A DNA stretch of 27,867 nucleotides, taken from a virus. Below, piece by piece: positions 1 through 27,867 of this stretch. Both the position numbers and the translations under genes were made by a program. The stretch covers positions 1 through 27,867 of IMG/VR virus record IMGVR_UViG_3300023184_000432, one strand, 5' to 3'. The notes below the pieces were generated by a model that had not been told where the DNA came from, searched no databases, and saw only the letters and a program-made list of their open reading frames with translations. Within the stretch, counting starts at the first letter, position 1. The number at the start of each line of letters is the position of its first letter.

Positions 1-1897
1 GACCGATGGCGGCACGAATCTGCGCACTATCAGAAAACACATCGGCAGGCACGTCGATGCCAAGGCGTTCAGCCGCAGCTCTAGCTTCAACATTGACCTG
101 CGCCATTTCTGCGATCTTGGTCTGTGCGGCCTTGGCCTTTGACCCAGTGCCGGAAGCCTCTCGAATGATCTTCCCAAGCTCAACGGCGGCTTCAGGAGTA
201 GATGCTGCCTCCATAATGGGCGCAGCAGCAGGAGCGCCGGGCGCAACAGAGGCAGCAGGTGAAGCCTGTTGTTCAAATTTCCTACCACGCGCAATATATC
301 CTAATTGCGCTTGGGTGAAAGATGCGCGCTCTTCGGCAGTTGTGAAGCGCACAAGATCATCAGCGGTCAGTTCAATTGCACCGCCAGCAGATGGCAGCGG
401 AGCGCCAACCGGAGGCTGGGCAATATACTGAGACGGTGCAGGAGCGCCGGGCGCCATAGCGCCAGGAGAAACTTCAGGGATCACCTGTTCTGGAGGTTGC
501 CCAAGAAAGCGGCTTATTGCTGGGCTGACGTATTTCTCAATAACAGGAGCTACATATTTCTGCGCTGCCGCCCCACCAGCGGTGCCAATAGTAGCGCCCA
601 GCACAGCACCTGGAATACGTTCAACAAGTCCGGCGTCGGGAGGAGCGTTGCCAGTACCAAAAAGACCACCATAAACTCCAGCGCGAGTGGCTTCACCAGC
701 AACCGTTCCCGCTGGTCCGATCTTAGATAGCGGAGAAAGAAGGCCACCGACAATTTCACTGCCTAATGTCGTTCCTGGATACTGCTCTTGTCCGTATTGA
801 CGTGCAGCCTCCATTCTCGCGGCGGCTTCTGGGTTGAATAAATTAACGGCTTCCTCTGCAAGGCCAGCCGTTGTTCCCGAAACGAGTCCAGAAGCAACGG
901 CGCTAGTTCGCCCAGGGCCGCCTTCTTCTTTGATTCCGGTAACAGGAAGCTGCCATTGAACCGCGCCACGATCACCAGGCTGGTTCTTCTCCCACCATTG
1001 CAAAGCGTCAATGGTTTCCTTCTCAGCCGCGCCATAACCGAGTTCGGACAACCGAGAATTGAACTGGATGAGCGCCTGATCGAATGGCAATCCCTGAGTT
1101 TCAGACCAAGCTTCAGCAGAATCCTTACGACGCTGGAAATCTTCGTCAGTCGCAAACTGAGTGCCTTGAGCTACCTTTATATTTGCCTGAGGTGTTTCAG
1201 AAGGAGGAGGAGCGCCGGGTTCACGAGCGATGATCGGCTTGCCTTCCTTATCGATAAAACCAAGTCCTCGCAGGTTTTCATCAGCAAGCAACCTGCCTTG
1301 ACGACCAGCTGTCGATCCAAATCCAAGGATTGCAAGCTCGCGCTGCTGGTCTTTAGTGGCTTGTTCTTTTTCACCAGCGCCTGGCTGTGGGAAAAATATG
1401 CGAGCTTGTTTTTGAAACTCATCCGCCCCAATCGCAGCGCCCGATTCAAGGCGAAGCGAAGCAGCGATCCAATTTTCCATGAGATCCAACTGCGTGCGCT
1501 GGTTATCAGAAAGATTGGCGCGCGAGAAGGTTGGAGAAATGCGCTGCTGGATCAGAGTTGTCCAATCCTGCGGCCCCATTCTTAAACGCTTCATCTGCGT
1601 CTCAGAGGACCTCATTCTTTGATAGAACCCCTGAGCCTTAGCCTGCGATTCAGTCAATCCACCTTCAGAAACAGTTTCGATCTTCCCAGCATCATTGATT
1701 TGAAAATTCTGCTCAATAGGAAGATTCCGCTGCTTTTTTTCATCATTGGACAACATGCGCCAGACTTCCGTTGCGCGAAGTGGCGACGGAGTGTCAGGCT
1801 CTTTGGGAGCTTTAGGGATAACGACGCCAACAGACGGCGAGGCCGAACTTGGCGCTGGTGCACCACCCAAATGATCGAAAACATTCTGCTCGGCCAT
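1..1897 (-). CDS. Ejection-type internal virion protein (P22 gp16 position), C-terminus cut by window edge
   Basis: The reverse frame is open from an ATG at 1897 to the left edge without a stop, giving 632 codons of a longer protein. It starts inside the stop codon of the gene before it (TAATG), so translation is probably coupled. The N-terminal 50 residues are Pro/Ala-rich. Around residues 151-174 is the block ESGAAI followed by FFPQPG, which I know from ejection or internal virion proteins of phages of Alphaproteobacteria. From about residue 330 there are Gly/Ala-rich stretches (GLVSGTTAGLAEEA, GAVLGATIGTAGGAAAQ) of the kind that could insert in membranes. As the third ejection-type gene in a row it holds the place of P22 gp16, which is ejected with the DNA. 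Sequence identity to gp16 itself is not claimed; a role in DNA delivery is inferred from the motif and position. Confidence 0.8.
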   Translation of the reverse strand, partial: MAEQNVFDHLGGAPAPSSASPSVGVVIPKAPKEPDTPSPLRATEVWRMLSNDEKKQRNLPIEQNFQINDAGKIETVSEGGLTESQAKAQGFYQRMRSSETQMKRLRMGPQDWTTLIQQRISPTFSRANLSDNQRTQLDLMENWIAASLRLESGAAIGADEFQKQARIFFPQPGAGEKEQATKDQQRELAILGFGSTAGRQGRLLADENLRGLGFIDKEGKPIIAREPGAPPPSETPQANIKVAQGTQFATDEDFQRRKDSAEAWSETQGLPFDQALIQFNSRLSELGYGAAEKETIDALQWWEKNQPGDRGAVQWQLPVTGIKEEGGPGRTSAVASGLVSGTTAGLAEEAVNLFNPEAAARMEAARQYGQEQYPGTTLGSEIVGGLLSPLSKIGPAGTVAGEATRAGVYGGLFGTGNAPPDAGLVERIPGAVLGATIGTAGGAAAQKYVAPVIEKYVSPAISRFLGQPPEQVIPEVSPGAMAPGAPAPSQYIAQPPVGAPLPSAGGAIELTADDLVRFTTAEERASFTQAQLGYIARGRKFEQQASPAASVAPGAPAAAPIMEAASTPEAAVELGKIIREASGTGSKAKAAQTKIAEMAQVNVEARAAAERLGIDVPADVFSDSAQIRAAIG

Positions 1898-2817
1898 TAT
1901 GGGTTAACTCCCCATGCCTTAAGTTGTCTCATAACCTTATCCATACCTACGCCAGAGCGCACAGCCTCATTGGCCTGATTGATAAGATCAGCGTCCGTCA
2001 TGTTTGGAGGGCGGCTCGAAAGCGGAAGGATTGTAGAAGCTGGAGGCGGAGCCGAACGCTGACCAACCGGACCACCGCCTGAGCTGAAGCGTGTAAGATA
2101 ATCTTCGAGCGTTCCGGTATATTCACCGCCATCTGGTGTTTTTGCACCCGTCAAAAGAATCTGGCCTTGCTTAAACGCCATGTTCTTAAATATATCGCGG
2201 CCAGCTTCGCTGTACGGATCAATCCCAGCACCGCGCATTAAGGCGCGAGCATCTCCAGAGCCGGTCATCTTATCGGCTGCTTCAGGATCAACAGCACGAA
2301 CCTGCATGTCAATAACACCCTGAGCTAAGCGCGGATCAGCACCAGGCGTTCCAATCGAAGACGCTAGATCACGCATCTGCGCTTCCAGAACGATGTCTCC
2401 GCTGTTTTTAGCGGCATCGGCACGGGTGTTTAGTTTACCAATTGCACCCTCAATGTTTACATTCCCAGACTCATCAGGAATCAGATCCCCATAAGCAGTT
2501 CGCGCAGCTTCAAGCAGGAATGCTTTTCGCCCGTCGTTAATGCCCTTCCAGAACGTCTGGATTGCAGCAACCTCTTCTGGAAGTTGACGCATAGCCTCAT
2601 TGCGCTGTTCCATCGTAGATCCTGGTCCAAGAAGCGTTTTGAACACAGTCTGCTTTCTGGTCGCTTCATCAATTTTGCGCTGAACCTCTGCATTAGCGGC
2701 TTCGGAGCGCAAATACTCAGCCTGAACTTGCCTGCCCTGCTGAGCAATCTGAACGCCCTTTAGGAAGGCTTCAGTTGGATCGGTTCCGCCGAGACTGTAA
2801 TCATATGGCTGGGGCAT
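1897..2817 (-). CDS. Probable ejection/internal virion protein, 306 aa (P22 gp20 position)
   Basis: The protein begins MPQPYDYSLGG, is rich in Gln, Ala and Glu, and has a long helical, probably coiled-coil part from about residue 20 to 110. The C-terminal tail has a Pro/Ser linker (about 245-270) followed by a short helical end with DADLINQANEAVRSG and KAWGVNP. No signal peptide or membrane segment is visible. It lies between the 287-aa transfer-type protein and the large ejection-type protein, which matches the gp7-gp20-gp16 trio of P22. Its stop overlaps the next start (TAATG). The start at 2817 lies 3 nt after the previous stop and has only a weak ribosome binding site, which fits coupled translation. 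I recognise the context rather than a catalytic domain; the family name is an inference. Confidence 0.72.
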   Translation of the reverse strand: MPQPYDYSLGGTDPTEAFLKGVQIAQQGRQVQAEYLRSEAANAEVQRKIDEATRKQTVFKTLLGPGSTMEQRNEAMRQLPEEVAAIQTFWKGINDGRKAFLLEAARTAYGDLIPDESGNVNIEGAIGKLNTRADAAKNSGDIVLEAQMRDLASSIGTPGADPRLAQGVIDMQVRAVDPEAADKMTGSGDARALMRGAGIDPYSEAGRDIFKNMAFKQGQILLTGAKTPDGGEYTGTLEDYLTRFSSGGGPVGQRSAPPPASTILPLSSRPPNMTDADLINQANEAVRSGVGMDKVMRQLKAWGVNP

Positions 2818-2820
2818 GGT

Positions 2821-3684
2821 TTAAAAACCCATAGATTTCTGCGCGGACATACCGCCGAGTGTTGAGAGAAGATTGAACGGCTGGCTGTATGCCCTGCCCT
2901 GCCCCAATGCGGCACCGGCACGAGCAGCTCCAGCTTGCCCTAGCAGATCAGCTATTGATGAGGCCGAGTTCACACCAGCAGCACCAACTCCCGCAGCTGA
3001 TGCTTGCCCGATCTGAGCCATCCCGCCGAGGCGGCCATATTGCTGCTCGATGAATTGATTGAGCAAGGCGGGGCGGAACTGAGCCAGCGCGCCTTGAACG
3101 TTGCCACCACGCAAGCCACCAGTGGCCGATGCGTTTTGAAGGATGCCTTCCTCGCCTTGACGAGCAAAGGCCTGGAACATTGGGTTGTTTTCAATTCCAG
3201 AAACTGCCTGTTGCTGCAATTGTTCTGGAGTCATGGTGAATGAGGAAATATCGTCACCAGCCGCTTGTCCGGTGGTCTGATAATAGTTCTGAGCAAACTC
3301 AGACAGCGATTGAGTTCCGCCAGGTTGCCCTGACATTCCGCCATATTCCCCAAATCCGCCGAAGTTAAACCCAGATGGCGCTGCCTTTTGCGCTTCATAG
3401 GCCTGCATAAGAGCTGGGTTTGATTGAGCGTAGGCATCCCAATTAGTTGAGCCAGTGCCAAGGCCGATCAGATTCATCTGGGCCTGAAGCGCAGGAATGC
3501 CCACCGCTGAATAAGGCGCGAGGCTCTTCATAAGGGCGTCACGAGCAGCCTTAGTTTCGGCAATGCCAGCATTTGCGGCGCTGGCCTGAAGTTTGCCAGC
3601 TTTACCTGCGGCGCCAGCGCCAATCGCAGCGCTTCCTACAGCGCCAACGCCAAGAGCAATTGCTGCGAGAGTTCCGATTGCCAT
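2821..3684 (-). CDS. DNA transfer protein, p32-like (P22 gp7 position), 287 aa
   Basis: The N-terminus (MAIGTLAAIALGVGAVGS, then AIGAGAAGKAGK) is a Gly/Ala-rich hydrophobic stretch typical of phage DNA-transfer proteins, followed by a helical part (about 30-75) with APYSAVGIPAL. A Gly/Gln-rich middle and a C-terminal half with NASATGGLRGGNVQGAL and an IEQQYGRLGG block match the DNA transfer protein p32 type found in many phages of Alphaproteobacteria. Such proteins are packed in the capsid and ejected ahead of or with the genome to help it cross the envelope. The gene starts inside the stop codon of the acetyltransferase gene (TAATG at 3684), so the two are probably translationally coupled. 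The call rests on recalled family motifs and on position in the operon. Confidence 0.78.
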   Translation of the reverse strand: MAIGTLAAIALGVGAVGSAAIGAGAAGKAGKLQASAANAGIAETKAARDALMKSLAPYSAVGIPALQAQMNLIGLGTGSTNWDAYAQSNPALMQAYEAQKAAPSGFNFGGFGEYGGMSGQPGGTQSLSEFAQNYYQTTGQAAGDDISSFTMTPEQLQQQAVSGIENNPMFQAFARQGEEGILQNASATGGLRGGNVQGALAQFRPALLNQFIEQQYGRLGGMAQIGQASAAGVGAAGVNSASSIADLLGQAGAARAGAALGQGRAYSQPFNLLSTLGGMSAQKSMGF

Positions 3685-4202
3685 TATACCAACCTCTTAA
3701 TGAAAGAACGCTCGCTGGGCCGATACCCGTCGCGAGCGTATAGTTTAGCCATCCTGTCCCCGTTCAACAGATCGATTGACTTCATCTGGATGGATGATGC
3801 GCCGCGATTCAACGCCTCTTGATCAAGCGCCTTTTTCAGCTTGCGGCCAATGCCGATGTGCGAAGATTCAGGATCAGACCACCAGAAAAGTTCTTCTGCT
3901 GATATGTGCTTATGGTTGAAATACACCGGAGCCAGAACAAGAGATCCGAACGAAACAAACTTGCCTCCTTCATCAGCCACCATGCAGATAAAGTTTGGTT
4001 TCCCAATGAAATTCTCAAGCGACGCTACGCAGTCACCTATGCTGTATGAGAAAATATCAGACCAAGATGCCTGATTGTGAAACCTAGAGCCAAGCATGGC
4101 GATCTGTTCAGCGTCTTCAATGGTGGCGTCGCGGATCACAGGCAGGCCAAATGGTTCGCTGAATTGCGATGTCCCATTAATAGCTGCTTGGTGATACGTC
4201 AT
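3684..4202 (-). CDS. GNAT-family N-acetyltransferase, 172 aa
   Basis: The fold order is that of GNAT enzymes: an N-terminal strand and helix (VIRDATIEDAEQIAML, about 22-37), a central strand, a beta-rich middle (FICMVAD, FGSLVLAPVY), then acetyl-CoA-binding motif A around residues 104-130 with IGIGRKLKKAL in place of the (Q/R)xxGxG/A loop, and a C-terminal DGYRPSERSFIKRL segment. It would transfer an acetyl group from acetyl-CoA to an amine; the substrate cannot be told. The N-terminal 20 residues before the fold look extra. It sits inside the virion operon between the Cys-rich protein and the DNA transfer protein, and overlaps the latter. Ribosome binding site AGAGG lies just before the ATG, and a perfect 12-bp inverted repeat (4217-4256) lies upstream of that. 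Single acetyltransferases among structural genes are known in short-tailed phages; their target is unclear. Confidence 0.82.
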   Translation of the reverse strand: MTYHQAAINGTSQFSEPFGLPVIRDATIEDAEQIAMLGSRFHNQASWSDIFSYSIGDCVASLENFIGKPNFICMVADEGGKFVSFGSLVLAPVYFNHKHISAEELFWWSDPESSHIGIGRKLKKALDQEALNRGASSIQMKSIDLLNGDRMAKLYARDGYRPSERSFIKRLV

Positions 4203-4216
4203 TCAAACCTCTCAAA

Positions 4217-4256
4217 GGTGAGCCACCGGATGCTCAATGACGCTCGGTGGCTCACC
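4217..4256 (-). terminator. Perfect 12-bp stem-loop before the acetyltransferase gene
   Basis: GGTGAGCCACCG (4217-4228) pairs exactly with CGGTGGCTCACC (4245-4256) around a 16-nt loop. In the leftward transcript the stem is followed by UUUGAGAG, so there is only a token U-tract, and the ribosome binding site of the acetyltransferase starts within a few bases. It could be a weak terminator, an attenuator or an RNA processing or stabilising element that sets the level of the ejection genes relative to the tail genes. Confidence 0.5.
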
Positions 4257-4265
4257 ATATCACAG

Positions 4266-4667
4266 TCAATCTTCAAACTCAAACTCGCGCTCTTCCCATG
4301 CCTGGCATACGCGCAGATCGTGGCAAACGAACTCAAACTTGGTGCAGAAGCCACGGAATCCAGCGTTATTGTCCCACTGATTGCGAGGGATGCGCTCCAT
4401 CTTGGCTTGGGTTAACGTGCTGTTGTCGTAATATTCACAGTTCGAGCAGCGACGGCGGCGCGCCTCAGTCTCGTCAACCTGCATCGCCTTTCCGATTGCG
4501 ATCCAGAATGTTTCATTGGCATCCGGCTCATTGCTTGGGTTTTCAGGACCAAGCATCCAATCGTCAATGACAACTTTCGTGTTCTTTTTGTTCTCGGCAG
4601 TTGTAACGAATGGCTCGATTTCGCCCAAACCGGCAAACCCGCCAATGATGGTGATAGACTTTTTCAT
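4266..4667 (-). CDS. Cys-rich HiPIP-like protein in the virion operon, 133 aa
   Basis: The first 70 residues have no motif I can name. The C-terminal half has five cysteines at about 74, 77, 108, 115 and 121, as RRRRCSNCEYY, then GFRGFCTKFEFVC and RVCQAW. The order C-x2-C-x-Y, G-x-C, C-x2-W is like that of high-potential iron-sulphur proteins (HiPIP), where four cysteines hold a 4Fe-4S cluster; the third-to-fourth spacing (12 residues) is close to HiPIP but the second-to-third (30) is longer. Zinc is the alternative. Similar small proteins occur in short-tailed phages of marine bacteria, as far as I recall. The start overlaps the stop of the preceding gene as ATGA, so it is co-expressed with tail genes. 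Metal type and function are not established by the sequence. Confidence 0.7.
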   Translation of the reverse strand: MKKSITIIGGFAGLGEIEPFVTTAENKKNTKVVIDDWMLGPENPSNEPDANETFWIAIGKAMQVDETEARRRRCSNCEYYDNSTLTQAKMERIPRNQWDNNAGFRGFCTKFEFVCHDLRVCQAWEEREFEFED

Positions 4668-5002
4668 GCGACAATCTCCCGTCCAGATGCGCGGATGGTC
4701 AGTGATGTTGCCGCGCTGGCAATCGTAGAAATGAACGAACCAGAATCCAGCACCTGGCCGACCAGCTCTGGGAATGTGTAGGTCTCACCTGCAACCATCA
4801 TCCGTGCGTCAACAATCAAGTTGTCGTTTCCGGCAGTTCCACTAGCAGCTATCAGATTAACGCTTAGGCTTTCGTTACCGGCGCTGGTGTTAGTGGCCGT
4901 GAACTTGTCGATGATCGTGCGGCAGTTGACAGCTGTGTATTGAGTGGTCTGAGTTGCCTCAGCCTCCTTGGATGGGATGAGCGTTTTAACTGTGACCGCC
5001 AT
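4664..5002 (-). CDS. Small beta-rich phage protein, probably virion-associated, 112 aa
   Basis: A short protein rich in Thr, Ala, Ser and Val with alternating polar and hydrophobic residues, suggesting an all-beta fold. It begins MAVTVKTLIPSKEAEATQTTQYT and carries the phrase CRTIIDKFTATNTS near residue 27-40, the sort of beta-sandwich pattern seen in small structural proteins of short-tailed phages. There is no signal peptide, membrane segment or catalytic motif. It lies between the fibre-linked genes and the HiPIP-like gene, whose start overlaps its stop (ATGA). The ATG at 5002 has a GGAAAG ribosome binding site. It could be a decoration or tail appendage protein; that role is inferred from context only. 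Confidence 0.62.
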   Translation of the reverse strand: MAVTVKTLIPSKEAEATQTTQYTAVNCRTIIDKFTATNTSAGNESLSVNLIAASGTAGNDNLIVDARMMVAGETYTFPELVGQVLDSGSFISTIASAATSLTIRASGREIVA

Positions 5003-5081
5003 ATTAAGTTTCTTTCCAGTTTAGCGTTGATCCATCAATATGGTCATTGTTTTGCCCGAGTAGTTAGTCTCGCGTAGGGTA
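5003..5081. other. Short intergenic gap with a small inverted repeat
   Basis: This 79-nt gap lies between the 89-aa and 112-aa genes, both read leftwards. It contains TTGATGGATCAA, a 5-bp inverted repeat around GG, but no convincing promoter pair, no strong hairpin and no small ORF with a good ribosome binding site. It is one of the few gaps inside the late operon, so a weak internal promoter is possible but not supported. Confidence 0.3.
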
Positions 5082-5351
5082 TCACAGCGAAGATTGAGAA
5101 TCCATTAGGCTAGTCACCTGTGCCTGTAGCTCGAAGATTTGCGATTGAATGGCTTCAAGCGTGCGCTCTGGCGTTGGTGAAGGAGTGGGCGGCTTGTACG
5201 GGGTTGCCAAATGGTTAAGGTGAAACTCCACCAATCCATCTAACTCTGTGTCAGAAGATGCAACAACAACAAAAAACTTAATCGGCTCCTCGTTAAAGGT
5301 AGTCGATATTTCAAACATATTATCGGCAATGAACGAAGCTGTATATTTCAT
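5082..5351 (-). CDS. Small protein following the tail fibre gene, 89 aa
   Basis: Residues 1-50 look like a small beta domain (MKYTASFIADNMFEIS, then IKFFVVVASSD). A Pro-rich linker (YKPPTPSPTPE) leads to a C-terminal amphipathic helix (about 66-86) with heptad-like Ile, Leu and Val that could form a coiled coil. The gene lies directly after the fibre gene, with a clear AGGA ribosome binding site before the ATG at 5351. A gene in this place is often a fibre assembly factor or a small distal fibre subunit, and the beta domain plus coiled coil would suit either, but I do not recognise the family. Confidence 0.6.
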   Translation of the reverse strand: MKYTASFIADNMFEISTTFNEEPIKFFVVVASSDTELDGLVEFHLNHLATPYKPPTPSPTPERTLEAIQSQIFELQAQVTSLMDSQSSL

Positions 5352-5359
5352 AGCTTTTC

Positions 5360-7672
5360 CTAAGCGTTGGTTCTTGTTCTGAAAAACATAAATCCAACCG
5401 TTGCCGTGCTTCCAGAGTTATTAGTCCAAGTGTAGCCATTTATGCCCGCGTTATAAGTAACGGCTCCAACAGCGCCGCCTGCGTATGTCTGAGTGCCTGG
5501 CGTTGAAACAGCGCCGCCGCCCATGAAATACATCGAGATAGCGCCGGTATTATAGTTATTGACAATGAGCATTCCGGACGCATTGCTGAAGTTAACCGTG
5601 CCAGCATTTGCAACGGAAACCGCTGCGCTAGACGTATCAAGCGTGTAATTGCCCGCCGCCGCACTAACCGCGATGGTTCCGCCAAAGTCAAAGTTTCCGC
5701 TGGAGTTAAGATACATTCGCGTTGCAGAACTGCTGACATCAAAGATCGCAAGCCCTGCATTACTTACGCCGGGCTGACCGCCAACAACATCAAAGGTACC
5801 ACCGCCAACGCCTGTGTTCTGAAGACGCAAGCGGTTGGTTGATTGGTCGTTGGTTGAAACGTGCAGATTGGTTATAGGGCTAGCGGTTCCAATGCCGACC
5901 TTGCCGGTGGCGTCCTTATAAAACTGCCCGCTGCCCAGATTGACGATACCCGTGCCGCCCGTCAGCGTGGTGGTGTAGGACAGCGACGTAAACGCGCCGG
6001 TGTTCGCCGTTGTAGCGCCCACGGTGCCGTTGATGTTAATCGAGGCTGTACCAGTCAGGTTGGTCACAGTGCCGCTGGAGGGCGTTCCTAGAGCGCCGCC
6101 ATTGACGACAAAAGCGCCAGCCGTGCCAACGTTAACGCCCAGCGCCGTGACAACATTTGCGCCAGTCGTAACCGTCGCGGGAGCCGCGCCCGCGCCACCG
6201 CCGACCATCAGAGCGTTAGCTGCAAGAAGCGCCGAGGTTGCCCAAGTGGTGGTTGAGGAAAAGTAAGGAATGCCGCCCGACGTACCGGCGACCGTCAGCG
6301 CCAGTGTGCCTGACGTGGTGATTGGCGACCCGCCAACAGAGATTATGCCGCCTGTGAAGGTCTGTGCTACGCTGGTAACTGAGCCGCTGCCTTTGTTATT
6401 AAACGTAGTAAAATTGGCGGCTGTTAAATATCCGTCCACAGTGGTACTGGCCGCTGCCATGCTAATTGCAGGAGCAGTGCCGCCAGAAGAAACTACAGGG
6501 GCCGTTCCGGTAACGCCCGTAACGGTGCCGCTACCTTTGGCGTTAAACGTCGTCCAGTCAGCGGCTGACAAAGCCCCTCGGTTAGCAGCAGACGCTGTAG
6601 GGACATTTAGGGTAATTACAGGGGTCGTTGTGCTGTTGGCGACAGTGGACGACAGATCAGTTCCCGCCGTGCCAAGAGTGAGCGCAGCGACGCTCGTTAC
6701 CGAACCAGAACCTTTGTTATTAAAGGTCGTCCAATCGGTGCTAGTAAGATATCCGTTCACCGAGGTTGTGGCCGCAGGCATACTAATAGCCGGAGTTGAG
6801 CCGCCGCTAGAAACGACCGGAGCTGTTCCAGTGACGTTCGTCACCGTCCCTGATACCCCAGTCAGAACCCCGCCTGATAGCGTTAAGCCACCCGCAACGC
6901 TGATCTCCTCCGCTGCGCCTGTGCTGGCTGTGGTGCGGCCCAGCAGGCGGCTGGTGGCCATCGTGAGGCCGCTGGTCGTATAAGCGCCAGGCGCAACGTA
7001 GTCTGTGCCTGCTGATGCTGCTGAAATAGCGGTGCCGTTGCCTTTAAGAACGCCCGTGATCGACGTTGACATGGTGATGGCTGGCGTGGTGGTGGCGGTT
7101 GCCACGGTGCCAGCAAACCCGTTAGCGGGGACAACGGAGACGCTCGTTACGGTTCCGGCGAAAGCATCCGTTGCGTTGATGGTGATTGAGCCAGGACCGT
7201 CAGTGATAGTGACGTTTGTTCCTGCGGTCAGCGTGGCTGGAGTGAGCGTGTTTCCGGTGGTGTTACCGATCAGAAGCTGGCCGTTGGTGTAACTGACCTG
7301 TCCAGTGCCACCGCTGTCAACGTCAAGCGTACCGCTAAGGGTGAGCGTTCCGCTGGTTGTGATTGGACCGCCCGTAAACAGTAGCCCTGTTGAACCACCA
7401 GACGCATCAACGCTGGTCACGGTGCCGCCCGTGGGAGGTGGAGCAACGACAAGCGGGGCGATCAGATCGTTCAGTACTGCAACGCCAGCAAGAGCCTCAT
7501 TGGCAGTCGCAGCAGCACCATCAGCTGAAATGCTTATCTCATCTATCGTCACGGTGCTGATCGTGTCGACCGTGCTGAACAGTTGCTCAAACTGCCTGAC
7601 CTGCTCAAAGTCCTGCAAAAATGACGCAAGCTGATTGCGCGTTAAATTTAGTCTGCCGGTCCCGGTCGCCAT
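5360..7672 (-). CDS. Tail fibre protein with internal repeats, 770 aa
   Basis: The N-terminal 100 residues (TGRLNLTRNQLASFLQD, then a helical part) probably anchor the fibre to the tail. Residues about 115-580 are low-complexity Gly/Thr/Ser/Val beta repeats, with recurring units such as TTFNNKGSGSVTSV and TGTAPVVSSGG at about residues 312-330, 371-400 and 419-440. Around 590-605 is VGIGTASPITNLHV, a motif common in phage fibres and other long trimeric beta-structured fibres. The C-terminal 80 residues (MGGGAVSTPGTQTYAG to the FRTRTNA end) are probably the receptor-facing tip. It starts inside the stop of the gp10-like gene (TAATG), fitting attachment of its product to that tail part. No enzymatic depolymerase motif is seen. 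The repeats explain the long open antisense frames here. Confidence 0.88.
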   Translation of the reverse strand: MATGTGRLNLTRNQLASFLQDFEQVRQFEQLFSTVDTISTVTIDEISISADGAAATANEALAGVAVLNDLIAPLVVAPPPTGGTVTSVDASGGSTGLLFTGGPITTSGTLTLSGTLDVDSGGTGQVSYTNGQLLIGNTTGNTLTPATLTAGTNVTITDGPGSITINATDAFAGTVTSVSVVPANGFAGTVATATTTPAITMSTSITGVLKGNGTAISAASAGTDYVAPGAYTTSGLTMATSRLLGRTTASTGAAEEISVAGGLTLSGGVLTGVSGTVTNVTGTAPVVSSGGSTPAISMPAATTSVNGYLTSTDWTTFNNKGSGSVTSVAALTLGTAGTDLSSTVANSTTTPVITLNVPTASAANRGALSAADWTTFNAKGSGTVTGVTGTAPVVSSGGTAPAISMAAASTTVDGYLTAANFTTFNNKGSGSVTSVAQTFTGGIISVGGSPITTSGTLALTVAGTSGGIPYFSSTTTWATSALLAANALMVGGGAGAAPATVTTGANVVTALGVNVGTAGAFVVNGGALGTPSSGTVTNLTGTASININGTVGATTANTGAFTSLSYTTTLTGGTGIVNLGSGQFYKDATGKVGIGTASPITNLHVSTNDQSTNRLRLQNTGVGGGTFDVVGGQPGVSNAGLAIFDVSSSATRMYLNSSGNFDFGGTIAVSAAAGNYTLDTSSAAVSVANAGTVNFSNASGMLIVNNYNTGAISMYFMGGGAVSTPGTQTYAGGAVGAVTYNAGINGYTWTNNSGSTATVGFMFFRTRTNA
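6383..6735 (-). repeat. Diverged tandem modules within the fibre gene
   Basis: Three copies of a 33-nt block encoding TTFN(N/A)KGSG-type sequence lie at 6703-6735, 6527-6559 and 6383-6415. The core CTTTG(T/G)(T/C)(A/G)TTAAA(C/G)GT(A/C)GT is shared between them. The copies are 176 and 144 nt apart, so whole modules of about 48-59 codons were duplicated and then diverged. A further shared piece encodes TGTAPVVSSGG near 6480-6520 and 6800-6840. These could serve as sites for homologous exchange that changes fibre length or tip. Confidence 0.65.
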
Positions 7673-9084
7673 TAGAACGCCAACGGCTCAATCGCCGCCT
7701 CTAGCCTGGCAAAAGACATATGCGCGTCTGAGGTGCCTTGGAATCGTTGAATGCGCCAGTTACGCATCCATCCCTGCTGGAACCAGACCAAGCGTTTCGC
7801 ACGTTGACCAATGGTGCCAGCGTTAATGGATTTGAGTTGGCTCCAGTTTTGCCCATCGGTTGAATAGCTGGTGTTGATGGTCGGATCTTCGCCAAACGCC
7901 ACGGAGCCTGTTAGACCGACAAGCTCCAAGTTGTGCATGATCGCGCCACGGCCTTCGTTGTAAGCGATGGTGGTGCCAAACTCCCAACGCACTGCATCGC
8001 CATAGTGTGACGAAATGTCCTTAACCATGTAACCGATATTGCTGCTTGTTGGATCGCCGATCAGCCATTTGTCAAAGCACCAGACAAAATTCTGAGCGCG
8101 ATACTTGCTGTAGCCGCTGATGCTGCTTGTTAATATGCACCAAACTGGTTCTTTAATTTCCCGCGTTGCAGCGGCATCAAAAATCAATGTTCTGTCTGGT
8201 AAATGGATATAAAGAAAATCGTGAGATCGATCATTGCGCGCTTCTAATTTCACCAGCGCCAATTGGGATTCGGTATATTCCAGCAGGATATCGTCGATCT
8301 CTTGAGTGCTGATCTTATTGGCGGTGGCATTGACGCCCATGTAGATGCCAGGCGCTTCATTAAATCCACTGCCGAGAAACGCTACAGTCTCCATAAAATT
8401 GCAACATCCTTGAGTTCCGATTGCGCCATCTTCGATCTGAGCGCCTTCAATTCGCTGAAACGGAAACAGATCACCACCGACGTTGTTAAACACTTCGATG
8501 GTGTTTCGGTTCATCGCGTAGACCTCATTGCGTAATTTGATCAGCGCAACTATTGGATCGGGATCGGCTTCTGAAGATCCGTATTTCAGCGGGTTAACAG
8601 CAAATGGGTTGTTCAGCTCTGTGACAACAAGAAACTCCCCGTCCGTTGTCATCCAGTATCCATCGACCCAGACAACATCGATCACCACGCCAAGATCGGG
8701 ATCGGTATTTTGTGCCAAGATTGAAGTTGCTGGGTTCCAGAAAAACAGATTCCCGTTACTGGCGATCCCAAGCAAATCGAAGCTGTAATCAAGAGTTACC
8801 AGCAGCCCGTCATCGCCGACATCACCAAGCACGGTGACAACGCCGTTGATGTCGATCTCAACCAGCTTCGATCCCATCACCCGATAATAGTCGCCGTTCC
8901 AGTTGATGCCGCCGCGATCAGTGCCTGGGCCCGTTCCGTTGGCAACGATGCCATCAGCAGGACGTAAAAACCCTTCGCTAATGCCGTTGGGCTTTGACAC
9001 GGCCACCATATTGACCGGGTAAGACGTGCGGAAGTCCGGACCGTTGTCCGTATAGATGCCGCTCAGGATCGGAATCTGAACCAT
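7672..9084 (-). CDS. Packaged-DNA stabilisation protein, P22 gp10-like, 470 aa
   Basis: The length is almost that of P22 gp10 (472). The N-terminus (MVQIPILSGIYTDNGPDF, then YPVNM) and the run of WD-like short strands with phrases such as WNGDYYRVMGSKLVEID, VVWVDGYWMTTDGEFL and NEVYAMNRNTIEVFNN are those of this family, in which the protein folds as a beta-propeller-like hub below the portal-gp4 complex. It plugs the head to keep the DNA in and links the neck to the tail tip. It lies downstream of the gp4-like gene, as in P22, and one base after the 94-aa gene. Two small genes separate it from gp4, which is a difference from P22. No P22 gp26-like needle gene follows. Confidence 0.92.
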   Translation of the reverse strand: MVQIPILSGIYTDNGPDFRTSYPVNMVAVSKPNGISEGFLRPADGIVANGTGPGTDRGGINWNGDYYRVMGSKLVEIDINGVVTVLGDVGDDGLLVTLDYSFDLLGIASNGNLFFWNPATSILAQNTDPDLGVVIDVVWVDGYWMTTDGEFLVVTELNNPFAVNPLKYGSSEADPDPIVALIKLRNEVYAMNRNTIEVFNNVGGDLFPFQRIEGAQIEDGAIGTQGCCNFMETVAFLGSGFNEAPGIYMGVNATANKISTQEIDDILLEYTESQLALVKLEARNDRSHDFLYIHLPDRTLIFDAAATREIKEPVWCILTSSISGYSKYRAQNFVWCFDKWLIGDPTSSNIGYMVKDISSHYGDAVRWEFGTTIAYNEGRGAIMHNLELVGLTGSVAFGEDPTINTSYSTDGQNWSQLKSINAGTIGQRAKRLVWFQQGWMRNWRIQRFQGTSDAHMSFARLEAAIEPLAF

Positions 9085-9085
9085 A

Positions 9086-9370
9086 TCACCACTTCACCTT
9101 GTCTGCCCAGAAGGCTGCGCTCATCTTGCCCTTGGCGATGTTAGCGCCGTGCCGCGCTTTAAAGGATGCGCGTTTGGCCTTCATCGCGTCGCTCTCACCA
9201 GCCTTTGGCTTGCCTGCGGTATTAGCGCCCTGCTGGCCGAAGCGAATCGTCTTTATCTCATCACCAACCTTGGCGACAACGATATGAGACTTCTTCGGAT
9301 GTCCAGGCGTGCGCTTAGGCTGGTTGTAGCCAGTCACGCCAGCACGAGTGAGGCGCGAGTCTTTTGGCAC
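9086..9370 (-). CDS. Conserved small basic phage protein, 94 aa
   Basis: A strongly basic protein with conserved-looking phrases GYNQPKRTPGHPKKSH, IRFGQQGANT, FKARHGANIAKGKMSA and an end FWADKVKW. I recognise this type as a conserved phage protein found near tail or neck genes of short-tailed phages of several groups, with no function that I can cite. The high Lys/Arg/His content and lack of hydrophobic segments suit contact with DNA or with an acidic partner in the neck. It abuts the 109-aa gene upstream and the gp10-like gene downstream with a base or none between, so it belongs to the same transcript. Confidence 0.75.
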   Translation of the reverse strand: MPKDSRLTRAGVTGYNQPKRTPGHPKKSHIVVAKVGDEIKTIRFGQQGANTAGKPKAGESDAMKAKRASFKARHGANIAKGKMSAAFWADKVKW

Positions 9371-9697
9371 CTACCCAACTTTCCAGTTGGTTCCATCGCT
9401 ATAGATCGGAACGATATTGATGCCGCTTCCAGCAACCGTCGCAGCGAATGTAGCGGTTGAGCTGTCGGTGATGAAAGCACGAGTCCCGGCAATGCCAACA
9501 GGAGTTGGCAGCTGGGCAAAGGTTGTCGGTGTGGTTTGCACGCTTGTACAAACTACAGCGCCGAAGTTCTCTTCGATAAACGCAATCAGCGTGGTGAGCG
9601 AAGCTCGGCGCGAGTCACCCTGATTGGGAACGTAAAGAACGATATTATCACCGCCAGAAAGCTGAGTGATTAACGGAAGCTGGTTGATCGTCGGCAT
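9371..9697 (-). CDS. Small phage appendage/neck protein, 108 aa
   Basis: The preferred start is the ATG at 9697, which has GGAG eight bases upstream and gives MPTINQLPLITQLSGGD; an earlier ATG at 9724 in the same frame would overlap the gp4-like gene and lacks such a site. The N-terminal motif (LP, then GGDNIVLYVP, then RRASLTTLIAFIEENF, about 7-45) is a short attachment segment seen at the N-terminus of phage fibres and fibre-like proteins. The C-terminal part (AGTRAFITDSSTATF, then IVPIYSDGTNWKVG) looks like a small beta tip domain. So this is a mini-fibre or neck decoration with the two ends of a fibre and almost no shaft. Role inferred from these two similarities and the position between gp4 and gp10. 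Confidence 0.72.
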   Translation of the reverse strand: MPTINQLPLITQLSGGDNIVLYVPNQGDSRRASLTTLIAFIEENFGAVVCTSVQTTPTTFAQLPTPVGIAGTRAFITDSSTATFAATVAGSGINIVPIYSDGTNWKVG

Positions 9698-9701
9698 TGA
9701 C

Positions 9702-10181
9702 TTAACTCCATTCAATCGGGCCATCAGGCCCAGCAGCTAAAGGATCGTAAGGCCGATAGGCGTATGGGCTGACCCAGCGCCAAGGTTTGTTGCCCTGCCC
9801 GATTGGCATCGTCTCTGGGAACTGCTTCTCTAGCGGGAAGGTGGCGCGCATTAACAGCGTGTTAAAGGCGTTCTTGGCGATAATCTTGGTGTCAGGCGAG
9901 ACGGACTTGCCGTAGCCAGGAGCAATGCGGATAGCAAGATTGGTGATCACCGCCTCCCAGGCACTGTCTGGAGTCTCGGCTGGCGTATCCAGATCACTAT
10001 CCTGTGGGCTGGAAGCGATGGGGAAACCAAGGCGGATGCCCTGCGCGTTCCACTCCATCATCATTGCATCGAGACGCCGCAGAGCCGACTGCAACTGTTC
10101 AGGCTGCAAGTCGAAAACATAATCCGCAAGCCCGATCTCCTCAAAGGCTCCGGTGACGAACTGGCGCTTGGTGTATCCCAC
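9702..10181 (-). CDS. Tail accessory factor, P22 gp4-like, 159 aa
   Basis: Close to P22 gp4 in length (166). The helical N-terminus MGYTKRQFVTGAFEEIGLAD, then QLQSALRRLDAMMMEWNAQG, and the later block DSAWEAVITNLAIRIAP are typical of the P22 tail-4 family. Twelve copies of gp4 bind the bottom of the portal ring in P22 and start the neck that gp10 then extends. The C-terminus (KPWRWVSPYAYRPYDPLAAG) is rich in Pro and aromatic residues, fitting an extended arm. It is preceded by the HeH-domain protein with 2 bases between. A lysozyme activity has been reported for P22 gp4; nothing here shows a catalytic site. Confidence 0.9.
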   Translation of the reverse strand: MGYTKRQFVTGAFEEIGLADYVFDLQPEQLQSALRRLDAMMMEWNAQGIRLGFPIASSPQDSDLDTPAETPDSAWEAVITNLAIRIAPGYGKSVSPDTKIIAKNAFNTLLMRATFPLEKQFPETMPIGQGNKPWRWVSPYAYRPYDPLAAGPDGPIEWS

Positions 10182-10183
10182 GA

Positions 10184-10492
10184 TCAGCCCTCCAGAGCCT
10201 TTGCGATGCGTTCAGCCAACTTCTTATCAGAAGTGCGGCCATCATACGATACCCCAAGTTCGTCAGCCTTGGATTCCAATTCGCTGCGGGTTGGATCTGA
10301 CACTTCGTCAATCGGCTTCTCAACCGCTTTGATATTTCCGATCACAGCATCCTCATAGGACGGGAACCAGCCCTTGGCGATCAGATCATCAAACGCCTCC
10401 TGATCGGCAGCGCCCTTATACGCATAAGTTCCACCGCGTGGCTTCTTGTGCGGTCCAGGCGTCCGGTAAAGAGTCGTCGGGAAGTTGGTCAT
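10184..10492 (-). CDS. Phage protein with C-terminal HeH/LEM-like helix domain, 102 aa
   Basis: The first 55 residues have the conserved phage phrase YRTPGPHKKPRGGTYAYKG, then AFDDLIAKGWFPSYEDAV. The end (about 67-100, PTRSELESKADELGVSYD, then SDKKLAERIAKAL) is a helix-extended-loop-helix pattern (HeH/LEM type, similar to SAP and Rho-N folds), which binds DNA or proteins. Such proteins lie between coat and head-completion genes in P22-like genomes and may act as head completion or DNA-contact factors; the exact role is not known to me. The ATG overlaps the stop of the 61-aa basic protein (ATGA), a sign of coupled translation. Confidence 0.75.
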   Translation of the reverse strand: MTNFPTTLYRTPGPHKKPRGGTYAYKGAADQEAFDDLIAKGWFPSYEDAVIGNIKAVEKPIDEVSDPTRSELESKADELGVSYDGRTSDKKLAERIAKALEG

Positions 10493-10674
10493 TTCTTTTT
10501 CATCCCCTTACTCATGCCAGCTTCTGACAGAGCGATGGCAATGGCTTGTTTGCGTGAACCGGCCATAGGAGCCTTCTTCGATCCCTTTGGATTCATGCCA
10601 GCATTCAGTTTGCCAGCTTTATATTCGCCCATCACCTTGGCGATCTTTGCAGCGGCTTTAGATGGCTTTTTCAT
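10489..10674 (-). CDS. Small Lys-rich protein, DUF6496-like, 61 aa
   Basis: A very basic 61-residue protein: MKKPSKAAAKIAKVMGEYKAG, then SRKQAIAIALSEAGMS and a KKK end. The pair KVMGEYKAGKL and RKQAIAIALSEAG is the hallmark of the DUF6496 family of small phage and bacterial proteins with unknown function. The charge suggests nucleic acid contact or a histone-like role during packaging. It is the first gene after the coat gene and lies downstream of the stem-loop at 10695-10718, so its expression may be set lower than coat. Ribosome binding site GGAG lies before the ATG at 10674. Confidence 0.75.
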   Translation of the reverse strand: MKKPSKAAAKIAKVMGEYKAGKLNAGMNPKGSKKAPMAGSRKQAIAIALSEAGMSKGMKKK

Positions 10675-10694
10675 GATTGCTCCAGTGAATGATT

Positions 10695-10718
10695 GGGGAG
10701 GAGCCGAAACCCCTCCCC
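10695..10718 (-). terminator. GC-rich stem-loop right after the coat gene
   Basis: GGGGAGG (10695-10701) pairs with CCTCCCC (10712-10718), and in the leftward RNA the stem can extend by G-C and G-U pairs to a loop of about six bases. It begins 7 nt after the coat stop codon. The bases after it are AAUCAUUCACU, with no U-tract, so as a terminator it would be partial. Position suggests it shields the 3' end of coat mRNA or cuts read-through into the small downstream genes. Confidence 0.5.
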
Positions 10719-10725
10719 GTTCATA

Positions 10726-12000
10726 TTAAACCTGATTGAAGAGCAAGATGCCCGCCATCTCAGGGTTCGTCATCACGACACCGTAGAGCGTGTCCAGCGT
10801 GTAGAGGGTCTGGAACGTCAGCGGGTCGAAACGCTTCGTCATCACCAGTTCAATGCCCTGGTCAGTCGAGGCGCGCATGACATCAACACCAGAGCCGTCT
10901 GGAACAGCGTACCGGCCTGGCAGGAGTTCAATCGAATCCTTGCGCCAGAACGGGTTGATGCCCGAGGCGGCAATGTTCAAGAAGTTGATGGGTTCAGCCG
11001 AACCGGCAGCAACCAGCTCCACGTTCTGATACTGAAGTTCAGCATCAGTCGGTGTGGTTGCAGCCGAGATGATCGGCGGGCTGATAACCATCGTGGTGCT
11101 GGTCAATACCTCAATGACGCGGAACGTCTTGAGTTCACCAGTCGTGCGCTTGGTGATGTGGTGAACAGCTTCGATGCCATCAATCGTAAACGCATCGCCA
11201 GCAGTGACGCCAGTTGTCGTTGAGACGGTGACGGTCTGATAGCGGTTGTCCACGTTGAGGATACCACCAACGTTGGTGACAGTTGCCTTCGGCACATACT
11301 GGGCCTGAGCGCCAGTTGTGTTGATGGTAACAGTCGCCGAGTTGGCAACGCAGCGGTTGGCATAGTCCAGCTTGTAGGTCTCGAACGATGCAACTGGGCC
11401 AACGTATGAACGCTCGTAAGCGTTTGACGATTTGGTGCCGGTGAACGAACGAGTCGCCAGCGCCAGGTTGTTAGCCATGCCGTTATAGTCGCGGCTGGAC
11501 AAAGCCAGGTAGCGATCATTAGCCATGACACCCTGTTCGTTCATGATGCTGTCGCACTGGGCAACGTCATCATAAGTACCAGCAGCCGTAGCAATTGGAA
11601 CGACCAACGTGCCTTGAGCAGCAGCCAAATCCATAACGGACAGGTTGATGTCAGAAGCAAGTTTCTGCTTTGCAGAGTCGCCAAGACGACCTTCCTGCAA
11701 CGCATCGCGCAGTTCCAGAGCGTTCATTTCCCAAGCCGAACAAGGGCTGAAGCCCAAGGTCGAAGGAACGGAAAGCTGTGTCATGGTCGAAACGTTGGAG
11801 GCGATTGAGCTTCCGACGGTCCGAGTGAACGACTGAGCGATGTAGGGCTGCGGACGCCACATGGTGTCACGAGCGCGTTCCATCGTTACGCCGTTGGTGT
11901 TGTAGATATTGATGTTCTTGGACAGAATAAGAGCATCGTTGAAGCCTTCGAGGATGTCCTCAAACGCTACGATCTCTTCCTTGGAAAATGCGTTAGCCAT
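10726..12000 (-). CDS. Major capsid (coat) protein, P22 gp5-like, 424 aa
   Basis: Length is near that of P22 coat (430). The N-terminus MANAFSKEEIVAFEDILEGF and the following NTMERARDTMWRPQPYI-type region (VTMERARDTMWRPQPYI at about 38-54) are the N-arm and E-loop region of the P22 coat family. A segment at about 220-290 (YVPKATVTNVGGILNVDN, then GDAFTIDGIEAVHHITK) corresponds to the inserted I-domain of P22 coat, which aids folding and subunit contacts. The C-terminal LYTLDTLYGVVMTNPEMAGIL is also typical. It forms the HK97-fold shell together with the scaffold encoded just upstream. A GGAGA ribosome binding site precedes the ATG, and a stem-loop follows the stop, both fitting high expression. 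Confidence 0.95.
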   Translation of the reverse strand: MANAFSKEEIVAFEDILEGFNDALILSKNINIYNTNGVTMERARDTMWRPQPYIAQSFTRTVGSSIASNVSTMTQLSVPSTLGFSPCSAWEMNALELRDALQEGRLGDSAKQKLASDINLSVMDLAAAQGTLVVPIATAAGTYDDVAQCDSIMNEQGVMANDRYLALSSRDYNGMANNLALATRSFTGTKSSNAYERSYVGPVASFETYKLDYANRCVANSATVTINTTGAQAQYVPKATVTNVGGILNVDNRYQTVTVSTTTGVTAGDAFTIDGIEAVHHITKRTTGELKTFRVIEVLTSTTMVISPPIISAATTPTDAELQYQNVELVAAGSAEPINFLNIAASGINPFWRKDSIELLPGRYAVPDGSGVDVMRASTDQGIELVMTKRFDPLTFQTLYTLDTLYGVVMTNPEMAGILLFNQV

Positions 12001-12015
12001 CGTGATTTCTCCAGA

Positions 12016-12867
12016 TTAGTTTGATTTTTTACTGCGCTTGTAAGCCATAACCTTTGAGAGGTCTCCGGTTTTCAAAGCTTCATCACGCAAACGATCTAAG
12101 ATTGAATCTACACTGCCAGAGATGCGGCCGCCTCCTCCGGAGATGGTGCGTTCAGGCGATGTCGCTGCCTTGCGATTTGTAACTTTCAACTGAGTCTCCA
12201 GTTTTGCGACCGCAAAGGCAAATTTCACGGGGTCAGTGATTGAGGCCAGTTCCTTTGCGCGAGTAGCGTTTTTGCCGAGCGCGTAGATAATCAATGCGGG
12301 ATTGTCAGAACCTTGGATAACGATTCCCTGCTGCGTGACGCTGAAGGAATCCAAGGCAACAGCCTCGGCTTCTTCGTAATCATGCACCTTCAGCGAGGCT
12401 CTCGCCTTCGCATATGAAGCAAGTTTTCCCTGCCAAGCTTTGGATTCAGCATCTCGCTTAACCGTCGCTTCGGATTCGGACGCATCATGGATGCGTTTTT
12501 CCTCATACCAGGCGGACAACTTGATTTCATATTCGTTGGAATCGTAGTCGCAATCTTCAAGGCTGGGCTTCTTACTAAGCACGACCGGATTGGTCTCAGT
12601 CGCTGCGGTGTTGAGCTGTGCCTTTAGTTCGCGGATCTCCCGTTCTTTTTCCCGGTTGGATTTACGCAACTCGCGCACCCACGCTGGCGCACGAACTTCT
12701 TCCTCTTGAGGTGGCGATTCCTCACCTATTGAAATAACAACATCATCTTCGCCGTCACCTTCATCATCAGCCTCAACGGAATCGTTCTCGTCGTTGGCTG
12801 CGTCATTGGCGTTGGCGTTGATCTCGATATCATCGAGCGCGTCGTTCTTCAGTTCTGCCGTTTTCAT
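12016..12867 (-). CDS. Scaffolding protein, P22 gp8-like, 283 aa
   Basis: The start at 12867 (MKTAELKNDALDD) is chosen because it lies after the portal stop and has GGGG five bases upstream; an upstream ATG at 12915 would add 16 unlike residues and overlap the portal gene. The N-terminal 60 residues are very acidic (Asp/Glu/Asn), followed by a charged helical part (RELRKSNREKEREIRELKAQ) and a long helical middle. The C-terminus (LDRLRDEALKTGDLSKVMAY, then KRSKKSN) is a basic helix-turn-helix, as in P22 gp8, where it binds the coat. Length compares with 303 in P22. It directs coat assembly into procapsids and leaves before or during packaging. It sits between portal and coat as in P22. Confidence 0.9.
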   Translation of the reverse strand: MKTAELKNDALDDIEINANANDAANDENDSVEADDEGDGEDDVVISIGEESPPQEEEVRAPAWVRELRKSNREKEREIRELKAQLNTAATETNPVVLSKKPSLEDCDYDSNEYEIKLSAWYEEKRIHDASESEATVKRDAESKAWQGKLASYAKARASLKVHDYEEAEAVALDSFSVTQQGIVIQGSDNPALIIYALGKNATRAKELASITDPVKFAFAVAKLETQLKVTNRKAATSPERTISGGGGRISGSVDSILDRLRDEALKTGDLSKVMAYKRSKKSN

Positions 12868-12883
12868 AATTACCCCGTCAAAC

Positions 12884-14959
12884 TCATCCGAATTGTGTGG
12901 CGGATGGAACCACATTCACTCGGGGCTGCAATGCGGCCCCAATCTTTTCAGCTGTCTCAATTGCGGACTTTCGCTGATCAATGTCAATGGTCGAGAGCGT
13001 TTCCATAGTTTTGGCCTTGCTCTCTTCAGCACGTGCCAGGCTGTATTCCGCGTTGGCTTGCGCCTGGATGGACTTAGCCTGGGCTTCCTCGGCTGCTGCC
13101 ATGAGGTAGACCGACTGCGGATCAGGCTGCTGGCCTTGAGCCATAGCCTCCATCATCGCCTGCTGTTCTTCTTCGGTCGGCTTGATGACGCCCATCTGCA
13201 CGAGCTTTTTCCGGAAGAAGTCCTTGATGTCTCCAATGCCCTCGCCGTCCATGTTCATGATCGCCATCGACTGGAGGATCATCTGCGTCTCAGGATCGGA
13301 CGTGACCTGCATCATGCCGGTAAGGGCGCGCACGGTTGCGTCCCTGCGGCTGGTAAAGGACGGCCCAACATCAACCGACACATCGAAGGTGGCTTTGGAT
13401 AAATCGTTCTCGTAAGCTAACTCGCCAGTTTCCTGATCGATGATCGGCTTCATGAGTTCAATCGAAGATACCTGGTCCATCTGATCGATGGCCTTCATCT
13501 TGCGCTTTTCCTCAACGTAAACGTCCTTCGCCATCGATAGCCAGATTTCACCGCAGCGCCGCATGGATTTCGCCATGTTGGTCATGTAGATGAAGCTTTG
13601 CATGTCCAGGCGCGTCTGGATCAGCTCAACAGCCTTGCCGCTGATGTTAGATACCATCTTCTCGGCCTGCTGATTGTTGCCGAGGATCTCCGCCATATCC
13701 ATCTCGGTCAGCTGGAGCAGAGCGGCCATCGCAGGCGGGATCGCGGCCGACTTCGTATAGGCAACAGGTCCGGCGGCTTGGGTCTCGCCATTGGGGCCAG
13801 TGATCGGGTTGATCAGGAGGTAAGGATAATTGCGGATGTTATCCTCGGCCCACATGATCTGATGTCCGGCAACCTGCTCAGGCATGAGGATCGGCTTCTC
13901 GATAGAGCTTAAGGCGCTGATCTCACCCAGCTTGGAAAGCTGCATGTTCTTGAGGCGCTGCGGATCTTTGGCTAGGCGCACATGGCCCATGCACCGCTCA
14001 ACATTATCGACGAACCATCGCTTCCCGTAATATGGAACGATCGGGATGTTCTTGCCCGCGATATAGCCAGAATCCTCCAGGATACCGCCTCCGCTCATGA
14101 TGTATTTATGGATCTTGCGCCGCTTCACGCGCTTCTGGCGCAGCTCAATGGTGCCGAGATTAAACAGCGTTTCCTCTAGCGTCTCATCTGCATCAAAGTC
14201 AGCCTGAGTGTAGCGCTCTTCCTCGTTTTCAACCGTCTGGAAGATGCGGATTGTCTCGCGCACTTCCTCGACACGATAATATTCCGCCACGAACACAACG
14301 TTTGGAGTGTTCCAATCGAATTGCGTTTGGTGAATGATATTGGACCAAGTGGTCGGATCGTCATTCCACTCGGCGATGTAAGCCTCACGAGTGATCGAGT
14401 AGAGGACAAAGCAATATTTTGCGTCTGACTTGTCCTGCTTCTTCGCGTCCAGATCAAAGAACACGGAGCTGTCGGCATCGTAGATCGGCTCTATACGGAT
14501 GCGCTGCTTCTCGTTGTCATCGTCTTCGTCATCTTCGTAGGTGGTGCGGAGCCTCCAAGCGCCATAGCCTCCGCCAACACCTTCCTCGAAGGCATTGTCA
14601 AACGCCTCATCGGCCACGCTGTCCTGTTCATCGGCGCGATAAAGTCCGTTGCAAGCCTCAGCCAGCTTGTCGTTTTCGGACCCGTCCTTGGAAACGAAAT
14701 CAACAGCGATGCGGTTGTTTCGATATTCGTTGATAATACGAATGACGCTCATGTGAATCTTGTTCACCTCAAAGCGCGGTTTGTTCTCGAACTGCTCGCC
14801 TATGGGGCCTTCCCATTGTGCGCCAGCGATTGAATAGAATCTGCGGTCCTGAAGACATTGCAGGCGCTCGTCACGCATGACTGACTGGCAGCGATCAAAC
14901 TCGTTTAGCGCGGCTTCGTGCACGTTGGCAAGTCGCTGATCTCTAGTCGGCCTTGCCAT
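12884..14959 (-). CDS. Portal protein, P22 gp1-like, 691 aa
   Basis: The size (P22 portal has 725) and motifs are those of the P22 portal family: an N-terminal helical region, FYSIAGAQWEGPIGEQFENKP-type segment near residues 42-60 in which the QW and PRFEVNKI phrases stand out, then ADEQDSVADEAFDNAF and GVGGGYGAWRL (about 100-140), and RWFVDNVERCMGHVRLAKDPQR further on. The C-terminal 100 residues are Gln/Ala/Glu-rich helices (QAKSIQAQANAEYSLARAEE) that form the barrel running into the capsid. Twelve copies form the ring for DNA entry and exit and for binding terminase and gp4. The ATG follows the large terminase stop directly (TAAATG), with AGGTGG upstream. Confidence 0.94.
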   Translation of the reverse strand: MARPTRDQRLANVHEAALNEFDRCQSVMRDERLQCLQDRRFYSIAGAQWEGPIGEQFENKPRFEVNKIHMSVIRIINEYRNNRIAVDFVSKDGSENDKLAEACNGLYRADEQDSVADEAFDNAFEEGVGGGYGAWRLRTTYEDDEDDDNEKQRIRIEPIYDADSSVFFDLDAKKQDKSDAKYCFVLYSITREAYIAEWNDDPTTWSNIIHQTQFDWNTPNVVFVAEYYRVEEVRETIRIFQTVENEEERYTQADFDADETLEETLFNLGTIELRQKRVKRRKIHKYIMSGGGILEDSGYIAGKNIPIVPYYGKRWFVDNVERCMGHVRLAKDPQRLKNMQLSKLGEISALSSIEKPILMPEQVAGHQIMWAEDNIRNYPYLLINPITGPNGETQAAGPVAYTKSAAIPPAMAALLQLTEMDMAEILGNNQQAEKMVSNISGKAVELIQTRLDMQSFIYMTNMAKSMRRCGEIWLSMAKDVYVEEKRKMKAIDQMDQVSSIELMKPIIDQETGELAYENDLSKATFDVSVDVGPSFTSRRDATVRALTGMMQVTSDPETQMILQSMAIMNMDGEGIGDIKDFFRKKLVQMGVIKPTEEEQQAMMEAMAQGQQPDPQSVYLMAAAEEAQAKSIQAQANAEYSLARAEESKAKTMETLSTIDIDQRKSAIETAEKIGAALQPRVNVVPSATQFG

Positions 14960-16186
14960 TTACCACCTACTCATTGTCGCCAAAGGTGTGAACTCAACAG
15001 CCTTTTTAGGTGCCGCACGTCTGCTTGCCTCGCACGCATAACGAAGAGCGTCAATCAGGTGGTTATCACGATCTGCAAGAACTGGCAAGATTGCTCCGGT
15101 AAGGGCATCGGTCTTGTAGCTGTAGCAGGTTAGCTCATCGATGGTATGTTGGCATCGAGGGTGCACAACGATGTCGTGGCTCTTGAGCCATTCAACACCC
15201 TCCTCGACCGACTTCGGCCCCTTGACGGCCGACATGATCTTGGGAAAGCCATGCCGCTTCATGTGGCTGATCGTCTCCGGCCTGGCGCTGTCAGCCACGA
15301 TGGGCCACTTCTCAGACTCTGGCACAGTCAAGAACAGATCGGGCGTGTCCATGATTTCGCAGCCGACGCGGTAAGCTTCATGGTCAACGTAGATCGTGCG
15401 GCCGATCACATGGCAGCGGATCAAGACGGTTGGATCGTTGGCAAAGCCCCAGTCAGCACCAAGGCGGTGCGTGGCATCAGCTGGTGTCTCGAACTCCTCG
15501 ATGCTCCAATTGCGAAACACACGGGCTTCTGAGTTGCCAACATATCCGCCAAGCCAGACGTGCTTGTATTTGTCTGGATCGCGCCCTCGGTCATATTCCA
15601 TCTCGTCCTTGAGAACTGCTGGGAACCAAGGATTATCCTTGTAGTTGACCTCGCAGACGGTTGTTCTCGGTGGCGTATTATCACTGCGCAAGAGAGCATC
15701 AATCGGATCGGTATTGTTGCGCGGGTTCCAAGTGAACCAAAGTTCGCTGTCCGGCTTGCGGATTGTCGGGCGGAGCAGGTCGAGAGATCGCTGACTGAGT
15801 GATTGCGCCTCCTCCACCCAGGCGCAGTCGTAACCCTCCAGCGACTTGATGCTGTCGCTGGTGTGGTTCTGCATCCCCTGAAAGATGATCAACCCATCGC
15901 CGTGAACGGATTTGATCTGGGTCTCCTGCACCTCGAAATAGGATTGGACTCCCAGCTGCTCAATCTTAAGTTCGAGCAAACGCTTGACCGATTGGGAAAG
16001 CGACTTCTGGATCTCACGAACGCAGACGGTGCGCCGCCTCTGATCCATGACGTGAGCCTCGATCACCGCCTCGGCAAAGGCATGAGACTTGCCAGAGCCA
16101 CGCCCGCCATGCGCGCCCTTGTAGCGGGATGGATCGAGAAGCGGCTTGAACCAGCGCGGTGTTTTAATCGTCAGCGTCTGTGCCAT
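14960..16186 (-). CDS. terL: Terminase large subunit (PBSX/Terminase_3 type), 408 aa
   Basis: This is the packaging motor and genome-cutting nuclease. The ATPase half has Walker A GGRGSGKS at residues 27-34, Walker B CAWVEEA at 121-127 with the catalytic acidic pair, and the coupling motif TWNP at 152-155. The nuclease half (RNase H fold) shows acidic residues at D245 (RLGADWGF), D299 (VADSARPE) and D379 (DNHLIDALRY). It resembles the PBSX XtmB type rather than P22 gp2, so the packaging enzyme and the P22-like capsid seem to come from different lineages. It overlaps the small subunit gene by 23 bases and abuts the portal gene. Confidence 0.95.
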   Translation of the reverse strand: MAQTLTIKTPRWFKPLLDPSRYKGAHGGRGSGKSHAFAEAVIEAHVMDQRRRTVCVREIQKSLSQSVKRLLELKIEQLGVQSYFEVQETQIKSVHGDGLIIFQGMQNHTSDSIKSLEGYDCAWVEEAQSLSQRSLDLLRPTIRKPDSELWFTWNPRNNTDPIDALLRSDNTPPRTTVCEVNYKDNPWFPAVLKDEMEYDRGRDPDKYKHVWLGGYVGNSEARVFRNWSIEEFETPADATHRLGADWGFANDPTVLIRCHVIGRTIYVDHEAYRVGCEIMDTPDLFLTVPESEKWPIVADSARPETISHMKRHGFPKIMSAVKGPKSVEEGVEWLKSHDIVVHPRCQHTIDELTCYSYKTDALTGAILPVLADRDNHLIDALRYACEASRRAAPKKAVEFTPLATMSRW

Positions 16187-16565
16187 CGATCACCTGGCGC
16201 TGAATGCGGTTGACCATGCTTCCGCTGATGTTGAGCTTCGCCGGTTCGTTGTATCCATGCATCGCGTTCAGCTCCTTAACCGCCGCGACCTTCACCGATC
16301 CGGAGCCTTCTCGATATGCAGCGACAAGAGCCTTGACCGACATTTCCCGCGACCAAAGCTGCTTTTCCTGGACGCTTTCACGCAGCTCATTGATCCTTGT
16401 CCTCACCTTGTCGTTCTTCATTAGCTTGGATGCGTGAGGATAGATCGTGTTATCCTTCATGTCGCCAGCGTCATAAGCCGCACGATATGACTCCGCCTGG
16501 CCCATCCCGTCAGCGATGCCCTGAGCGAACGCCTCTTGCTTTGCGGTTAGGTTAACGTGAGGCAT
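16164..16565 (-). CDS. terS: Terminase small subunit, 133 aa
   Basis: The N-terminal 60 residues (LTAKQEAFAQGIADGMGQAE, then YRAAYDA) form the helix-turn-helix of the Terminase_2/XtmA family that binds the packaging site. A helical middle (KVRTRINELRESVQEKQLW) serves for oligomerisation, and the C-terminal tail (NISGSMVNRIQRQVIDG) probably contacts the large subunit. The small subunit recognises phage DNA and regulates the motor. The gene overlaps both neighbours: 14 bases with the ParB-methyltransferase gene and 23 with the large terminase gene, so all three are translated as a block. The packaging site itself, often inside or near this gene, cannot be picked out by eye. Confidence 0.9.
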   Translation of the reverse strand: MPHVNLTAKQEAFAQGIADGMGQAESYRAAYDAGDMKDNTIYPHASKLMKNDKVRTRINELRESVQEKQLWSREMSVKALVAAYREGSGSVKVAAVKELNAMHGYNEPAKLNISGSMVNRIQRQVIDGTDADD

Positions 16566-17790
16566 TGAATGTCTCGCCAGTCTCAGCGTGGATGGCTTCC
16601 TTGCCGGTGAAGTCCTGCCAGCGGGTTATGATTACGTCGCAGTATTTTGGGTCGAGTTCCATCAAACGAGCGTGGCGATTGGTCTTTTCGCAGGCGACAA
16701 GCGTTGATCCGCTACCGCCAAAGCAGTCGATAACAATATCGCCTGCCTTACTGCTATTGTTCAAAGCGCGCTCAACAAGTTCAACCGGCTTTTGTGTCGG
16801 ATGCACATAAGCACCAGTGTTGCCACGGCTCATGTACCACACGTCCGATTCAGACTTGTCGCCATACCATTGGCCACCGCAATAAAAAATAAACTCATGC
16901 TGTGGACGGTAGTTGCTGTTTCCGAGGCCGATAGATTTTTTATCCCACACGATGCAAGCTTTGACCTTGTGGCCACAGCTCTCAAGACCGGCCTCAAACT
17001 CGGCATATGTGCGCCATGTAAAACACGCATAAAGCGCGCCGCCCTCCTTCATACTGGCGGTTGACGTGGCAATTGCATCTCGCACCAAAGCAATCAGATC
17101 GTCACCCTGAAGGTCATCGTTGATAATCATGCCGTGGGCTTTGACCAGTGCGCCTTTTTTTGTGCTGCCCGCTGCGCGTCCCCCACCATAGGACATGCCA
17201 TAAGGCGGATCTGTAAAGATCATGTCCGCTCTTGCGCCATCCATCAGCGTGTCAAACGAGGACATGCTAGTGCTATCCCCACACATCAGCCGGTGCGACC
17301 CAAGCAGCCAAACATCACCCAAGACCGTCTTGGGCACCACCGGAGCCTCCGGCACCGCATCCTCGTCGGTCAGCCCTTCGGTCGGCTCTGGCTCTAACAG
17401 CCCATCGAGGAAGTTTTCATCGAACCCCAGCAGATCAAGATCGAATCCCTCCAACTTGAGATCATCAATCTCAGCCTTCAGCATATCCATATCCCACCCG
17501 GCATTAAGCGCCAGCTGGTTGTCAGCGATCACCAGTGCGCGCTGTTCGGCCTTAGACAGGTGATCAAGGATGATGGCTGGCACATCCTCCATGCCAAGCT
17601 TACGTGCCGCCAGGAGTCGACCATGGCCAGCAATGATGGTGTTCTCTCCATCGATGAGGATTGGATTGGTCCAACCGAACTGCCGGATGCTCGCCGCGAT
17701 CTGCGCGACCTGAGTATCGGAGTGCGTTCGGCTATTCGACGCGTATGGGATCAAGTCTGCGACAAGGCGCGTTTCAATTTTCAGTGTCAT
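16552..17790 (-). CDS. ParB domain fused to DNA adenine methyltransferase, 412 aa
   Basis: Residues 1-125 are a ParB/Srx-like nuclease-type domain (DLIPYASNSRTHSDTQVA, then AGHGRLLAA at 54-62). The rest is an amino-methyltransferase with the catalytic motif DPPY at 194-197, HPTQKP at 330-335 and the SAM-binding FGGSGST at 357-363. Catalytic motif before SAM motif places it in the beta group, N6-adenine or N4-cytosine; adenine is more usual for this fusion. It would methylate phage DNA against host restriction or mark DNA for replication or packaging. The start at 17790 (MTLKIETRLV) is preferred to an ATG at 17823 because GGGA lies upstream and the usual N-terminus begins here. A 25-residue ORF ends one base before this start (TGAGATG). 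It heads the packaging operon. Confidence 0.93.
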   Translation of the reverse strand: MTLKIETRLVADLIPYASNSRTHSDTQVAQIAASIRQFGWTNPILIDGENTIIAGHGRLLAARKLGMEDVPAIILDHLSKAEQRALVIADNQLALNAGWDMDMLKAEIDDLKLEGFDLDLLGFDENFLDGLLEPEPTEGLTDEDAVPEAPVVPKTVLGDVWLLGSHRLMCGDSTSMSSFDTLMDGARADMIFTDPPYGMSYGGGRAAGSTKKGALVKAHGMIINDDLQGDDLIALVRDAIATSTASMKEGGALYACFTWRTYAEFEAGLESCGHKVKACIVWDKKSIGLGNSNYRPQHEFIFYCGGQWYGDKSESDVWYMSRGNTGAYVHPTQKPVELVERALNNSSKAGDIVIDCFGGSGSTLVACEKTNRHARLMELDPKYCDVIITRWQDFTGKEAIHAETGETFNASR

Positions 17791-17791
17791 C

Positions 17792-17869
17792 TCAGTTCCC
17801 GTTCTCGGTCTGGTTCTGATCATTTACATCAGGCAAATCATTCTGTCCACGCTCCGGCAAATCAGCCAT
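17792..17869 (-). CDS. Possible 25-aa leader peptide coupled to the methyltransferase
   Basis: An ATG at 17869 opens a 25-codon frame, MADLPERGQNDLPDVNDQNQ and five more residues, ending in TGA one base before the methyltransferase ATG. GGGAG lies nine bases upstream, a better ribosome binding site than the methyltransferase has. It could be a tiny protein or just a leader whose translation delivers ribosomes to the next start. The peptide is Asn/Asp/Gln-rich and hydrophilic, with no recognisable family. A 12-codon ORF (17900 to 17862) overlaps its start as ATGGCTGA. Tiny frames can arise by chance, so this is tentative. Confidence 0.35.
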   Translation of the reverse strand: MADLPERGQNDLPDVNDQNQTENGN

Positions 17870-17938
17870 GCCTTGACACTCCCATAAACTTAATTTTCAT
17901 CTCTCAATTTTCCTTCGTATCGGTATCGTCCGCATCGT

Positions 17939-18094
17939 CGGTAACTGGTAACTCTCCTATAGGAGAGAGTTACTTTACGTTACCGCCTCCGCCTTGCCTC
18001 AAAAAAGTTACCGCTTCAGTTACCGACATTTAAGTTTCCTTTGTTTTTCAATTACTTAGCCGGTAACTATTCGGAAAGTTACCGGTAATTACCG
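17939..18094. repeat. Cluster of AGTTACCG-type repeats, candidate origin or operator array
   Basis: Within 156 bases there are about ten copies of AGTTACCG or its complement CGGTAACT, exact or with one or two changes: 17939, 17947, 17968, 17978, 18006, 18018, 18061, 18077, 18083 and 18087. Both orientations occur, and two face each other as AGTTACCGGTAATT (18077-18090). Two weaker copies (18136, 18149) lie inside the end of the primase gene. The array covers most of the primase-methyltransferase gap. Many repeats of a short site next to a replication initiator gene are the usual look of iterons bound by the initiator, so a replication origin is the leading idea; a repressor operator array is the alternative. 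Confidence 0.7.
17952..17967. other. Perfect 16-bp palindrome inside the repeat cluster
   Basis: CTCTCCTATAGGAGAG is its own reverse complement, with repeat units (GGTAACT and AGTTACT) on either side, so a longer near-symmetrical element spans 17947-17974. It could form a cruciform or hairpin, be bound by a dimeric protein, or in the leftward RNA fold as a hairpin without a loop of usual size. There is no U-tract after it, so a terminator role is unlikely. Confidence 0.65.
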
Positions 18095-18097
18095 CCC

Positions 18098-20113
18098 CTA
18101 TTTCGAGCCATTTTTAGACATCATCAAAACCCCTGCCGTAACTGGGCAAATTACCGCCCATCCATGCTCTTTCGGCTCAATTATTTCAGCGATTGTGAGC
18201 GCCCCAACCAGCTTGTCAGTGACGCTTGGCTTGCAATATTGCCTGGCCGACGCCTCGCTGATGTCGAGCTTTTTAATGATGTAATCCATAAGTTCTGATC
18301 GCGAGATATACGGGGCATCATCGATCACCTCGCCCCCAGAAGCCCACCAGGCCCCTTCAAATAGTTTTCGATGTCCGTCTAACTTCGACTCTTTCTTACG
18401 CTCTGGCGGCGAATCCTCAGCGACCAGGACTGCGCTTGAGACAGGCTCACCATCTTCATCAAGCCAGCCTTTGATCTCGACCGGCCTTAACGATGCAAAT
18501 ATGGAACTAGCCTCTTTGGCATCCTTTGACTTGCGCTGAACGATCTGCATCGGCGCGTCACCCTTAGCTGGGACGATGCTGATCTCGATCTCCAGCGCGC
18601 CCTTCCAGGCCGATGATCCTCTGGCCCGATGCTGGGCTTCATCTGATACTCCGGTGTGGTGGACCAGCACGACCGAGCAGTTGAACTCCCTCATCAGTGC
18701 CGCGCAGGCATCGATCATGGTCTTAGCATCCTGCGCGCTGTTTTCATCTCCGGCCAGGAACCTGTGCAGCGTGTCGATTCCTATGACGCTTGGAGAGACC
18801 GGCAATGCGCGGACAGCCTCGACCACCCTGGCATACCCCGCTGGCGTATTGAGATCGCACCCGGCTTTTGAGATCCACATATCAAGAGACCCAGCGCCGT
18901 GATGCTGCTTCCATGCCGCTACGCGGGATCTCAAACCGTGATGGCCTTCACCTGCTAGATAGACGGCTGGTCCTGACTTGACCCTATTTCCATGCCATTC
19001 GCCTATCCCAGCTGCGATGTGAAGAAACCAATCGAGGACAACAAATGTCTTACCGCCTCCCGATGGTCCGTGAACCATGATCAGAGCTTCTTCTTGCAGC
19101 CAGTGCTTGACCAGCCACCGGATCGGAGCCGGTTCGAGGCAAAAACTATCGGCCGGGATCAGCCAGTCGGTGATGGGCGGGTTGAGGAGTATCTTAAGAT
19201 CGTGACCAGCTTGAACGTAATCGTTCGCGTCTCCATCGATGGGAGGAGCAACAACACGAGCGCCGTGTTTGGCTGAGGCTTGATCAGCATATTTCTGGCC
19301 TGTTCCAGAGGCATCGTTGTCAGCCACAATGACGATCTCAGTCGTGGCTCCGTATTGGTCCCGGATCGTTCCGGTGACAGGGACAAGGTTCGACGCCGAA
19401 TAGGCAACGATGCAGGGGCGGTGTGTGATCTCATGAATGGTGGCTGCGGTGGCGAATCCCTCGGCAATGTAGATGGTGCCGGGTTCATCCATCGTTCCGA
19501 CCATCCAGAAGCAGCCTCCGGTCTGCCCTCCGCTGTGATAGAGCTTGCCGCCTTCCTGATCGATATATTGGATCGAGGCTAGCTTTCCGTCTGGGTTATA
19601 AAGCGGAACCATCAACCGGCCGTCACCCGTAATGCGGGATCCGTGAACGTTGATTCCCTTGCGCGCCAGATAGGGATGATCAGGACTGGCCCCGATTCCG
19701 TTCGACCATATAAGTTCAGCTGTATCGGCAACGACCTCGCGCTGGCGCTTGATCTCTGCATCTCGCGTGGCCTTGGCTTCGGCCATCCTGCGAGCGTGAG
19801 CCATTTCCTCGGCTGGTGAAAGGTTGCGCCCTATATCTGCGCGCCAGGTGGATTCGATCCCAGCTCTCCAGCATCCGAAACGACCGGCCGGGACACCGTC
19901 AGAATAGGCAACATACCATCCCGATTTGTCATGCCCTGCTTTTCCCTTGGTTCCAGAATTGAACCGGTGAACCTTTCCATCAAGAACGACGCTTTGCGGA
20001 GGTGTCATGCCGCAGCCAGATATAGCATCTATCAACTGCAGCTCGGGAGGATCAGGATCGATTGGCCTTGGAGGCGACCAGGGTCCACCGAGGATATTCG
20101 TTAGATCAGCCAT
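18098..20113 (-). CDS. Toprim primase fused to RepA-like hexameric helicase, 671 aa
   Basis: Residues 1-140 hold a binding domain (KSGWYVAYSDGVPAGRFG at about 63-80) followed by a charged helix. A Toprim domain follows with EGF at 218-220 and DND at 265-267, the acidic residues that bind metal in primases. The C-terminal half is a RecA-fold, RepA/AAA_25-type ATPase: Walker A GPSGGGKT at 349-356, Walker B VIGID at 443-447 and VLVHHTG at 482-488. The last 80 residues (ISRSELMDYIIKKL, then ASARQYCKPSV) look like a winged helix that may bind DNA. It would unwind and prime the phage origin. The ATG at 20113 (after GGGG) lies inside the end of the HTH gene, ATGGCTGA. The repeat cluster directly downstream is the likely target. 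Confidence 0.9.
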   Translation of the reverse strand: MADLTNILGGPWSPPRPIDPDPPELQLIDAISGCGMTPPQSVVLDGKVHRFNSGTKGKAGHDKSGWYVAYSDGVPAGRFGCWRAGIESTWRADIGRNLSPAEEMAHARRMAEAKATRDAEIKRQREVVADTAELIWSNGIGASPDHPYLARKGINVHGSRITGDGRLMVPLYNPDGKLASIQYIDQEGGKLYHSGGQTGGCFWMVGTMDEPGTIYIAEGFATAATIHEITHRPCIVAYSASNLVPVTGTIRDQYGATTEIVIVADNDASGTGQKYADQASAKHGARVVAPPIDGDANDYVQAGHDLKILLNPPITDWLIPADSFCLEPAPIRWLVKHWLQEEALIMVHGPSGGGKTFVVLDWFLHIAAGIGEWHGNRVKSGPAVYLAGEGHHGLRSRVAAWKQHHGAGSLDMWISKAGCDLNTPAGYARVVEAVRALPVSPSVIGIDTLHRFLAGDENSAQDAKTMIDACAALMREFNCSVVLVHHTGVSDEAQHRARGSSAWKGALEIEISIVPAKGDAPMQIVQRKSKDAKEASSIFASLRPVEIKGWLDEDGEPVSSAVLVAEDSPPERKKESKLDGHRKLFEGAWWASGGEVIDDAPYISRSELMDYIIKKLDISEASARQYCKPSVTDKLVGALTIAEIIEPKEHGWAVICPVTAGVLMMSKNGSK

Positions 20114-20288
20114 GTGTTGCAACCCCAGTCAGATAGTCGGAAAGAATCTTTAACGTAGCATAGGTTGGGTTGGTATTTGTCCCAGCTCGAATGGCTGAGA
20201 TCGTGTTTCGATGGATTCCCGTGTTTTCCGCGACCTTCTCGACATTCCTATCGTCCAGCAGCGTCTTAATCTGTTCGAGCGTGAACAA
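20106..20288 (-). CDS. Small Cro/CI-like HTH regulator with TTG start, 60 aa
   Basis: A single helix-turn-helix domain: EQIKTLLDDRNVEKVAENTG, then IHRNTISAIRAGTNTN, where VAENTGIHRNTISAIRAG is the helix-turn-helix and YATLKILSDYLTG the closing helices. The start is TTG at 20288; no ATG is suitable, and a perfect AGGAGG (20294-20299 on the other strand) sits five bases before it, which settles the start. A TTG start may keep the protein low. It is the first leftward gene at the divergent gap and its stop overlaps the primase start, so it may repress its own operon and the rightward operon. Too small for an oligomerisation domain, it is more Cro-like than CI-like. A full CI repressor is not in the window. 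Confidence 0.85.
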   Translation of the reverse strand: MFTLEQIKTLLDDRNVEKVAENTGIHRNTISAIRAGTNTNPTYATLKILSDYLTGVATHG

Positions 20289-20402
20289 GTTTGCCTCCTG
20301 TGATTTTTACACAATGAGAGGTTTACAATTGCACCATGGATATGTAAATATCAAATCACGTACCGACCGGATCATCCGAATGGTGCATCAACAGGAGCCA
20401 AC
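20289..20402. promoter_or_regulatory. Divergent control region between leftward and rightward operons
   Basis: This is the only place where transcription directions part. TTTACA (20322-20327) with a 17-bp spacer to TAAATA (20345-20350) is a plausible but weak rightward promoter; a second TTTACA at 20306 and a TGTAAA at 20343 echo it. TGCACCAT (20330-20337) and ATGGTGCA (20380-20387) form an 8-bp inverted repeat with centres 50 bp apart on either side of the promoter, and CGGATCATCCG (20368-20378) is a near-palindrome. These are candidate operators for the HTH protein. No leftward promoter stands out. The rightward gene has AGGAG five bases before its ATG. Confidence 0.6.
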
Positions 20403-21080
20403 ATGGCTATCAATTTGAAGAAGACCAGCGGTCTTACCGCCAACGGAGTTAAGCTGCTCGTCTACGGACAAGCAGGCTCTGGCAAAACGACCCTTATAAA
20501 GACGCTGCCGAATCCGGTGGTTCTCTCGGCTGAAGGCGGACTGTTATCCATCCAGGACGCCGATCTGCCCTATATTGAGATCGCCGACATGGACGATCTA
20601 CGCGAGGCCTATGATTGGGCGCGCAACAGTGAGGAATCCAACCAGTATCAAAGTGTGGCCCTCGACAGCATCAGTGAGGTGGCCGAGGTTGTGCTTCAGC
20701 ATGAGCTGAAGAAAAACAAAGACGGCCGAGCAGCCTATGGTGAATTAAACACCACGATGCAGGAACTGATCCGGTCCTTCCGCGATCTGCCAGGCAAGCA
20801 TGTCTATATGTCGGCCAAGCTGGAGAAGAGCCAAGATGAGATGGGGAAACTCCTCTACAACCCATCGATGCCCGGTAAATCTTTGACGCAGGGGTTGCCA
20901 TACTTCTTCGACGAGGTGCTGGCCCTTCGCGTCGAGCGTGACACCGAGGGCGCAACCCAGCGCGCTCTTATGTGCGACGGTGATGGCACTTGGCTTGCCA
21001 AGGATCGTTCCGGCAAATTGGAAAGCTGGGAAGCTCCTGACCTTGGCGCTCTTATCACCAAGATCGGAGGCAACCGATGA
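20403..21080 (+). CDS. Sak4-like RecA-fold annealing ATPase (AAA_24), 225 aa
   Basis: Walker A GQAGSGKTT lies at residues 22-30 and Walker B at about 94-98 (SVALDS). Further phrases NPVVLSAEGGLLSIQ, HVYMSAKLEKSQD and PSMPGKSLTQGLPYFFDEVLAL are typical of the AAA_24 phage nucleotide-binding proteins. Members such as Sak4 are short RecA/Rad51-like proteins that promote single-strand annealing in phage recombination. The SSB-like gene two places on is the usual partner. It is the first gene after the divergent promoter, with a good ribosome binding site (AGGAG), and its stop overlaps the next start (ATGA). Function is inferred from family and neighbours. Confidence 0.85.
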   Translation: MAINLKKTSGLTANGVKLLVYGQAGSGKTTLIKTLPNPVVLSAEGGLLSIQDADLPYIEIADMDDLREAYDWARNSEESNQYQSVALDSISEVAEVVLQHELKKNKDGRAAYGELNTTMQELIRSFRDLPGKHVYMSAKLEKSQDEMGKLLYNPSMPGKSLTQGLPYFFDEVLALRVERDTEGATQRALMCDGDGTWLAKDRSGKLESWEAPDLGALITKIGGNR

Positions 21081-21454
21081 GCCTTTATCAACAATGGCTC
21101 GATGCCAAGCAGATGGAGGCTCACGCCGTCCAAACGCGCCGCGAGGTTGAGGACAAGCTGGTTAAGTTCTTTGATGTTCCAGAAGACCTCGATGGCACCA
21201 AAAACATTGATGCCGACGCCTTCAAGATCAAGATCGAAGGTCGGATTAATCGCAAGGTCAATGCTGACAGGCTTCAGGAACTCGCAGCCGAACATGGTCT
21301 GACGGAGCATCTATCGAGCCTATTTCGTTGGAAGCCCGAGATTTCCATGACGGCTTGGAAAGCAGCAAATAAAGCGATCACCACCCCACTGTTGGACGCG
21401 ATCACGGCAACGCCGGGACGCCCTTCATTCACAATCACAGCAAAGGAAAATTGA
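21077..21454 (+). CDS. Conserved phage recombination-operon protein, 125 aa
   Basis: The N-terminal 30 residues are helical (SLYQQWLDAKQMEAHAVQTR). The middle DAFKIKIEGRINRKVNADRLQ, then HGLTEHLSSLFRWKPEISM, is what I recall from small phage proteins always found next to Sak4 and the SSB-like gene. The C-terminus (TPLLDAITATPGRPSFTI) is short and beta-like. No catalytic motif is visible. It overlaps the Sak4 gene by four bases and precedes the SSB-like gene by one, so it is almost certainly part of the recombination operon, perhaps a structural or mediator subunit; that is an inference. GGAGG lies before its ATG. Confidence 0.75.
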   Translation: MSLYQQWLDAKQMEAHAVQTRREVEDKLVKFFDVPEDLDGTKNIDADAFKIKIEGRINRKVNADRLQELAAEHGLTEHLSSLFRWKPEISMTAWKAANKAITTPLLDAITATPGRPSFTITAKEN

Positions 21455-21455
21455 T

Positions 21456-21965
21456 ATGTCATTTCTTGGAGAAACCTTTTCGACTGACGACCTACCCGTC
21501 TCGGATCGTTCTTTCGATCTGATCCCAGAGGGCTGGTATAACGTCTCGATCACCAAAGCCGATCTCGGCCCGACCAAGGCTGGGACTGGAACCAAGATCG
21601 ATATCCGTTACGACATCACTGGCCCGACACACGAAGGGCGAGTGATTTTCGGTAGCATCAACATCCGCAATCAGAGTCCCAAGGCCGAGTTAAGAGGCCG
21701 AGAGCAACTGGGCGAGATCATGCGAGCGATTGGCCTAGCGAAGGTTGAGGACACCGACCAGCTCATCGGAGGTCAGATGCAGATCAAGGTCAAGATCCGA
21801 AATCCAAGCGATCAGGACAAGGCCAACGGCTACGTCAACGACAAGAACGAGGTTAGTGAGTGGAAGACTCTGAACGGGTCAACACCGATCCCATCCAATC
21901 GAACGTCATCCTCTCCTGCTGCAACATCTGCACCGGCAGGAGCAAAGCCGCCTTGGGCTAAATAA
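21456..21965 (+). CDS. DUF669-type single-strand DNA binding protein, 169 aa
   Basis: Residues 20-115 form an OB-like domain (IPEGWYNVSITKADLG, then GTKIDIRYDITGPTHEGRVI) with the sequence RGREQLGEIMRAIGLAKVED that marks the DUF669 family. A disordered Ser/Pro/Ala linker follows and the protein ends in KPPWAK, like the short tips that SSB proteins use to bind partners, although here the usual acidic run is lacking. It would coat single strands made by the nuclease and hand them to the Sak4-like ATPase. AAGGA precedes the ATG. A perfect 11-bp stem-loop starts 7 bases after the stop. Confidence 0.85.
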   Translation: MSFLGETFSTDDLPVSDRSFDLIPEGWYNVSITKADLGPTKAGTGTKIDIRYDITGPTHEGRVIFGSINIRNQSPKAELRGREQLGEIMRAIGLAKVEDTDQLIGGQMQIKVKIRNPSDQDKANGYVNDKNEVSEWKTLNGSTPIPSNRTSSSPAATSAPAGAKPPWAK

Positions 21966-21971
21966 AAGAAT

Positions 21972-22007
21972 GGCGGCGGACATCCTGAAAAGAAACTGTC
22001 CGCCGCC
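21972..22007 (+). other. Perfect 11-bp stem-loop after the SSB-like gene
   Basis: GGCGGCGGACA (21972-21982) pairs exactly with TGTCCGCCGCC (21997-22007) around a 14-nt A-rich loop. The bases after it (GTCTCAACC) hold no U-tract. It lies seven bases past the SSB-like stop and 19 before the nuclease ribosome binding region, so it may protect the 3' end of the SSB-like message or lower expression of the genes that follow. Confidence 0.6.
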
Positions 22008-22033
22008 GTCTCAACCAATAAGGGAGACTAGGC

Positions 22034-22993
22034 ATGAAGCTGCCTGATCCAATCAATACCACATCGAACTTAATTGACCAATACCACGAGAGCATCGCCG
22101 AGAGGCCGCGCCCGCACATGGGTTGCAGCACCCTAGGCTATCCCTGCGATAGGTGGCTGTGGCTATCCTTCCGCTGGGCGGTGGTCGAGAAGTTTGAGGG
22201 ACGCATCCTTCGTCTTTTCCGACGCGGACACAATGAAGAGGCCATCATCGTCTCTGATCTGAAGGCCATTGGCATCGACATTAGATCGAGCCAGGCCCGG
22301 GTAAACTTTGGCAGTCACGTTTCAGGTAGCCTTGACGGCATCATTGAGAGCGGTGTTCCAGAGGCTCCAAAGGCGCGCCACATCGCTGAGTTCAAGACGC
22401 ACTCGAAGAAGTCCTTTGACGATATGGTCAAGAACGGTGTTGAGAAGTCTAAACCGGTCCACTACGTTCAGATGCAGGTCTACATGCACGGGACTGATAT
22501 TCTCCGTGCGCTTTATGTGGCGATCTGCAAAGACGATGATCGAATCTACACCGAGCGGGTGAGATACAATCCTGAAGTCGCCACTAAGGCGATTGAGCGC
22601 GGGAAGCGGATTGCATTGGCTGATCGGATTCCGGAGCCACTGAGCGCCGATCCATCCTGGTATCAATGCCGCTTCTGCCCAGCTCATAGTTTTTGCCACA
22701 AGGCCGAGCCGACTAAGTTCTCCAACTGCCGCACCTGCGCGCACAGCACAGCGTTGGCTGATTCCACTTGGCGCTGCGAGCGCCATGATGCCGACGCCAT
22801 CCCAGAGGATTTCCAGCACGAGGGCTGTGACGATCACATCATCCACCCTGATCTGGTGCCTTGGGACATGATACCGAGCGAGGATGGGCTATCGGTTATG
22901 TGGAAGATCGGTGATCGTGTGATCGAGAATGGTCCTGGCGGCTACAAGAGCCGCGAGATCTTGGCTAACCCATCCGCTTGCGAAGATTGCTGA
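22034..22993 (+). CDS. Cas4-like PD-(D/E)XK exonuclease with two Cys clusters, 319 aa
   Basis: The nuclease core has D101 (SGSLDG), then E119 and K121 in AEFK, and QMQVYM at about 146-151 as the Q-Y motif: the RecB/Cas4 arrangement. Cysteines at 31 and 38 at the front (MGCSTLGYPCDRW) with C212, C215 and C221 (QCRFCPAHSFC) could hold a 4Fe-4S cluster as in Cas4 and AddB. A second set, C232, C235, C248 and C265, follows and may bind zinc or another cluster. It probably trims DNA ends to single strands for annealing by the Sak4-like and SSB-like proteins. GGGAG lies before the ATG and the gene is preceded by a stem-loop. Confidence 0.85.
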   Translation: MKLPDPINTTSNLIDQYHESIAERPRPHMGCSTLGYPCDRWLWLSFRWAVVEKFEGRILRLFRRGHNEEAIIVSDLKAIGIDIRSSQARVNFGSHVSGSLDGIIESGVPEAPKARHIAEFKTHSKKSFDDMVKNGVEKSKPVHYVQMQVYMHGTDILRALYVAICKDDDRIYTERVRYNPEVATKAIERGKRIALADRIPEPLSADPSWYQCRFCPAHSFCHKAEPTKFSNCRTCAHSTALADSTWRCERHDADAIPEDFQHEGCDDHIIHPDLVPWDMIPSEDGLSVMWKIGDRVIENGPGGYKSREILANPSACEDC

Positions 22994-22996
22994 ATA

Positions 22997-24586
22997 ATGC
23001 TCCGTGACTATCAACAACGCACCATCGACCAGCTTTATGCGTGGTTCGCCGCAGGCAATGATGGCAATCCATGCGTGGTGATGCCAACGGGTGCTGGCAA
23101 GAGCCATATTGTGGCTGCACTTTGTAAGGACGCCATTCAGAACTGGCCTGAGACGCGGATCTTGATGTTGACACACGTCAAGGAGCTGATCAGCCAGAAC
23201 GCCGAGAAGATGCGGGAACACTGGCGAGGCGCACCGCTGGGCATCTATTCGGCTGGGCTGGGTTCAAAGCGCCTGGACGAACCAATCACCTTTGCTGGAA
23301 TCCAGTCGATCAGGAAACGCGCATCTCAGGTCGGCCACATTGACCTCTGCATCATCGATGAGTGTCATCTGGTCAGCCATAGGGACGAAGGCGGCTATCG
23401 CACATTCCTGGCCGAGTTAAAAACGATCAATCCTGCAATGCGGGTGGTGGGCCTAACGGCCACACCTTACCGTCTGGGACATGGGCTAATCACCGACGCG
23501 CCTGCGTTATTCCATGCTCTGATCGAGCCAGTCAGCATCGAGGAGCTGATTCACAAAGGCTATCTCTCAACGCTGCGGAGTAAAGTCACGAGAGCCGTTC
23601 TCGACACATCTGGTGTCCATAAACGAGGCGGTGAGTTCATTGAGAGCGAACTCCAGGCCGCAGTTGATACCGACGAGAACAATCTGCGCGTGGTGCGTGA
23701 GGTGATCAATCTGGCTGGTGATCGAAAGGCATGGTTATTCTTCTGCGCTGGTGTCCACCATGCGGAGGCTGTGGCAGAGGTGTTGAATGATCATGGGATC
23801 GCTGCCGCTTGCGTGGTCGGGACAACGCCAAAGGCTGAGCGCGAACGGTTATTAACCGATTTCAAGTCTGGGCGGCTGCGCGCATTGACCAACGCAAACG
23901 TGCTGACCACCGGCTTTGATTATCCAGACATGGATTTAATCGCCATGCTCCGGCCAACGATGTCGCCCAGTTTATATGTGCAGATGGCTGGTCGCGGAAT
24001 GAGAGTTAAGAGCCACACCGATCATTGCTTGGTGTTGGACTTCGCTGGCGTGGTTGCCACGCACGGACCGATCACAGCGATCAATCCTCACAAGCCCAAG
24101 GGTGAGGGCAATGGCGAGGCTCCGGTCAAGGTCTGTAATGAGTGCGGCGAGCTGGTCCACATCAGCGCGATGATTTGCCCAGCTTGCGGAGCAGCTTTTC
24201 CTGAGCCTCAGCGCTCTAAGCTAAAGCTACGCGACGACGACATCATGGGCTTGGACGCTACAGAGATGGATCTTACCGCTTGGAACTGGCGGAAACACAC
24301 TAGCCGATCCAGTGGCAAGGATATGTTGGCGGTGTCCTATTACGGCGGATTATCGGATCCCAGCGTGGTCGAGTATTTCCCGGTGACGCATGAGGGCTAC
24401 GCCGGACAGAAGGCGATCAAAGCTATCGTGACGATTGCAGAACGCGCTGGTGTTAGATTTGCCGGTGCGGATACGCTTGAGGATTGGGCCAGTCAATTGA
24501 ATGATGGTGCCTGTCCTGGCGTGATCCGATACCGCCGAGATGGAAAATATTACCGAGTTACAAGAAGGGAATGGAACAATGAGTAA
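22997..24586 (+). CDS. SF2 DEAD/DEAH-type helicase with zinc ribbon, 529 aa
   Basis: Motif I PTGAGKS at residues 30-36, motif II DECH at 121-124, motif III TATP at 154-157, motif V TTGFD at 304-308 and motif VI QMAGRGMR at 329-336 give a complete superfamily 2 helicase. A zinc ribbon follows with C380, C383, C394 and C397, and a C-terminal domain of about 130 residues with phrases DMLAVSYYGGL and FPVTHEGYAGQKAI. Such phage helicases act in replication restart or recombination, unwinding branched DNA. It starts three bases after the nuclease stop with a weak ribosome binding site, so coupling is likely, and its end overlaps the methyltransferase start by eight bases. Confidence 0.92.
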   Translation: MLRDYQQRTIDQLYAWFAAGNDGNPCVVMPTGAGKSHIVAALCKDAIQNWPETRILMLTHVKELISQNAEKMREHWRGAPLGIYSAGLGSKRLDEPITFAGIQSIRKRASQVGHIDLCIIDECHLVSHRDEGGYRTFLAELKTINPAMRVVGLTATPYRLGHGLITDAPALFHALIEPVSIEELIHKGYLSTLRSKVTRAVLDTSGVHKRGGEFIESELQAAVDTDENNLRVVREVINLAGDRKAWLFFCAGVHHAEAVAEVLNDHGIAAACVVGTTPKAERERLLTDFKSGRLRALTNANVLTTGFDYPDMDLIAMLRPTMSPSLYVQMAGRGMRVKSHTDHCLVLDFAGVVATHGPITAINPHKPKGEGNGEAPVKVCNECGELVHISAMICPACGAAFPEPQRSKLKLRDDDIMGLDATEMDLTAWNWRKHTSRSSGKDMLAVSYYGGLSDPSVVEYFPVTHEGYAGQKAIKAIVTIAERAGVRFAGADTLEDWASQLNDGACPGVIRYRRDGKYYRVTRREWNNE

Positions 24587-25103
24587 AAGATCATCATTTG
24601 AACGAATCGAGAGAGATTTTTATCCGACGCCCTATGAAGCCGTGGTGCCGCTTTTGCCGCACCTTAAGTCGGGAGTATTTTACGCTGAACCATGCGCCGG
24701 AAATGGTGCGCTGATTGAGCACTTGGCAAAGGGCGGTTTTCAATGCGCCGAAGCATGGGACATCAACCCGCAAGCTGAAGGGATTCAACAGGGTGACGCC
24801 ACAAAGTTACGTTGCCACATTGCTGATTATTACATCACTAATCCGCCGTGGGAGAGGTCAACACTGCATTCTATAATTACCAATCTATCAGATCATGCGC
24901 CTGCATGGCTGCTGTTTGATGCCGATTGGATGCACACAAAACAATCGGTGCCATTCCTTCCACGCTTGCGAAAGGTCGTAAGTGTTGGCCGCGTCAAATG
25001 GATTCCAAATTCTAAGATGACTGGAAAAGACAATTGCGCTTGGCACCTGTTTGACAAGCCTAGCGCCGAACCTACTGCTTTTTTTGGGAGAACAAGGGCA
25101 TGA
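24579..25103 (+). CDS. Phage DNA methyltransferase (NPPW type), 174 aa
   Basis: The start at 24579 (MSKRSSFERIERDFYPTPYE) is chosen because GAAGGGA lies upstream and FYPTP is normally near the N-terminus; an upstream ATG at 24540 would lie deeper in the helicase gene. SAM-binding motif AEPCAGNGAL is at residues 36-45 and the catalytic NPPW at 88-91, SAM motif first, so this is a gamma-type or Dam-like small methyltransferase, probably N6-adenine. The middle lacks a large target recognition domain, so specificity cannot be guessed. It is the second methyltransferase in the window and of a different class from the ParB fusion. It overlaps the helicase by eight bases and the Cys-rich gene by four. 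Confidence 0.88.
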   Translation: MSKRSSFERIERDFYPTPYEAVVPLLPHLKSGVFYAEPCAGNGALIEHLAKGGFQCAEAWDINPQAEGIQQGDATKLRCHIADYYITNPPWERSTLHSIITNLSDHAPAWLLFDADWMHTKQSVPFLPRLRKVVSVGRVKWIPNSKMTGKDNCAWHLFDKPSAEPTAFFGRTRA

Positions 25104-25291
25104 GAGCACCAAAGCCGGACTTTTTGATTGAGTACGAGGCATGGCAAAAGGCTGGTCCTCCAAAATGCTGCCACACCTGCGACCATTACAATGTGAGCGG
25201 GAAGTGCATGTCCTTTGAGACGTACCCGCCTCTTGAGTTTGTGAACAGCTTCGACCAGTGCCCATCCTGGTCGCAGGAGATTCCCTTTTGA
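25100..25291 (+). CDS. Small Cys-rich protein, C-x2-C / C / C-x2-W type, 63 aa
   Basis: The N-terminus EYEAWQKAG leads into PPKCCHTCDHYNVSGKC and the end FDQCPSWSQ. Cysteines at 24, 27, 36 and 54 with the closing W57 make a four-ligand metal site, zinc or iron-sulphur. I recall small proteins of this kind in many phage early operons, next to nucleases and methyltransferases, with no assigned function. The pattern is like that of the 133-aa protein of the virion operon (4266-4667) in shortened form. It starts in the stop of the methyltransferase gene (ATGA) with GGGAG upstream, and the VRR-NUC gene starts inside its own stop. Confidence 0.75.
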   Translation: MRAPKPDFLIEYEAWQKAGPPKCCHTCDHYNVSGKCMSFETYPPLEFVNSFDQCPSWSQEIPF

Positions 25292-25644
25292 TAATCAAGG
25301 AACGCATCCCAACCGAGCACGAAGAGCAACGCGAGTTTGTCAGGTGGTTCCGGTCGAAATTTGCGCCGGTGCGGATTTTCGCCATTCCAAATGGCGGGTT
25401 CCGATCCATGACGACGGCTGGGCGGCTAAAGGCCGAGGGCGTGAGTCCAGGCGTCCCAGACCTATTTGTTCCAGCCTGGCGGCTGTGGATCGAGATGAAG
25501 CGCCTAAAGGGTTCCCGCGTATCTCCAGAGCAAACCGACTGGATTAGATACCTCAAAAGTGTCGGCCACACCTGTCTGATTTGCCACGGCCAGGCCGACG
25601 CCAAGGCTCAGGTTTCCGCGTTCATGAAGGCCGGTGAAAAATAA
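25288..25644 (+). CDS. VRR-NUC nuclease with TTG start, 118 aa
   Basis: The start is TTG at 25288, eight bases after AGGAG and overlapping the stop of the previous gene; it gives MIIKERIPTEHEEQREFV, the standard VRR-NUC opening. A GTG at 25258 in frame is less likely. Catalytic residues are E12 or E13, D58 in GVPDLF, E69 and K71 in IEMK, and Q82. IPNGG at 33-37 is also typical. The domain is a stand-alone PD-(D/E)XK nuclease that acts on branched DNA such as Holliday junctions. Together with the helicase, it could resolve recombination intermediates before packaging. Confidence 0.9.
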   Translation: MIIKERIPTEHEEQREFVRWFRSKFAPVRIFAIPNGGFRSMTTAGRLKAEGVSPGVPDLFVPAWRLWIEMKRLKGSRVSPEQTDWIRYLKSVGHTCLICHGQADAKAQVSAFMKAGEK

Positions 25645-25730
25645 TTCTTTCTGATATATCTTTTCCCTTTACAGGGTGGGGAAGATGTGGGAAATACTAC
25701 CTATCAACAACGCAGACCGGAGTTACCGAC
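25645..25730. other. Short gap before the accessory gene string
   Basis: An 86-nt gap, T-rich at first. TTTACA (25670 region) followed by GGGTGGGGAAG and later AAATACT could be a weak promoter, but the spacing is poor. The copy of AGTTACCGACAT at 25721-25732 shares 12 bases with the repeat cluster at 18018-18029. The 80-aa gene downstream uses GGAG next to that motif as ribosome binding site. Confidence 0.35.
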
Positions 25731-25973
25731 ATGCTTTTAAACCTGAACAGCAAGCAGCACTTCATCAACGCCGACAGCCTTATCATCGACGAGCTTGGGT
25801 CTGGTCGCTTCAACATTACCTACAACAATGATCGCACCTTTGAAGTTCTCGGCGGAACCAAGTCGGGCGGCAGCAGCTCCGAGTGGTTCGTAAAGCACGA
25901 GCTTTTTTACGGTGACCGTTGGATCAACGCGAACAGCATGATCGAGGCAATTAAGCTCGGTGTGCAATATTAA
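25731..25973 (+). CDS. Small protein of unknown function, 80 aa
   Basis: Mixed alpha/beta composition: MLLNLNSKQHFINADSLIID, a strand-rich middle (GRFNITYNNDRTFEVLGG), a Gly/Ser turn (SGGSSSEW) and an end YGDRWINANSMIEAIKLG. No cysteines, signal peptide or membrane part. I do not recognise the family. GGAG eight bases before the ATG overlaps a distant copy of the AGTTACCGACAT motif. It is separated from the nuclease gene by 86 bases, so it may begin a new transcription unit of accessory genes. A UUCG-capped hairpin follows the stop. Confidence 0.65.
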   Translation: MLLNLNSKQHFINADSLIIDELGSGRFNITYNNDRTFEVLGGTKSGGSSSEWFVKHELFYGDRWINANSMIEAIKLGVQY

Positions 25974-25979
25974 TTCAAC

Positions 25980-25995
25980 GGGGGCTTCGGCCCCC
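25980..25995 (+). other. Hairpin with UUCG tetraloop after the 80-aa gene
   Basis: GGGGGC, TTCG, GCCCCC: a 6-bp all-GC stem closed by the very stable UUCG loop, seven bases after the stop. The next bases are ACCCATCCCC with no U-tract, so it is probably an mRNA end protector or a partial terminator rather than a standard one. The next gene's ribosome binding site lies 16 bases downstream. Confidence 0.65.
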
Positions 25996-26018
25996 ACCCA
26001 TCCCCACGGAGAACTCCA

Positions 26019-26213
26019 ATGTTTTACGAAAACGAAATCAACCCAGTTATCGAGGCTCACTACACCAACGGCAGCGCGCGCTGGTCAGCCTCGGTGCAGA
26101 TCGCCGAACGGGTTGGTGGCGACCGCCGCTTTACCCACGAAATCCCCGTCACGGGCAAGCGCGAGGCGCGCAAGGTCGCGGCGCAGCACGGTGCCATCCC
26201 TTGGAACTTCTAG
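26019..26213 (+). CDS. Small protein of unknown function, 64 aa
   Basis: Starts MFYENEINPVIEAHYTNGSA, with a basic helical end KREARKVAAQHGAIPWNF. The charge pattern and size suggest a small DNA- or protein-binding factor, but there is no motif I can name. CGGAG lies 8 bases before the ATG. It lies between two stem-loops (25980-25995 and 26226-26245), so its message may be cut out or protected as a unit. Confidence 0.6.
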   Translation: MFYENEINPVIEAHYTNGSARWSASVQIAERVGGDRRFTHEIPVTGKREARKVAAQHGAIPWNF

Positions 26214-26225
26214 CTTCTATAGGAC

Positions 26226-26263
26226 GCTAGGGCGCAATCCCTAGCTTCCAATTAGACCCTAGC
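26226..26263 (+). other. GCTAGGG/CCCTAGC stem-loop and extra half copy
   Basis: GCTAGGG (26226-26232), a 6-nt loop CGCAAT and CCCTAGC (26239-26245) form a perfect 7-bp stem. A third arm, CCCTAGC, recurs at 26257-26263, so the first arm could pair with either, giving two mutually exclusive hairpins. It lies in the 73-nt gap before the ribbon-helix-helix gene; no U-tract follows either form. Confidence 0.5.
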
Positions 26264-26286
26264 AACCAAGCAAACGGAACCAGACC

Positions 26287-26454
26287 ATGCCACCTACAGA
26301 TTACATGACTGTCCGAATTGAACCCGAGCTGCGCGCCAAGATCGCTAAACTTGCCGAGGAAGAGCATCGCTCGGTCTCTGCACAGGCTCGAATGATGATC
26401 ATCAAAGCCATGAAGGATTATGAAAATGCGAACCACCATCACACACACGATTGA
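26287..26454 (+). CDS. Arc-like ribbon-helix-helix DNA-binding protein, 55 aa
   Basis: A short frame that escapes a 60-codon cut-off. Residues 6-45 (YMTVRIEPELRAKIAKLA, then EEHRSVSAQARMMIIKAM) are a complete ribbon-helix-helix: the strand MTVRIEP, a first helix and a second helix that starts at SVSAQ. It should dimerise and put the strand in the DNA major groove, as Arc and Mnt of P22 do. It may regulate its own accessory operon or the repeat arms upstream of it (26226-26263). The next gene starts within its last codons, so co-translation is likely. The His-rich C-terminus (HHHTHD) is unusual but is in the overlap, so it may only be a by-product of the next gene's codons. Confidence 0.82.
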   Translation: MPPTDYMTVRIEPELRAKIAKLAEEEHRSVSAQARMMIIKAMKDYENANHHHTHD

Positions 26455-26734
26455 TTTCGAAGGCCTGTCCATCGAGTGGGACGCCGAGTACGTCCGAGGC
26501 TCAGACGACTGCATTGAAGACCTCGATCTCTGTTTCATCTGGATGCACGAGAAAGATGAAACAGGAGTCTATCGATCTTACGATCTGATCAAAGATATCA
26601 GCTTTGAGGCCAAGATAATCATTCAAAAGAATATCTTAGCCGTTCCTGGTGTCTCCCACCGCCTCTGTGATGAAATGGCAGAGATAGGCCATGATCTTTT
26701 TCTTGAACCCGACACTTACGTCAAGGAGTATTGA
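26426..26734 (+). CDS. Small acidic protein of unknown function, 102 aa
   Basis: The ATG at 26426 is preferred because AAGGA lies eight bases upstream; another ATG at 26420 has it too close. The protein is acidic and begins MRTTITHTIDFEGLSIEWDAE, followed by GSDDCIEDLDLCFIWMHEKD and an end LCDEMAEIGHDLFLEPD. The beta start and helical end suggest a compact alpha/beta domain. I know no family by these motifs. It overlaps the ribbon-helix-helix gene by 29 bases, an arrangement typical of small regulator-partner pairs such as toxin-antitoxin modules, but there is no toxin signature here. Confidence 0.65.
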   Translation: MRTTITHTIDFEGLSIEWDAEYVRGSDDCIEDLDLCFIWMHEKDETGVYRSYDLIKDISFEAKIIIQKNILAVPGVSHRLCDEMAEIGHDLFLEPDTYVKEY

Positions 26735-26737
26735 GTT

Positions 26738-26977
26738 ATGACATATTCATCAACCGACAAGTTAGACCAAGATCAAATCAACCGCGCCATCGCGGCATAT
26801 GAGGAGGCCCGCATGGGACACCGCCCTAAGCCTAAGTTCGAACTGCACCTGATCGACCACGACCATTTTTACGCCAAGCGGCGGGTGCCCGCAGGGCTGG
26901 TTGATTTCCTCGCGGTCATTGCTGGCGGATCACTCTGGTTCATTGCCCTCTTTGGCCTGTGGCTCGTGTTCGGATGA
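26738..26977 (+). CDS. Small single-pass membrane protein, 79 aa
   Basis: The first 50 residues are soluble and charged (DKLDQDQINRAIAAYEEARM, then HLIDHDHFYAKRR). A hydrophobic segment at about 53-78 (LVDFLAVIAGGSLWFIALFG, then LWLVF) ends the protein, so it is a C-tail-anchored membrane protein with its N-terminus in the cytoplasm, the basic KRR just before the segment obeying the positive-inside rule. It could be a holin-like or superinfection protein, but nothing shows this. AAGGAG precedes the ATG, and its stop overlaps the next start (ATGA). Confidence 0.7.
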   Translation: MTYSSTDKLDQDQINRAIAAYEEARMGHRPKPKFELHLIDHDHFYAKRRVPAGLVDFLAVIAGGSLWFIALFGLWLVFG

Positions 26978-27117
26978 GCGAGAACCTAGTAACCCTCAAG
27001 CGGTCCGCCCAGTGCCGGTGCTCGGCGTGGCTTCCAGCCGGATCAACCGCCCGCCTAACCTCGTTCACGAAAACGCCCTACGACTGCGTAGCGTGTCGAC
27101 CGAGACCCAAAATATGA
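26974..27117 (+). CDS. Tiny four-Cys protein, 47 aa
   Basis: A 47-codon frame that starts in the stop of the membrane protein gene (ATGA) and ends inside the start of the next (ATATGA). It reads MSENLVTLKRSAQCRCSAWL, then TKTPYDCVACRPRPKI. Cysteines at 14, 16, 38 and 41 (CRC and CVAC) could bind one metal ion, zinc most likely, in a tiny ribbon. It is basic, with several Arg/Lys near the cysteines. I do not recognise it. Perfect fit between its neighbours, with four-base overlaps at both ends, argues for a real gene. Confidence 0.65.
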   Translation: MSENLVTLKRSAQCRCSAWLPAGSTARLTSFTKTPYDCVACRPRPKI

Positions 27118-27479
27118 ACTGCCCTCAGTGCTACATGCACGAGCACGAGATCGCCCGCCTCAAGGCGCAGCTACAGCGCCTAACAGCCGCCGCTGTGCCT
27201 GTGACGCCCATCACCCCTATGGCAACCGTCCTGGACCTTACAGGCCAGCAGGAGGCCATCCTACAGGCCCTTTGGGCGGCGCAGGGCGGTGCCATATCGT
27301 CTAGCGCCCTGGCCATCGCCTTGGGCATGGCGTCTAGCAAATCGAGCGTGCGTGTGCAGGTATGCCGGATTAAGGCCGCGCTGGGCGCCGGTTGCATCGA
27401 CAACAGGTATCGGGCTGGCTGGTACTTGACGAAAAAAGGGCTGGCGCACGTTGCCCAGCTTATGGAGCAAGACCAATGA
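27114..27479 (+). CDS. Winged-helix-like regulator with CxxC N-terminus, 121 aa
   Basis: The ATG at 27114 overlaps the stop of the 47-aa gene and gives MNCPQCYMHEHEIARLKAQL, a CxxC plus a short coiled coil of the sort that can bind a metal or a partner. An Ala/Pro/Val linker (about 25-40) leads to a domain with LTGQQEAILQALWAAQGGAI, SSSALAIALGMASSKSSV, RVQVCRIKAALG and RYRAGWYLTKKG, which is a winged helix of the response-regulator or MarR-like kind. Probably a DNA-binding regulator of phage genes. The longer open frame upstream of this ATG is a shadow of the membrane protein and 47-aa genes. Confidence 0.75.
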   Translation: MNCPQCYMHEHEIARLKAQLQRLTAAAVPVTPITPMATVLDLTGQQEAILQALWAAQGGAISSSALAIALGMASSKSSVRVQVCRIKAALGAGCIDNRYRAGWYLTKKGLAHVAQLMEQDQ

Positions 27480-27772
27480 CGAACGAGGAACTAGACGACG
27501 CACGGGCAACCGAGGCTGCGCGCATTGCCGGTGTGGGATGTAACCGTGCCATTCAAGCCGCCCGCCTAGCCCGCGAAGGCTGGACGCCGCCAATGGTGGT
27601 GGTGGTTGATCCTGATTTGGCGGAGGCCAACCGCTTGTATGAGACAATGGATTGGCCAAAAGGTCTAAAGGGCGATACCGCTGAGTGCTATATCGCCTTT
27701 ATCCGTGAAGGCATCAAACGAGGCCGCGAACTGGAGCGAGCCGCCCTACAGTCCAAGGAGGACATCAAATGA
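27476..27772 (+). CDS. Small helical protein of unknown function, 98 aa
   Basis: The ATG at 27476 overlaps the previous stop (ATGA) with GGAG eight bases upstream. It begins MTNEELDDARATEAARIAG and has a first helical, DNA-binding-like half (CNRAIQAARLAREGWTPP), a short strand (MVVVVDPDLAEANRLYE) and a helical end with GIKRGRELERAALQSK. No domain I can name; the first half could be an HTH-like or coiled-coil domain. It belongs to the same overlapping string of genes as its neighbours and probably serves the same accessory programme. Confidence 0.65.
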   Translation: MTNEELDDARATEAARIAGVGCNRAIQAARLAREGWTPPMVVVVDPDLAEANRLYETMDWPKGLKGDTAECYIAFIREGIKRGRELERAALQSKEDIK

Positions 27773-27867
27773 CTAAACTTATTGCGACTGCCGTTGTTAT
27801 CTTGCTAGCACTACCTACCGCAGCCTCTGCTGCTAGCCCCTCATTGGGAATCTGCCATGTGGACTAC
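27769..27867 (+). CDS. Exported protein with signal peptide, cut by window edge
   Basis: The ATG overlaps the previous stop (ATGA), with AAGGAG eight bases upstream. Only 33 codons are visible: MTKLIATAVVILLALPTAAS, then AASPSLGICHVDY. A Lys at position 3, a hydrophobic core (5-16) and an A-S-A site near residue 21 make a clear type I signal peptide. A lipobox is absent. One Cys (C29) follows. The mature protein would lie in the periplasm or outside; function cannot be told from the fragment. Confidence 0.72.
   Translation, partial: MTKLIATAVVILLALPTAASAASPSLGICHVDY

Follow-up and report, generated by a model that had tools for sequence, protein, structure and literature searches.

What is a dense cluster of short repeats doing directly behind a phage primase-helicase gene, and which protein reads it? 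The question is raised by the window analysed here, the whole of one IMG/VR virus record and a linear fragment of 27,867 bases. An earlier note, made from the sequence alone, had proposed the cluster as a candidate replication origin and the winged-helix-like C-terminal part of the primase as its likely reader. The locus also bears on a long-standing question, that of initiator/origin specificity and how it can be changed without killing the replicon. Our analysis indicates that the array is very likely (about 0.86) an iteron-type replication origin bound by its own initiator through that protein's C-terminal domain; the steps of binding, helicase loading, opening and priming, and origin activity itself, are all inferred.

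A dense repeat array adjoins the primase-helicase gene

Within 156 bp (17939-18094) the word AGTTACCG was found in both orientations, five times exactly (starts 17939-, 18006+, 18018+, 18061- and 18077+) and nine times with up to one mismatch, and the near copies rose to 11 within 17928-18160. The array lies in the gap between the primase stop (18098) and a gene for a ParB_N-methyltransferase (16552-17823), both on the minus strand, with two weaker sites (18136 and 18149) within the 3' end of the primase gene. The features of the window are as follows:

18098-20122, minus strand: Toprim primase, RepA-type (AAA_25) helicase and C-terminal reader domain in one protein of 674 aa, the proposed initiator (Pfam Toprim_3 and AAA_25; PHROG DNA primase; PDB sequence match RSF1010 RepA, 1g8y; Foldseek T7 gp4 and RepA)
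18101-18409, minus strand: C-terminal reader domain, aa 572-674, a predicted winged helix (AlphaFold2 model; weak PDB winged-helix matches; no Pfam family)
18203-18268, minus strand: codons 619-640, residues tracking the array word (covariation)
18239-18241, minus strand: codon of residue 628, Q
18221-18223, minus strand: codon of residue 634, V
17930-18094, unstranded: whole array (proposed origin), with words, GGCAAGGCG block, palindrome, inverted words and CGATGCGG
18087-18094, plus strand: site AATTACCG, one mismatch
18083-18090, minus strand: site AATTACCG, one mismatch
18077-18084, plus strand: site AGTTACCG, exact
18061-18068, minus strand: site AGTTACCG, exact
18018-18025, plus strand: site AGTTACCG, exact
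18006-18013, plus strand: site AGTTACCG, exact
17990-18000, minus strand: GAGGCAAGGCG, the window's form of a conserved GGGGCAA(GGCG) block
17978-17985, plus strand: site CGTTACCG, one mismatch
17952-17967, unstranded: 16-bp palindrome CTCTCCTATAGGAGAG (hairpin), conserved in relatives, with compensatory stem changes
17946-17953, minus strand: site AGTTACCA, one mismatch
17939-17946, minus strand: site AGTTACCG, exact
17930-17937, minus strand: CGATGCGG, closing block of the array in many relatives, weakly specific alone
18136-18143, minus strand: weaker site AGTTACGG, within the primase gene 3' end
18149-18156, plus strand: weaker site AATTACCG, within the primase gene 3' end
16552-17823, minus strand: N6/N4 DNA methyltransferase with a fused ParB_N domain, encoded next after the array and ahead of the terminase genes
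20106-20288: Cro/XRE-type protein, 60 aa, its gene overlapping the primase start

The array is real and exceeds chance. When the whole record was dinucleotide-shuffled 300 times, no stretch of 156 bp contained more than three near copies or one exact copy, and a word-agnostic scan of the 27.9-kb record placed the densest 6-, 7- and 8-mer cluster at the array position. Most of the earlier description held: the array is non-coding and lies directly downstream of the Toprim primase-helicase gene, the 16-bp palindrome is inside it, and the sites are short and irregularly spaced, unlike strict iterons. The count of about ten copies holds only when one mismatch is allowed, and the even spread of the word across the genome that had been named as refuting was not found, the word being clustered at the array. 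The conserved unit is slightly longer than first described, since it also takes in CGATGCGG (17930-17937). The sites are 8-base words that show neither a regular period nor spacers. In single-stranded DNA folding the window array was more stable than 200 shuffles, with a contribution from the inverted words, and an Rfam search of the array gave no family match. On the minus strand a 19-aa ORF could be read through the array (MSVTEAVTFLRQGGGGNVK), but it was dismissed as the words themselves read as an ORF. Far from the array, a lone, unclustered exact AGTTACCG lies at 25721-25728, just ahead of an ORF at 25731.

Relatives keep the place and layout of the array and change its word

Primase relatives were collected from viral contigs, giving 168 distinct proteins with at least 200 b of downstream sequence, and the best 7-mer count from stop-60 to stop+350 was compared with 100 shuffles of each locus's own region. 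The array was present directly 3' of the same primase-helicase gene in 143 of the 168 relatives, which beat all 100 shuffles, and it was significant in 59/65 representatives at 90% identity. Relatives with the primase and without the array, which had also been named as refuting, are thus rare, the array being kept nearly always. What the earlier note had missed is that the word is not conserved between relatives and switches with a few residues of the C-terminal domain. Classed by their GG-led core, the words were GGTAAC (48 loci), GGAAC (33), GGGTCA (14), GGTAC (13), TGGACA (13), GGGGCA (9), GGGGGC (8), GGGGCC (7) and GGGACA (5), plus rarer ones, and the core-word density was 26 per kb in the array versus 0.26-0.60 per kb outside it, in the stretches upstream, within the gene and further downstream. 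Position and layout are therefore what relatives conserve, not the word. In this regard, a search of a phage collection with the array DNA gave no match, which is to be expected when the word is not conserved, and an apparent loss of the array in most relatives, obtained with a fixed-word search for GTTACC, was rejected when a word-free search found arrays with other words.

The arrays share a skeleton which, in the primase direction, runs from direct words to an inverted word and a GGGCAA-like block, then through two or three direct words into a CCTWTAGG-centred hairpin, and on to inverted words and often CGATGCGG. The GGGCAA-like block was found in 145/157 array regions, where other windows of these loci would lead one to expect about 30, and GATGC was weakly enriched in array regions. 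The hairpin core was flanked by at least three Watson-Crick pairs in 99/115 loci in the array region versus 2/87 occurrences elsewhere, and the stems use all four pair types; in this pair-type tally positions 1-3 were selected for pairing, so that the 99/115 versus 2/87 comparison is the fair test.

Exceptions were few. In the available sequence the array was not found 3' of the primase in about five of the 168 (L231, L310 and L311, with a weak array in L075/L076), nor was it found in L156; in L072 it was shifted by about 400 bp, and ct76p945 (43% identical) had no array 3' of the primase. In ct76p945 TGTAACA repeats lie 3 kb away, near the GC-skew minimum. Such AT-rich repeats (L320:15900-16350, MW202475), 3 kb off and at the GC-skew minimum in a distant relative that lacks an array behind the primase gene, are possibly a displaced origin. 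L156 also carries, from position 199 onwards and far upstream of the primase, an unrelated repeat array on a viral contig, with a 7-mer (CTCTGGC/AGAGCCA) 19 times in about 250 bp. Plasmid matches covered less than 80% of the primase protein. Additional relatives in bacterial genome bins (L321-L330) had recognisable arrays with the words CGGACCG, AGGGCGT, ACGTAAC, CGGTACG, CGGAACT and CGGTATA, their host assignment being uncertain because these are mostly metagenome bins.

The word follows residues 619-640 of the primase

To relate word to protein, primase pairs with the same word were set against pairs with different words, matched for identity over aa 4-540. A shared word went with greater similarity in the C-terminal part alone, and above all at aa 619-634, where identity in same-word versus different-word pairs was 0.87 versus 0.59 at an N-terminal identity of 0.90-0.97 and 0.85 versus 0.45 at 0.80-0.90. 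By column, the pair-identity excess was highest at residue 628 (0.82) and 634 (0.63), followed by 629, 631, 625 and 624, and its mean over aa 4-540 was 0.014. Shared ancestry was addressed with a FastTree of aa 4-540 from 156 sequences, which required at least 38 word-class changes. In independent pairs of GGTAAC versus GGAAC, Q628 was on the GGTAAC side in 7-8 of 8 and on the other side in none (median sign-test p 0.008), and in pairs of GGTAAC versus any other word about 13 of 16 agreed and none or one disagreed (p 0.0002). Furthermore, nearest-neighbour prediction from aa 619-640 gave the right word for 0.90 of loci when relatives at 95% identity or more were excluded, versus 0.67 from aa 4-540, and for 0.77 versus 0.38 at an 85% cut.

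The change can be followed between two near-identical primases, those of L142 (GGAAC) and L134 (GGTAAC), which differ in aa 541-674 only by V628Q, A634S and T635P. Their arrays carry words rewritten on the same skeleton between otherwise well-conserved flanks, and most sites switch together, with few apparent relics (GGTAACGGAAC in L142).

In the absence of binding data, this covariation and a confident structural model together give strong support to the earlier proposal of the winged-helix-like C-terminal part as reader of the sites. An AlphaFold2 model of aa 572-674, built with 63 relatives, had a pLDDT of 92.9 and a pTM of 0.84, with helices at 580-594, 608-619, 623-630, 638-644 and 660-672 and strands at 603-607, 648-651 and 654-657. 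The predicted fold fits a winged helix. Foldseek against solved structures returned weak matches, nearly all of them to winged-helix regulators (CprK the best, E 0.019), and the domain falls in no Pfam family. Residues 624-635 lie on or just after helix 623-630, which the model makes a plausible recognition helix without settling which helix enters the groove. At full length the modelled protein is similar to T7 gp4 and RSF1010 RepA (Foldseek), the helicase part matches RSF1010 RepA by sequence (PDB 1g8y, E 2e-5), and Pfam found only AAA_25 and Toprim_3 in the window primase.

The same reader domain and array occur on prim-pol replicases

In a viral structure library the best match to the reader domain was a prim-pol protein (TM 0.91). 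MW202867 encodes Prim-Pol, PriCT_1, AAA_25 and the reader domain, and directly 3' of this gene lie TGGGACA words, a hairpin, inverted words and two DnaA boxes. Counting MW202867, the same kind of array was found at 39 distinct prim-pol loci, 20 of them with DnaA boxes. The Prim-Pol replicases (L401:2173-4226 and L402-L475) are of the archaeo-eukaryotic type, carry the reader domain and have TGGGACA or a close variant as the word of the 3' array. Because the same domain and array occur on prim-pol replicases, reader and origin make up a cassette not confined to a single primase family. The N-terminal primase of these loci is exchanged, and the surrounding gene order resembles that of the window.

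Nearest-neighbour word prediction from Toprim to prim-pol loci failed in 38/39 loci, because the T628/K634 helix was absent from the training set. Since prediction fails on unseen helix types, our claim is limited to covariation and a partial code, and no general code is claimed. Two anecdotal cases were consistent across the primase types: a held-out Toprim locus (L326) has T628/K634 and a GGGACA word, in agreement with the prim-pol loci, and one prim-pol locus (L465) has a KQH..KASDP helix and a GGTAC word, as predicted from Toprim loci.

DnaA boxes mark the array in many relatives, and GC skew is uninformative

Across the 168 loci, the perfect DnaA box TTATCCACA was counted 198 times in array regions versus 17 times in all other sequence, that is 2.9 versus 0.017 per kb. 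Among the representatives there were 59 boxes in array regions versus 6 elsewhere, in 25/65 loci. The window array has no such box; in the lineages that bear them, DnaA boxes are independent evidence for an origin.

A turn of cumulative GC skew at the array had been suggested as a check. The window minimum is at 19119, inside the primase gene, and is uninformative for the origin. In six complete relatives the minimum mostly follows the point of transcription divergence; it was 1.1-3.2 kb from the array in five of the six, and the sixth does not fit. GC skew was set aside as origin evidence, being confounded with transcription direction.

Alternative explanations

The best surviving alternative, which we consider unlikely, is that the primase C-terminal domain binds the array as a regulatory site (operator or terminator), for autoregulation or for control of the downstream genes, and not as an origin. 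Such a site would give the same covariation, and the plus strand of the palindrome is scored as a terminator-like stem. Against this, autoregulation would act in the 500 bp ahead of the gene, and the words are missing there (0.26 per kb), the downstream genes vary (e.g. a methyltransferase in the window versus a MazG-like pyrophosphatase in 1N2-2), DnaA boxes cluster at the array and almost nowhere else, and Rfam gave no match.

Much less probable is that the array is read by another phage protein, either the upstream Cro/XRE-type protein or the downstream ParB_N-methyltransferase, the latter as a partition-like or methylation site. Complete relatives, like the window, have an XRE-type gene ahead of the primase gene and divergent from the Sak4-like gene, and a ParB_N domain is encoded beside the array in the window. 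However, the best XRE column excess was 0.19 versus 0.87 at primase residue 628 in the same 68 loci with a homologous XRE protein, which disfavours this protein as the reader for want of a covariation signal like that of residue 628, and many relatives do not have the methyltransferase gene next to the array.

It is also very improbable that the array is a packaging (pac/cos) site recognised by terminase. The terminase genes are close by in the window (terS and terL only about 1.3 kb from the array) and in MW202867, but the array stays with the primase where terminase is distant, as in XX1924 and PB15 (array at 19.5-20.0 kb, terminase at 12.1-13.7 kb), and the word tracks primase residues. Lastly, guide or repeat RNAs (TIGR- or CRISPR-like) in place of protein-binding DNA sites can be virtually ruled out: short locus-variable repeats are also seen in TIGR arrays (PMC12045711), but the spacing here is irregular, in both orientations and without a regular period or spacers, Rfam gave no match, and the array is flanked by DnaA boxes and has words that covary with a protein of DNA replication.

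Comparison with known replicons

The layout resembles that of the staphylococcal pathogenicity islands (SaPI), where a short-iteron origin lies directly downstream of the initiator-helicase gene and is read by the initiator C-terminal domain (PMC7581432, citing Ubeda 2007). SaPI Rep/ori and SCCmec Cch2 with its putative ori have short iterons directly 3' of the initiator gene, as does the phage, and C-terminal reading is inferred here from the strong covariation with aa 619-640, without binding data. SaPI Rep and Cch2, however, have other helicase types, Primase_Cterm/D5-like or DUF927 (PMC7581432), whereas the phage has a Toprim primase with a RecA/RepA-type helicase, a reader without a Pfam family, a conserved hairpin and, in many relatives, DnaA boxes. 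Because Pfam gives only AAA_25 and Toprim_3 and the PDB match is RSF1010 RepA, we do not class the phage replicon as a member of the SaPI type; by analogy, it would work like one.

P4 alpha likewise combines a Toprim primase, a helicase and a repeat-binding C-terminal winged helix in one polypeptide (PMC4234260), and this one-chain arrangement, which P4 alpha pairs with ori/crr, is shared with the phage primase, in which the winged helix is predicted. The helicase of P4 alpha is of SF3 type. The phage helicase is not of that type; it is AAA_25, with a RecA/RepA fold, and matches RSF1010 RepA and T7 gp4. RSF1010 (IncQ) has iterons plus hairpins at its oriV (PMC4234260) and shares the RepA-type hexameric helicase with the phage primase, but its RepA helicase, RepB' primase and RepC iteron binder are separate, whereas the phage has one fused protein. 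In pRN1, orf904 is a primase-helicase with a C-terminal winged helix and the origin is within 166 bp 3' of the gene (PMC4234260); unlike the phage array, it has a large stem-loop without iterons.

With respect to word switching, the initiator DNA-binding domain and iterons of the Vibrio cholerae satellite PLE covary and swap, driven by an origin-directed nuclease (PMC8263062). The PLE RepA_N protein has unrelated domain content, with no primase or helicase, and iterons of about 30 bp, while the phage family offers at least 38 word-class changes on the tree and single-residue resolution. Geminiviruses also conserve position and pattern with diverse GG-led words of 5-6 bases matched to Rep (PMC12548392), but they are ssDNA plant viruses with a rolling-circle Rep and iterons upstream of the gene. 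Classical iteron plasmids (RepE/RepA of F, P1 and pPS10) have tandem direct iterons of about 20 bp in regular phase, which the phage array does not meet, and DnaA boxes beside the iterons, which the window lacks and 25/65 representatives have.

A proposed initiator-origin cassette and its implications

In the mechanism we propose, the winged-helix domain (aa about 580-672) of the adjacent primase-helicase would bind the repeated GG-led word through a putative recognition segment at aa 619-640, with residues 628 and 634 as the most important. The bound copies would assemble the RecA/RepA-type helicase on the repeats, the hairpin region would open and the Toprim domain would prime, with host DnaA on flanking boxes possibly helping in many relatives. 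The word would change only together with the reader residues, because reader and sites must match, and reader and origin could travel as one cassette because the reader-coding end of the gene adjoins the origin. The array, its fixed place and skeleton, the word/residue covariation, the DnaA boxes and the cassette on a second primase type are established by the sequence evidence. That the array is a replication origin, as first suggested, and not another initiator-binding site is supported by the DnaA boxes of many relatives, the conserved hairpin and the known analogues, and is not demonstrated.

A bolder reading, which in our judgement could go either way, takes the reader as the DNA-recognition scaffold of a new family in which residues 628, 634 and 635 set the word. 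Phages would then change every copy of the origin word together, and do so many times over (at least 38 class changes in 156 sequences), by point change or by exchange of a cassette of the reader end of the gene plus the origin, even between Toprim and prim-pol replicases. The likely driver would be conflict at the origin, through competition from co-infecting relatives or through origin-directed nucleases or satellites. A search of the open-access literature found no description of the family, the reader domain, the skeleton or such large-scale, residue-resolved word switching, which is weak evidence as only open-access papers were covered. We regard this as a new protein family with unusually rapid word switching and a layout known from SaPI Rep/ori.

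These results propose a function for a C-terminal domain without a Pfam family and provide a rule by which origins can be located across a large set of genomes of uncultured phages. In addition, they supply dozens of matched reader/word pairs on one scaffold, some of them three residues apart, and close relatives have been isolated (Alteromonas phages PB15 and XX1924, Idiomarinaceae phage 1N2-2 and Salicola phage CGphi29), so the recognition code and the cause of word switching are directly testable. In three of these four isolates no other 7-mer cluster in the genome is as dense as the array (CGGTACA in 1N2-2, GGTTCAC in PB15 and XX1924), and in CGphi29, with the array word GGGGACAT, it is among the densest. 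CGphi29 also has a second repeat cluster (L317:15300-15700), with seven copies of a 7-mer, which is denser than the cluster 3' of its primase.
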